Source: Leptasterias polaris (taxonomy: Eukaryota; Echinodermata; Asteroidea; Forcipulatida; Asteriidae). From it: 64,000 bases of DNA. The stretch lies in NCBI GenBank assembly GCA_037783415.1, contig JAZGTN010000150.1, positions 1,364,001-1,428,000 of the forward strand, read 5' to 3'. The notes under the pieces are model-generated. The model saw nothing but the letters and a program-made list of their open reading frames with translations, did no database searches and had not been told where the DNA came from. Below, piece after piece: positions 1-64,000 of the stretch. Numbering within the stretch: position 1 is the first letter of the stretch; every line of letters begins with the position of its first letter. The position numbers were made by a program, and so were the translations under genes.

Positions 1-162
1 GAAAGTGGCTACCTTGAAGTTGAGTTAAATATCTTCAATGATGTTTTGTTGGAGGGTCAATGTTTGCGGGGTTGTTCTTGGTCTATTCATGTCCCAGAAT
101 CATTAGGGATTGCAGATGTCAATTATGTTCTTCAAGTTTCTGTGAGAAAAATGTTTGAATAG
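1..162 (+). other. Open stretch of 53 codons at window edge, unrecognised
   Basis: Frame 1 is open from the first base to a TAG at 160-162 and begins with Glu-Ser-Gly-Tyr-Leu. That start resembles the Glu-Ser-Gly-Phe-Leu of the P-element-like fragment near 13.54 kb, but the rest does not match it. It may be the 3' end of an exon starting before the window. No function can be given. Confidence 0.2.
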
Positions 163-454
163 GAAATAACAAGTATGCACTTTTAGTAAAATCAAAGGAA
201 GGTTCTGCTGCTCAGATCCTAATTACCATTACTGTCAGGGATGTATTCCAAATGTTTCCTTATAGAACCATCCGCCATTTGCAGTGCCAACTGATCGTGT
301 CCAGGCCCAAGATAAGATGTGAGGTGTGTCAACTTCTAAGGGTTGATCATAATGTTATCACTGTAGCTGGGAGATTGCTAAGCTTTGATGTCATGACATC
401 GTCGACAATTCGCAATGTCATTTTTTATATTTTTTTGATTTATTCATTCAGGCT

Positions 455-800
455 TTAAAAAAACAAAACAATCCAATAAACAGAAGACTGAGAAAAAACA
501 GTCCGACCAACTTCAGAAGAAGATGAAGTTGATGAAAGCTGAAAATTGATCACTGAAGAGAAGGAATGGGGCCCTCCAGGAGAAGGTGCGTTTGATGATA
601 GAGGGTGACAGTATTGCTCTGTCTGTCAAGAGTAGCAGTCTTGTACATCAAGCAATGGAGGAAGAGGAATCTGCCTTCAAGTCTGCTGTCCCTGAGCACT
701 CTCATGCAGCGTTGCTTTGGGTACAGCAGAAAGAGTCTTTTGAGAAGGGCAAAGGGATGAGGTGGCACCCAGCCATAATCAGATTCTGTGTCGCCGCGCT
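455..800 (+). pseudogene. P-element/THAP9-like transposase fragment
   Basis: The frame running through 455-800 encodes a lysine- and glutamine-rich coiled-coil-like stretch, an in-frame TGA at 547-549, an acidic stretch, then the motif KGKGMRWHPAIIRFCVA at about 745-795. A 'KG-x-RW-x-P-x-I-x-x-FC/A' block after a leucine-rich coil is typical of P-element and THAP9-type transposases, where it starts the helix-turn-helix region. The frame breaks just after FCVA and no catalytic domain follows. The in-frame stop and the truncation make it a dead fragment. A similar fragment lies at 13.51-13.86 kb. The family call rests on this short block only. Confidence 0.45.
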
Positions 801-845
801 CTGCAGAGTAATTCATCGGCGTCCTCCCTTACAGAAATTGTGGAT

Positions 846-1010
846 CAAAATTATGTTTTAATCCTGTTTGAAACATGTTTTTATCCTGTTTTCAAACTCC
901 AAAACAGAAAAAAACAATGTTTTTTTCCTATTTTTAGAAAAATGTCTCCTAGTTAACAGCCGTTTGTTTCCTGTTTCCATCACGGAAACCTGTTTTTTCC
1001 CTGTTTTTGG
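846..1010. repeat. CTGTTTT/AAACATG-rich repeat patch
   Basis: This patch repeats short motifs (CCTGTTT, AAACATGTTT, AAAACAG) in both orientations. The same vocabulary makes up the larger palindromic array at 13.2-13.51 kb, and both patches touch a P-element-like fragment. Confidence 0.4.
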
Positions 1011-1330
1011 GGACTTAGAAATTTTAGGGCAATCTGTATTTTTGCTCAAATTAGCTTCTTATTTTTTAGGTAAAACAAATTATAACTAAGTTGATTAAAA
1101 TGTTGTTTCAATATCTTTTTTATTTGATTAAAACTTGTCAAGTGGAAAGTTCAACACTCATCAGCACACGAGGATCTCACGTAGAAACCAACTACCCCCC
1201 CCCCCCTCCCCCGGGTAAAACTAAAAAGTTTATTTTTTGTCACAAAAGACACATTGTGTATGATCAACACTATCAAAAAATAGAAGTGCTACAAACTGTC
1301 ATTATTAATCTATGTTGGTGTTTTTTACAG

Positions 1331-4300
1331 AAGATAAGGAGTTCCTTCTCAAGGAAAAGGTGCGCCTTGATGGTAAGCCAACCAAGCGGAAGTCAAAAGG
1401 TACATTTTATTTCAATACATGTATACACGCTGCTAGTTAACTCGACAATTTTTTTTTAAATTAGTGCAATATTTTTCTGTTGAATTTTAAAACCGGTTTT
1501 GTGGCTGTCCTTTTCACAAATGCAGCATCAGAGAAAACACTGACAGTCAAGAAGGGGAAACAAAACAAAGCTGATCAAGGTATTCAATTTTGTTTTTTAT
1601 TTGGTGGTTACCTTTAATCTATTCTATGATGTGAATCGTTCTAAAGTACATGTGTATCAGATGATATGCAATAATTATTTATTATTAGATCAGTTTAATA
1701 TTGCTGTTTTACACTGTATTTTTAATAGTGCAATCTCAAGGGCCCAAGACCACCAGAAAGGAGAAAGCAGGTACATGTACGTCTACAAACTTTGTCCTTT
1801 GACTATTTTCTCAAACTGCGAATTACAACTCTATAAAAACAGATTTATGATGTCTGTACCTCGTTACACACATAAGGTTTCATTACGTTTATGAGTATAC
1901 ATGTATTATCTAAACTATCAAAAAAGGTTCTATTGGATGAGGGAAGCACTGGACCCTCGTTTCGACAAAAAATCTCACTTTCAAATTTCTCATACTGAGA
2001 CATCAGTATGTCTTTGTGAAAGAGTGAACTCACTTCTGTGTTTGTTACTTTGTCTCTTAATTTCAACTTTCAACAGGGCATAAGAAGGCAGGACAAAGCA
2101 ATCAAACCAGTGAGTTATTTTGTTTGCTTTTTACTTAAAGCTCTTGTATAAAATATAATTTAAATCATGATCACATATACTCCTTGCAATATTGTTTTTC
2201 TCAAACATCAAATTTCTGCCAATATTGACATGTAGAGGACTAGAAAATGAAATATCTTTCGCGGGAAAAACATCGTTTTGATGTGTTTTTCATGGGATGA
2301 TGCCTGTCTTGGTTCTACTCTGAATTGTTAAACAAAACATTGTAAATTGTAATTGACTTGGGTTTTCAAAAATGCATGAAATTTTTGTATTCAGGTGAAC
2401 CAACAGCAGTGTCTGTGATGATAGCCAGGGAGAGGGAACTCATCACCGAACTTCAAAACCACAGAGGTATGTTTAAAGACTTAGGTAGTCTAGTTATAGT
2501 CTGGATATATTAAAGGGGCCATGACGTCTGCGATCATCTGATATTAAGCAACCGAGCCCCAAGTCTGATAATGATCAAGGATGAGTTGAACTCAGATGAA
2601 CCTAGTGTGTGTGCCCACTTCAGAGAGTGGCCGACAAAATTATAGGTTGCGCACATGCTCTCCATCAGAACACATTTCAAAACCTGGGGCTTTGCAAAGC
2701 CCAAAGTCTGATAATGATTGAGACCACTTGGCCCCTTTAAAGGCTTGCAACTGGGGTTTGATTTGAGTCAAACTGACCAACCAACCTGACTTAAGAGTCA
2801 TTTAGCAGCTACATGTAGGCTTCACAGTAGCAATTATAACCTATGTAGAATAGTTCCCAATTATAATGTCAATCGCAATATTTGTCTTTATTCAGCAAAC
2901 AACAGTCGCAGTGGGCATCAGAATGTCCTGGAACCACCAATTGACATTGAACAACCTGAACACCAGGACATTCATCAGGACGTTGAACAACCTGAACACC
3001 AACCTGAACACGAGGACATTCATCAGGAAATTGAACAACCTGAACACCAGGACATTGAACAACCCATGCCCCACAGTAGGTGGAAAGTGTCCGCGGCAAC
3101 AGTGGCAGCTGCAGTCAGTTACCTCGGATGATGAAGGTACAACAATTCATTTTAAACATGCAAGAAAGATAAGACTGCCTATAACACAAACATTCCATTA
3201 ACTGCCATCAGCTGCTAAGATATGCAAACAAAGTAGTTTTCTTTATGGCAAGTCACATGCACATGTATTGTTTGTTTATTTTTGTTTGTTTGAATGATCT
3301 TCCTGGTAATGGAACTCTGCAAACTCCCACAAGGGGGTATAAACACCAAGCTGGCAACAGCCAACTTCTCTCATACAAACATTGGTTTAACATCTATGAG
3401 TATGAATTGCAGAAAACAAGAAATTGTGATTCAGTAACTAGACGAAAATACTTATTCTAGTCATTGTGAAATCTGCAGTATTACAAAATTATTTGTCATA
3501 GCTGTTAAATTATCCCCAAAACTTAAGTATTTTAAGGTTTGCAGAGTGACAAAGAAAGGTTTGTGTTAATGACATCTCTCTGAGTTTTGTTCTCAACAGA
3601 ACCATCTCAGCCCAGTTCGTAGAGCATTGGCAACATACGACATCAACATAGAGATTGCAAATCCACATTTGTAGATTTGTCTGCTTTTACCCATACAGAA
3701 GAAAGTGATGAGATGAAAGTTCTCAAGGCAGATAACGTCAAACTTGTGGCGGACCTCCTCCACATGGAGGAAAGAAATACAGCACTGGAGTTTACCATAA
3801 ATCAGCTAAGAGACCAGATAAGTAAGAAATACATTACAATTATTCATGTACAATGTACATGTACTTGTACAAAGTTGTTTTTGTATAGCAGCAATACTAG
3901 GGTAATTTGATTGTAAGATAAGATTGTAGGGTCTAACAGAGTTTGAGCCGAGTGGTTAACAAATTACAAAAACTAATTTCCAATTGTGGAAGATTTATTT
4001 TTGAAATAGTTGGTTGCAAAGTTGCACAAATTCTTCTGCTAAGGAGTAAGAATAGTATTCTTCTTGAACCATTGAAAGATTGAGCAACGTAAAGAAATGA
4101 AATGATTTGGCTTACCGTTAGACCCTAACCAAAAAACAATATTCTGAGAAACTCATATATATCTTCCACCGAAGAATGTTAGATGCAATACCAGTCACCT
4201 TCTATATATTTCTCAAAAAACAATATCCGCATCCACAGTTCAAACAAACCACCTTGAACCTAAGCGTGATAATGAAATCATGTCTTTCACAAGGCATGAG

Positions 4301-5391
4301 ACCTACCGATTTATTTAGAATCACCCACATGCAACTGATGATTGCCAAGAAGGCATGGAAACATGTTATTGCTACAAAGATAGGATCTGAAAAAATATCC
4401 TCGCGGTACCTCTCCTAAAAATCAATTTACTGACACATTTTTCAACCGGTTCTTCTGGTACTATTTATGTTCGTCAACTACCCCTGTCGACCTGACAAAA
4501 CTAGAACATAATACCCAGACGCAGACCCTACCCATAAAACTTGTAAACATTTTTACAGTTTTGTGTAAATCTCGATCAAGTCAACAGTGTTGGATTGCAC
4601 TAAATGGGACAGCGCCATCATTTTTCAATCAATCAAATTATAAATTTCTCTCATTTTCATGTCCATTCTTCAACAGTTCTTAAATTTTGATAAATTACAC
4701 CCATGATTATACGTTTATTCCAGGAAACTCAGCTGTGGTGGACAGATTTAACGCCCCACCTCGTCCAGGAAATTTGGACCCAGATACAGCGGCCTTACAT
4801 CAGGTAATATCGATTGTGTTACAATCCTGGGTTAACCAGCAGTTCAAAATGTTTCAAACTAATTCAATCTCAAAGTTACATGTAAGTTGAACAAAAAAAA
4901 ATTGACGGATTTGTGTGTCTCAATACATTTCAAAACTGTTAGTGGTTTGAAAGTTGTCTTCCTTTCCTTCATTGTTGCTTGACATAAATTTGTGTGACCG
5001 GCACACCCCTATTTTAAAAACTTAAACACCTTGTTTTTTATCAGTTATTAAAAACGTAGCAAGCAATGAACAGTTTGGGCAACCTGTTTTACAAAACACT
5101 TTCATTATCTTGCAGATCTTGACAAAAACATGAATAGGAATAATAAGTTTGAGTCTTTCATTTTTCAGGTTCTTGTTTTTTGTTTGTTTGTTCTTTTAGA
5201 TGGTAGAGCTTAGTCCAGGGACGAGAATTTGTGTGTACTCCCTCAACCTCACGGCTGCATTGAGGTTTAAGTCAAAGTCAAGCTCAAAAATGGCCGGTTC
5301 TCTGTTGAACTCTTTTTATACGAACACAGAGTTGGCAGCCATGGGAACACTCAAGAGAGTCCAACATGACATCCTGTCAGCTATTTTAGGT
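1331..5391 (+). CDS. Multi-exon host-like gene with C-terminal BEN-like domain (partial model)
   Basis: Several small open segments carry good acceptor and donor sites: about 1331-1399, 1526-1580, 2396-2467, 2896-3073 (donor GTAGGT), 3697-3821, 4729-4803 and 5200-5390. Early exons are Lys-rich. The 2896 exon holds repeats of Glu-Gln-Pro-Glu-His. The 3697 exon (EESDEMKVLKADN start) is a Leu-heptad coiled-coil segment. The 5200 exon starts MVELSPGTRICVYSLNL and continues with a basic stretch, then LLNSFYT and ELAAMG. Its hydrophobic pattern resembles a BEN domain, which binds DNA or chromatin proteins; no catalytic role is expected. Exons after 5391 are unclear: a candidate at 5794 soon reaches a stop. 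Exon linkage and the BEN call are inference. Confidence 0.4.
2510..2740. mobile_element. TTAA-flanked MITE, 231 bp
   Basis: TTAA at 2510-2513 is followed by AGGGGCCA, and the right end is its inverse, TGGCCCCT, before TTAA at 2737-2740. The interior has no reading frame but contains two related copies of AAGTCTGATAATGAT. TTAA target sites and G-rich short terminal repeats fit a non-autonomous Kolobok- or piggyBac-like element. It lies in an intron of the BEN-like gene model. Confidence 0.6.
3927..4128. mobile_element. Possible small MITE with TAGGGTCTAAC ends
   Basis: TAGGGTCTAAC at 3927-3937 is mirrored by GTTAGACCCTA at 4118-4128. The 200-bp interior is non-coding and lies between two candidate exons. 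A target duplication was not clear. Confidence 0.35.
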
Positions 5392-6232
5392 AAGCCCTAC
5401 TTAGGATGCAATTCATCTTGTGTATTATATTCTATTATCAATGTGGAAATTTAAATTGTCTTGATTGTGTGCTACCTTTTTACCTGTGCTGTCTCATGCA
5501 AAACACTGCGTCTGATCTTCTGGTTAAAATATTTGTTTTGTTTAATGAGTTGTCATCATTTCTGGATTTAGGCGCTTAAACAACAATAAAATGGATTTAA
5601 ACTACAAAGCTTTTTTACCTTTTGACAACATGTATTCGTTTTTAAAAAGAAAGCACATAACACAAATGTTCTTTTAAACAAATTATCATTTAGGGCAGCT
5701 GTTGAATTTCTTTTTTAATTAAACAGTTTTTTTACTTGTTTTTTTCTGTTCCCTCTCTCAAAAAACAGATTTCACTTTGCTTTATGGCTGCAGGCGTTGC
5801 AGCTGGGTCTTCAGAGTTCTTCAAAGTCTCAGAACCAAAATGACAGGGTTGAAATTCCGCCAAAAGTAATTAACTCCTTTCTTGTTTTAATTATCTTGCC
5901 TTTTTGCTTTTTTTGATATGACTTTCTCTTTTTATGACACAAATTACTAGCCTTTCAATTTAATGACTATTTGCACTGGCTGTTAACACAAATGCAACTA
6001 TAAAACCCTGCAACCATTTGAACCACGTCATTTTTGTTCTGAGGCTTTGTTTTATGGCATGTTAAAGACACTGGACACCTTTGGTAATTGTTAAAGGCCA
6101 GTCTTCTCACTTGGTGTATCTCAACATATGCACAAAATAACAAACCTGTGAAAATTTGAACTCAATAGACACAATCGGCGACCGGCGTCACGTGACCTAT
6201 AGTGGGTATACAATGTAAACAAACCAAGTGCC

Positions 6233-8893
6233 GTGCATGGCAACAACATGGCGTCAGCCGAGTGCCACTGTTGTAAGGGTCATGATTGTTGTTGCATTTG
6301 TTGGTTACAAAACGATTTCAACTATTCTAAATCCATCGGAAGTGTGCCCAGTGTCAACGGCCAAACTTTGTCGGAATGGTTTGGCAAAGCTCCTAAAAAC
6401 AGTGGCACAAAATCCTGGAAGTTTTTCAAGGAGAGGTATGTACACGATGTGCATGTTGCTCCAGTGTTGGAGTCACTACCGGACGAAGGCAAAGCGTCAG
6501 TAGGCCACGGCCTGGGAGAACATATTGTTCACGGTAGATGCCACCGAAGCATGAGGAAGAATGAATCTCCTCATTCATTACATTTGAAAGTTCTATCATT
6601 TGAAGGGAGGGCACAGGTAATTACAGCACATTGCTCCTGTATTGCAGGTTGTGGAGGAATTTGTAACCACATTTTTGCATTACTTTATCAAATGGTGGAT
6701 TATTTTTCTGATGATTTGCAACAAATTCCGATTGATGTTAGCAAAACCAGTAGGCCACAGGAGTGGCATATTCCGAGACAAGAGTCAGTGGAGTCTTTGC
6801 CTGTGATGGGAACACACTTTGCAAAGCCAGAAACAGAGCGAATGAAACTTGGGGAGAGAAAAAAGGCCCCAGTTTTTTGCAAGCTCTATGATCCAAGATC
6901 AGCAATGATGAAATGTGTTGCATCCCAGATAGGTGTTACAGACGAAGCATCCCATTTGAGAGATTTAGACGACGCACCACCATTCTCATACTTGCTGAGT
7001 GACCAGGAACAAGCCATGAAAGTGGACACTCCTTTGGGAACCGTACCATTAGGCTCTTGCCTTTCCTATCAACTATTAGATCATGGCAGACCCAAAGTTA
7101 AGCTGTTTTTTAGTGAGGATCGGTCAACAGTTCAACAACCACATGAATGTAAAGGCTTCCCAGATCTACCTATTGCTATGCAAAGGAATGTGTCATTTAT
7201 TGATATAGACGACAATCTGCGTGATAAGCTTCAAATTAGCTTATGTGAAGCCATAAGCTTAGAGAAGAGAATGGTGCAACAATCACAATGTGTTGAGTGG
7301 CGTGAGCAGAGAAAGCTGCGTTTAACTGCATCCAATTTTGGGAAAGTAAATAAGAGAGTAAAAGAGCCAACAGAGTCTTTCTTCAAAGCAGTATTTTGCA
7401 GCAGAAATTTAGGCAGCATACGATCTGTTTCACATGGCCAAGCCAATGAGAAAACTGCGAGGAATGTGTATGCAAAGGAATGTGCCAAACAAATCAAAAA
7501 TTTCAGAGTTTTCGAGAGTGGGCTTCTTGTAAATCCAGATATGCCGCATCTTGGGGCAACACCAGATGGCAAAGTGTATGATCCATCCATGGAGGAGTGC
7601 TTTGGACTGTTGGAGATAAAGTGTCCACTTGTTCAGAAAGAACTTTCTCTCGAGAAAGCTGTATCCTCTAAAGGTTTCTATTTAAAGAAAGGACACACTA
7701 ACATGTATTCTCTCATGAAAAATCATCCTCATGGGTATTACGATCAGGTCCAAGGACAATTACAGACCTTCGTTTTTGAGGAGCGCGATCGCGCTCGCGC
7801 TCCTACCGCGCTCCTGGGTCTGTCTTCACGTGCGCGATCGACAGCGCTCCTCGATCATTATGGTGTATTTTATTTATAATTCTACCGTAACAAGGCAGAT
7901 AAATAACATTGGTTATGTAAACGTTGGCACAGCCCACACATAAGCAAACGTTTTTTGTTTTGGGTTTATTTTTTACGTCCGTGAAAAACACGAAACGCTT
8001 TTGCCTCCATTGTACACAACGCACTGGCCCATTTGAACATAACTCATGACGACTGGACTCTAGGACGACTGTGATGTAGGAATACTTTGCTTGTCACTAG
8101 TATTGAGAATTTTGTAACAAAAACATGTTGCGCACAGTGCGATTGTGGTTAAATTCTCCCTACCCCGTGACACTTATTTTTGGGATCGCAGAATGCACGT
8201 GTGCACCTCGGTGGCCGAGCGCCTAGGATTTAATGTCGCCCATAAGTTATCACGGAAATTTGGCCAGCGGTTAAAAAATGTCGCGTGCGATATGCGCAAA
8301 GGACTATGGGGCGATTTTATGCACAAAATAATGTGTGTACATCACACACACGTTGACTTCAAGGAAACACAGTCACATCGTCATAACGTGCGTTTGTAAG
8401 TAGGGCATGATTCAACTCACGAATGCATCGACTCATCTTTATTGAGGGATTATAGTAAGTTACGTAGTAGGTGGAAACTGTGATTGAAATTGTCATTAAT
8501 TGTGGGCTGCTTTTAGAGTTATCCTTTGTTTTTTATCTATGATTTCTCTTGACAAAATTATTGTATATTTTAGTAATCATAAACTGAATATATGCTGTTA
8601 CACAAGTCAAACAAATTGAGCTCCTGGACAATCTAAGAAGAGTGATTTGAGGAGCGCAAATTGAGCTCCTGAGTATTCTCAGGAGAGCGATTAAAAGAGC
8701 TCCTTGTATTTCTATAAACGAAGGTCTGCAATTAGCAATCTCAGGGTGTGACTTTGTTGTATATTTAAGTGATTCACATGAGATGGCAGTAATAAGGATA
8801 CTGTTTGATGAAGAATATTGGAATAGTTTGTTAAGTAAATTGAACAATTTTTATGTTAAGTCTCTTCCATTTATCAGATCTCTGTCAACATAG
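6233..8893 (+). pseudogene. SWIM zinc finger + YqaJ-type exonuclease of ISL2EU, interrupted
   Basis: The N-terminal part has a Cys-rich patch and then a SWIM zinc motif near residues 134-146 (CSCIAGCGGICNH, the C-x-C-x(n)-C-x-H pattern) for DNA or protein binding. A YqaJ/lambda-exonuclease-like PD-(D/E)XK domain follows at about residues 350-510: WREQRKLRLTASNFGKV, then GATPDG (Asp), LEIKCP (Glu-x-Lys) and DQVQGQL. These match the metal and catalytic positions of the fold. At 7762 the frame runs into a 966-bp insertion, which adds a false tail (to the stop at 7877-7879). The true C-terminus resumes at 8735 as AISGCDFVVYLSDSHEM and ends at the TAG at 8891-8893. The start is the ATG at 6233, 66 bp inside the element. 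The encoded protein is the known ISL2EU accessory nuclease; its role in transposition is not established. Confidence 0.8.
7763..8728. mobile_element. 966-bp non-autonomous insertion inside YqaJ gene, CAATTA duplication
   Basis: The element begins CAGACCTTCG at 7763 and ends with the inverse CGAAGGTCTG at 8728. It is bounded by CAATTA at 7757-7762 and again at 8729-8734. Sub-terminal sequence is rich in GAGGAGCGC and GAGCTCC motifs in both orientations. It has no recognisable gene; an 84-codon open frame at 8145-8399 resembles nothing known to me. Removing it with one CAATTA rejoins the YqaJ frame exactly. The superfamily is undetermined. Confidence 0.75.
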
Positions 8894-8958
8894 AAAAGAA
8901 AATGGACAACAATCTGATTTCTGTGTTTAATCCATTCCATTTATCAGATCTCTGTCAA
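8867..8958. repeat. Short direct repeat, TTCCATTTATCAGATCTCTG
   Basis: The string TTCCATTTATCAGATCTCTG plus TCAA occurs at 8867-8890 and again at about 8934-8957. It spans the end of the YqaJ gene and its 3' flank, a local duplication. Confidence 0.6.
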
Positions 8959-9385
8959 AATGTGCTTTAAAAAAAATGTTGGCCTAGCCGGCTGAATTTC
9001 TTCATGTGTAATCTGACGCAGATCTGAGGGTGGGGGGGGGGGCTGCTCTGACAAAGACAAATAAAAAAATATGACAATATGCAGGGGTTATTATCTGTGA
9101 TGGTAAACTTTATGAGTGTACGCATGACCACCCCCCAAAAAAAAGAAATAATAATAAAAAAATCCTTGATCAAAAAATTATTTTCAACACTACCTTGAGT
9201 TGATAGAATAATGTATGATGCCTGGCAAGAGGAAAATTATTGCAGTTACATGAAAACATCCTATAATTTGACTAAATATCCTTGATCTGGTAATAAAGAC
9301 AATGTTAATTTACTGCCATTCATTGCCTTAAAAGTTAAATGATTATGTTTCCACGTTAACAACAATCTTTATAATATATTGGTTT

Positions 9386-9524
9386 GAGGTAACACCATGA
9401 TCTCTCAATGAGTTGGGGTGGTTTTAGCAACTCAACGTTTCGATTAGTATGCTCTGATCGTCTTCAATACCATTGTTTGTTCAGAACCACCCCAACTCAT
9501 TGGGAGATCATTATGGTCTCACCG
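9386..9524. mobile_element. Foldback repeat with ACCACCCCAACTCATTG arms
   Basis: Arms of roughly 45 bp face each other: CAATGAGTTGGGGTGG on the left and CCACCCCAACTCATTG on the right. The loop contains CAACGTTTCGATTAGTATGC followed by TCTGATCGTC. A closely similar loop occurs in another foldback at 41.28-41.40 kb. There is no coding potential. It sits between the two genes of the ISL2EU element. Confidence 0.55.
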
Positions 9525-9748
9525 CAAAAATTACTAGATAGTATTTACACCATGCAAAGTTCAAAATCCTACTTTTCAATCCTACTCCTAGTCCTACAAT
9601 CTTATACTTTGATTCATAGCACCTGCATTTTAATACTGATAATATTTATAAAAAAAAAAAATGTACTTTAAGGTACAACCAATAATAACTACACTTGAGA
9701 AAGCCAGATTTGAGCCAGACAGATCATCAACATAAACACAATGTAAAA

Positions 9749-11280
9749 TCACTCGTCTCCTCCATCAGAAATAACAGGGTTCTGGAAGTTTGAAATCAAA
9801 CAAGCTACTGTCCAAATTTGGTTTATAGTTCCAAACATGGATACAGGGATCAATGACTGGAAAATTCTGAACCTTTTGACTTTTCCTATGGCTCTTTCTA
9901 CATGGATTCGATGTTGTGCCACAGTCTGAGCTCGTATGATGTCTTTTTCACTGAAGCAACCCTTTTCCCTCAGGTAGGGGGGAACATTTAATTTTAACCC
10001 AAGTTCTTGAAGGTCTTCTCCAATATTAAAACCCCGATCTGCCATGATACCGTCCCCTGGCAGGATTTCTCCACATTCAAGTTTCATTTTTAAAACAGTG
10101 AGAAACCCACTTCGCTTTACTATTTCTTTATCGCTTATTGACCCTTCGAAAAGTTGCGAAACAAACATCACACCACCCATTGGGTCTACGCCAATCAATG
10201 ACTTTAGCGTAGTATGGTGCTTATAGTTGCTGTAGCACTCACTCTGTTTCTGAAGTGAACTTGGCACTTGAACAGTTAGTTCAGTCGCATCTATGATTAT
10301 GACCGTGTCTTTATATTTTTCTTGAAATTCCTTAGGTGACTTTTGGATGATTATGTCTCTGTGTGGCCAAATGTTCAGTGTTCCCAGTGCTACGTACAGT
10401 AGATTTATCCATGTTATTATTTTGTTTGACACGGTACTGTTAGAAATGTTGAAGCGTTCTGCAAGGTCCAGATTTTTTGCCCCGGTTCGTAACTTCATAA
10501 GGGTTAACAAAAGTTCATTTTGCACTGTCATTTTATATGAACTGTTTTGAATTAAATCTTTCTCTTCATCTCCTGCATCATGAAATTCATATGACGATTC
10601 ATTAAGTAGCTGTTCAGTATCAATCAGTCGTTGTTTACTCGCTTTGCTTCCCCAGTAGATCACATCTTCATTGTCCAAAGTTGGACAAACAAACCTTAAG
10701 AACTGCTTGAACCTCTCATATGATGCCATCCCAGTGAAATGCATAAATAGTTCATGCTCGATCCTTTCATTCTTACACTTAGAGAGTAAATGATTGATGC
10801 TGAAGGCATGATTACACGGCAACTTAGTATCCACCTCAAAATCATCCTCATTCCATTGAGTTGATTGAGATCTTAAAGACGGCTTTTGAGCATCCAAAAT
10901 TTCACATTCTCCTTTGGTAGCTGAGTCAGTTTCTTCATCAAGGTCCTCTTGGATTTCTCTCCTCTTTTTAATAGCCGGTCGTTCATCTTCATCAGAAGAA
11001 TCTGATATGTCTCCTGGACCTGGCTGTGTCCATGAAAATTTAGACGTATAAGTGGCTTTCGTCGGGTCCCTATTCCAGTAAAGTCACTTGTCTTGAAATG
11101 ACTTGAACATATTTTTGAAGAATTTGTCAGTGCAACATGGCGCCTGTCTCTTTTAATCTTGTTGAACCAATGTTGAAGTAGCTTACGATCATTTACATGC
11201 AATGGGAGATTGTGAAAGGAGAGTTCAGTGTGCTCATCTGAAGTATTGTGACAGTCATATGCAATGCAATGGTGAGGCAT
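9749..11280 (-). pseudogene. THAP-DDE_4 transposase of ISL2EU, one probable frameshift
   Basis: Translation starts at 11280. A THAP DNA-binding domain comes first: Cys-x4-Cys in MPHHCIAYDC, a central Trp (LLQHWFNKIK), and Cys-x2-His in KICSSHF. A one-base shift near 11040-11055 moves the frame. The downstream frame reads KFSWTQPGPGDISDSSDEDE, then an acidic/basic linker, an HTH (LLLTLMKLRTGAKNLDLAER), and a DDE_4 catalytic core. Its acidic residues are Asp in IIIDATELTVQVP, Asp in IMADRGFN and Glu in HVERAIGKVKRFRIF. The core ends at the stop at 9749-9751. The N-terminal 135-residue and C-terminal 382-residue frames overlap by 25 bp. This is the recombinase that would cut and paste the element. 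The shift could be decay or a sequencing error. Confidence 0.8.
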
Positions 11281-11287
11281 TATCTGT

Positions 11288-11820
11288 AACTATTGACTGT
11301 GTCAAACACTGTGACCCAAATGCTGAAAAAGTGAAAGACAATAAACATCTGGTTAATATTTGAAATGAAACAAACATTTATAATTATTATTCAACTTTTG
11401 TTGTTAAGATTTTACTGTTTTTCATTTAAAACCTTGAGTAGTGTGGGTCCTTTCTCTATGAGTGAATCAATGCTGCAAGTGCTAGGAACTGTCACAGGCA
11501 GGATATTGCATGCATGCGAGAGTGGCCTGCATTTTGGATCACACGTACAAAGAACGACTTTGACGAGTATACGTACGTTAGCAACGCCAGCTGTCTCCAA
11601 GTTGGGTCCATGTTGACAAATTCACAAATCATTACACATAAATTACAGAGCCTAAATTGCACAGAGATTGCTAGAAAGAATATATAACGAACCTTTTTGA
11701 ACATTCTGCCTTACCTTGCCGATGGAAGAAGGATCATACCTTGCCGTTCAGCTATGCTGTCGGAAAACTACGACTATCCCCCGTGCTTAAACACTGCGCA
11801 CATGTCGCGCGATGGTTTGT
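11288..11820. other. Non-coding right arm of the ISL2EU element
   Basis: Between the THAP start codon and the right terminal repeat I see no coding region. It probably holds the promoter of the minus-strand transposase; no convincing TATA box was picked out. Confidence 0.4.
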
Positions 11821-12205
11821 TATGATTCTGTACCCACTATACGTCACGTGACCACCGCTGCTCGGAGTCGCCGATTGTGTCTATTGGTCGTCGAAGTTGC
11901 GAGATAATAATGGAAGAAAAAACACCCTTGTCACACGAAGTTGTGCTTCAGATGCTTGATTTCGAGACCTCACGCGCGCGTGAGGTCTCGAAATCAATTG
12001 AAATATTTTACTGAGAAATTACTTCTTTCTCAAAAACTACGTTACTTCAGAGGAAGCCATTTCTCACAATATTTTATACTACCTATCTTCAACGAGCAGA
12101 TCTCCATTGCTCGTTACCAAGTAAGTTTTTATGCTAACAATTATTTTGAGTAAAATACAGATAGTGTCCAGTGCCTTTAATTATCATGTATATAATTAAT
12201 TGTAG

Positions 12206-12530
12206 GGTGTCGTGGCCCAGTGAATAAGAGCACCAGATCCAAGCTCTGGTGTTTCTGATCAGCAGAGTGTGGGTTTGAATCTCGGTCTTGACACTTGTGT
12301 CCCTGAGCAAGACACTTAACTATAATTGCTCCTCTCCACCCAGGGGTAAAATGGGTTCTTGTGATTGATTTAGCTGAGTAGCGCATATATTGCAGCACAG
12401 GCTGTATACTCCCCAGGGAGCTGAGATGGTTTAAGGAATGAATTAAGGCCCAGTGACCAGGGGTAATAATGTTGGAGCGCTTTGAGAAGCCTGGTATAAA
12501 AACGGACTATTATTACTATTATTATAACAT
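12206..12530 (+). repeat. tRNA-derived SINE
   Basis: The head is tRNA-like, starting GGGTGTCGTGGCCCAGTG (A box region), with a B box GGTTTGAATCTC near 12270. The body shares CTTGTGTCC-TGAGCAAGA-ACTT-AC-ATAATTGCT with the SINE at 45.5 kb. The tail is an ATTATTATTACTATTATTAT run. It inserted 25 bp beyond the right end of the TTAA MITE. Confidence 0.75.
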
Positions 12531-13195
12531 ATCAATGAAGTTCAAGACAATCTTGCCTAAAAAGTCTAATTTATGAAGATTTATTCTACACACCTCCGTC
12601 CACGGTGCTGAATATAACTTGGCATCGGGAAGCATTATTTTTTAAGTTTATACATTTTGTACATAGCCTACAACCATCTACTTCATATATAGAAAAAAAA
12701 ATAAAGTCTATTGATCATCATTTATCTTTAAGACTGTAACCTCAAAAATTATAGTTTTATTTTCAGTTTTCTCCGTACCTTTTCTGTTTTATAATATTGT
12801 CTCAGCCCATACAAAGCTGTGTATGTTATGAAACCATCATGCGGTCATCTTTAAATCAGGAACTTACTGGTAAGACATTTATATATTGTTTAACTGTTAA
12901 GGAAAAGAGTTTTAAAAATAAATTGCATAACTACTGCAGTGACTGGAAATGACTTCTTATTTGGAGCTATAGAAATTATTCAAGACTCATAAAAACGTAA
13001 GAATCTTTGTCTTTTAAACAACTACACTATAGGGATAAAAAAAAAAAAAATTGGAAAAGGGAAGTTTTTGCAGCTTGGAAATCAACATAAAACACAAACA
13101 CCATGTGTTCTTAGATGTATGTGATCAATTACCCTAGCGTTTATAAAAACATCCAGTTAAATCAAATTGTAATAAATCCTTTTTTTCTAAAACTG
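12531..13195. other. Non-coding AT-rich stretch
   Basis: Short open frames only, a poly-A run near 13040, and no splice-bounded coding segment that I could recognise. Confidence 0.5.
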
Positions 13196-13199
13196 CAAT

Positions 13200-13512
13200 C
13201 CTGATTTTTAAAAACACTGTTTTTTAAAAACACTGTTTTTAAAAAACAGTAATCCATGTGTGTTCAACCAGCAGTCACCCATGTGTGGATACTGTTTTTT
13301 TAAAACAGCAATCCCTATGCTGTGAACATAAGACTAACCTATTTTTAAAAAACAGTGCGGATCCTGTTTTTTTAAAACAGTTACTGTTTTAATGCTGTTT
13401 GTTCCCTATTTTTTTACTGTTTGTGATCGTTCCAAATCCAATCGTTTAAAACATGTTTTAAAAAAACATGTTTCAAACAGGAATAAAACATGTTTTATTC
13501 CTGTTTTATTTC
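13200..13512. repeat. Array of CTGTTTT...AAAACAG palindromes
   Basis: At least seven CTGTTTTT or AAAAACAG units occur in alternating orientation, many as local hairpins (for example ACTGTTTTTAAAAAACAGT near 13232). They end in AAACATGTTTT and CCTGTTTTATTTCAG, which could also serve as a splice acceptor before the coding fragment at 13513. The same motifs occur at 0.85-1.0 kb. Confidence 0.55.
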
Positions 13513-13873
13513 AGTGAGGGCTACGACCTTCTTCGAGAAAGTGGCTTTCTGAAGCTGCCTCATCCCAACACTCTTCACCGGTACACACATTTTGGTGAAC
13601 CAACTGCAGGTCTAAACACAGATCTGGTTTTGAGGGTTGTAGATGATATCAATCTTCATTCACTTCCTGAACAGCAAAAAGAAGCCACACAGAAAGGAAA
13701 GAGAATGCGGTGGCATCCAGCTGTAATTCGATTCTGCATTGCGTTGCAGACTAAGCCAACAGCCACATATAATTTGCTCCGACGGACTGGTTTACTAAAA
13801 CTACCGCATCCAAACAAAGGGAATCTGGCAGTGTTGCTTCTCCCTTGTATCTTTCCTTGCTGTGTCCAGCAGG
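13513..13873 (+). pseudogene. P-element-like transposase fragment (target of the Kolobok insertion)
   Basis: The frame encodes EGYDLLRESGFLKLPHPNT, then a KGKRMRWHPAVIRFCIAL block, then a second copy of the first theme, ATYNLLRRTGLLKLPHPN. The Arg-Trp-His-Pro block and the leucine-rich 'LL-R-G-L-LPHP' helices match the HTH region seen in P-element/THAP9-like transposases. The first theme precedes the RWHP block as well as following it, so the segment may be rearranged. The frame continues open into the TTAA at 13874, where a 7.5-kb transposon is inserted, and stays open beyond it (21431-21491, donor GTAAG). The family call is moderate. Confidence 0.45.
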
Positions 13874-14187
13874 TTAAAGGGCCTATGCAATGCATTTTTT
13901 TATTAGTTAAAGTCATAAAGTAATCCTACCTGAACAAATATTTACCCATTAAACCTTTGGTTTCATCGTGTTTATGCCATTAAAAAAATAAAAAAATATT
14001 TTAGGGGTGCCCAGCACGCCCCGCCCATTCCCTCATTATCATAAGAATGTGTGACGTAGACTAGGGAGATCGGCTCACTTCCTGGTTCTACGTGTTGTGT
14101 GTCACACGCATACTGTACCGTGTGAAGTTTCTAAAAGTTTCTTCAGTTTGTCGCTGCTTCATCAAAAAAATAGGGCATTTATTCAGA

Positions 14188-17100
14188 ATGCCACCGACCT
14201 GTGTTGTTGCTGGTTGCAGCAACACCACTAAGGATGGTTTCAGTCTCCATCGTTTTCCCTCTGACCCAAAATTTCGAAGAATTTGGACGGCGAAAGTCAA
14301 GCTGACTCGGGCAAAGTGGTCAGGGCCAACCGAGCACTCGGTCATCTGTTCCGTGCATTTTGAGACCGCTTGTTTTGCTCGAAACCCCAACGATCAACAA
14401 CACTCTTTTGGGATAAAGTTCAAGGCGATGCTTCGTCCCGATGCTGTGCCAACAATATTTCTAACTAGTAAGAAAAGTGACCAGGTGGGTGAAAAAGAGA
14501 AGAGGAGGGGAGCATTTGCTAAACGAGAGAGACTCAGGGTAAGTTTTTTTTACATTCAATGCGTGCGTGCGTGTGTACGTGTCGTCGTTGTTGTTCTGTA
14601 CACATGTGCACATACATGTGCGTCTACAACCCCATGTACTTTGTACATGTACTCTGTACATACTTCCTTTGCATGTACATGTACAATTTATTAAACGTGT
14701 GTTGATGTTGACGGTGTCATGCAAACTTGCAAGGAGGAAGAACCCTCCATGGTGTGTGCGCATGGAGGTAGAATTACCTCCATGGTGTGTGAGAGCGGGT
14801 ATACTTTTATTTGTGCCTAAATCTTCTTTTAGTTCCATTTGTTGATAAAACATAATAAACCCTAAAACATAATAAAACAGACACTTTTTGAGACAGGTTT
14901 GGGGTAGAAAAAAATCTACGTACGATGGCACTTTTAATTTTTTTTTAATAAACAAATTGGAATGGGAATGGTAATGTATTCTGTCATCAATATTTTTATT
15001 TATTTGTATTTTAAATTAAGTCTGATCATGGTCTGATGAAAGCTCACTGATTATGAAGTTCATGCCAGTGCCAGTCTACCATATTTGAATTTGAAGACAC
15101 TGATTTTAATTTTGGTTGTACTTGTAGCAACCACAATTAAAAGCAGTGTGTTTACAATGGTAAAAAAGGTGCAGATGTTTTCACTACTCCTGACTCGGGC
15201 AACGAATGAAGCGCAAATTTTCACAGGCTTGTTTTTTCATGTATACATTGAATCACATAAAGTAAAAACGCCGAGTCATCAGCTTTACCAATCCTATTAT
15301 TTAACAATTACTTTTGTCTGAACTGTTGTTATAGGCAAACATATTTTTTTTACATTTTCATTATACTGTAGCATGAAGCAACTAATCAAGTTTGTTTTTC
15401 TCTGTATTTCTGTATTGTGGACAATAAACAAAAGCCAATAATTTAAACATGACACCTCTATTTGCTGTACTGATTACTAAAAAATATTTTTCATTTGTTT
15501 AATTGTTTGTTCACTGGCTATTCCTAACAGGTTCTGGAGGATGTTCTACCACAGAAAAAAACTAGAAGGGAGAGCAACCAAGTTGTAGAGACTGGTGACG
15601 CAGAAGAGCAAGCAGGATGCAGTAATTTCTGCATAGAAATCCCTGTGGACCAAGAGTGTACTACTGCTATTCCAAGTGCGGTGGTAAGTTCCTCAAATTA
15701 TAGCCCTGTCACACTACTGTTAAAACATTAGAAAGGAACCAATGATTAATCTTCTCGTTATTGTAGTATCTAAAAACATTAATTCAAAGCAACTGATGAT
15801 GGGAAAGATGCTTGAAAAAATAAAAAAGTATGTTGTTTAATGCCCTTCATTTTTTTTTCAATTTACATGTACAGAGTTCAAGACAATACACAGACGCTGC
15901 ATGTCAGACAGACCCTGTGAGAATTCAATGTGATAATATTTGTAAGTATTAAACTGCATGCAATTGTCTTGTCCATTTAAACATGTTCCACAGTAAATTA
16001 AATATTTACATACATTTTTTTTTCAAAGTTCATGATTGTTAACCAAACATTCATTTTTCTGATAGGTGTTGAAACAGGAATACAAGCTGCACCTGAAGTT
16101 AATGATGCTGCAATACTATGCAAGCTGTTGGATGATGCAAAGGTTGAGGATGTACCAATGGAGTCTCAAGACATTGAAGATGAAGAAATAGAAGACGAAC
16201 AACAGCGCGAAGATTCTCCAGACTACGAACCATCATCATCATCATCATCTTCATCATCTTCATCACCGCGTCGGGCCCAATCATTCAAAAAGTAAATAAT
16301 GAGAATTTATTGTAAAAAGCAACATCGTCAATATAAGTTTTATAAAATAAATAGGGGGTGGTCATAAGTTTAGGCACATTTAACCTTTTCCTTTGAAAGT
16401 GAGTGGGACCTACTTTTCCTACCTACAGTAATTGTGCTTTAAACAATTTTGTACCCTTATGTTTTATTTTTCTGCGTTTTGTCAACAGAAGGGGGAGAAG
16501 TCCTCGAACAGTGGAAACCACATCAGATGTTCATCCTCAAGATCATCCGAAATACATCGTCTTCGAGGGGGAGCTTTTGAAGCCGTTCAAGAAATGTTTT
16601 AAGTGCGGCTCCCGGAATGTTTCTATCACGAAACGTACCACGGGCACATTTATTTCAATATTCCAGAGATGTGGGGCCTGCAAATCGAAGGAAGCATCCT
16701 GGAATTCTCAGCCATGGCTCGGTGCGACTCCTGCAGGAAATCTGCTGCTGTCCTGTTTGCTGGTGCCGGCCCCTCACAGACCCTCCGAATGCTGACCAGC
16801 ATGGGTGTTGCATGTATTTCACTGCGAACATTTTTTCACCATCAGAAAACAAATCTGATGCCATCTGTGGAGTCAGTGTGGGCAGAGCACATCAGTGAGG
16901 TGAAACAACAACTGCAGCTTGCACGTCAGCCCCTGGTCATAGGCGGAGATGGACGAGCAGACAGTCCGGGTCACTCTGCCAAATATGGGAGTTACACTAC
17001 CATCGACTTAACCTCCAACAAGATTGTTGATATCCAGCTTGTACAGGTGAGTCTTTGATCCTAAGGAGTTATGTCGATGTACATGTGATTCACAGGAGAA

Positions 17101-19093
17101 ATGGTTATCACCAATTAATTCCAACACCATGTGGGCTTTGTGCTAACAAATATTCCATTTGTCTTTCTTTTGGCAACTAGTACAGATAGTTACTTATTCC
17201 TATGTGTTTTTATTTTCAGAGGATGTTTCTGTCCATTCATGCTTTGATTGACTCAAATTGAAAGTTTGTTAGTAATACTCCTCCAAGTAACTTCTTTCAT
17301 TTTGAATTTGTTTGTTAGTGTAATGAAGTGAAGAGCAGCTATCACATGGAGCTTGAAGGCTTTAAGCGAATGATGGAAACCCTCCGTGAAGCTGACCTCA
17401 CTGTCAAAAAGCTGGTTACTGACCGTCATCGATCATTGGCCAAATATGTGCGAGAGAATGAGCCAACAATTCTCCACATGTATGATGTCTGGCACATAGC
17501 AAAAGGTAGCAGAAGTTATGGATTTTGTGTTATAGCTGACCATAAATACTCATTTTGATGCCCTTAAAAAAAAGTGTGTTCTGAAAGTACAAGGTTTTTT
17601 GATAATAAGGGGGAAAATGCCAACAAATTGTCTGTGGACCAAAAGCATCTGTGCACAAAATTGTAAATAATTGTCTGATGCAACAATTCCTTTCTTTTTA
17701 TTAATAACAGTTATTGTAATGCTTTTACTTTGATGAGTATTTTAGACTTATGTTTATTTATGTTTTGTTTCCCCATTTTATTTTTTTAGGAATCAAGAAG
17801 AAGATTAATGTGGTGGCAAAGAAGAAAGGGTTTGAAAGCGTAGCAGAATGGAAACGATCAATCAATAACCATGTTTATTGGTGTGCATCTTCCACCAACG
17901 ATGCTGAGGAAGAACTGAGGCTAGCCAAGTGGACCTCAGTGTGCAACCACATCGTTGGGGTTCATAAAGGTCATTCTGTCCTCTATCCCAAGTGTGACCA
18001 TGGCCGTCTTGGGAGGCGAACAAAGAAATGGTTAAAGCCAGGTAACAAAAAATAAATTACACTTTATTGCTTCCTCCTGCGGGTTTTGAATGTACATGTA
18101 GGTGTTATGAATTCTCAAACAAAACAATTGTAACAAATCAGGTTTATTTTCTTTAAGGAACGGAGGCAACTACCCAGCTGACCACAATCCTGGAGAGTAC
18201 TTCTCTCAAGAATGACATTCGAAAAATGTCATCCACAGCACAGACTTCGTCCGTAGAGAGTTTTCACAGCCTGATCAACTTATTTGCGCCAAAGATGAAG
18301 GCCTTCTCATTTGAAGGCATGACTTGCAGGTGAGCCCAAAAAAGAGTGTTAAAATTGTTTAATTTATACGTCTGTGATTTTTTGAATTTAAAGAGGTGCT
18401 TTGTTTTGGGCACCTATTTTCATGGATTTGTTATTCCTTTTGTGTTGTTGAAAATTGTATAATTTTCATATTTGTTCAGGCTGCACATTGCGTGTCTACA
18501 CTACAATGAAAACAGCAACAGAAGCCAGGCTACCACTTTAGAGGGCGCTAAGATGTTTCACCTCAGTAAGCCGAAGTTTAAGCCAGGTGAAGCTACAGTA
18601 AAACCACTCAAAGAAGCCGCCTCCTTCGGTAAGGGTCTTTCTTCAGCAATTTTATCAAATTTATGTGCCAGGCCTTTATACATTTTTACCTGTTGTGTGT
18701 ATGCATACTGCCAAAATTATTTCTGGCTGTTGGACTATTTGAAAATTTTGAATAAAATTAATGGTAAATATTTAACTTCTGTTTACCCAATTTCTTTCTT
18801 ATTTGTATATTTCTTCAATGGGGGGTTTTCTGTTGCGCCAAGTGTGCAAAATGGAAGTTTTTTACTGCCAAAGACATTTTCTTGAGCAATTTTCAAGATG
18901 GTTGTAATGACTGTACCGTTTCTTGTACACAGGATATGTCAAGACTCTGTTTGGAGAGGCTATCCGTCGATGCTGTTTTGTTGTACCCAACACTGATGCT
19001 CCTGCCATACCCCCTGCCATGTCTAAGAAGTACACTTTTCCAGAGAAAGATGTTCTTATCTCAAGGCACAGGAGCAGATTTAATAAACTTTAA
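14188..19093 (+). CDS. THAP-domain DDE transposase, Kolobok-like, ten exons, one frameshift
   Basis: Exons: 14188-14538, 15531-15683, 15875-15941, 16066-16291, 16489-17046, 17319-17505, 17790-18041, 18158-18329, 18480-18628 and 18933-19093. All junctions are GT-AG with matching phases. Exon 1 is a THAP domain (MPPTCVVAGCSNTTKDGFSL, a Trp in RRIWTAKVK, CSVHF, AVPTIF). Exon 4 is acidic with a poly-Ser run. Exon 5 has Cys pairs (KCFKCGSRN, RCGACK), then GGDGRADSPGHSAKYG; exon 6 has VTDRHRSLAKY and HMYDVWHIAK; exon 8 has SSVESFHSL. I infer that these supply the Asp/Asp/Glu catalytic triad. The frame shifts once near 16745-16755 within a CTG run in exon 5. A second decayed copy lies at 53.4-56.3 kb. 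Confidence 0.75.
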
Positions 19094-19846
19094 CCTTTAA
19101 ACCCTGTGGGGAGTAGTCCATTAGAAAATCCACTATCGGAAAGTGTGGCGCCCAAAACTGGTGTTACAAAAACAACACCAAAATATTTGTGACACATAAT
19201 CCTTTAGTGTCTTGACTCTTATTTACTCAAGTTGTTTTGCTGTGTGTTGTTTACACGTTACAAAGGCTAGAAACAGGTGCATTGAGTATGTCAACCTTTT
19301 ATTTTACTATATCGGCTGGTTAGTGCAAAAGTAATCGATATAACAGCTTAACAAAAATTGAAGTAAATTGTTTTCTGTTGACCCATGAGTCCCAAGTATA
19401 GTGAAATTAATTATTGATAACTGAGGCATTCACATATCGAAAATTTATTGACTTTATTAAGTTACATACACCTAAAATTCCCACTTTTCTGTGGTACAGG
19501 TTGGCAATATGTGATTAATTGCTTTAATGGTTATGGAGGGACCCTTCTTATTACTGTGATGAAAAAATAAGACTGACATTAAAAAACACTAATGAAACAC
19601 TTATTTGAAGTTTTAAATTGTTTTAATACAAGAACAAGAACATAAACGAGTCAGCTTTCACGAAAGGAAAATAAAATAGTAGACTTTTTTATTTTGGTGT
19701 AGTACGCACTCCATTCAGTTCGGAAAGTTAAATCAAGTTATTTAGTTTAATCGCTCTGGTTGACTTTTCAGGGTTATTCATAGTTTTTTGCCCCAAGTTT
19801 TCTGTGAGGGGAAAAATACAAAAAGTGGGAATAATATCATGCCTGG
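19094..19846. other. Non-coding gap between the convergent Kolobok genes
   Basis: AT-rich sequence with no supported reading frame; it would hold the two facing 3' ends. AATAAA-type strings lie just after the transposase stop (19081-19086 overlaps the end of the frame). Confidence 0.5.
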
Positions 19847-21050
19847 TTATGTGTCAACAAATCCCTTGTACGCTTCATCATTTGTGGAGAACGTCTGTCG
19901 GATCTTGTTGACAGCACATGCAGGAAGAACAACTCGCACTTCCTTCCCAAGATAGCCCCAGCACCATCTAACAAGCTGCCTGTATGCAGTATGGCGATAT
20001 TTCCTGATGAAGAAAAGAAATGTAAATAAAGGACAATGTGAAAGTAATTGACAAATTAAATTGTATGTCTATTTCATTTAATTTTATAAAAAAAATTTAA
20101 ACGTCAGTCACAGATGCATATTACTAGGGGTCATTCATGATTTAACTTACTGGTTTTCTGTTCCCTCCTGGGCCTCTCCACCATACTGTTGCTTGTACTG
20201 ACGATATGCAGTATCCAGCACCCATCTATCCAAACAAACAGTTCTGAATCCTGGATGTTCCGTTATACAGTCAATATCCAGAATGAAAGACTCCGTCATC
20301 CTGAAAGTGGCATCTACTTCCTTACAGCACTTGCTCTCTCGAACGCTGGGCATTGGAGTGCACTTCTCACACTCACACCTGGAAATAATTTGTTTTAATG
20401 GAACAAGGTTTACCGATTTATCAAAATGCAAGTAAAGTGGACCGTGGAAGCCAAAAGACTGCATCCAAACTTGGTCTATTAATATTTGGTGCAAGCATTG
20501 AGTGGTGGTACAAAAGAAAACATCAATGACAATTTTTAGAATGATATCAGCACTTGAAATAGTCATGCAACGCTCTGTACTTCGTATGTGTTAAGTTAGC
20601 ATGGATGGTCACTAAGCAAGTTTTTTTGTTCTGCCTTCGATCGATTGAACTCGAAGTGCATGTTAAATAAATTCAAGGGTGATGTCTAATTAAATAACCA
20701 AAATGAACTAATTGTACATGTCATGAGTTATCTAGAGTATGGTTTGGTTTTCAGAATGTATGTCATGACATCATCAAATGTTTAATTGACTGCAACAAAA
20801 TTTGGAAAATATTTATGTATCGATAAACGTACCAGTTGGTGTTTCCAATTCTTGCAACATGCTCTTCGTCTTCCGAATCCGACTCGGATCTAGAGCCATC
20901 GTCGTCGCCTCTCTCTGGCTCGTACATGTATGGCCGAACCCCTAGCTCCTCATTTCTTTCATAGTCACTGTCAGCCTCACTACTTAAATCCGAAGAATTA
21001 CTCCCCGAAAATTCTTCATCTACTGCTGAAAATGATGAAGATTCGGCCAT
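19847..21050 (-). CDS. P2X7-ballast-domain-like protein (P2RX7_C type), 200 aa, transposon-borne
   Basis: Three minus-strand exons, 20833-21050, 20151-20378 and 19847-20003, join with matching phases (2 and 2) into 200 codons plus stop, with no break. Exon 1 is Ser/Asp/Glu-rich, contains RPYMYEPERGDDD and ends at IGNTNW. Exon 2 is Cys-rich: CECEKCTPMPSVRESKCC, then ITEHPGFRTVCLDRWVL and TAYRQYKQQYG. Exon 3 reads YRHTAYRQLVRWCWGYLG, VVLPACAVNKIRQTF and AYKGF. The order of Cys clusters, 'RH-AYR', 'LP-C-IR-F' and 'Y-GF' follows the C-terminal cytosolic ballast of vertebrate P2X7 receptors, which binds zinc and guanine nucleotide. There are no P2X membrane segments. It is convergent with the transposase. 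Its role for the transposon is unknown. Confidence 0.75.
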
Positions 21051-21430
21051 GTTCGTCTTTTTATATCACGTCCGTCGTAGTGATTGTAAATGTACAATGC
21101 GTTGTGTGTACTGTAGGAATTTCCGCGATCCGTGTGTGTGCATGTACGTAGCGCATCAGCTGCCACATTAGCATGGTACCCGCAACATATTCTTGGTACC
21201 AGACCATTCTGACTTGCTTATGAACGCTCCGCAGTCTACGTCACGAACAGCGCCCCCGCGCGGCGTAAAAATAAGGAATTTAATTAATAAAAATATTTAT
21301 TGCCAATTTGAAACATTTTACACTACTCACACAAATTTTTTTTTTTTTTAATTGTATACAGAAAGTATGAATAAACTTTAAAAAAATAATTTCTACCTTG
21401 TGAAAAATAAGTATTGCATAGGCCCTTTAA

Positions 21431-21628
21431 AGGAAAGACTATGCGAGCCAGTGTTGATGATGCAATGAAGTCATTTGTTGACTTACATCGGGTAAGATTA
21501 AGATCATACAGTTCTCGCTTTAATATCAGTCTGTTTTTTCAACACAAACAGGTGACTGGACTGTACTGCAGCACTTGTGATTTATGGTTCCTGCCCCCAA
21601 AACCATCATTTGGGGATTCTAATTTTGT
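21431..21628 (+). pseudogene. Continuation of the reading frame broken by the Kolobok insertion
   Basis: Just past the right TTAA the frame reads KGKTMRASVDDAMKSFVDLH up to a donor GTAAG near 21492. A candidate next exon from 21551 (acceptor AACAG) reads VTGLYCSTCDLWFLPPKPSF. This frame is continuous with 13513-13873 once the transposon and one TTAA are removed. I do not recognise the second exon beyond its Cys-x2-Cys pair. Confidence 0.4.
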
Positions 21629-21639
21629 ATGTTGACTGA

Positions 21640-23665
21640 AGAGGTATTTGGTCTTAGTATCCAGGTATACTCTCTGGTTCGGGAAGTGGTGGAGGGGGCT
21701 GAGGAAGGTGGAGACGACGAGATCCGAGTCTTTGCGCAATTGATCCGACGGTCCCCATCCCGTCATAAACGAATCCTGTACCTGAATCTGCATGGTAATT
21801 ATTTTTCATTTATCAAGAAAATCGAAATATACAGCCAGGCGTACTCTTGCGTGAAATGCGGCTACGTGTCACACAGGGAGTTTAACCTCCGTCGTCACCA
21901 GCACTCGTGTCAGGCGAATGTGAAACACAGCTTCCCCGGTGGTGGTTATCGAGTTCCCGCAACCATCTTCGAAAAACTGGAAGACTTGGGGATTCACGTT
22001 GCAGAGGAGAACAGATTTTTCCCCTATAGAGCCAGTACCGGAACATTTGCAAGGCCGAGGAAAGGTAGCGTGGGAAAAACGCCATGAGCTTCTGAGCTGT
22101 AGCGTAGCCAGCAATGTCCCTGGATTAGAGGAGGCAAAGTGTTTTGTCACCGAAGGAAACTCTACCGAACTGGTGAAAAAGATGGTCAGCCATCTTCACA
22201 CAATTTCAAGTGCTGCCTACGACTTACTTAAAGAGAAGTACGCCCACGTCTTTCGAGCCCTTGACGAGCAATTGAACAATACAAATAGAGAACGGATGGA
22301 TGAGGACGGTCTGCCCGATAGAGATGCGGCAGGAGAGGGCGAACAGAAGCAGTGGAGACATCCTGCTGAGAAGGTGAAAAGTGCACTGGACTCTTACTTG
22401 AAGGAGCTTCCAGTTCTTGGTTTCAACTCGGGTAAGTATGACGTAAACTTAATGAACAAATATCTCTATGCGGAACTTCAAATGGTAGACCCATTAAAAT
22501 TCATTGTCAAGAGAACCAGTACTATATGGCGATTAAAACAGACATGCTAAAGTTTCTAGACATAACAAACTACCTCGCCCCAGGGTATAGCTACTCCAAG
22601 TTTCTAAGAGCATACAATGTTCACCAACAAAAAGGGTTTTTTCCGTACGAATGGCTAGATTGTTTAGGTAAGCTCGACGCAACTTCCCTACCTCCCCATG
22701 CCGATTTTTACAGTAAATTGAAAATTGGGAACATTTCTGAAGAAGAGTACAATTACTGCAAAGAGGTTTGGACCACTGAACAAATGCAAACAATGAGAGA
22801 CTTCCTAACATGGTACAATAATTTGGATGTGTTTCCATTCTTAGAAGCAGTCGCAAAAATGTTCGACTTTTACAAACAAAGAAGAATGGATATGTTCAAA
22901 TGTGCCATATCGGTACCCGGTCTGTCCTTACGTTATCTCTTTCTGACTGCCTGGTGAGACTTTCTTTTGGTGCATTTGTTAGGCGAAAGGCGGAAGAAAG
23001 TTTCAAACCTGAGCAGAGTAAGAAATGGGGGGTTAAAGCAACGGAATGGCTTGAGTGGGAAGCGCGACGTGTTGGGGTCAGTATAGAACATAAGTTTAAT
23101 GGGAAAGAACTTCGAATAGGGTCAACAAATATTCCTGTTGATGGTTTTTGCCGACAGACAAATACTGTGTACCAATTTCACGGGTGCAGGTGTTTCAATA
23201 ATATGACAGAATACTATGAAATAGGAAGTAGAACTAACGCTCAACTCCGAAATAACACTGATAAAATAGCCTCATATATAAGAAGTGAGGGGTACAATCT
23301 TGTTAAAATGAAGGAGTGTGAGTGGGAGACTAGAATAAAAACAAGCCAGATTTAGAAGCGTTTCTAAAGTCAGGCCGTCTCCCGCTCCATAGCAAAAAGT
23401 CACTGACACAGCGTCAAGTCATTGACTTCATCGCTGATGGGACATTATTTGGTCTAGTAGAGTGTGACATCCGTGTCCCTCCACAACTAAGAGAAACATT
23501 TGAGGAAATTACCCCAATTTTCAAGAACGTAGAAATCACCAAAGAGGACATAGGCGATCACATGCAAGCCTTTGCCGAAAGAGAGGGTGTTATGAACAGA
23601 CCCCGAAAAAGTCTGATAGGAAGTATGTTTGGTTCAAAAATAATGCTCACTACTCCTCTTTTACC
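21640..23665 (+). pseudogene. Remnant of family-B DNA polymerase (exonuclease part) with inserted endonuclease-like domain
   Basis: Broken frames in order: a segment with a Cys-x2-Cys...His finger (YSCVKCGYVSHREFNLRRHQ) and FPGGGY-x-P-x-x-FE; an exonuclease-like part with GFNSGKYDVNLMNKYLY (Exo II type) and WYNNLDVFPF (Exo III type); then a separate domain with NIPVDGFCRQTNTVYQFHG and ECEW, resembling a PD-(D/E)XK nuclease inserted in some selfish-element polymerases. The Exo I Asp-x-Glu motif is not seen: the frame breaks near 22040. The palm motifs are missing, both between 22957 and 22985 and after 23650. Breaks lie near 22040, 22530, 22957 and 23350. It is a dead copy of a self-replicating element whose exact group (Polinton-, virus- or plasmid-like) I cannot fix. 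Confidence 0.55.
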
Positions 23666-23818
23666 TTTTCTCCCCTCTTTTCCGTCTACTCCGCTATTGG
23701 AGTTTTTTCCACTTGCTTTTTATCTGTATACTATTTCTGGAATCCCTTTTGTATCCACTTATTTTGTATTTATAATATATTAATGATTCTTCATCTTTTT
23801 CCTAATTATCTGTGTGCA

Positions 23819-24210
23819 GGGTGGATGAACAGAGATTTTATGGATGGGCAGAGAAATGCTACCGCAGGCGCCCGGACGCTTCCTTGAACAAGATGGCAAT
23901 GCTGGTGCTTGATTCCATGACATCACACAAGGATGAGCACATCCGGAAGGTTTTTAAGGCAGAGCATGACACCATTCTTGGGGTCATTCCTGGCGAAGGG
24001 TCTTCACACGTTTACGGCGACAGGGAGGATGCCGGGAGCTACACATGCCGAGGCTTCATAAAGGCACAAATCATCAGGGGAGCTAAGGAAGAAGAATAAC
24101 AGTTATCCGACTCTGGTGACGTGGAGCGACTGCATGAGGAGATGGCCGCTCTGTTCTGCAGCGACAGTGACGACAGCAACTTTGAAGGCTTTGACTTGCA
24201 GAAACATCTC
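23819..24210 (+). pseudogene. pogo/jerky-type DDE_1 transposase fragment
   Basis: After an acceptor-like TGTGCAG the frame reads VDEQRFYGWAEKCYRRRPDA, then MAMLVLDSMTSHKDEHIRKV and TILGVIPGEG. Leu-Val-Leu-Asp-Ser-x2-x-His followed by Val-Ile-Pro-Gly is the second-Asp region of DDE_1 (Tigger/pogo/CENP-B-like) transposases. The frame then passes to a TAA at 24096-24099 and, after it, DSDDSNFEGFDL, a C-terminal acidic tail seen in this family. The segment between VIPG and the tail, including the third acidic residue, is deleted. Confidence 0.55.
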
Positions 24211-24299
24211 AAGCCAAACAAAACCACTAGCTCTTTTCAGAGCTACCACTGCTTGCAAACCCTAGCAATACACTTTCAACCAAGACAGATTTCTTTGGT

Positions 24300-25490
24300 G
24301 AGGAGCTCACATTAGTTGAAACGCAAAATACGCTTCAGCAGGCTCCAGTTGATCAAGCATTGTTTGTTGTCATGATGGAAAAGTGTTTGTCAAACATCAT
24401 CACTGTTATAGAAAGACAATACAAGAGGTATTTCGACTCAGAAATCACAGATGAACTTGGTCAACAAACCCAATTAGCTTCATGCCACAATGTTGATGCT
24501 GAGGAAATAATGGGTATGTTTAGCGCTGTCAAGGCTCATGCCCCCAAATGCTACACTCTGCCACTTGTTGTCTAGAATTCGAACTCAGAAGAATCAAATA
24601 GGCAAATACGAATATCTCGACAAACTGGAAGAAGACAAAATGGAAAAACTGATTAAGCTTTCAGTGTCTCTGGGAAAAGCAACGACAGATGAAGCGTAAA
24701 AAGTGCCACTAATTAAAAGAGGAACTGTCAAGGAGAATATGATGCAAAAAACATCCAAAAGAGAAAAAGTTGAAAAAATCTCGAAACAAGAGTTTCGAAG
24801 CTTCACAAGAATTTCTTGACTTGGATGATAGCGTTCAAGAGAATGTGCAAAACATCTTAACTGGGAAAACCGTGGGTTGTCGAATATATCATATTTGGTA
24901 TAACGAACATTCAGAAATAAAAACAATGTACGAGGGTAAAATTGAAAAACTAAAAGCAAAACGACTACATTCTGCAAACACTCTTGGTCGAGGACTTCTA
25001 ACCATCTCCTGATGACAAGACCTTTCTCATCATTCTCTGTCCAGTCCCACCCGTAGGTTATGTCAAAGCATACGGTAAGAAAAGATGTCTTCAGGTTTAA
25101 TACCTACATTGTGTAGCTTCCCTCTTTTGGAAGCGCTGGAGAAGGGAGTATCTCCCTTTGCTTCAAAAACAACAAATGTAGAGGTAGGTGACATAAGATG
25201 GAACCGTCCCTCAAACAAAGATAAAGGTGAATTTTGGTTCACTGATGTCCCTAATTTCAAGAAAGATCAACCGAGATGAAGAAGGAGTGATTAAAGAAGG
25301 GCTTAGCCAAAAAGGGGGAAAGGAGAAGCAAAAGAGGATAGTCAAGAAGAGAAGTATTTGAACCTGCAGCCTGTATTTCTTTATCCATGGAGCCTTTTGT
25401 CATTACTGCTGTAGAAACAACAGCTGTTGCTTTGAACAAACTTATTACTTATTACAGGAAACCAGTCACTTACATCATTGTGCATTAAAT
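24300..25490 (+). pseudogene. Degraded coding block, family not recognised
   Basis: Short frames broken by stops look protein-derived: EEIMGMFSAVKAHAPKCYTL (about 24500-24560), a Lys/Glu-rich run, GCRIYHIWYNEHSEIKTMYE (about 24880) and TTAVALNKLITYYRKPVTYI (about 25410-25470). They lie in order on + and in different frames, consistent with a decayed mobile-element gene. I cannot name the family. Confidence 0.3.
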
Positions 25491-25499
25491 CAGTGGTCA

Positions 25500-26690
25500 G
25501 TTTCTGAAACACAATGTACATTTTCTACATACTTGTAAACACTAAGTATGTGATGGATGATATTCCACTGCAGTTATCACCTGTGAATACTTTTGGAGGA
25601 ATTGATTGTACAAAGAAGGTTAATAACTGAAGCAATGACTGAAGCCCTTCCAAATATTTCAGGGAAAACAAATCTCCCCATAAAATTTCAAATTTGAGCT
25701 TTTTCATAAAAAGCAGGGCAGAAATTTTACAGGGACCACAGAACCCCCTTGCCCCCATGGCCCAGCTCGAGGCCTTGGTCCACCCCTAATACATTCCTGT
25801 AGATGTATAAAGGATTTTCTGAAAGAGGTTCTTTCTTCTCACTGCCTCTTCATTTAGTTAACAACCAGGTCTGAAAAAGCAATCCCATTGTCATAGTTAT
25901 TTTACAATGAGACATAAATTGGGCACCAGTTGCAATGTGATTTCACATGACAACCTGACTGGTAACCCAATCCTGCTGAGCATCATATTTCTGTGCTAAG
26001 CAGAATGTTTGTGCTGACCAGGCTGACTATGGCTGACTATGGAATTGACTATGGAATTGGGCCAGGCTGTTATTTTCTTTAGAAAACAGTAAGCACACTC
26101 ATCAGTACAGAGAGTACATTATGAGATGTAAATATACATGAAGTGTATATAGCAATTTGATATAAGAGAGTTCTTGACCCATTTTGCATCTAGACAAAAA
26201 TCAACTCTGAAAGAATTTGATTTTAAATCTTTAAATTTAGCACAATGATTTGTGTGCTTTTGTAACCTTCAACCAAGCTCAGTAATCCAGACAAAGTGAA
26301 CTTGGTTATCCTTGCTCTATCATCAACCAGGATTCATGTCTAATCTCTGATCATATGTGATTTTAAAAAGTCAATTTGGCTGTTGGATTTGCAGCTCACT
26401 GCTTGCATAATTAACAAGAGTGTAATTTTGTTTATATGTTCTGATCAAATGTTATATTGTTAAGTTAAATGCATTGGACCAACTTAGAGTGCCAATCAAG
26501 AACAGGGTTATCCTTGCTGTGTCATTATCCAGGATTCATCTTAAATATCAACAAGTTTTCTTAAACAATCCTTCCAAAATTCCTTGGGAAGGTATCTACT
26601 TGTTGACAATGAGTGCATTTGATCAAGTATAGCTGCGGTGTCTGTTGAAGATCTGCCTAGATGGACATCAATATTATCTGTCTCCAATCA
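25500..26690. other. Non-coding stretch with partial copies of a dispersed repeat
   Basis: No supported gene. Around 25910-26060 the strings AAATTGGGC, GCTGAGCA and GTGCTAAGCAGAATG resemble the MITE at 26.69 kb, so a decayed relative is likely. GGCTGACTATGG is repeated near 26028-26048. Confidence 0.4.
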
Positions 26691-26883
26691 GGGCCCAATT
26701 TCATAGAGCTGCTTAAGCAGAAAATATTGCTTAACAATTTGTTGCTTAGCAGAAATGAGCAGGATACCAGTCACAAATTATACATATGACATGGTAGTTT
26801 GCCTGATAACCTTATTCTGGTAAGCATAATTTTGTTGTGCTTAGCCACTTTTTGTGCTTAAGCAGCTCCATGAAATTGGGCCC
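26691..26883. mobile_element. 193-bp MITE with GGGCCCAATTTCAT ends
   Basis: GGGCCCAATTTCATAGAGCT followed by GCTTAAGCA on the left is mirrored on the right by TGCTTAAGCAGCTCC and ATGAAATTGGGCCC. The arms are about 29 bp with one mismatch. The interior also contains GCTTAGCA and its inverse. It has no coding content. Confidence 0.7.
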
Positions 26884-29440
26884 TGGTTGTAGAGATACTG
26901 TTTCCAAAAACTGCATCTGTAGTTTAATGGCTTTGGGGTGATACTTGTATGGAAACAGCAGTTTATTGTGAGTCAAAGTTCTTCAGTATGTCCACTTCTG
27001 ACTTGGAGTTCATCTGTTAGGAAATTGTAGTTGTGAAGGTTTCAGCAATATTCATTGGTTGGGCTGTAACTGTTTGACTGAAGCTGATGTTCTGATTTGA
27101 GAAGACTGCAGCTGTGACTGATAGTAGGAGAAGCTGTCTATGAATACTGCTCTGCTGATCATTGGACTGTACTTGTTTGTGGTCTCTTCTGAGCTTCAAA
27201 ATACAAATCGTGAGTTGTGAAGACATTGCATGGGAAGCTACGTTGGCAACACTGCATAGCGATACTGCAAATCCATGGATACTAAGTTGTAACACTTTCA
27301 AACCTGTCACAATTGGTACGGCTGACTCAGCTATACTTACTGCAACAGGTATCAAGCATCTAACTTTATTTTACAGTATGATTTGTTCATCGTAGGTTTT
27401 GATATGCAGTGATTTGTGGTGTTCTGGCAGTAGCTGATAGATGTAACTGAACATAGTGAGTGTCTCATCATGGAGGACCCTTCAAGGACTAACTCTTAGT
27501 CTTTCTTACTGCATACTCCAGTAAAGTGTTTTACATAGCACAGGATGCATCACCAGCTCATACAATAAAGTTCCTCAGTTCACAGTCACAGTGAGTGATG
27601 AGAAAAAACTCCTTCCTGATGCTTCAAAAACTCCTGCAGTTGATTGACATAATTGAGTTCTCTTGATGCATCAGACAGTTCATTGATGTTGAATCCTGGT
27701 CAGTATCCTCTTGATTAGTTCTTCATTATTGCTCACAGTAGTCTCTACAAGGAGTTCTTGTCTTGACCATAACAGAGAAATGACTCTCCAGATAATTGGA
27801 ATCTGCAATCTCAGTTGAGAAAGCTGTACTGAGGTTGTTGAGCAGTTGGTTCAGTCCAGTAAGTCACAACCAAATCCATCATACACACCATTTAATAATA
27901 CAGTGGCAGTAACTCACATCACTGCATGCAGAATTTCATTTTAATTTTTGCACCGCTCAAAATTGTCTTACGGAATTTTAACAGTGAGTATAACCTTTGT
28001 TCTTTTACTTGTTCATCTTTGCACATTTCAATTGTTCACTCAGAGATTTCAAAAACAATTTCTTCCTGGTTCTGATTGCAAGGATAACCTTTGTTTCTTT
28101 GTCGCTGCACTCACATTAAAAAAGCATATCTTTTGAAAAATGTCAGAGAATTATTGGGATTACCCTGGCGCCTGATTAAAAACTTAAATCTCACAGCAAA
28201 CTGAAGTTTTCAAAGTGGTTCATTCTTGTTTACAAAATAATATTTTTAGATGCAATTACGGGTCACATGAACAACTTCACTTCTTAATAATTCCATACCA
28301 CTCCAGTATTTCACAATTTCAGGAGGGTGACTGAAAGGCAATCCAACTCTTTTACTGTTTTGTTTGTCTCTTTACTTTCCTAGTTTTCTTTTTGTGCTAT
28401 CTGTGCAATGCCTTAACAAATAGTTTCATATAATATATGAATGCGTAATTTTTAAACATACAAATATTTTGTTTTGTGTTTAGCCAGTATGTTTAGCAAG
28501 GGCTTCATTTTAGTTTTAATTTGCCACTCGACCAAACAGAGTTCCATTTACTCCCCTCTCCTGCCACTTTCTCTGTGCACTGGTGTACGCACCTCTACAA
28601 TGAGACACCACACAGCCAAGGCATACACTGTGTGATTTGAATCATGAATAATGAAATGGGATTGCTTTATGAGCCAAAGGATTGCAGTAAGAATTCTACA
28701 TAATTATACAGAGGACATTAATCGCACATGAACATTTTAAAATTAACTGTAGATGAAAACATTTCAGTCATTGCTATACAGTGAAACAACCACTCTAGTG
28801 CACACAATTCATTCTACAAGCATCATAGCCATCAGACATGAAATAAAAGTTTTAAAACGTTTTGGCAAGTACGATTTAACTTTTGGTTTTGCTATCATTT
28901 TATTGGACTAATGTTTACTTCAGGTTGAATACATTTTGCTCTTAATATCGCGGTGTGTAACTGCACCTGATCATTTGCAAAGACAAAACCATGGATAAAG
29001 GATCACACAAAACAGGTTAAATTAATAGAGCTCTTGATTGTTCTCAATCCATATTGATATGCACATCATTGAAAAATTAAAGATCCATCTAAAATGTCAA
29101 AGCCCTAAAACAAGAACATTTTTCGGCCTCCCAGATTTTGGAAAATCGGCATACGCATTCCGTGCCCCGGTCGGTCTCCAAAGTGGAGCTACTAAAACAA
29201 TATCATTCGTTCATAATCATAGGCCCCCTAATGTTTTGGGGTTTTTTTTCACCAGAAAGATTAGAATTCACGGATTATTATTACACACATGCCTACCTTA
29301 CCAAATTTAGGCATAAATTTGAGACATCTTGTACCAAGCATACAACAATAAAATACATCATATTAGGTGTAGCAAACCCCTACAATCATTGTATGTGCCT
29401 TAACCTTAGTTAATATAAACCTTTTGGAGGGGATTTATAT
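26884..29440. other. Non-coding stretch
   Basis: Only short, compositionally ordinary open frames occur, with no conserved motif or consistent splice chain that I can see. Confidence 0.5.
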
Positions 29441-29449
29441 TTTTATCCC

Positions 29450-29762
29450 CCAATATGCTAAAGGCAGATAAGCTCCAAGTCCTGAAAGTAAAAGAGGATT
29501 CCTTCCTTAAAGAAAATGGAACTGATGATGTTGACAAAACAATTGGACAACATCCAGTCGCTCTGTCAACACGCTGTCCGTTGAAGTGAGAATGACACCG
29601 CTGTCCGTTGAAGTGAGAATGACACTGTGACTGTCAGGAGGGTACTTATGCCCTTCTGGGGGATCGTTTTCTGGCGGAGGAGTCTGATCAGTCAGACTCA
29701 GAGTTTAGTGAAGAGGAAGAGGAAGTACATGTAGCAGTACATGACAGCTGACATCCACGCCC
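29450..29762 (+). other. Acidic open segment before the minisatellite
   Basis: Frames encode a Lys/Glu-rich segment (ADKLQVLKVKEDSFLKENG) and then LLGDRFLAEESDQSDSEFSE followed by a Glu run. A 25-bp direct repeat with CTGTCCGTTGAAGTGAGAAT lies near 29575-29625. The acidic frame is the same frame as one of the open minisatellite frames, separated by a TGA at 29749. It could be a decayed exon. Confidence 0.3.
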
Positions 29763-30770
29763 ATCCAAAGACAGACTTTGTTGCTACGCTGTCGAAACCA
29801 GAGATGGGGAAACATCAACGGACGGTGGTGTAACAATTCAGTGTCCATCCCAAGACAGACTTTGTTGCTATGCTGTCGGAACCAGAGATGGGGAAACATC
29901 AACGGACGGTGGTGTAACAATTCAGTGTCCATCCCAAGACAGACTTTGTTGCTATGCTGTCGAAACCAGAGATGGGGAAACATCAATGGACGGTGGTGTA
30001 ACAATTCAGTGTCCATCCCAAGACAGACTTTGTTGCTATGCTGTCGGAACCAGAGATGGGGAAACATCAACGGACGGTGGTGTAACAATTCAGTGTCCAT
30101 CCCAAGACAGACTTTGTTACTACGCTGTCGAAACCAGAGATGGGGAAACATCAACGGACAGTGGTGTAACAATTCAGTGTCCATCCCAAGACAGACTTTG
30201 TTGCTATGCTGTCAAAACCAGAGATGGGGAAACATCAACGGACGGTGGTGTAACAATTCAGTGTCCATCCCAAGACAGACTTTGTTACTACGCTGTCGAA
30301 ACCAGAGATGGGGAAACATCAACGGACAGTGGTGTAACAATTCAGTGTCCATCCCAAGACAGACTTTGTTGCTATGCTGTCAAAACCAGAGATGGGGAAA
30401 CATCAACGGACGGTGGTGTACCAATTCAGTGTCCATCCAAAGACAGACTTTGTTACTATGCTGTCGAAACCAGAGATGGGGAAACATCAATGGACGGTGG
30501 TGTAACAATTCAGTGTCCATCCAAAGACAGACTTTGTTACTATGCTGTGGGAACCAGAGATGGGGAAACATCAACAGACGGTGGTGTAACAATTCAGTGT
30601 CCATCCCAAGACAGACTTTGTTACTATGCTGTCGGAACCAGAGATGGGGAAACATCAACAGACGGTGGTGTAACAATTCAGTGTCCATCCCAAGACAGAC
30701 TTTGTTACTATGCTGTCGAAACCAGAGATGGGGAAACATCAATGGACGGTGGTGTAACAATTCAGTGCTG
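29763..30770. repeat. 84-bp minisatellite, 12 copies
   Basis: The unit starts CCATCCCAAGACAGACTTTG and is 84 bp (28 codons), so frames open in one unit stay open in all. Two + frames and one - frame are open through most of the array. Units 5-6 (30098-30265) and 7-8 (30266-30433) form an identical-looking 168-bp higher-order pair, with the variants ACGGACAGT and GTCAAAACC. Variable sites are mostly non-synonymous in every frame, so protein selection is not evident. Confidence 0.9.
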
Positions 30771-31073
30771 TGGAAATCAACAAAATTGCTAAGGGCTCGT
30801 TAGTGCCAACCAGCCAGATTAGTGAAGTCACAACACTGGTATTCGGATGTAATATTTTTGTACACAGTGTACGAAAAAATTATTTAGCCAAATAAACAGG
30901 GCCTCTTCAGGGGCGTCCGACAGTTTTTCAGGCCGTCCAAAAAAAAATTGGGCGTCCAAAAGACGCCAGACGCATTGCTGGCTAATACCTTGCTTAGAGC
31001 AAAGATGCCATGGTTTTGGTTTTATTAAGAAGAGCATTGTTTATTTTTTTTTTAAATCACCCCAAATGTTTCC
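30771..31073. other. Non-coding stretch after the minisatellite
   Basis: GGGCGTCC and GGCGTCC are repeated near 30907-30960. No gene is seen. Confidence 0.4.
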
Positions 31074-31467
31074 AGATTGGACAACTCACAAAGATTGGAG
31101 GGGTCAACATCAGAGACAATGTCAACAAAGTAATGCACAGGTAATAAAAGCTCTCTATGTTATGATAAAAAAGGCATATCCTCAATAAGGTCCTGGGAGT
31201 GAGTGACATGTCCTACTTAACTGTAAGCTCTGAGATTTATCATTATTTTACATAAAGTTATTCAATGAATATATTATACCATTACAATACTATTTTTGTT
31301 ACCTGTATACTAAAATATTTAATATGTTGTAATCAGCACAAAGAGTTAACCCTTGTTTATTATCAACTAGGCTAATGACGAATGAGCTGATGTCACACAT
31401 GAATATGAAGGGGAAAGGTGGCAAGTTTGCCTTTGATGGGACTGCACTTTTCATTGCCGTCAAAGGT
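31074..31467 (+). CDS. Two exons of a DUF4806-like gene (partial)
   Basis: Exons about 31074-31139 and 31371-31466 join in phase 2 and read IGGVNIRDNVNKVMHRLMT, then NELMSHMNMKGKGGKFAFDG and LFIAVKG. 'GG-x-N-x-R/K-x2-V-x2-x-(M/L)-x-R-L-x-T/N-x-x-L', followed by an N-x-KGK-x-GK-x-AF block, resembles the C-terminal DUF4806 domain found beside transposon-derived genes in animals. No upstream or downstream exon is certain. The donor after the second exon (GGTAGT) suggests the gene once continued. Confidence 0.4.
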
Positions 31468-31699
31468 AGTTGCTTGTTAATACACATTTTTTACTTAAAT
31501 GCAAAGATAACAACCTTCGTATGAGCAATTGAACAAAAACAAACTCCACACAAGATAATGGAGTAATGGAATTAGAATTACCAAATTGAAGGACATCGAT
31601 TAATGTCTGCTATTAGAGGACCCATGCATGTGCTTAAAATGAATGCATGAAAATATGTGAAACTTGCACTCTCACTAAAAAATACCAAACTACATTAAA

Positions 31700-32351
31700 C
31701 ATAACATCTGGCTAGATGCCCCAATGAAAAACGCGCATACTCCATTTTATCATTCCGTAATAAAATGTTTTATGCACTGCAATGCACTTCCTGGTTTGCG
31801 CCCTCTGTTGTCTCTCACATGCATGGTTGTTACGTAACCATGAAATTGCTTCCCCAGGGATGCACAGTATCCCGAAGGTTTGCAAGGATTGGATTGGGTG
31901 GGTCCAATCAGGACCGATCATAACAATAACAACATGGCGAGCGGACACTGAAAGAAATTTGGATCACTTCTGTTACAGCTTTTAGTTGAACCGGATCATT
32001 GTGAGCTTAAGCCCCATTCACACGAGCGCTGCAAACGCGGGTCCCTGGTTATGGGCGCCGGCCGTCAGTCACCTTTACCCCGTGCGATTTTTGAGCGAGC
32101 ATTCACACGACACGCACACACACATAAACGTACGTCCCTCGTTTCGGTACTGCAGGGTCAAGGGTCATGCTTGTTTACTGATGTTTCACTGGTACCACGC
32201 GCAACGCCAATAAATTGTGCGCTCACACTCAGGATACCAATGATTTTCCCCCGCGTGGCATGCAGTTCCGCATTGACTCGAAAGCTACTCGTTGAATCTT
32301 CTTTTCCCGTCGCTGTTTTCTATATTTTTGGTTTAATTTTGTTGATAAATA
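31700..32351. other. Upstream region of the Myb/SANT exon
   Basis: Less AT-rich than its surroundings, with GCCCCATTCACACGAGCG near 32010 and ATTCACACGACACGCACACA near 32101, a repeated 'attcacacga' theme. It may be an element end or promoter. No gene is seen. Confidence 0.3.
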
Positions 32352-32715
32352 ATGGATTTAGAGTCAGCAATTCTTGCTCAGGTGCCCACTTCAAGTGAAC
32401 AGAGATCCATATCTCAGACGGACAAGGGTAAAAAGAGGCAAAAGAACGCGAAGCCACGCGCCAAGAAAACGACATGGACGTCCGATCAGACTATCAGTCT
32501 GATCAACATTGTCACCAGCGAGGAAATCACCAAGAAGTTGGAGGGAATGGTTCACAACCATAAAATATGGAAGGAGGTAGCCATCAAGATGGAGAACGCC
32601 TTCACACCCGAACAATGCCATGACAAGTGGTCGTACCTTCGAAGAAGGTATCGAGAAGTATTGAAGAATAACAACATGTCGGGACGGGGAGACAGACTTT
32701 CTTGTTCTTCGAACA
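32352..32715 (+). pseudogene. Myb/SANT-like DNA-binding exon, frameshifted
   Basis: The ATG at 32352 opens a frame with a basic stretch (KGKKRQKNAKPRAKKTTW) and a trihelix/Myb-SANT-like domain. Its Trp and hydrophobic spacing is seen in TTWTSDQTISLINIV, KIWKEVAIKMENAF and CHDKWSYLRRRYREVL. After NNMSG the written frame runs to a stop at 32727-32729. The +1 frame gives GTGRQTFLFFEQMDNMIG and a donor, the usual end of this domain, so one base appears lost near 32677. It probably supplied DNA binding for the element whose later exons follow. Confidence 0.5.
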
Positions 32716-32884
32716 AATGGACAACATGATAGGTTTGTTTTTGTTTTTATTTTGGTTGGTCATATTTAAATAAACAGAGATATAAAAATAATTTTAAAAA
32801 CGAATCTCTTCAAAAATTGCTAGTTGTGTTTCACTTCAACATGTTCGATATTTAATTTTCCACCCCTTGTTTTGTTGGTTAAAA

Positions 32885-34157
32885 AGCAATAAAGAAAGTC
32901 AACTTCCAAATCTAAAACGGCTTAAAAAACGAGCGAAAGAGATAGACGCAATTTTCCCTATACTTACTTATAATGATATGATTGGTGCATGGCAGCCACT
33001 TAATCAAAAGCTACAATTTGTAGTTGACCAAATTAGTAAGATGTACCCTGATGAACCTGTGCCAAACCACATTGGCATTAAAATTAGCGGTGATGGTACA
33101 CGCATTGGCAAGCGGATACACTGTGTGAATATAACCTTCAGGGTGATATATGGGAAGCACCTTAGCAGCGAGTATGTATTGGGCATGGTTCGAAAACCAG
33201 AAAAATACAAATATTTATGTACAATTTTTCAGCCCATAGTTGCCAATTTGCCAGACAATGTTTCTTGTGGTAATGAGTCTGTTCCACTGAAATTCTATTT
33301 GGGTGCTGACTTGAAGTTTTTGACATGTTTACATACCTCTTCCAGATATCCAGAACCAAGCTTGACAAGATGAAGAAACATTTCTTGGCCAATGGACTTG
33401 CACCATACCAGAAGAAATCAGGTTTGTATTTATAATAATACAAATAATAGACCAACTTGATTAAAACATGAATACACTTTACTTTGACTGCTTCATGGTT
33501 GTGTGCATATAATTAAAATCTATCAATGTTTTTATATTCATAAAACATTTTAAAATACAGTTATTGTACATTGTTTATCAAAATCAAATAAGAAATATTG
33601 ACGGTTGAAATGTTGGAATGAAAGAAAATAAATCATTTACAAATTCGCATAATTAATTTAAGACTATTGTATGATCCAGATTCTTATCAATTTTCTTTAT
33701 GTTATGAAAATCATGTAGCGTAGAAGTCTTAAAATTCTAATCTATTATTTTTCTTCTTGCTTTCTTCTCTTTCTCTCTTTTTTAAACTTTTGTTTTAACA
33801 GGTGGCCGTACCAAGAATGCATTAACATTTGATGAGATTAAGCATGTTGTCAAGTTCATTTCCAACTATGCTGAAGTCCACTCCATTCCACTGCCAGGAC
33901 GTATTCCAGGATTTCGTCGTGATGATCTTAAAGTACTGCACAGTGACGCAAGTGACGCACCAGGAATTGTCAAGTCTAGAGCCCTCTCAGATTCCCCAAT
34001 TCAAGAATTCCACATATCTAAAGAACAGCCACCCAAAACCTTGCCAGAACGCATCAGACCAAAGGGGTTAGATCATGCACGGAAGACCTATCTCTACGAG
34101 CAGATCAGGCAATTCTGCACTCACCAAACTCATGATATTGTGTGCCCCAAGCCTTGA
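32885..34157 (+). pseudogene. Broken exons of a 'GDGT' mobile-element family gene
   Basis: Exon-like segments run 32885-33330 (KISGDGTRIGKRIHCVNITF, SSEYVLGMVRKPEKYKYL, PLKFYLGADLKFL), 33348-33420 (RTKLDKMKKHFLANGLAPYQ) and 33803-34157 (LTFDEIKHVVKFISNYAEVH, IPLPGRIPGFRRDDLKVL), ending in a TGA. From memory this order, an 'SGDGT' block, 'FYLGADLKFL' and then 'VVKFI-NYAE-x(4)-LPGR-PG', occurs in long uncharacterised genes repeated in marine invertebrate genomes. The segment expected between FLGADLKFL and the 33348 exon is missing, and the last exon turns to unrelated sequence after KVL. Catalytic function is not known to me. Confidence 0.4.
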
Positions 34158-35315
34158 GATTATCAATAAACACATCCCCACATAACTGAAGTACTAATTG
34201 TACAAGATGCTTTAGTTTGAAATTATAGGCCTAATGGCCACAATGATGTATTAACCTCAGGATGTAAACAAAATGTGTGCTTTGATAAATAAAAAAATGT
34301 GTGCCTGTCTCAGGAAAATTTTCCACCAAAAGTCTTGCTGTCGTTTTTGTATTTGTATTTATATTTCAGTGATATGGATCATTTGGTGCACGATGAGGGG
34401 TACCCCCCCTCCATTGTATTTTCATTGTGTTCCAGGAATCTCAGGAATTCTTTAGAGGTTTTATGGGGGGGGGGGGGGGGGGGGTCAATCGTCAACAAAA
34501 GGACAAGAGTGTGTTAGGGTATAGGAACATTTTATTTTTTTATTTTTTTTTGGGGGGGTACCCCTCTGCCACATGGTATAATGGATAACTCTCCTTATTA
34601 CAATTAACAACTAGTCTGGTTCCACATAAAACACAAAATCTGAGACTTTTCATGTTTATCGAACTTTAAGCTTCAATTGACAAAAGCATGTGTATAATAC
34701 ACAAACTTAAGGGTTCACATTATGCATAAAAATTGTTTACATTAGATTAGCTGTTTAAAAAAGGCTTATTTCCTGCAGTGTTTGAATTTTGGTATTAAAA
34801 CATGATTTAATTTAAATAGCCTTGTCTTTCAAATTGAAAACACACTGAATGCAAAATAAAACAACTGAGTAGCTAAAGTTATGTTTTCTCTTCATTGAAA
34901 ATGAGTAGGCCTATAAATGAACAAAAGTGGGGAAGCAATATAAAAAATAAAAATAAATACAGCAAACAAGACTTTTTTTGGCGTGGCCATAATTATATAT
35001 TCAAAGTGAAACATTCGATGCAAAAATAAAAAAATTCTGATTAGCTAAAGTAGTGTTTTATTTTAATTGGAAATGAGCATTAAAAAAAAATTAAAAAAAT
35101 CGGTTAAAATACAATAAACTAGACTTTTTTTTGCATGGCCATAATTAAATAAAATCTTAATTTCTTTGGTAAATAATGCAATTTCATACCTGAAAAAAGT
35201 TTGAAAATGAACTATGGACCAGTTTCTTTGCTCCTGCATGCCTGTTGCTAAGGTAACATTGTTGACCCACTTGTTTTGTTTAAACTCGAACATTAAAGGG
35301 GTATTGTCTCAAACT
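34158..35315. other. Non-coding stretch with a poly-G run
   Basis: A 19-base run of G at about 34466-34484 and two GGGGGGG tracts near 34553 stand out. Two AT-rich segments near 34975-35000 and 35123-35150 repeat 'ACTTTTTTTTG-C-TGGCCATAATTA', a local duplication. No gene is seen. Confidence 0.4.
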
Positions 35316-37421
35316 TTAACTCTTTCGCTACCGCGAGCCGCTCACAGCGGCTTGAAAAATGTCTGCTGCTGCCCGAAAGCCGCTGTCAGCGGCTCAATGT
35401 AAACATCATGTAAATCGGCCCTCTATTGGCTCCTCTAGCATCAATGGGTTACAAGAGCCAATGATATCCCTAGACGAGGTTATGACCCTCTAAATTATTA
35501 TAATGATTTATCGAAAGAGTCCGAAGATTGCCGAGAAAGAGCTTTTGTGTGAATTCGGTAGCGTTGCCACGCTAGATTATTACTGCATGTATATACTGTG
35601 AAACATGGCGGACGGCGGTGGCACTTCCGCATCGCGACCCTCAAGAATTTCGTCGAAACAAGCCCTAAGTCTTCTTTCCCAGTGGAATTCAGACTCAGAA
35701 TCTGATGGAGACGACAGTATTGATAGTTATTCTAGCCAAAACGACACTCAATCAGGCTCTGCTAGTAGTGATTCAGACGACAATGTTGGCCCAACAACAG
35801 CACATCGGAAAGGACAAGGGCAACCGCGCAGCCGCGGTGGTCGTCCACAACAACGAAGGGGTCGGGGTGCTGCGCGTCGCGGAACTAGGGCCCCAGTAGC
35901 AGCAAGGGGTAGGTCACAAATTAGTAATAATGACTGGAAAGACATTACTGGATCACAAAATGATACATCAGGACATTCGTTTCGTTTCACACCCAATAAA
36001 CCTCCTGGTGTAAATGGAAATTTGGATTCATATTCGAGCCCCATTGATTGTCTCTTGGAACTGTTGACGCATGATCATGATGTGCTACAGCAAATAAAGA
36101 ACATGATCAACACATTTGCTGCTTACAAATTGATCATCAACAATCCTGCCCGTCGCACATCAGTTTACAGTAACTGGAAGCCAGTAACCGACAGTGAAGT
36201 GCTGAAGTTCCTTGCTGTTCTCATCGCTATGGGGCTCAACAAACGTCCGAGTGTAAAGGACTACTGGTCTAAGTTTCCTGTGAATTTTAGCCCATGGTTT
36301 GGGCAGATGTTTCCTAGAAATCGGTTTGAAGCCATCTACCATACCATGCTGCATGCTTTAGACATGGAGTCAGTGGCGAAGGAGAAAATTTAGCCTTTTC
36401 TCAACACACTACTTGAGAATTTTCAAGAGGCCTTCTACCCATTCACTGATGTAGCCATTGATGAAATGGTTATTGGGTGGAAGGGAAGATGGAAGTACAA
36501 GCAGTACAATGCCGCCAAACCCAAGCAGCACCACATCAAAACCTTTGGACTATGTGACAGTGTCACTGGGTATGCATATAACATACTTATATACTTTGGG
36601 AAGGACACATCATACAATTTGACTAATGACGACGCAAGCGGCCAGTCTGAGAAAGTGTTTGAATACTTGCTCCAGCCACTAGGACAGGGCCACCATGTGT
36701 TTGCTGATCGGTATTACACCACCCATGTCCTGATCAAATATCTTATCTTCAAGAAGATGTACTACACCGGCACGCTAAACCTCAACAGAAAAAACTTCCC
36801 CCCAGAACTCAAAACATTGAAGCTTGACCGTCATGAGTCCAAGTTCTACAGGAGTGAAGCAGACGACATCCTCTGCGTGGCATGGAGGGATAAAAAGGCA
36901 CGTAAACCGTGTCTTCTTGTCTCCACGAAAGCCACTGTTGGGACCGTCAACATCATCAGGAAGCGAGGAGATAAGGTTGACATGCCAGTCATAGTCCACG
37001 ACTACAACTACTTGATGAATGGTTGTGATCGGGTGGACCCGTGCATCTCGTACTATGGACAGTTCTCTAGAAAAACGATCAAGTGGTGGAAGCGTATTTT
37101 CTTCTGGCTACTTGAAATCTGCCAGTCGAATGCCTACATACTGTACTCGTTGACACGGGACAATGACCAGAAGAAAATCAGCTTCCGTAAGTTCAAACAT
37201 GAACTTATCACGTCACTAACTGAAATGGCCGCATATAACACTCCGTGGAACGTCTGCAAGGCAATACACATCTCATCGACCACACTGACGCAGATAGAAA
37301 CTGTGTCGTCTGCAGCAACCCTACAAAGCGGAGACGTACGAACTTCTTCTGTACTGGTTGCAGTGACCACCCCCATCTCCATCCCAAGGATTGCTTCTAC
37401 AAGTACAACACCTCGCTCTGA
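35316..37421 (+). mobile_element. piggyBac element, left end and transposase (right end not found)
   Basis: TTAA at 35316-35319 followed by CTCTTTCGCTACCGCGAGCC is a piggyBac-style terminus. Two sub-terminal hairpins follow, AGCCGCTCACAGCGGCT (about 35336) and AAGCCGCTGTCAGCGGCT (about 35375). The transposase pseudogene occupies 35605-37421. No matching inverted end was found downstream to 39 kb, so the right end is lost or too diverged to see. Confidence 0.6.
35605..37421 (+). pseudogene. piggyBac transposase (DDE_Tnp_1_7), one nonsense codon and one frameshift
   Basis: The ATG at 35605 starts an acidic and Arg/Gly-rich N-terminus. The piggyBac domain starts near 36020 (VLKFLAVLIAMGLNKRPSVK). 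A TAG at 36391-36393 interrupts the frame, which then resumes unchanged with VAIDEMVIGWKGRWKYKQY (first Asp), HHVFADRYYTTHVL (second Asp) and NYLMNGCDRVDPCISYYGQF (third Asp region). After WNVCKAIH the frame shifts by one base. The other frame gives the Cys-rich zinc end, NCVVCSNPTKRRR and FFCTGCSDHPHLHPKDC, stopping at 37421. The usual piggyBac length and all catalytic regions are present, so the insertion is fairly young but the gene is dead. Confidence 0.85.
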
Positions 37422-37424
37422 ACA

Positions 37425-38395
37425 GTTACACTTATTGCGGGGACTTGCATTATACATTTGTTGATGACATTGTTTACCAGTTGTGTAATGCAAAACAAAC
37501 CAAAATTGTTTCATGTAGGTGGTCTGAAAACCAATATGAAAAAATGCGTTTTTGTTTTTGTAATTTTTGAAACTTGTTTTGGGCATAAAAATGCCAAATT
37601 TGGCGGTCAAACCAAATGCGCGCAGCCTACATGTACATGAAGAAATCTTGTAAATAGTTTGGCCTAATCTAAGCTCATGTCCTTGCCATGACGGCTACCA
37701 GATAATATGATACTGTTCGAATGTAGTACAGTCTACAAATTTATGAACATGCACTTCACTTTTATTTTACATACATGTTTGGAAGTTGGCCTGAAATTTA
37801 GAAACTATGAATGACATGCTCTAGAAACACTGGTGACTTATTCTGAATTATTATAATTGTTTTATTTGCTAAATATTTTTTTTCATATCTATCTGACCTT
37901 TGTGTCAAAAATATTGTGCTACTTCATTCACATGCACATTCCCCGTTGTTATAAGTAGTATGACATGTTTTTGTGTACCTGGTGCTTGTTGGGGTGTTTG
38001 TTTGTTTGTTTGTTGGGTTGTTTGTACTTTCGGTACAATTTGGGGACCACAGTTGGAATACACACCTACAATATGGGGACCAACCGGATGTATGGGGACC
38101 GAATTCCCGGTCCCCACTTGTTTCGGTTAAAAAAGGGCTCAGCAGAGCGCCCTCTTGTGTTTTGCTGCAAAATAACCGAGGTCCTCAGATTACGGCATGC
38201 GTCCGGGATACAAGTCTTTTTTGTTTTTTGGTCCCGAAAAAGATATATGTTAACGTACAGAGTTTGTTAGTGGTTATAGTGGCCACACAAAGTTTAAAAT
38301 GACGAGCGCCCTCATGCGACCGGACGAGTCCCACTGCCTTGCCATGCCGCCATGCCGCCATGCCGCGGTACATGCTGCATATAGGCTGCTAGGTA
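37425..38395. other. Non-coding stretch
   Basis: It contains TTTG tetranucleotide repeats (about 37998) and four GGGGACC-type motifs with a final GGTCCCC at 38040-38115, possibly a small palindromic element end. No gene is seen. Confidence 0.4.
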
Positions 38396-38511
38396 TACTC
38401 GACTTGAGGCGGCTTTGCGTGCAGTGCTAGTGACGAAGTGACGAAGTTAACGTCGTTCATCTCCACATACACCCCGTTACCACCTACGTCTTAATCCCAG
38501 GAAATAACTGG
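38396..38511 (+). promoter_or_regulatory. Candidate non-coding first exon and promoter region
   Basis: Sequence with relatively high GC runs to AATAACTG followed by a strong donor GTAAGTTTCG at 38512. The next acceptor on + is before the ATG-containing exon at 39571. The segment contains no useful ATG frame. CCATGCCGCCATGCCGCCATG lies just upstream, around 38342. I infer a 5' untranslated exon. Confidence 0.35.
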
Positions 38512-39570
38512 TAAGTTTCGGGGGAATTATTATTGAAATGGTACTCATTTGCAGAATGGAAAGAATGTGGTAGCCAACCGTCTCTTTCTGAAGGTTTTTA
38601 TATATTTTTTTCAATCACCATCCAGTCGAAAAAGGGGTCTAACGTTAAGTCTACTCCTCTATAGCCGTAAAAAGCGAAAGGGAGTTTAGAAAAATCATAT
38701 TCACAGTTATTCACTGCGCGTCGTCACTGCGAAGTCGTCGCATACCAAAAATTGCTTTATTTTTCACGCAATAAATTTCATTGAAATTTACAATAAGTGA
38801 GAAAAGTGGCGGTTGGGTACCACATTCTTTCTCCTAAACGTTGACTAGAGCAAGGAAAAGCGGACCACGAGAATGCGTGCGGACCGTTTTGAAAACATCA
38901 ATGATGATCATGAGGCTTTTTTTCATTATTCATTCATTATATTGATTGATTAAAGATTATTTCTTCAACATTTAAGTGCAAATAACAAGGTAGTTATTGA
39001 AATTCTGTGTTCTCCACAAAATAATTTGGAAGAGGGATACAAATTGTAGGTATATCTTGACCAAATGTATGTATTTTACTACAACAATAACTCCATAATT
39101 TTGTTGTGCAAGACTGAGGTAAAATTTGAATTTGCAGGTTTAGAGAGCATGGGATTTAATACTTTTTAGGCCTAATTCAAAAAGTTTAAATAATGATTTT
39201 TTGTTGTTGTAAATAATGACATTTTAGGTGGTACATTTTGGAACAGGCAGCGGTGGATGCAAATCTATGACTTTCATTCCCGTGGCCTAATTATAAGTAA
39301 TTTACAACAGCTGCTGTCCTGTATGTAGCCAGCTCCGACCCGAGTTTTAAGTTAAAAATAAAGTTTGTCTAGCTGGTACATTATAGATTCATACAATAAA
39401 TAACGAACTAACTATAGTACATGTAAATTTCTTCCTATGTGTACAAATATAATGAAACGGGAAAAAAAAAATACAATGAACTTCAGCACAGTAATTTGTT
39501 TACAGCAAACGTGTATCTTGTTGATTCCACACTTTCCTAGTTAGTTCACACACGTGTATTCTAATTGCAG

Positions 39571-40648
39571 AGCAATGTCTCGGTTGAGGACCCGACGGCT
39601 GACACCGTTGCAGCAGGCATGTAATGCGTGCCTGGAACAAGTTGATAGCGATGGTTTTGAGGTTCGGTACATTGATGATTATATCGGTAAGTTTTATGTT
39701 GGTATTTGTGAGATTTGTGAGATTTAACATTTAAAAAAAATTATAGTTAGTGTATGATTTGTCTGGTTTCTAACCAACAATTTTCTGCATTTTAATTAAT
39801 GCCTTTTCCCCATAAAATGGAAGCCGCTGGTGAAGAACACTAAAAATAATGCATGGATAATACTTGTGAATTTAGCTTTTAATATTTCTCGTTTGCAGCT
39901 TTTCATTGATGCACCTGGGGTCATGCATATTAATACAAAGCAGCAAATAAAGGGTCTCTTTAATAGAAATGTATGGAATTACAGACTTGGGTACGAGTTG
40001 ACTTGGGTACGAGTTGACCCAAATTCATAGTTTGTACACTGTTGCACTAAATTTTTGTAAATTGTAATGGATTTCAAAGTATTGCTTGATCACTGCACCC
40101 TGTCACTCAACCTTGACTGTGACTCATCCTGATTTGCATGCTTTACAAAGTCTGCTTTCTTTTGTGTGGGCCATGCCTATTCAATCTGGGACAAGAGCTC
40201 AGTTGGTAATCCTCCTTATCAACTTGCTGCTATTCAAAGAAACAGTTTGCTTGTCTGATGCTAAGCATGCAAATAGATCTACATGTAGTTCAACCTACTG
40301 GTCTCCACTAGTACCTGATGTACCAACCATACATCTTCATATGTAACTATAATTATGGGAGTTTACCAAAGTCTTACCAAATTTGCTCCTGTTGAAACTA
40401 AAACTCGCACACCTTTGAAAACTGACACTAAGCATGGATGTCTTCTTCCGCGTGTGGAGTCTAGTTTCTTTCGTTCGAAACTGTACATGTATGAAAGAAA
40501 AATGGTCTACATGCCTTATAAAATGTCCACATTTACACCTGTACTGGGACCTGGAAAATGTCATCTATTTCTAGTTATGTTACTTCTACCCCACAGGATA
40601 TGGAACCTTCACAACCAGGGATTTCTCGCAAGGGGATTTGTTTGTTAA
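39571..40648 (+). CDS. Two exons encoding the start of a SET domain
   Basis: Exon 39571-39686 has the ATG at 39575 and encodes MSRLRTRRLTPLQQACNACL and then GFEVRYIDDYI. After a phase-1 intron, exon 40597-40648 gives GYGTFTTRDFSQGDLFVK. 'RYIDD-IG-G-F-T-RDF-G-F/LV' is the first strand pair of a SET methyltransferase domain, like KMT5A relatives. The central and catalytic SET motifs (NHS, ELxxDY) are absent nearby. The donor after exon 2 (AAGTCAGT) is weak; unspliced, the frame stays open to a TGA at 40881-40883. It may be a decayed or split SET gene. Confidence 0.45.
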
Positions 40649-43600
40649 GTCAGTTTCCACAAATAAGATCAATCAGTTGCAATCTGGTCCTTGCTCTATG
40701 AATAGACGAGTGACAAGTTTGTTATGCTTTCAATTCAAAGTGACCAAGCCTGAGATTTCATCATCCAGTCTGTGTCCACATTTGACAGGACACTCAAGTG
40801 CAGAATGCCCTGTGATTTGTATCTTGAGTATCTCAGTCTCCATATTAATAACTGTGACAAGACATGTAAGCAGCATGCTGTGAGGTGATACATTTATCTG
40901 ACACAAGCGAATACAGCATTCAGTTTGTCACATAATTTTTCTCATTGCAATTACATTATTTATACCTTGACACATTGAAACTTTATTTCAGATGGCTGGC
41001 TGTCTTGTGTATTATATTTTGACTGATGGTCATATCCCCCACGAGACAACAGCCCCTTATACAAAGGAACCAGAAGGTGTGGTACGAAATATGAAGGCTG
41101 GAATATTTAAGTTATCTCATCTTGGGAGATTCTCATCACTACAGTCCTTAATAGAAAGGATGATCAATCCAGAGGAGCAATTCAGGCCATCCATAGAGGA
41201 ATGTGTGGAAAATTTTCAAGGTAACCCAAAGAGTGTTGTTATCTTCATTTATATATAGAAGGTTTACGGTTACACCATGTAAAATCTCTTTTAGAAGATG
41301 TGTGGTTCTGAAAAGAACCGGTAAGTGTGAACTCAACGTTTCGAACAGTATGCTCTGTTCGTCATCAGACATCTTCTAAAACAAGCTTGTTTTAGTAGAC
41401 CTCCGCTACTTATCAATATAATTCTTCTACAATTCTTGCAGGTATTGTTGATTTAAATCTATGGAGTGGAAATGAACTAAACTGATTTTTGTTTTTTAAC
41501 TGATTTTTTTTATCAACTTTACATCTCATCTACCTTTTTCATACTTGGTGTGACGTCATGAATTTGCAGCACATTATTAGCCAAAGATGAACTGTGCTCA
41601 ACTATAGTGAACGTTTTGCACAAATCTCCAATGTTGCTGTCATGATTCACTTCGCATTCACTTTCACATGAAGTATGAACCGGGGTTTAGTGTTCATTAC
41701 TCCAGTAAAGCTTAAACACTATCCTCTCTGATTTGATAACATACTACATCAATGATAAAAAAGCACAAATATAGAAATGTCAGGCATTGTTATTTTTTGA
41801 CACAGAACAAGCAAGCTCCAGTTCTTCGACAGAGAATTCCTGCATGGCTAGAATATCATTAGTAGCGACGCTACTAAATGCAAAGGAGCTGGTGAGTATT
41901 ATTATACTTATTGTGTCATTTCTCTTTCAAGTAATCATAATCTTTTACTCAGGGGGAAAACGGCTCTTTTTTGTGTAAGCCATTAATTCAACCCAGCTAT
42001 CTTGGAATATTGTTCACAATTACTCTTTCCGCCAGTTGTCATTTTTTTAATCGGATACTGTCTCGTTTGTTTTGTTTGAAATACAATCTTGTAAAGTTTA
42101 TGGAAACTGTACTTATATTTGTATTATATATTTTAATTTTTCGCAGTGTGGAGTTGTACAACTTGCAAAGATGACCAAGTGTCTGCATACACGCACTTTT
42201 GACAGTTTTACTACCCATGTCATCACTTCTGCAGGTAAACTAACTTTACTTGTTTTTTTACATAATAAGGCTGTGCGTTTACGGGTAATTCAAGAACGGG
42301 ATACCCGAAACTGCAAAACTTTGGATAACCAGATACCCATGACAATTCGATAGAATGTATCAACTTATCAAAACACTGTGGAAACAGTAAAATACTACAA
42401 AATCATTATAATAAAATTGTCTGCAAATATTACATTGTAAAAAGTCCAAGATTGCCATTTGCTTACTGGTAATTGGAACTGAAAAATGGAACCGGATTAT
42501 GGCAGTTTTGTACCCGGCTCAACCCTTTTACATAATCCTTTTGAATAAATCAAACTTTACTCATTTTGACATTTTACTCATCTTAAAACGAAAAAAAAAT
42601 CCACCAATTTTCAATGTGACACTGGTTTTGCAGTGAAAAGAAAAAGCATTCGGTCAAATTCCTTCCACAAAAACACGTTTATTAATACATTATTATTTTT
42701 TACATTATGAATTATAGATGATAAAAACATTGCCACAGATATATCCCTCAAGTTCTGCCAGGGAATAGCTGCTCGAGTTTGGATTGTCAGTTTTGAATGT
42801 AAGTATGTTTTGAAGACCTTTCCCACTTACCAGCATGTACAAATTCCCTTCATTCATCCATCAAAATAAAAGCTGCGCTATATAAATTTATTATTATTAT
42901 TATTATTATCATGCAAATTATTTAAGGTGGCATGGTTGACAGGCACACAACATTTTAGCCAGTCAGCCGGTCAAGCGTCTTGGTTTAAAATGGAGAACAA
43001 AATGAATATTATACTCCTTTTAAATATTTTACACAATGTGACTTATTCATCCAAATACAGGGGTAAAAGCATCCTTGAAAAAAGGATACCTGCTCCCAGA
43101 AGAAGAATTTGAAGTACAAGGTGACACAGTCAATGGAAAAACACAAGCCCCAGAGCGTGCTAGACTTTGGCAAGCTGAGCCACTGCTACACAACTACACA
43201 GTAGTCCTAATAGGCCATCGTGAGAAAACGACCAAAGGTAAATGTTAAAATTCATTATTAATATTTTATCATACATAATTGTCATAATAGTTTGTTGATA
43301 GTTCTTGTACCTCTAGAACATATAATTGCAGTTAGTGTATTCATAGTAGACTCTGGGCATTGCTCGGTGGTGTAGTAGTAAGACACCTGTGCTTAGAAAG
43401 CAGAAGGTCATGGTTCGAGTCCTGCCCAAGTTATCTGTGGACTTTTCTTCACAGAACTTGGAAAGCATCGAGTATACAGTGCCTATAACAATGCTGGAGT
43501 AAGGGCAAAATGTTATGAATTTTACAAACTACCTGATGCAAGAATTACTTAACTGCATGTTTTTGTATTCTACAGAGGGTGGGCGATACGTTTTTAGATC

Positions 43601-46600
43601 TTTTACAAATTGTATGTTGTAAATATGATTGTAAATTTGATTTCATGGTGTTACCTGATCTTACAGATGATGCAACATATCTGCTGAAATTGTGTGGAGC
43701 GACTGTAGTGGATTCTCCTGATGCATTTAGTGGCATTTCATCTAGCAAGTGTGTGATAATCTCTTTGTTGTTGGACACAAATGACACATTGGACAGGAAA
43801 TATAAAGGTATGTGGTTACAAGCTCATAGGTGATGAGTGCCAAACGCCTTCAAAATAAATGTTCAGTGTTCTTGGTTAGAGTAAACACATAATTGAGGCT
43901 CAGATGTTTCACTTGAAGTTAAAGCGATTGGCACAAAAACAATATTCTTAAAGATAACAGCATTTCAGATATTTCTCAGGACAATTGTTATCAGTACAAA
44001 CTTTACCAAGTAAGATTTTTTTCTTCACATGAAAAAATGATTATACACACTCTTCATGCGTGGATATCACTTTGAAAAGCTAAACATTGAACTCGTTATT
44101 TTAAAATTAAAGTTGTGGAGAGGGTTTCAGTAAATCTGGAGTTGGAGAAGATATCTTCAGAGTCTTCGTCTATATTGTGGATTATCAATTTGTAGTATAA
44201 TTTAAATTTATAGAAATTTATTAATTTTATGTCGCAGTTCTGAATGCAAAATATGAAGTTCCAGTCATCAAGGTAGAGTGGATGTTTGACTGTATTACTA
44301 CGTACACCAGCAATCCATCACAGAAGTATAGTCTTTGTGACTTACGTAAGTTGCCATTACTTACATTGTGTTCATGACCTACATGATCAGATGTGTCCAG
44401 CCCTCTAAAACCCGACCAGACCAAACCTTGTATCTGGTCAGCAGGTCAGGACACATACTTTTGGAGGGTTTTAAAAGGGGAAAATCAGCTGGGAGTTGGG
44501 GGATTAAGATTGTTATCACCACTAATCCGATAAGTGTTTCCCAAAGGTGTGAAACCATCCTGCCTGAAGGAATCCATGTGAATTTATTTCAATTGAACAC
44601 TAGAATATTGAGTGATATTATATTTAAAATAATTAGAATTGTAAAACGTTATTTGGTTTTCTTTTTTGAATGGTAAAAATCCATCAAGTAATGACAGAGT
44701 ACTGTACAACTTTGTCATGCATATTGCCAATGGCAACTTCATGTAGCTTTTACAAAGTAGTTCCAGCAATCATCCAGTCAGTTTCCTGTCCAGAGCAGGT
44801 TGTTTGTTTAAGGGATTAGAGGGATTATCACAGTTGGATGCCAGGACAGTGTGTTTACTTAAGGATCCTCCAAAAGTATGTGTGAAACCAGCAAGATTTT
44901 TTAGAGGGCTGGACAAGTCATGGATGTCAAGAATGTCTACATTTCTTTCTTTCCTGATAACCTCATATGGCCCCCAAAATGTGCACTGGAAATAAATGTC
45001 GGCTATAAAACGTTGATAAAAAGTCCATAAAACGTTGATGCGTGATACAAAAACATGTATTGACAAATTTTCAATCAGTTTACTAAAAATAAAAAGATTG
45101 TTGATGTGTTTATGCTCAAAACAATATTTGCCAATGTGCACTGTTCAGTTGTTCCTTGTCATATCTTAAAAGTATGAATGCATCTTGTTGGGTGTTTGTG
45201 CAATTTTTTTATATATTATGTGTATTTCTCATAGGGGAATCATCCACAGATGAAAAACCAAATGCAAGCACCAGCAAAGAGGTAAGGAAATTAAAGTTAG
45301 CTGTAAGATGCATCCCTGACTTTTTGCTGAGGGACTAAAGTTTTTTCTCCGATCGGATTTTAGTATTCTTTTTTTAATTAACCACCACTAATCTTTGCCA
45401 ACTTTTTAATTGACTGTCTGAAATTAATGACCCTTCAGTGTTCACATCAGTTTTTACTCTCAGATCAGTCAAAACATGGGCAATGTATCTTTAATGTGGA
45501 GTGTCGTGGCCGAGTGGTTAGTGCGTCGGACTCAAGCCCTGGTGGCTGAGTCATCGGAGTGTGGGTTCGAATCCCGGTCGCGGCACTTGTGTCCTTGAGC
45601 AAGATACTTTACCATAATTGCTTTGTCCTTCGGATGGGACATTAAGCCGTTGGTCCCGTGTGTTGTGTAATGCACGTAAAAGAACCCAGTGCACTTATCG
45701 CAAAGAGAAGGGGTCCGCCCCGGTGTTCCTGGTTTGATCGGCTGCAGATTGCGCCACAGCACCTTGTAAACCGTTACATGGTGCTATGTAAAGGAACAGG
45801 TCTCATGGTTTCAAATCATAACTCCACATACCTTGCAGGAAAAATACTGAGCGCTTTGATCATGCTTTGGAAAAGCGCAATATAAATGCCTGTTATTATT
45901 ATGTTATTATTAATGTTTGGTGAGGTTTAGCATTCTAAATCTTTCATGGAGCTGGTTTATAAATGTTAGATTTAATTATTAATGTTCAATGTTATTTGCT
46001 ATGTCTCGGTTTAAATTTTAATTGGATTATAGGTTTTTATTGTATATAATCCAACCAGGATTATTCATGGTTGTTAATAATAATAATAATTCTCAAGTGC
46101 ATTGGGACCTGACGATATGCGCTATATAAAAATCGTTGTTCTTGTTCATGTTGTTCTTGTGTTTATTATTGTTCTTGTGTTTATTATTGATCTTATTATT
46201 GCTATTATGCTTATTATTATTATTATTAATATTATTGTTATTATTAACAATACAGGGTGATATGACAGACACTGTTGTTGACTTGGTGAGTAAGTCGAAG
46301 CCATCTGAGAGCAGATTTGATGACAGCAGGGAAGGAGGCTGTGACCAACCCTATGCACCTGTGTCAAGAAAACATGTAAGATAATTTCTCACTGCTAACA
46401 GCACAACTGAAATTAAATAGCCAGAGGACATTTTAAAAAAATAGTAGAGGACATTAAAAATATTTATGACGGTTATTGTGAAAAAGACAATATCTGCCAC
46501 TTATTGTAGGAAATTTCACTAAAAAATGTGTATAGTTGCTGAAACAGTGCCCGTGCACAAAAACACCAAAAACTCGGAGTTAGACAGCTCAGTTAGTACA

Positions 46601-49381
46601 TCCATGATGTTTGTGTTAATTCAGAATTATTGTTATTTCAATCAATATAGTATTACTTTTATTCTTTTTTAAGTCTGTTGTATTGTTTTCTTTTACAGGA
46701 TGATATAGATGCCACCAGTGACTCATCAGGGAGTGAATATATGCCATCTGAGAGCAACTCTGATGACAGCAGTGAACAAGACTGTGAGCAAACTAACAGA
46801 CGTTTGTCAACAAAACATGTAAGCAAACATCTCACTGCTGATACTGCAATGACATCAAGTGCATGTTGAGAGCAAGAACTCATAATACTTGTATAGTGGA
46901 TGCGTTCTCTTTAACCCTAATCCCCTGAGCATTGTTTCTGAATAATACAAATCATACAAAATCACACAACTTGCTTTGTTGTCCAGGGGGTTAGGGTTAA
47001 TATTGTATTGATAACAAAACTAAGTAAATAAAAACACCCCCACTACTCACTTGAAGATCTTACTCTAAAGAGACACTAATTGGTGAAACACCGACAGCTC
47101 AAAATGCAGTATATAGTGCCTGCAAAAAATATAAGTACCTTTTTTTACAAAGGGAATTTTTATTTGATTTGCTTTCATTTGATGATTTTTATAGACTGAT
47201 ACCACCCCTAACTCTGAAGGGAGAGAGAGAGAAAGCAGCACACCAGATACAAGTCATCCAAAGCATCCCAAGCAACCGGTGGCTAACACCAGCAATTTGT
47301 ATGTAGTTGATGTCAATACTCTTAAATATTGCTATTGTCTTTATTGTGAAGCACCACACAAGAAACTGGCACGTCACTGTCAAAGAATCCATGCTAAAGA
47401 AGAACTAGTTGCTGAAGCCCTAGCTGTGCCAAAAGATGACAAAAGTCAAAGAAGACGAAAGTGGCAACATATTAGGAACCTTGGGAATCATGAACATAAC
47501 ATACTGGTACATCAACATGAAAAAACTGACCTTGTTGTCCGCAAGAGGCCTGTGGACAATAAAGTCGGCAAACATACTATAAATGATTACATACCATGTA
47601 GCAATTGTTTTGGATACTTTCATCGACTTTCACTTTGGAAACACAAAATAACATGTCCCTGTCACAATAAAGGTAAAAAATCTAAGAACTCTGTCAGGGA
47701 AGGGCGGATGCTCATACCCACTAAGTTCAATATTTCATTCCAGGTCAATAATATCCTTAGAGATATTAAGAGGGACATGGTGTCACTCATTGTGAGGAAT
47801 GACAAAGAGATTCTGCAAGTTGGAAGTAATGTTTTAGGGACATGCAACTCGCATAGAAGAGGGGACAAAGCCAGAGAAAAAATGAGGACTCTGGCCAAAG
47901 TTCTTGACATTTCAAGACAATTGGATAGTAGTATTGAGCAGGCAAAGGACTTAGTGCGGCCAGTCTCCTTTGACTCTGTGGTCAAAGCGGCTCTCACTTT
48001 GTCCGGTTATGATGAGAATAACCAAACCTATCAGGCTTTCTCTACTGCATTAAGGGTTGGTTTTGCCATGACTGACCTGGCTGTTGTTGTTAAGAATAAT
48101 TTTATTCGACAACAAAGTCGTGAGGAGGTCTCGATGGTGGATGACTTTCTCCATCTGTTGAAAACAGAATGGAAAATTCATGTAACTGCAGGGGCTCGTC
48201 GCCAACAGCAGGAGAGATCCTGGAAAAATCCAAAGATTCTCCCTCTCACTGAGGACTGCGTTAAATTCAATGCTTTCTTAAAGAAGAGTGAAGAAAGCTT
48301 GAAAGCAGAAGGGATCTCCGATGCAACGTACACAGACCTGGCACAAATTACACTAGCTCAGGTAATTCTGTACAATAGGCGACGTCCAAAGGAAGTCGAA
48401 CTCCTTACAGTTAAACACTACATGGACAGTATTCACAACAAAACACCAGTCCATGATGAAATAAGGAAGTCTCTTACAGCCCCTGAGAGAGTCGCTCTGA
48501 AGAGACTCACACTCATAATGGTAAGGGGCAAAAGAGGGAGAGGTGTCCCAATACTGCTCCCTCCCCACTTAAAGGAGAGTATGGACATTCTCGCCAAATA
48601 CAACGAAGGTAAACAGTTTATATTTTCAAGGGTGAGTGATGGTGCTTCAACTCCCATTAGGGCCTACCAGGTCATGGCCCAACTGACATCAATGGCATCC
48701 CTGAAGCATCCGGAAAATGTCAGGTGCACTAAACTTAGAAAGCACCTGGCCACACTTTCCCAACTGTTAGACCTTAAGGACAATGAACTGGAGCAACTTG
48801 CCACTCACATGGGGCATGATGTAACAGTTCATCGTGAGTATTATCGGCTTCCCTCGGAAACCCTCCTTCTGGCCAAAATGAGCAAGTTGCTCAACCTTGC
48901 GCAAGAAGGAAGAATTTCCAAATTCAAGGGCAAGTCACTTAAAGACATAAGTCTGGAGGTTGACGAGTCCCTGCCTGCTGACGATAGTGAAAGTGAAAAT
49001 GAAGACCACGAGGATGAGATGGAAGATGACCAGTTACAAGATGATAATCGGGGAATAGAACATGTCAGTGACAATAAAGATAATGAAATTCGTCGTAAAC
49101 CAAGTGGTAATCCACAATCAAAGCGGCAGATAGTTCGATCGCAAAGAAAATATAATAAATGGAAAAAAAGCCAGGAGCAATTCATTGTTGCGCAAAAGGA
49201 AGTTCGTACACTGCTAAAAAGTAAAAAGGTACCAGGAAAGACATTGTGCCTCTTAATTTTGAAGAGAGGGGGCACTATTCTTGAGGGCAAATCCTGGACT
49301 GAACTTAGAAATAAAATTAACAACATCAATCTGAAGGCCAAATCCAAACTAAAACGAATGGAACACAACATGTTTTCATAA
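39571..49381 (+). CDS. Putative chimeric gene: SET - kinase - BRCT x2 - tyrosine recombinase
   Basis: Exons: 39571-39686 and 40597-40648 (SET start), 40992-41220 (kinase C-lobe), 41806-41891, 42147-42234, 42718-42798, 43061-43237, 43667-43807 and 44238-44345 (tandem BRCT), 45235-45281, 46256-46375 and 46699-46818 (acidic linker), 47195-49381 (recombinase and stop). Phases match at every junction from the kinase exon onward (1,0,1,1,1,1,1,0,0,0). SET exon 2 ends in phase 2 and cannot join the phase-0 kinase exon directly, so an exon is missing or the SET piece is separate. A simpler reading is two or three genes: reading through the last BRCT donor reaches a TGA at 44377-44379, about where a BRCA1-type protein would end. 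One transcript is inference. Confidence 0.45.
40992..41220 (+). CDS. Protein-kinase C-lobe exon, IRE1/RNase L-like
   Basis: One exon of 229 bp encodes MAGCLVYYILTDGHIPHETT, a stretch with VRNMKAGIFKLSHL, then LIERMINPEEQFRPSIEECV. The 'GC-x-YY-LT-G-HP' helix F region, the 'I-G-x-L-L' turn and the 'LI-x-MI-P-x(4)-RPS' helices are the lower kinase lobe of IRE1, RNase L and related kinases. No exon with the Lys-, HRD- or DFG-motif was found upstream, so this is only a kinase remnant or an exon borrowed by another gene. Its donor (phase 1) matches the next BRCT exon. Confidence 0.55.
41284..41397. mobile_element. Foldback repeat with TTTTAGAAGATGT arms
   Basis: Arms TTTTAGAAGATGT and ACATCTTCTAAAA enclose a loop with CAACGTTTCGAACAGTATGC and TCTGTTCGTC, nearly the same core as the foldback at 9.39 kb. 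It lies in the intron between the kinase and BRCT exons. Confidence 0.55.
41806..44345 (+). CDS. BRCA1-like tandem BRCT domains (six exons)
   Basis: Spliced, the exons read TENSCMARISLVATLLNAKE, CGVVQLAKMTKC, FDSFTTHVITSADDKN, GIAARVWIVSFEWVKASLKK, EEEFEVQGDTVNGKTQAPER, TVVLIGHREKTTK, YLLKLCGATVVDSPDAF and VPVIKVEWMFDCITTY. BRCT1 has the THV strand and the W-x-V-S-F-x-WV helix, the linker has the 'FEV-GD-VNG' string, and BRCT2 has 'LCGA-VV' and 'EW-x-D-x(3)-Y'. That linker and the final helix fit BRCA1 better than BARD1. Tandem BRCTs bind phosphopeptides in DNA-damage signalling in the nucleus. All six junctions are GT-AG with consistent phases. BARD1, or a BRCT pair captured by another gene, remains possible. 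Confidence 0.75.
42805..42912 (+). repeat. SINE 3' tail in BRCT intron
   Basis: GCTGCGCTATATAAATTTAT followed by (TTA)n is the terminal piece of the local SINE family; the head is missing. Confidence 0.5.
43352..43500 (+). repeat. tRNA-like SINE fragment in BRCT intron
   Basis: GGTGGTGTAGTAGTAAGACA (A-box region) and GGTTCGAGTCC (B box) lie about 45 bp apart, then a non-tRNA body with GAGTATACAGTGCCTATAAC. It lies on + in an intron. It is a SINE rather than a tRNA gene because the arms pair poorly. Confidence 0.5.
45235..46818 (+). CDS. Acidic linker exons, including a duplicated 120-bp exon
   Basis: Exon 45235-45281 encodes ESSTDEKPNASTSKE. Exons 46256-46375 and 46699-46818 are each exactly 120 bp, phase 0-0, and align at PSES-x2-DDS-x-E-x2-C-x-Q and at the end S-x-KH before the donor CAT-GTAAG. 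They look like a tandem exon duplication. The second contains SSGSEYMPSESNSDDSSEQD, a Ser/Asp/Glu-rich disordered region of the kind often found before tyrosine-recombinase-like proteins of animals. Confidence 0.55.
45498..45912 (+). repeat. Full-length tRNA-Leu-like SINE
   Basis: The first ~86 bp fold like a long-variable-arm tRNA (GTGTCGTGGCCGAGTGGTTA, an anticodon-like CAA in GGACTCAAGCC, B box GGTTCGAATCC). A conserved body and the end AAGCGCAATATAAATGCC with a TTATTATTATG tail follow. It shares its body with the SINE at 12.2 kb. It sits in the intron after the first acidic exon of the chimeric locus. Confidence 0.8.
46080..46252. repeat. Microsatellite-rich SINE tail, (TTATT/GTTCTTGT)n
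   Basis: GCGCTATATAAAAATCG is followed by TTGTTCTTGT repeats and TTATTATTATTATT. It directly precedes the acceptor of the 46256 exon, so the polypyrimidine tract of that exon is made of repeat sequence. Confidence 0.6.
47195..49381 (+). CDS. Crypton-like tyrosine recombinase, large terminal exon
   Basis: The exon is open from the acceptor at 47194 to a TAA at 49379-49381 (728 codons) with no internal stop. Zinc-finger-like pairs come first: CYCLYCEAPHKKLARHCQRI-H and PCSNCFGYFHRLSLWKH-x3-C. A helical core-binding region follows, then a tyrosine-recombinase catalytic domain: Arg in ILYNRRRPKEVELL (about 48377), GKRGRGVPILLPP, RCTKLRKHLATL (about 48737), THMGHDVTVHREYYRL with the candidate nucleophile Tyr near 48838-48843. 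The tail has an acidic segment and a basic helix pair. The family is known to me from animal genomes as uncharacterised recombinase-derived genes. The intact frame in a transposon-rich region suggests recent activity or selection. Whether it is free or fused to the BRCT exons is open. Confidence 0.75.
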   Translation, partial: TDTTPNSEGRERESSTPDTSHPKHPKQPVANTSNLYVVDVNTLKYCYCLYCEAPHKKLARHCQRIHAKEELVAEALAVPKDDKSQRRRKWQHIRNLGNHEHNILVHQHEKTDLVVRKRPVDNKVGKHTINDYIPCSNCFGYFHRLSLWKHKITCPCHNKGKKSKNSVREGRMLIPTKFNISFQVNNILRDIKRDMVSLIVRNDKEILQVGSNVLGTCNSHRRGDKAREKMRTLAKVLDISRQLDSSIEQAKDLVRPVSFDSVVKAALTLSGYDENNQTYQAFSTALRVGFAMTDLAVVVKNNFIRQQSREEVSMVDDFLHLLKTEWKIHVTAGARRQQQERSWKNPKILPLTEDCVKFNAFLKKSEESLKAEGISDATYTDLAQITLAQVILYNRRRPKEVELLTVKHYMDSIHNKTPVHDEIRKSLTAPERVALKRLTLIMVRGKRGRGVPILLPPHLKESMDILAKYNEGKQFIFSRVSDGASTPIRAYQVMAQLTSMASLKHPENVRCTKLRKHLATLSQLLDLKDNELEQLATHMGHDVTVHREYYRLPSETLLLAKMSKLLNLAQEGRISKFKGKSLKDISLEVDESLPADDSESENEDHEDEMEDDQLQDDNRGIEHVSDNKDNEIRRKPSGNPQSKRQIVRSQRKYNKWKKSQEQFIVAQKEVRTLLKSKKVPGKTLCLLILKRGGTILEGKSWTELRNKINNINLKAKSKLKRMEHNMFS

Positions 49382-49583
49382 GGTACTAGCTACATCATTG
49401 GGGTTTATTTTTCATGTATTTGGAATTTTTCAAATATTTACTAATCTGACTTCTTGGCTCAATCAGCAATCAGAGAGCAGATTAAATTTTGACTAATTCC
49501 TTCAAATTACCTGGATACATATTTCATCATCTTCCTCCATTTCATGGTTTTGGTAGAGTTTCTTTTGACATAGACACCATGTA

Positions 49584-49589
49584 AATAAA
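49584..49589 (+). terminator. Candidate polyadenylation signal AATAAA
   Basis: AATAAA lies 203 bp past the recombinase stop codon within ATGTAAATAAATTC, followed by AT-rich sequence. It is the first such hexamer after the stop. Confidence 0.4.
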
Positions 49590-50860
49590 TTCTACCTGCA
49601 ACTCTTAAAAACTCTTCCCCCTGAGTACTTATGGGATTGCGCCTTTCTCTTCTCGAATTATTTCCCTTCATGATCATCCACAGAGCTTGGTGCCAACTCT
49701 GACAGCATTGATCATGCTATTTTCCTCCATCTGCAGCTTGCATCGTGGTATGTGGTAACTTTGTGTCAGTTCTCTGTCAGCAGCGCAGGTGATTTCCTTT
49801 TTTTTTCTTGGATTTCTGTGCCATTGAACAGTGAAAAACTTTATACACCTACCCATATCTGGATGAAGAACAAGTAGCTGCATGCTTTTCTCACAGTTTT
49901 ATCTCTTTGAAATTCCTTGCTGAGTGCCCATGTTTCTCTCCATCCTTAGATTTTACCGTGCTTCAAGCACAATAGCACATCCAGTCTTCTGTGCTCCTGA
50001 GTCTTTTTTGTCAGTTTGTCATTTTGGTACCCTCCATGCCCTAACCTTCAGTGCCTTTTAGCCCTAAACCTCCATTAAACATTTTTACAAGCACAAGAGA
50101 AAAACAGAAAGTTGCAGAATAATCTAAAATATTTCAGTTGCTCTTCAACAGAAGCATTGTAATGTGTACTGTTCTTAATAATATATAGAATTTTTGGGAG
50201 GGGTGTTTTTTTTCAGAAGACACTTTTATCCTCAGTTTCTTATCATGTTCTATATATTATCTTGTCAGTGAACTTTCCTCTGAACCGTTTTATAATACCG
50301 GAAATATTGCATTGAATAATCACTCCTTTTTTATAAATATTTTGAATGGACTCTTTGACAGTGACTTCATCGTGTCAGACTGGATCCTTGTACTTTCTGT
50401 ATTTACAACAAATACGTAAATAAAGCACCAGTCTGCCTCGACCTTCTACACTAATTTCATGAAAATTTGACACTTACAATTACTGGTGAAGCGTAAACAT
50501 TGACCTTTGACCTTTTGGTTTTTCGACCATTTCTCTTCAATTACGAGATGCTTTATGGTGTTTTTTTGTTCACAATCGACTTCAAAACAGCATAGTTTAT
50601 AATTTCTAATTGCTAAAATGCAAAAAGCCAAGGCCGGTAGGTCCCTTTAAAGGAATGATGATAACCCTAATATGAAGAACATTGAGACATCTGTTTAAAA
50701 TATGCTGTCATATACAGCTGTATTCTAAGACTAAGAGGTTGAAGTGAAAAAGACTATATTACTTTGTTTTAATTGAATAAACACTCTGGTCATGATGGCA
50801 TATTTAAGATCATATATATTATTTCTTTAGCAAGAGGTTATTGATATGTAAACTATGCTA
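49590..50860. other. Non-coding stretch; TTAA-type repeat end near 50650
   Basis: GCCGGTAGGTCCCTTTAAAG at 50634-50653 looks like the right end of a TTAA-flanked element, but no matching left end was found. No gene is seen. Confidence 0.35.
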
Positions 50861-51184
50861 GTCAAAAAAAGAAATGCAACACCTGGTGCCGGTTAACCCA
50901 CTGTAATCTGCGTTGTTGCCTGTTTATGATTTATACTTAAATATTTATGATAGCATCTGTAACATAGGAAATGCATTCTTGCTTTGACACATCTTGAAAA
51001 TTATACATGTAAGATATATGCATATTCACCAAAGGAATTTAATACACACTCAGCTGCGAGTAGATTTTTCTTGTTGATGATAACCAATACCTATATTTTC
51101 CCATAAAGAATGTAAAATATCTGATATTGCAACCAACCTCTTGGTGGTGACATTTTATTTTATATTATTTTTACTATTGTTTTC

Positions 51185-51973
51185 TAGTGCTGCAATGATT
51201 AATCAGTTAATCGGTTAACCGAAAACAATACGGTTACTCGGTTATTTTTTTTTCAGTTCTGTTTGTGCTGTTATCCGTAAACGACTTTGAAAAATTTGAT
51301 GCTTTTATTTTTTTTATAAAAGTTTGCGATGGCTACATATAAAGTGTACCTCGGACGATGATAGTTGTTGTACTGGGATTCATGAATGGAATTTACTTCC
51401 TAATAGCATCAAATGTTCTAATAGTCACTATCAATTTAAAAGAGCAGTAAAAAAACATCTCTCCTCCCAATATACTTAAATTTTCTCAAGGGGTAGTTCC
51501 ACCATTAAATAGGGACAGAGTGCATGAATTGAATTGACTTCATATTACCTGTTAATGTTCAATTTTTCTCTTTCAATTGTTAAGAGCAGTGAAATGTTGT
51601 CATTTGTTGTTGTGTTTACTGTTTGTTTTTGTGTTTTTTCTGTGTTTTTTAAGGACCCCGATGGAAATAAGCCGTTTACTCAGCTTTTTGGGCTATCCTT
51701 GGCTTTTAATCTGTTTACTTGTATTTTCTATGATACATGTATTTGTTTTTAATTGCCGAATAAAATAAATTAAAAAAAAGTAAATTGTCGTGATGGCCGC
51801 GTGCCCGCTGAATTATGTACAGAAAAATTCAGTGAGAAATGTCTTAAAATTTTAGGGCTGGTGTGCCATTATGCAAAAAAAATGTTGGGTATTTCGGTTC
51901 GGGTAACCGATTAATTGAACATAAAATAATACGGTTACTCGGTTACAAAATTAATGGTAAACTTGCAGCACTA
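51185..51973. mobile_element. hAT-like miniature element with TAGTGCTGCAA ends
   Basis: TAGTGCTGCAATGATTAATC on the left and TTGCAGCACTA on the right are inverse. Inside each end, blocks with TAATCGGTTAACCGAA and ATACGGTTACTCGGTTA occur in related form. TAGTGCTGCAA with NATTAATCG repeats is typical of hAT-type non-autonomous elements. It is enlarged by an inserted retrotransposon tail. Confidence 0.6.
51345..51779 (+). mobile_element. 5'-truncated non-LTR retrotransposon 3' end
   Basis: The frame reads EWNLLPNSIKCSNSHYQFKR, then AVKKHLSSQYT and a stop. This is the 'WN-LP-x2-I-x(4)-S-x3-FK-x(3)-K' C-terminus of non-LTR reverse transcriptase polyproteins. A 3' UTR follows with GGACCCCGATGGAAATAAG and a final AATAAAATAAATTAAAAAAA tail. 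It lies inside the hAT-like element. Confidence 0.6.
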
Positions 51974-53400
51974 GTTTTAACTCCAGAGTATGGTATTCTT
52001 TCTATTTCGTGGAACAAAGTAATACATTGTAAGTACAGTTGCATTGTTCATTGCAAAACTTGATTTAAAAAAAGTAAATAAATGAATGCAACTTTTGTTT
52101 TGATTTTAATTGAATATGTTGTATGGGCGCTTCAAATTGATTTCGTTCGGAGAGTTGAAATTAGCCGTATTGTGACACGGAAAGTAACACCCCCCTCCCC
52201 CGGTCGATCCATTGTGATTTCTATGGAAAAAATTATTCCAGCAAGAGGCTTCTTTTGTTCATGCACTTGGTAATAAGACACATATCGATATTGAAGTGGT
52301 GGTATTTTTTACCAATATCCATCCATAACAGCCCTGTTCTATGTAATATGGAAATGTTACTTTTCAGCTGTGTGTAAAGGACATAGTAATTCGGGAAAGC
52401 ACCCCCTTGGGGGTGATCCACGCCCCACCCCACCTATTCTTTTGTTTATTGGTGTTTGTTTTATCGTGGGGGAATATGAAAAAAAGGCGAAATGAGAAAA
52501 ACCTCTGAGAATTTATATTTGAGGGAATGCATGTTTGACCTAACCCTACCCCCCCCCCCATGCTCGTAAAATGTTACCTGCCTCCACCCCACTCAATCGC
52601 CTGCAGACACATACCTGTCCGAGGGTTCTGTGTGCAATTTGCTTGTGACCCCTTTCTATTAAATAATCCTGGGAGCATACGGTACTGACCCCGACACAAA
52701 CAATGTTTTAGTAATTTTGAAACAAACTTCATCTTTATATCTCCATTAGTAGCTTTTACAGTTTGCTAATTATATTACAATTCAGGGAAGATTCATTTAA
52801 TTATCAACTTTATTGAAGTATTGCCAACAGAAGAGCAACAGTTTTTTTCTGCTTTTTCTTGTCTTAATTATGTAATTATAAGTAGCATATCGCGCTGCAA
52901 TCGAGACTACCACAGTTTATTCTCTTTTGAAAAAGTCCCTCACATCTGGCAACTAATTATTCAAATCCATTGGGTGAATTGTATTCATATACAAAAATAT
53001 CCATTGATTATCAATAAGGGGATGGGTGTTTGTTTGTTTTTAAGGCCAACCATAATTTGACCTTTAAAAAGGGACAATTCTATGGACTACTAAAGGCCGG
53101 TCAACATGTTTTTGGCTTACCATGAGTACATTTTAATCCTCTGTGGCCAACATGTTGGCTACAGTGTGATCAATCGAGAACCTTGTATAAACATTCTAAA
53201 CAAACATCAATTAAAAATAAAAAGCAATTTACTATTTGCTTACTTTCAAAAAATTACAGGCGCTTGGACTAAAAATTTGAAGCTTACAAAAATATGCAAT
53301 TAAGCATTTATATTAGGTCAGCAGTGTGCTGTGAACCGAATATAATTCAGTTCGTTTAACATTACGATAATTAAAATAGTTTTTAACATTTGAAAGGTTG
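51974..53400. other. Non-coding stretch
   Basis: C-rich tracts near 52190 and 52550 (CCCCCCCCC) and a candidate TTAAAAAGGGAC element end at about 53062. No gene is seen. Confidence 0.4.
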
Positions 53401-53454
53401 TAGGTCTACTTCAGTTTGTTTTTGAATCCCAACCAAAATAAAATTATTGGTAAT

Positions 53455-56254
53455 TGTTTACGATATGCAGGAATTCAAGCATCAGTTACGACAGCTGAAA
53501 AGGGCTTATGGGCAAAGCCAAGTCAAACGTCCACAGGGATTTTATGTAAAATCCCCGACGACAATCTCCATAAACAACAGCAGGAAAGGTCTGATGAGGA
53601 CGACATGGAGATTGACAGAGTCTCCAGGTTATCTGCCGGACTCTTCTGGATCATCAACAGATTGCAGCACCCCCAAGAAAAAAACTAAAAGGCCCACTAA
53701 AAGGTAAACTTACTTGTTTATACATGTAATAACTTGTTTTAATAGTTTTCGTAAAAGTGGTCTTCAAAATTAAAATTTTGTGGTTTGTTTTTTGTTTTTT
53801 TAGGAAGCGAGGACTCAGTCCCCGCACCATTGTAGACAATGCACCCAGCAGGTCTATTCCTCCACAAGATGAGAGGAAGTACATCGTCTTTGAGTCACAA
53901 CTTCTCAAGCTGTTTACAGCTTGTAGTAGTTGTGGTTCGGGTGTTGTGCAAGTATTCAAAAGGGAAAGCGGCACCCTTTTAACCATGTGGATGGAGTGTG
54001 GGAGCTGCAGCCATGAAGGGGAGAAATGGGACAGCCAACCATGTCTTGGCAACATTCCAGCTGGCAACGTATTGTTGTCTGCTGCAACCTTGTTCTCGGG
54101 AGGAAGTTGCTCATCAAACCCGTTTTCTGCAGCCAGCAATTGAGAAAGAGTGGAAGAAGCAACGCAAGCAAATAAAACAGCAATTGTTGAATGAGGGAAA
54201 ACCTCTCATAATTGGTGGGGATGGTCGTGCGGATAACCCTGGACACTCGGCGAAGTTTGGCACATACACCGCAATCGACCTCATTAGCAACAAGATAGTG
54301 GATATTCAATTAGTGCAGGTAATTGTTCACTTGAGCTCAGCTCTTGCCGTTTCTTATTATTTATTATTTATTATTATGTTTCTATTTTTCATATTTCGTG
54401 TCTCTTTGGCGGTTGTTTTCATTGTTATAGTTCTTGCATTTTCAATAAGGTGTATGAAAATTAATAAATAGTTTACTTTTGTTTTTAAATCCTCTCAGAG
54501 TAACGAGGTAAAGGGCTCCTATCACATGGAGTTGGAAGGCTACAAGAGGATGACCAAGTATGTCAAGAAATCGGGCCTCACAATTGAAAAACTCGTAACA
54601 GACAGGCACCGGCAACTTGCCAAGTACATACGGGAGAAGTCGCCTGAAATACTACATATGTATGATGTCTGGCATGTAGCAAAATGTAAGTTAGTGTTGT
54701 CTCCTCCTGTTTTTATTTTTAAAGGTAGCCCTATTCCAAGTATTTTCGGTCTAAGGTCATGTGCATGCTACATTCGGACTGAATGCCATTTCAATTACAG
54801 GGCAGTATTAACCTTTTTTTATATTTTGTATTAAAATTAAAATTTTGTATTAAATACAATAAATAAAATTTGTTTAATCTCCAGCGGTTAAGAAGGTGAG
54901 AGAGAGCCTTATCACAGAGAAAGGGGTTCGATGAGGTACAGAAATGGATCCGGAGCATACACAACCATGTGTATTGGGTGGCGTCGTCCACTACTGACAA
55001 AGAGGAGGAGATGAGAGAACACAAATGGCTCTCCATTGGAAACCATCTCCAAGGAGTCCATGAAGGCCACTCGGATATATTTCCACGATGTCTTCATGGC
55101 GACTTACAACTCCAAGAAGGCACACAGAAACGCAAAGAGTGGCTTAAGTCCGGTAAATAACGATATTAGAGGTGATAATGTACATTTCCTAGACCATATT
55201 CAATACATAATATTGAAAATAATGTTGGTTCATGCTGCAGTTAAAAATAAAATAAAAATGTATTTCTGAAGAAAAAAAATCATCAAAAAACATACAGATG
55301 GAAACTGAGAAATATGATTTTATCCCTGGTTTTGGAAGCAGCACAATCTACATCAGTTCATTGCAAACAGTGATTGTGAACTTTAAAAGTAACACTTCCT
55401 GCTTTTTGTTGCTAAAGGTACTGAGCCATGTGTCAAGTTGACAGAAATGATCAGCAATACAATGCTCCTTAAAGACATCAGAAAGATGTCGGCAAGTGTT
55501 CAAACCTCCTCATTGGAATCATTCCACAGTGTATTTAACCACTTTGCACCCAAGTCAAAGGCCTACTCTTACTATGGAATGATCAGCAGGTAGGTCATTT
55601 TTGTTTACAATAAAAAAACATAATTAGGCATTTGCTGATTACTTTTGTCTCGTGTAAAAAAAGTTTCCATGACACAATTAAATCGAAATAGTTTGTTTTC
55701 ATTTAAATATAGAATCACAAATTAATGTTAAAGCTAATACAAAGGTAAAACTTCATCAGAGATTGAGTTTGGTAATCAACTATGATAAGTTATGTTATTT
55801 ATGTTTGATTTGGAATTTGTTTTCTATTTTAAGGATTCATCTCGCTGCACTTCATTATAATACTAACGCAGAAAGGAAGCAGGCCATCACACGCACGGGA
55901 AAAAAAAAAATTGCCTTATGCAAAGGAAGGTGCAGCAACAGTTAAACCAAAGAAGGAACCAATGAACTTCAGTAAGTTTTTTCTTCATGTTTAAAGGGTA
56001 ACTTGCTCATGTAAAAAATACATTACCAGAAACCAATTTTATTCATTTGCATACAGTTTTATTCATGTCAAATTTTTTTAAAACTTTTTAACAGCATATG
56101 TTGCCCCCCTGATGAACAAGGTAGTGAAGCTCAGTGCAAAATCCACCCTTCCACCAACACGCAAGAAAGCACCTCCAACACTTTGTAGCAGGTATACATA
56201 TCCAGCTAAAGAAGAGCTTATCAAGCAACATCGAAGTCGCTTTAGCCTTAAATG
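53455..56254 (+). pseudogene. Second Kolobok-like transposase copy, decayed
   Basis: The exon order follows exons 4-10 of the copy at 14.2-19.1 kb. It starts with GIQASVTTAEKG and continues GYLPDSSGSSTDC, RGLSPRTIVDNA, CSSCGSGVV, GGDGRADNPGHSAKFG, VTDRHRQLAKYIRE, HMYDVWHVAK, NHVYWVASSTTDKEEE and SSLESFHSVFNHFAPK, and ends RYTYPAKEELIKQHRSRF at a TGA. The three Asp/Asp/Glu regions are present. Frame breaks are near 53620, 54105, 54930 (an extra G before TTCGATGAGG) and 55910 (a poly-A run). The THAP exon and exons 2-3 are not found upstream. The donor after HVAK is altered. This divergent relative confirms the exon structure of the first copy. Confidence 0.7.
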
Positions 56255-56266
56255 AGTTATCTTCTT

Positions 56267-56760
56267 TCAGTTTAGGCATTTGTTATTTAGATTATGGTTA
56301 CGAATAAAATTGTATCCCTCTAGCTTCAAATAAATAATTATGCTTACATGTATTACCAATTGTTGTTTCCAATTGTTGTTTCCAAGCCTATGTTCGATGT
56401 CTTCGAGGTCGTTGTGAACCCCTGGTATTTCGTCGTCGTGAAGACCGGCGTCTTCGGTAACATCTACTTCCGGCTCATACATGTACGGCTGAATGCCTTC
56501 AGTTGCGTTTACACCGGAACTTCCTTCAGAACTTCCTTCACTACTGTCACTACTATTCGACAAAAATTCTTCACTAAATTCTTCATTCTCTGAATAATCA
56601 GATTCAGAACTTGACATGATGACAGACCGTAGAGCAACGACAGACCAAGAACGTTAATACCCGAGCGAGACAGAGTGCGTGCGTACATACATAGTACGAT
56701 GTACATTACATGGAAACCGGAAGAGTGGCACACACCAAACGTTCCCAACATGACGTCACT
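56267..56760 (-). pseudogene. Exon 1 of a second P2X7-ballast-like gene, rest missing
   Basis: Minus-strand ATG at 56615-56617. The exon is Ser/Glu-rich, contains IQPYMYEPEVDVTEDAG and reaches LGNNNW, matching RPYMYEPERGDDD and IGNTNW of the intact gene. At the donor a 13-bp tandem duplication (GGAAACAACAATT twice) shifts the splice site and frame. No Cys-rich exon 2 or 'RH-AYR' exon 3 remains between this exon and the transposase end at 56254. Its position, convergent to and just beyond the transposase, repeats the layout of the first element. Confidence 0.65.
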
Positions 56761-59700
56761 CACTGGCTCTAGACCTTGAGGCTGAAGGGGGATTTTTTAG
56801 GGGCGTTCCCGCGCAATTTCTTTTCCGTTTAATATTATATACTTACAGCCGCCGATTTTTTTTTAAACAGCAATATTATATGTAATCAGTGTGTATGAAC
56901 TAACATTATAATGCTTTGTAATAAATTACAACGGTTATGTTGTCTGGGATCCTTTAATTAAATATAAATAACAGGTTTCACTGATGGAGACTATTCATGT
57001 TTAAATGACCACATCAAGATGAAAACTAACTGAACTATCCTTAAATCTGTATATGAACATTTTGGTATACTTAAATATGTATACATTATTTAAAATATCT
57101 TGCAAGGTCAAAAAGATATATTTGAAAGATGGCATTTTGAGGTTGTTAAATGGTCCATATTTCCAATAATATGCCATATCTACTTTATTTTAACATGCAG
57201 CGCAATTATCCATTACCAGGGCACTTTCCCCTTCATTGTATGTACATGTAGGAAGAATTTGTTTTTATAAATATTGAAAATTTTAAAAATGATCCTGACG
57301 AGAAACAAACGTTTTTCTACTCTTTTTATTTTTTGAAGAATAAAAGGGCCAATAAAAGTACAAATGTACTTAAGTTTGCTTACCACCGATGATGTACATG
57401 TAAAAGTTCACCTTCCAATTCGAATAGTTCCTCCTCTTAACTTGAAATTCAAGATGATTCGCCGGACTGTACGGTTCCCGCATTCACTGCTGCGCCGTTG
57501 ACTTTTTCATGCAGACATGGAACTTGGAAGGCAAGCCACACTCAAACCTGTGTGAGTGTGTCAAACTTGAAGTGTGGCTGCTCAAGATCAAGGTCGTCAC
57601 TTTCATTCTAGCCGCTACAAGTCCAGTTTTCCTATTGTCACCTCCTGTGACACTGACACAATTCTGAACAGTGTTGCATACAATACATGATGGATGTAAA
57701 GCCGGCCATAACAACTCGAAACCACTATTAGTATTACGAACTCCCTGCACGTACAGGTCGTCAATGGGTCCTTTCTCTAATGGTGGTGGTACTGTACTAA
57801 GTTTATTCGTGGTATGTATGGGTGGTTGTTGTTGCAAGTCCAATGTGCACTGTGCAGAAACTTTGCGTGGTGCAACTCTCCACAGAGACCACAGAGACTA
57901 AAAGTCTCGTACATTCACACAGCATAGAGTTGGTCCAGATCCAACCAAGTGGATATACTTTTGGCGTCAATACTTCTTGTCATTATAATACATAATACCA
58001 CACACTACAGAGAAATAATACCAATGTCTACAATACAAACGTTGTTTCTGTTGCTTCCAGTTCACAGACTCACACCACCATCACTCATCAGCAGAGTCCT
58101 TCCATATGCGCGCAGCAGCAGCATGAAGACGATGGAAGGCAATCCAGACATGTGTGAAAATGGAGCGCCCTCTGTAGTCAGAATTTGGGGCAGCCGTAAT
58201 CTTTTCTTATTCGATTTTAATGCCGAGAGATAATATCGAGCTTAATTAACGTGTTAGGGCGGAGGGGGGGGGGGGGGGGGTATATTTCGTTCTCACACAA
58301 CAAAAATAATAATAACATAATATTGCCTTTTGCTCCACCAAAATACTACCAGATTTCAAGGGAACGATATGACTTCGAAGGAAATAAAGTTTCCGTTCCC
58401 TACCACCACTTTTTCATTCGTTATGAAATATAATTAATAGCATCTAATTTACTCAAATGAGATATTCCTTTTGGTACAAATGAGTGAAAAGTGGTGGCAG
58501 GATACGGAAATTATCCGAAATAAATATTGATAGGGAACGAAATATTAATTCAAGGGGACGAAATTACATTCAGACCAGAGGAATGAAATAATAATTTAAC
58601 AAATGATTTCGATTTTAATTTGTTTCTGTTTCTGTTACATTTCCCCCAAAATATCAGTATTTCCATACCATAATAAAGCAAATATCTTGAGTCGAGTTTT
58701 TTTTTTTAAAGGGAGGGGGAATCAGTAGTGTCTACTGCATCATTTTAGAGCATAAAATTGCATGTTATTGGACCCAAATTCTGTAAAAAAAGCTGGACTT
58801 TTACCCCTTGTGAGTTTTTCAATGTGAGTGATTGAGTGAATTTTTGTGCAATGTCATACCTTCCCTAAAATAATGAATAAATAAGTGTATAACCACCCCA
58901 AAAAATCAATATTTCTAAAAATGTACCTACAACTGACCCCCCTCAAAAATGCTGGACTTACACCTTGTGAATTTTCCCCCAATATTTTGCATTCTTTTAA
59001 AATTTGATTATTTCTGAAATCAAATGAAGCAGGCACCCACTAATGCCTTTTCCTATGACCCGACTTATTGCATACTGCATATATATATTTTTTTAGATGA
59101 TAAGGCTTTGCTGGCAAATTAATTTCAAAATTTTTCCCAAAAATATTAACATTTCCCAAAATAAAAATGAAAAGCAACACTGGTGAACAGTGTCTAAATC
59201 TGACCTTGATGATTTTTCATTTTGTTAACTGTTTTTCAATTTATATTTTTTGCTTTAAAATAAAGCAGGCAACATCACTGATGCCATTTTATACGATTTC
59301 ACCTATTTCATATTTCATATGTGACAAAATACTAGGTATCCTTGGTCAACTTAAATAAAAAAGGCATTTAAGTGAATAAAATCACACCTGAACAATATTA
59401 CAATATAACTTTGAAGTTACCAAGGTAGAAACACTCAAATTTTATGGATTTTCCAGCAAAATTAATGTCATACTCCCAAAATTTTAATATCTTCCCAATT
59501 TAATTACAGCTAAATATCTTGGTAAAAGTGCCCTAATTTGATAAAAAATCTTTATGATTTTAAAGGTTTTGGGAGACTCATTTTCAAGGCAAACATCTTT
59601 ATTAATCACATCACTTGACCTATTGCATATTTTAATTTATTAATATCAATATTTTTTAGTATTTATGGTTTTTCAGCAAAATTAGCTCAATATTCTCCCC

Positions 59701-60110
59701 TAAAATATAATTTTCCCTCAAAGATCTGGAGTCAAGTTAAATAAAAATGCATTATTCAAGTTTATTGCATAATTTTATAGCATAAAATTACACCTTAACT
59801 GATGAATTATCTAGCGCCAATCCACCAAGACCAATACCTACAGACAACCCTAACACAAGACTGCAATGCAGAGACAGCAGATTAGAAATATAAACAATTT
59901 AATAGCACTGCACAATAATTTTACCTCCATCAATCCTATCCATATTCCAATTCCATCTCAACAGGCTGATATTTACAAATGTATTTAATATAAATAAGTA
60001 TAAATAAGTATTTAGTAGAAAAAGGTATAAATAAGTATTTAGTAGAAAAAGGTATAAATAAGTATTTAATATAAAGAAGTAATCAAGGGAAAATATTCTT
60101 GTTAACACTT
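56761..60110. other. Mostly non-coding stretch
   Basis: Poly-G runs occur at about 58265-58280. A 119-codon minus-strand frame at 57484-57843 has no recognised domain and is not supported as a gene. Near 59990-60075 AGTATTTAGTAGAAAAAGGT and TATAAATA units repeat in tandem three to four times. Nothing else coding is seen. Confidence 0.4.
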
Positions 60111-60114
60111 TCTG

Positions 60115-60308
60115 GTTGAACAAAGATTTACAAAGAGTGGGACTTGAACCTGTGACCTCTAGATTAAAGGCTTCTCACTGGCACCTATTAACAAAGATAT
60201 TGACAAAATAGGGTGACTGGCAAAGTACCGCTAGAAAGCTCAGTTGGTAGAGGGCCGGCATGTTAATCCGGAGGTCACAGGTTCTAGTCAATTTTCTTTG
60301 TTCAACCC
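60115..60308. repeat. Inverted repeat whose arms are tRNA-like
   Basis: The left arm GGTTGAACAAAGA...ACTTGAACCTGTGACCTC and the right arm GAGGTCACAGGTTCTAGTC...TCTTTGTTCAACC are inverse. The right arm with its flank reads AGCTCAGTTGGTAGAG (A box) and GAGGTCACAGGTTCTAG (B box) on +. The left arm gives the same B box on -. The centre is about 80 bp. It resembles two facing tRNA-derived units. Confidence 0.55.
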
Positions 60309-61121
60309 CAAAATAATATAAAGAAGCATAGGCTTACAAAACGGATTTCACATAAATAACAGTTCTCGGTCAATCAGTCCCTCTGTGCCTATCAGAAAAG
60401 TAGACCCTTATAGACCCGCACACCCCAGTCAAAGTCTGTAGACCACCATGGAGTCGCCCCAAGGAATGTTGCGTCAACCCTAACCACACCCCCAAGAGGG
60501 TTCAACGTCATGGGAACTCATTGCATTTGGCCTCAACAATGGTTGTTTTGGGGTCCGAGAATCCCGGGAGGATTTGCGTTCCTGTGGGAGGGCTTCAAAC
60601 ACGTGCTGGACCGCTACACGTTCCACCGGTTTGACACGACAGCCTCAATGCTTGCCTTTGTCCTCTGGGTCACATCAACCCAAACACCAGTACACCACGA
60701 AATTTCAACCCAAGAACAGCATTCCTTTGGTTTTATACGGCACTATTAGAATCCTTACCCATAAGCCCAAATACCAGACACATGTATATTAGACAGTACA
60801 ACTGGGTGTTCAATTGTTGATACCCTCCCATATTTGGCATAGTTTTAACAAAAGCATAAAAAACACAAATCAAGTTTGTCAAAATTTCCAATCCTTTCTT
60901 TACAACAATCTCATCCACTTTCATAGGGTTTGAATCGCTTAAACTAATGCCCACTGTATATTATTTGTACAATTTAAATGTGGAAAATGCAAAACAACAC
61001 AGCTCAGTCCTGGCTCAGATACAAAGTCTGTATTAAAATTGAAAATTGGAAAGTGTTGCAAGAAATGACCGAGTGACAAAAACGAAAGCTGGAAGAGAAC
61101 AGATATCAAGTCAAGTTTTGT
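60309..61121. other. Non-coding stretch
   Basis: A 79-codon frame at 60510-60749 has no recognised domain. No gene is supported. Confidence 0.4.
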
Positions 61122-61477
61122 TTAAAGGGTGTGTACAACATTGGTACTATTGTCAAAGACCAGTATCCACATTTGATGTGACCCAACGTATTAATGAAAT
61201 AACAAACCTGTGAAAGTTTCAGCATAATCGGTCTTCGGAGTAATGAGAAAACAGTGAAAAACTCCATTATTAGTTTTACTCTTTTCAAACATCGGATTTT
61301 ATCACCAGTGATAAATACTAATCGTTTTACTCATTGGTGATAAAAACTTTAGCATTTCAAGTAAAACTACTTCTAGGGAAGTTTTCCACCATGACCATCT
61401 TTATACCATGTAAGTTATGTGCAAATCTGTGAACATTTATATTTTTAATCTTACCAATGCTGTACACACCCTTTTAA
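61122..61477. mobile_element. TTAA-flanked MITE, about 356 bp
   Basis: TTAA at 61122-61125 is followed by AGGGTGTGTACAACATTGG, and the right end before TTAA at 61474-61477 is CCAATGCTGTACACACCC plus TT. The interior shares AATAACAAACCTGTGAAA with the MITE at 6.06 kb. It is non-coding. Confidence 0.7.
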
Positions 61478-62150
61478 AGGTTTTATAAACAACCAACAAT
61501 TCTACACAAAATGTCAAATGTCCGCAAATATTCTGAATATTTATCAATAAATATGTGCAACACTTTCCAGGCAGTGAACTCAAACCTACTCTTCAAGAAG
61601 GAAGCAATGAACTCCCTAGAGATGCAATAACCTCCTTTTTGCAAAATCACTGCATAATTAATAGTCTGGTTGTGGCCCAATGACATCACCCTTTACATTG
61701 TGCTGCTGTACGCTTTGTGCATTGAATCTATATAAAAGGTCAATACCGAACAACTTGCTCTAAACACAACTTCCATACCAAATGGGTGCAGACTCTTGAG
61801 AGACCCCTCGTTAAAAATCGCTCTCTTCGTATCTGCCTCTTCTTGCACTTTGACAGGCCCACTATTGACAAAACGCAAAATACAGCTCCGCACAATATTT
61901 TGACATCATTTCCACCATTTTAGCAGGCAGGATAGGAACGTTTAAGTATATAAACATATACTCTTATATTAAAAAAAAAAAAATAATCTATTTCCAGGTG
62001 ACTTTAACTATTCAAGATCATTTTTAGCACACTGGACTAGGACGTAAAAGTATATAAATTAACAGATGAAAAGAAAAAGAAAAAGTACCCAGTTGGCCAA
62101 TATAATAATTTAATTCCTAATTAAAATACAAAGTTGTTTCTTTAAGCCTA
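61478..62150. other. Non-coding stretch
   Basis: No supported gene; a 14-base A run near 61970. Confidence 0.4.
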
Positions 62151-62165
62151 TCAGGCAGGGTAGTA

Positions 62166-62368
62166 GTTCTAAGATTGATGAGATTTAGTCCAACTGTCCA
62201 GTATGTCCCCGGCAAGCACCAGACTACTGCAGACGCACTTTCCCGTGCTCCAGTCGGTACACCTGAAGAAACCGATACAGCTCTGATCTCAGAAATCGAC
62301 AATTACACAAATCACGTGATGTCTTCAGTACCTGCAACTCCGCAACGCCTACTGGAAATTGTTGCAGG
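62166..62368 (+). pseudogene. Ty3/gypsy pol fragment (RNase H end)
   Basis: The frame reads LMRFSPTVQYVPGKHQTTAD and ALSRAPVGTPEETD. 'YVPGKHQ-T-ADALSRAP' is the end of the reverse transcriptase/RNase H region of Ty3/gypsy polyproteins. It stops where the 24-bp minisatellite begins, and one minisatellite unit (CTATCAGGCAGGGTAGTAGT) also lies just before it at about 62148-62170. Confidence 0.75.
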
Positions 62369-62850
62369 GTAGTAGGTGTGCTATCAGGCAGGGTAGTAGT
62401 TCTGCTATCAGGCGGGGTAGTAGGTCTGCTATCAGGCGGGGTAGTAGGTCTGCTATCAGGCGGGGTAGTAGGTCTGCTATCAGGCGGGGTAGTAGGTGTG
62501 CTATCAGGCAGGGTAGTAGTTCTGCTATCAGGCAGGGTAGTAGGTCTGCTATCAGGCGGGGTAGTAGGTCTGCTATCAGGCGGGGTAGTAGGTCTGCTAT
62601 CAGGCGGGGTAGTAGGTCTGCTATCAGGCGGGGTAGTAGGTCTGCTATCAGGCGGGGTAGTAGGTCTGCTATCAGGCGGGGTAGTAGGTCTGCTATCAGG
62701 CGGGGTAGTAGGTCTGCTATCAGGCGGGGTAGTAGGTCTGCTATCAGGCGGGGTAGTAGGTCTGCTATCAGGCGGGGTAGTAGGTCTGCTATCAGGCGGG
62801 GTAGTAGGTCTGCTATCAGGCAGGGTAGTAGGTCTGCTATCAGGCAGGGT
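62366..62850. repeat. 24-bp minisatellite, about 20 copies
   Basis: The unit is GGGTAGTAGGTCTGCTATCA followed by GGCG or GGCA. It is 24 bp, so three frames stay open (for example a Gly-Leu-Leu-Ser-Gly-Gly-Val-Val repeat). Variants GTAGTTCTG and GGCAGGG cluster at the two ends and GGCGGGG fills the middle, the pattern of unequal exchange. Confidence 0.9.
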
Positions 62851-62859
62851 TATTTTCAT

Positions 62860-64000
62860 TCAGGATCCTCAGCAGACCTCTCAATGCACACCCTTAGGAA
62901 AAATGAAAAGTAAACGCTTAGATTATCACACAAAAAAGTTGACAAAGTTATTTCAAAGTAGTTGCATGGAATCTTGGATCCTGTTGGACATCAGGCTTTA
63001 TCCAAAGAGACTGATTTGACATCTGGTATATAACTGACCAGTTAGCTGCACTTGACTTGCTTGAAAAGGACATTCTGGGTACAACCCTCAACACAGAATC
63101 TTGAGCAGAGTATATGAATGAGGAGTCAAAACAATTCACCCTTTGCATGGTCAGCCATTTGGGTGTAGAGCATCGAATTGGGGAAAGCAGTGAATAACCC
63201 TGTATTGTCACGACAATGTAATGACACTTTCACCCAATCATAAACTACAATACAAATGCACATGGCGAATTAGTGTAGAGAGCGAATGGTGGTTAAACTA
63301 TGCACCTAAGCAAGGTGGTCAAATCATTCACAGTTCTCTCAAAGTTGGCGTACACATTTTTTAACGACAGCCGAGACCCACTCAGACAGAGGGGGGGGGG
63401 GGGGGGGGGGGTCAATTTTCTGTGGGAACTCTCAAAAGAAGTTTGACAAATTTGAGCTGCTCGTCTGTAGCTAAGAAAAATATGAAACAGACCACCTCAT
63501 GAACACGATTAAACAGCCAAGGAGAAACACATACTTCATGAGGCTTAGGAATAGGGAAACGACATAAAATTGTCAAGATGTGACTTTGACATAAAATACA
63601 GTAACTCACCAACATTAGTAAGAATTGACCTCATTCAGTGGAGTTTGTCTTGCTCTCTCCGTTTCAGCTCAGGTTGGTTTTATCTCCAGAACACACATCC
63701 ACACAAAACAAGACAGAATAAAAATTAAAATGGAAACACAAATGATACATCAATAATGGACTTAGGAAAGATTTGTTTAATGTTTGTTAAATGACAGTTG
63801 CCACATCAGTTGATAAAGGTGGATTGCAAAAATGTCAAATATTTCCTACAATCCCCGCTGAATTCTGTTGAATGCACCATGTTTGAGGTACAAAGGGAAC
63901 GTTGTAATGGAAATCTAAATGTTATCATCCCCTTAGCCAACTCTAGTGTACACTAGAGTTTTTAGTGCCTTTCTGGTGTACTTTTAGTGTACCTGTTGCC
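62860..64000. other. Non-coding end of the window
   Basis: A run of about 22 G at 63390-63411 stands out. The last bases hold an inverse pair CTCTAGTGTACACTAGAG and repeated TAGTGTAC motifs (63940-63993). No gene is seen. Confidence 0.4.

Follow-up and report, generated by a model that had tools for sequence, protein, structure and literature searches.

How does a gene for a free-standing relative of the P2X7 cytosolic "ballast" come to lie between transposon ends in a sea-star genome, and which version of such a gene could have supplied the receptor domain? P2X7 is a major inflammatory receptor, and we know of no counterpart of its ballast in other P2X channels. The window analyzed here is a stretch of 64,000 nucleotides from Leptasterias polaris, in which a sequence-only reading had recognized a ballast-like gene facing a transposase, and had put forward a transposon accessory gene as a plausible origin of the P2X7 ballast. 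A transposon origin is already published and not new: the main text of Kojima & Bao 2022 (PMC9587614) describes the KolX protein of Kol0 Kolobok as having the ballast fold, P2X7 as having arisen when a P2X4-like gene was fused to KolX, and zebrafish nanor and nanor-b as domesticated KolX. The window gene is a new KolX member, and adds an independent case to this published origin, for which we give the termini of the element, an unoccupied insertion site, the number of copies, and a predicted fold.

Element Ends, Copies, and Empty Site

The element and its termini are as follows.

13874..21430 (+): whole Kolobok-type DNA transposon including both TTAA copies (inverted repeat and TTAA pair; identical ends in other insertions; empty site)
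13874..13877 (no strand): left TTAA target-site duplication (TTAA pair; empty site)
13878..13891 (+): left terminal inverted repeat (TIR) AGGGCCTATGCAAT (perfect 14-bp TIR)
21413..21426 (-): right terminal inverted repeat (perfect 14-bp TIR)
21427..21430 (no strand): right TTAA target-site duplication (TTAA pair; empty site)

The 14-bp TIR matches perfectly between the two TTAA-flanked ends, and the perfect TTAA duplications proposed by the sequence-only reading are borne out. When the whole window was searched for TTAA-flanked pairs 400–14,000 bp apart, no other pair reached 13 matching bases out of 14, and none of 500 shuffles of the element region produced a perfect 14-bp pair. The TTAA target-site duplication, a criterion for the Kolobok superfamily, is present here and reduced to a single TTAA in the empty site, while the termini, AG...CT, fit the 5'-RR...YY-3' pattern given as a Kolobok feature in the main text of PMC9587614.

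In the genome searched (629.7 Mb in 334 contigs), the DNA of the KolX gene has two near-full copies besides that of the window, on contigs C173 (99%) and C9 (96%), and a partial copy on C87; a further 36 places match only part of KolX exon 1. All seven of these 36 places that were fetched proved to be internally deleted derivatives of about 1 kb, in which 13874-14366 is joined to 20893-21430, one of them (L013) lacking the exact left end. Eight insertions are bordered by TTAA on both sides: besides six of the derivatives, these are the C173 copy and the element of the window. They represent seven distinct flanks, as those of L016 and L017 are common to both. At C58:8771300-8771900, the sequences that border the window element on either side meet directly at a single TTAA; this site lies in another copy of the surrounding repeat and is empty.

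Database names such as "P2X purinoceptor 7-like" would invite the view that this is an ordinary host gene merely flanked by a transposon, a view that we consider close to untenable, as it is contradicted by the C58 empty site, from which the whole stretch including KolX is absent, and by the copies, with the same right end found at two other places carrying the whole stretch including the gene. The ~1-kb derivatives, which keep both ends plus part of KolX exon 1, argue in the same direction. We also looked for the gene at this locus without transposon ends, which would have spoken against the earlier reading; copies, derivatives, and empty site all show instead that gene and ends travel together.

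As separate observations, the ~1-kb non-autonomous derivatives (36 places, e.g., L012-L018) also retain the start of the THAP exon, and the right flank of the element (21431-24600, +), part of the surrounding repeat, runs into open frames that, at 22442-22954, resemble DNA polymerase B weakly and below the cut-off (PF03175, E 0.0034).

The Transposase

The transposase exons lie on the plus strand, convergent to the KolX gene.

14188..14538 (+): THAP exon, end approximate (PF05485, E 4.6e-18)
16490..17046 (+): exon with the first catalytic D (GDGRADSPG), start approximate; frame broken near 16740
17319..17505 (+): exon with the second D (TDRHRS) and DxxH (DVWH); below-cut-off Mutator/MULE matches
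17790..18041 (+): exon with a Cys/His (zinc-finger-like) stretch
18158..18329 (+): transposase exon
18480..18628 (+): exon with the likely catalytic E (HYNEN), assigned by eye
18933..19093 (+): last exon and stop

The convergent THAP-DDE arrangement described from the letters alone thus stands, but not as an intact gene, as the window frame is broken in the DDE exon near 16740. Two other copies are without this break, and the second near-full copy is without 169 bp around the THAP start; because of these two defects, no complete autonomous copy was seen. In the C173 copy, the motifs GDGRADSPG, TDRHRS, DVWH, the Cys/His stretch, and HYNEN follow one another in this order when assigned by eye, an arrangement that fits the Kolobok signature D, D, C/DxxH, zinc finger, E as set out in the main text of PMC9587614. 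Searched singly against Pfam, exons of the DDE part gave only Mutator and MULE matches, all below cut-off, and the best of 675 transposase homologues comes from Acanthaster planci (84%).

Two other regions of the window bear similarity to such proteins. One, at 10951-11280 (-), has weak tblastn similarity to THAP-Kolobok proteins (E 9e-8). The other, at 53802-56246 (+), is a second Kolobok-type transposase in pieces (E down to 1e-55), for which neither a ballast match within 8 kb nor a TTAA-flanked TIR pair was found.

The KolX Gene and Its Product

20833..21050 (-): KolX exon 1, acidic, Ser-rich N-terminus with a PYMYEP motif (gene model)
20151..20378 (-): KolX exon 2, zinc-cysteine motifs WCECEKC, CC, and CIT (gene model; P2RX7_C)
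19847..20003 (-): KolX exon 3, RHTAYR, LPAC, IR, and Y-GF motifs and stop (gene model; P2RX7_C)

The intact three-exon structure originally read here, with its phases and position, was reproduced in full: both introns are GT-AG and phase 2, and the 603 nt encode 200 amino acids plus a stop. The order of Cys clusters and of the RH-AYR, LP-C-IR-F, and Y-GF motifs had been likened to that of the P2X7 ballast, and a profile search confirms this likeness, with the product matching P2RX7_C (PF20478) at E 4.6e-20 and 72.8 bits, against a curated cut-off of 23.5. The same Pfam scan of the 200-residue product returned P2RX7_C only, and no P2X channel domain. Among PDB sequences, matches up to E 1 are confined to four P2X7 sequences (best E 2.6e-6), and the seven zinc-coordinating cysteines (WCECEKC, CC, CIT, LPAC) align in order between KolX and P2X7. 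The ballast fold is predicted for the Acanthaster homologue P0002, which is 78% identical to the window protein, rather than for the window protein itself.

Compared with the P2X7 ballast (ZCD, PTHR36981, P2RX7_C; main text of PMC7016195), KolX is thus similar in its cysteines, motif order, and predicted fold, but differs in being free of a channel domain, in having three exons rather than one, in a CC to CIT loop of 18 residues rather than 6, and in two of the five residues listed as GDP contacts in rat P2X7, as R574 and K583 are not conserved, whereas R546, H547, and R578 have counterparts. Zebrafish nanor and nanor-b are likewise short proteins with only the ballast domain (main text of Rump et al., PMC7016195), and are described as host genes.

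All three long copies (that of the window and the two near-full ones) keep an open KolX frame. The latter two differ from the window in 2 and 4 of 200 codons and in 4 and 13 of 601 intron sites, and the codon changes among these near-identical copies (three silent and three replacing in total) are too few to show selection. Between element families, dN is 0.21-0.39 over 36 codons and nearly every pair is saturated for synonymous change, such that dS was not computable in 15 of 21 pairs; two pairs with dS >1 gave a dN/dS of 0.084. One within-family pair gave 0.606, and the other three pairs were identical or uncomputable. Such dN set against saturated synonymous change across families fits a protein that is kept for use.

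The element shares with the Kol0-lineage Kolobok of PMC9587614, as presented in its main text, the TTAA duplications, a two-gene layout, a DDE transposase together with a ballast-like protein, and seven conserved cysteines. The Kol0 lineage is marked by a second protein, KolX, with a ballast domain, and such a protein is found here. We are confident that the window gene is the KolX of a Kolobok transposon of the Kol0 kind, with a THAP-DDE transposase and a convergent ballast-fold protein.

Ballast Genes and Transposases across the Genome

From 241 candidates, 150 of which were scored, we obtained 148 P2RX7_C matches in this genome, which merge into 143 places; 14 control genomes gave none. The transposase core exon gave 102 matches at 65 places. 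A transposase exon lies within 8 kb of 37 of the 143 ballast places, where 0.24 would be expected by chance, and 36 of these 37 pairs are convergent, the remaining one being on the same strand; conversely, a ballast match is found within the same distance of 38 of the 65 transposase places. By the same match lists, 106 ballast places have no transposase core exon within this distance. In a sample of 30 ballast loci with 1.5-kb flanks (29 places), a transposase end is visible in eight and in none of the other 22.

These counts bear on whether KolX is a passenger, that is, a gene of the host that an ancestral Kolobok picked up on one occasion and kept without its serving the element, in which case the ballast was first a host domain. 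The main text of Rump et al. 2020 (PMC7016195), in which short ballast proteins are treated as normal genes of animals and two markers are linked to them, would suit such a history. Against this, the convergent pairing recurs across divergent families in the genome, which is hard to maintain without use, and 28 of the 30 sampled loci have >300 bp of DNA in common with another of the loci, so that we regard a passenger as improbable.

The same source reports ballast proteins across animals, with fewer than 10 ballast genes per species, in contrast to the 143 places found here, as well as a protein of Ixodes in which the ballast is combined with a "TAHP" domain, presumably meaning THAP; neither "transpos-" nor "THAP" is used in the main text of this source. 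Our finding may explain the scattered occurrence of "P2X7-like" proteins in the genomes of invertebrates: many of them, at least in the present genome, are transposon genes. The two linked markers that accompany ballast genes in animals ranging from sponge to sea urchin (Figure 6 legend of Rump et al. 2020) might, as a guess, be transposon genes such as transposase.

We note separately that in the most copied ballast family (L032, L034-L036, L041-L048), boundaries differ between subgroups when 3-kb loci are compared, and no common ends emerged from this comparison. One TTAA and TIR pair within the 30 three-kb loci lies in a simple A-rich stretch and was judged to be due to chance. On viral contigs, none of 65 pattern matches was confirmed as a relative.

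Possible Role of KolX

The window holds, in our best reading, a cut-and-paste element of the Kol0 kind, encoding a THAP-DDE transposase and a convergent KolX with the two-zinc P2X7 ballast fold. KolX would be an accessory factor that the element encodes for its own benefit: a compact helical adaptor, held together by zinc and bearing a disordered, acidic N-terminus, which would help the transposase or its DNA complex, and perhaps bind nucleotide, since R546, H547, and R578 of P2X7 have counterparts in it. Judged from sequence, action as an accessory factor of transposition is the likeliest role, although we propose it tentatively, at somewhat less than even odds. Several observations weigh against the overall reading: the 106 ballast places and the 22 sampled loci with no transposase nearby, the lack of R574 and K583, the transposase defects in the copies, and the scarcity of codon changes among near-identical copies. 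KolX could instead be a counter-defence protein that blocks host silencing or DNA sensing and takes no part in transposition. Such a function would suit a gene of its own, transcribed against the transposase and intact in all three long copies when the window transposase is broken; yet the Pfam scan gives no similarity to known silencing inhibitors (P2RX7_C only), and we consider this function unlikely next to that of an accessory factor.

Two Loop Classes and a Candidate Donor of the P2X7 Ballast

By the length of the CC-CIT loop, ballast proteins fall into two classes, and the window protein belongs to the long-loop class. Its spacing of 18 compares with 6 in the three mammalian P2X7 sequences (human, mouse, rat) and in a second ballast protein of this genome, encoded on contig C133. 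Of 109 homologues of the window protein, 86 allowed the spacing to be measured, and it is 15-31 in 85 of them; for the C133 protein, with 120 of 131 homologues listed, it could be measured in 96 and is 4-7 in 88, the latter list being enriched for C133 relatives as it was drawn with that protein as the query. P2X7 scores 98-107 bits against short-class profiles and 37-44 bits against those of the long class.

The C133 gene (C133:140822-141376, -) is intact, carries the domain in one exon, and scores 134.7 bits to P2RX7_C. It lies inside an element that runs from TTAA 132847 to TTAA 142642 with a perfect 15-bp inverted repeat, and that contains Kolobok-like transposase pieces at 135067-135921 and about 136654-136842 (+). 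A copy on C184 has both of its ends with an inner length of 6,021 as compared to 9,788, a broken ballast frame, and no transposase hit at E 1e-4; two further copies have the gene-side end.

In a tree of 138 rows and 119 columns, which includes three mammalian P2X7 and neither fish P2X7 nor nanor, the long class forms one side (100/99), and P2X7 groups with four short-class rows (94/83, not starred); one short row (P0342) falls beside the long class, with a long-branch warning. In AU tests, a topology that unites all short rows to the exclusion of P2X7 is not rejected (p 0.484). The same holds for a topology that places P2X7 with the long class (p 0.313, a log-likelihood lower by 10.26), as would be expected if the P2X7 ballast came from the window's own class and its loop was shortened independently. 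We find such a donor unlikely, given that the P2X7 loop of 6 is that of the short class, and that the profile scores and the tree placement both side with that class.

If P2X7 later acquired a KolX-like domain by fusion, as proposed in the main text of PMC9587614, the short class is the better donor candidate because of loop length, profile score, and exon structure, with the tree leaning the same way without settling the matter. We thus think it probable that the P2X7 ballast descends from the short-loop class of Kolobok ballast, single-exon like that of P2X7, and not from the three-exon, long-loop class of the window. Accordingly, the transposon accessory gene suggested at the outset holds up as a plausible source, but the particular version in the window does not appear to be the closest one. 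The distinction between long and short loops was not found in the literature searched, including the main text of Kojima & Bao 2022 (PMC9587614), where KolX may be of either class and from which the window element differs as a new sea-star family. This refinement suggests a means of naming the donor class, and from there of asking what role the domain had before becoming part of a receptor.

The C133 element has two further features. A Cys-rich open frame (L051:5279-5653, -) lies beside its short-loop ballast gene and is also present in the C184 copy, and a 1.7-kb insertion (L051:188-1917) with 29-bp inverted repeats is present in the C133 element and absent from the C184 copy.
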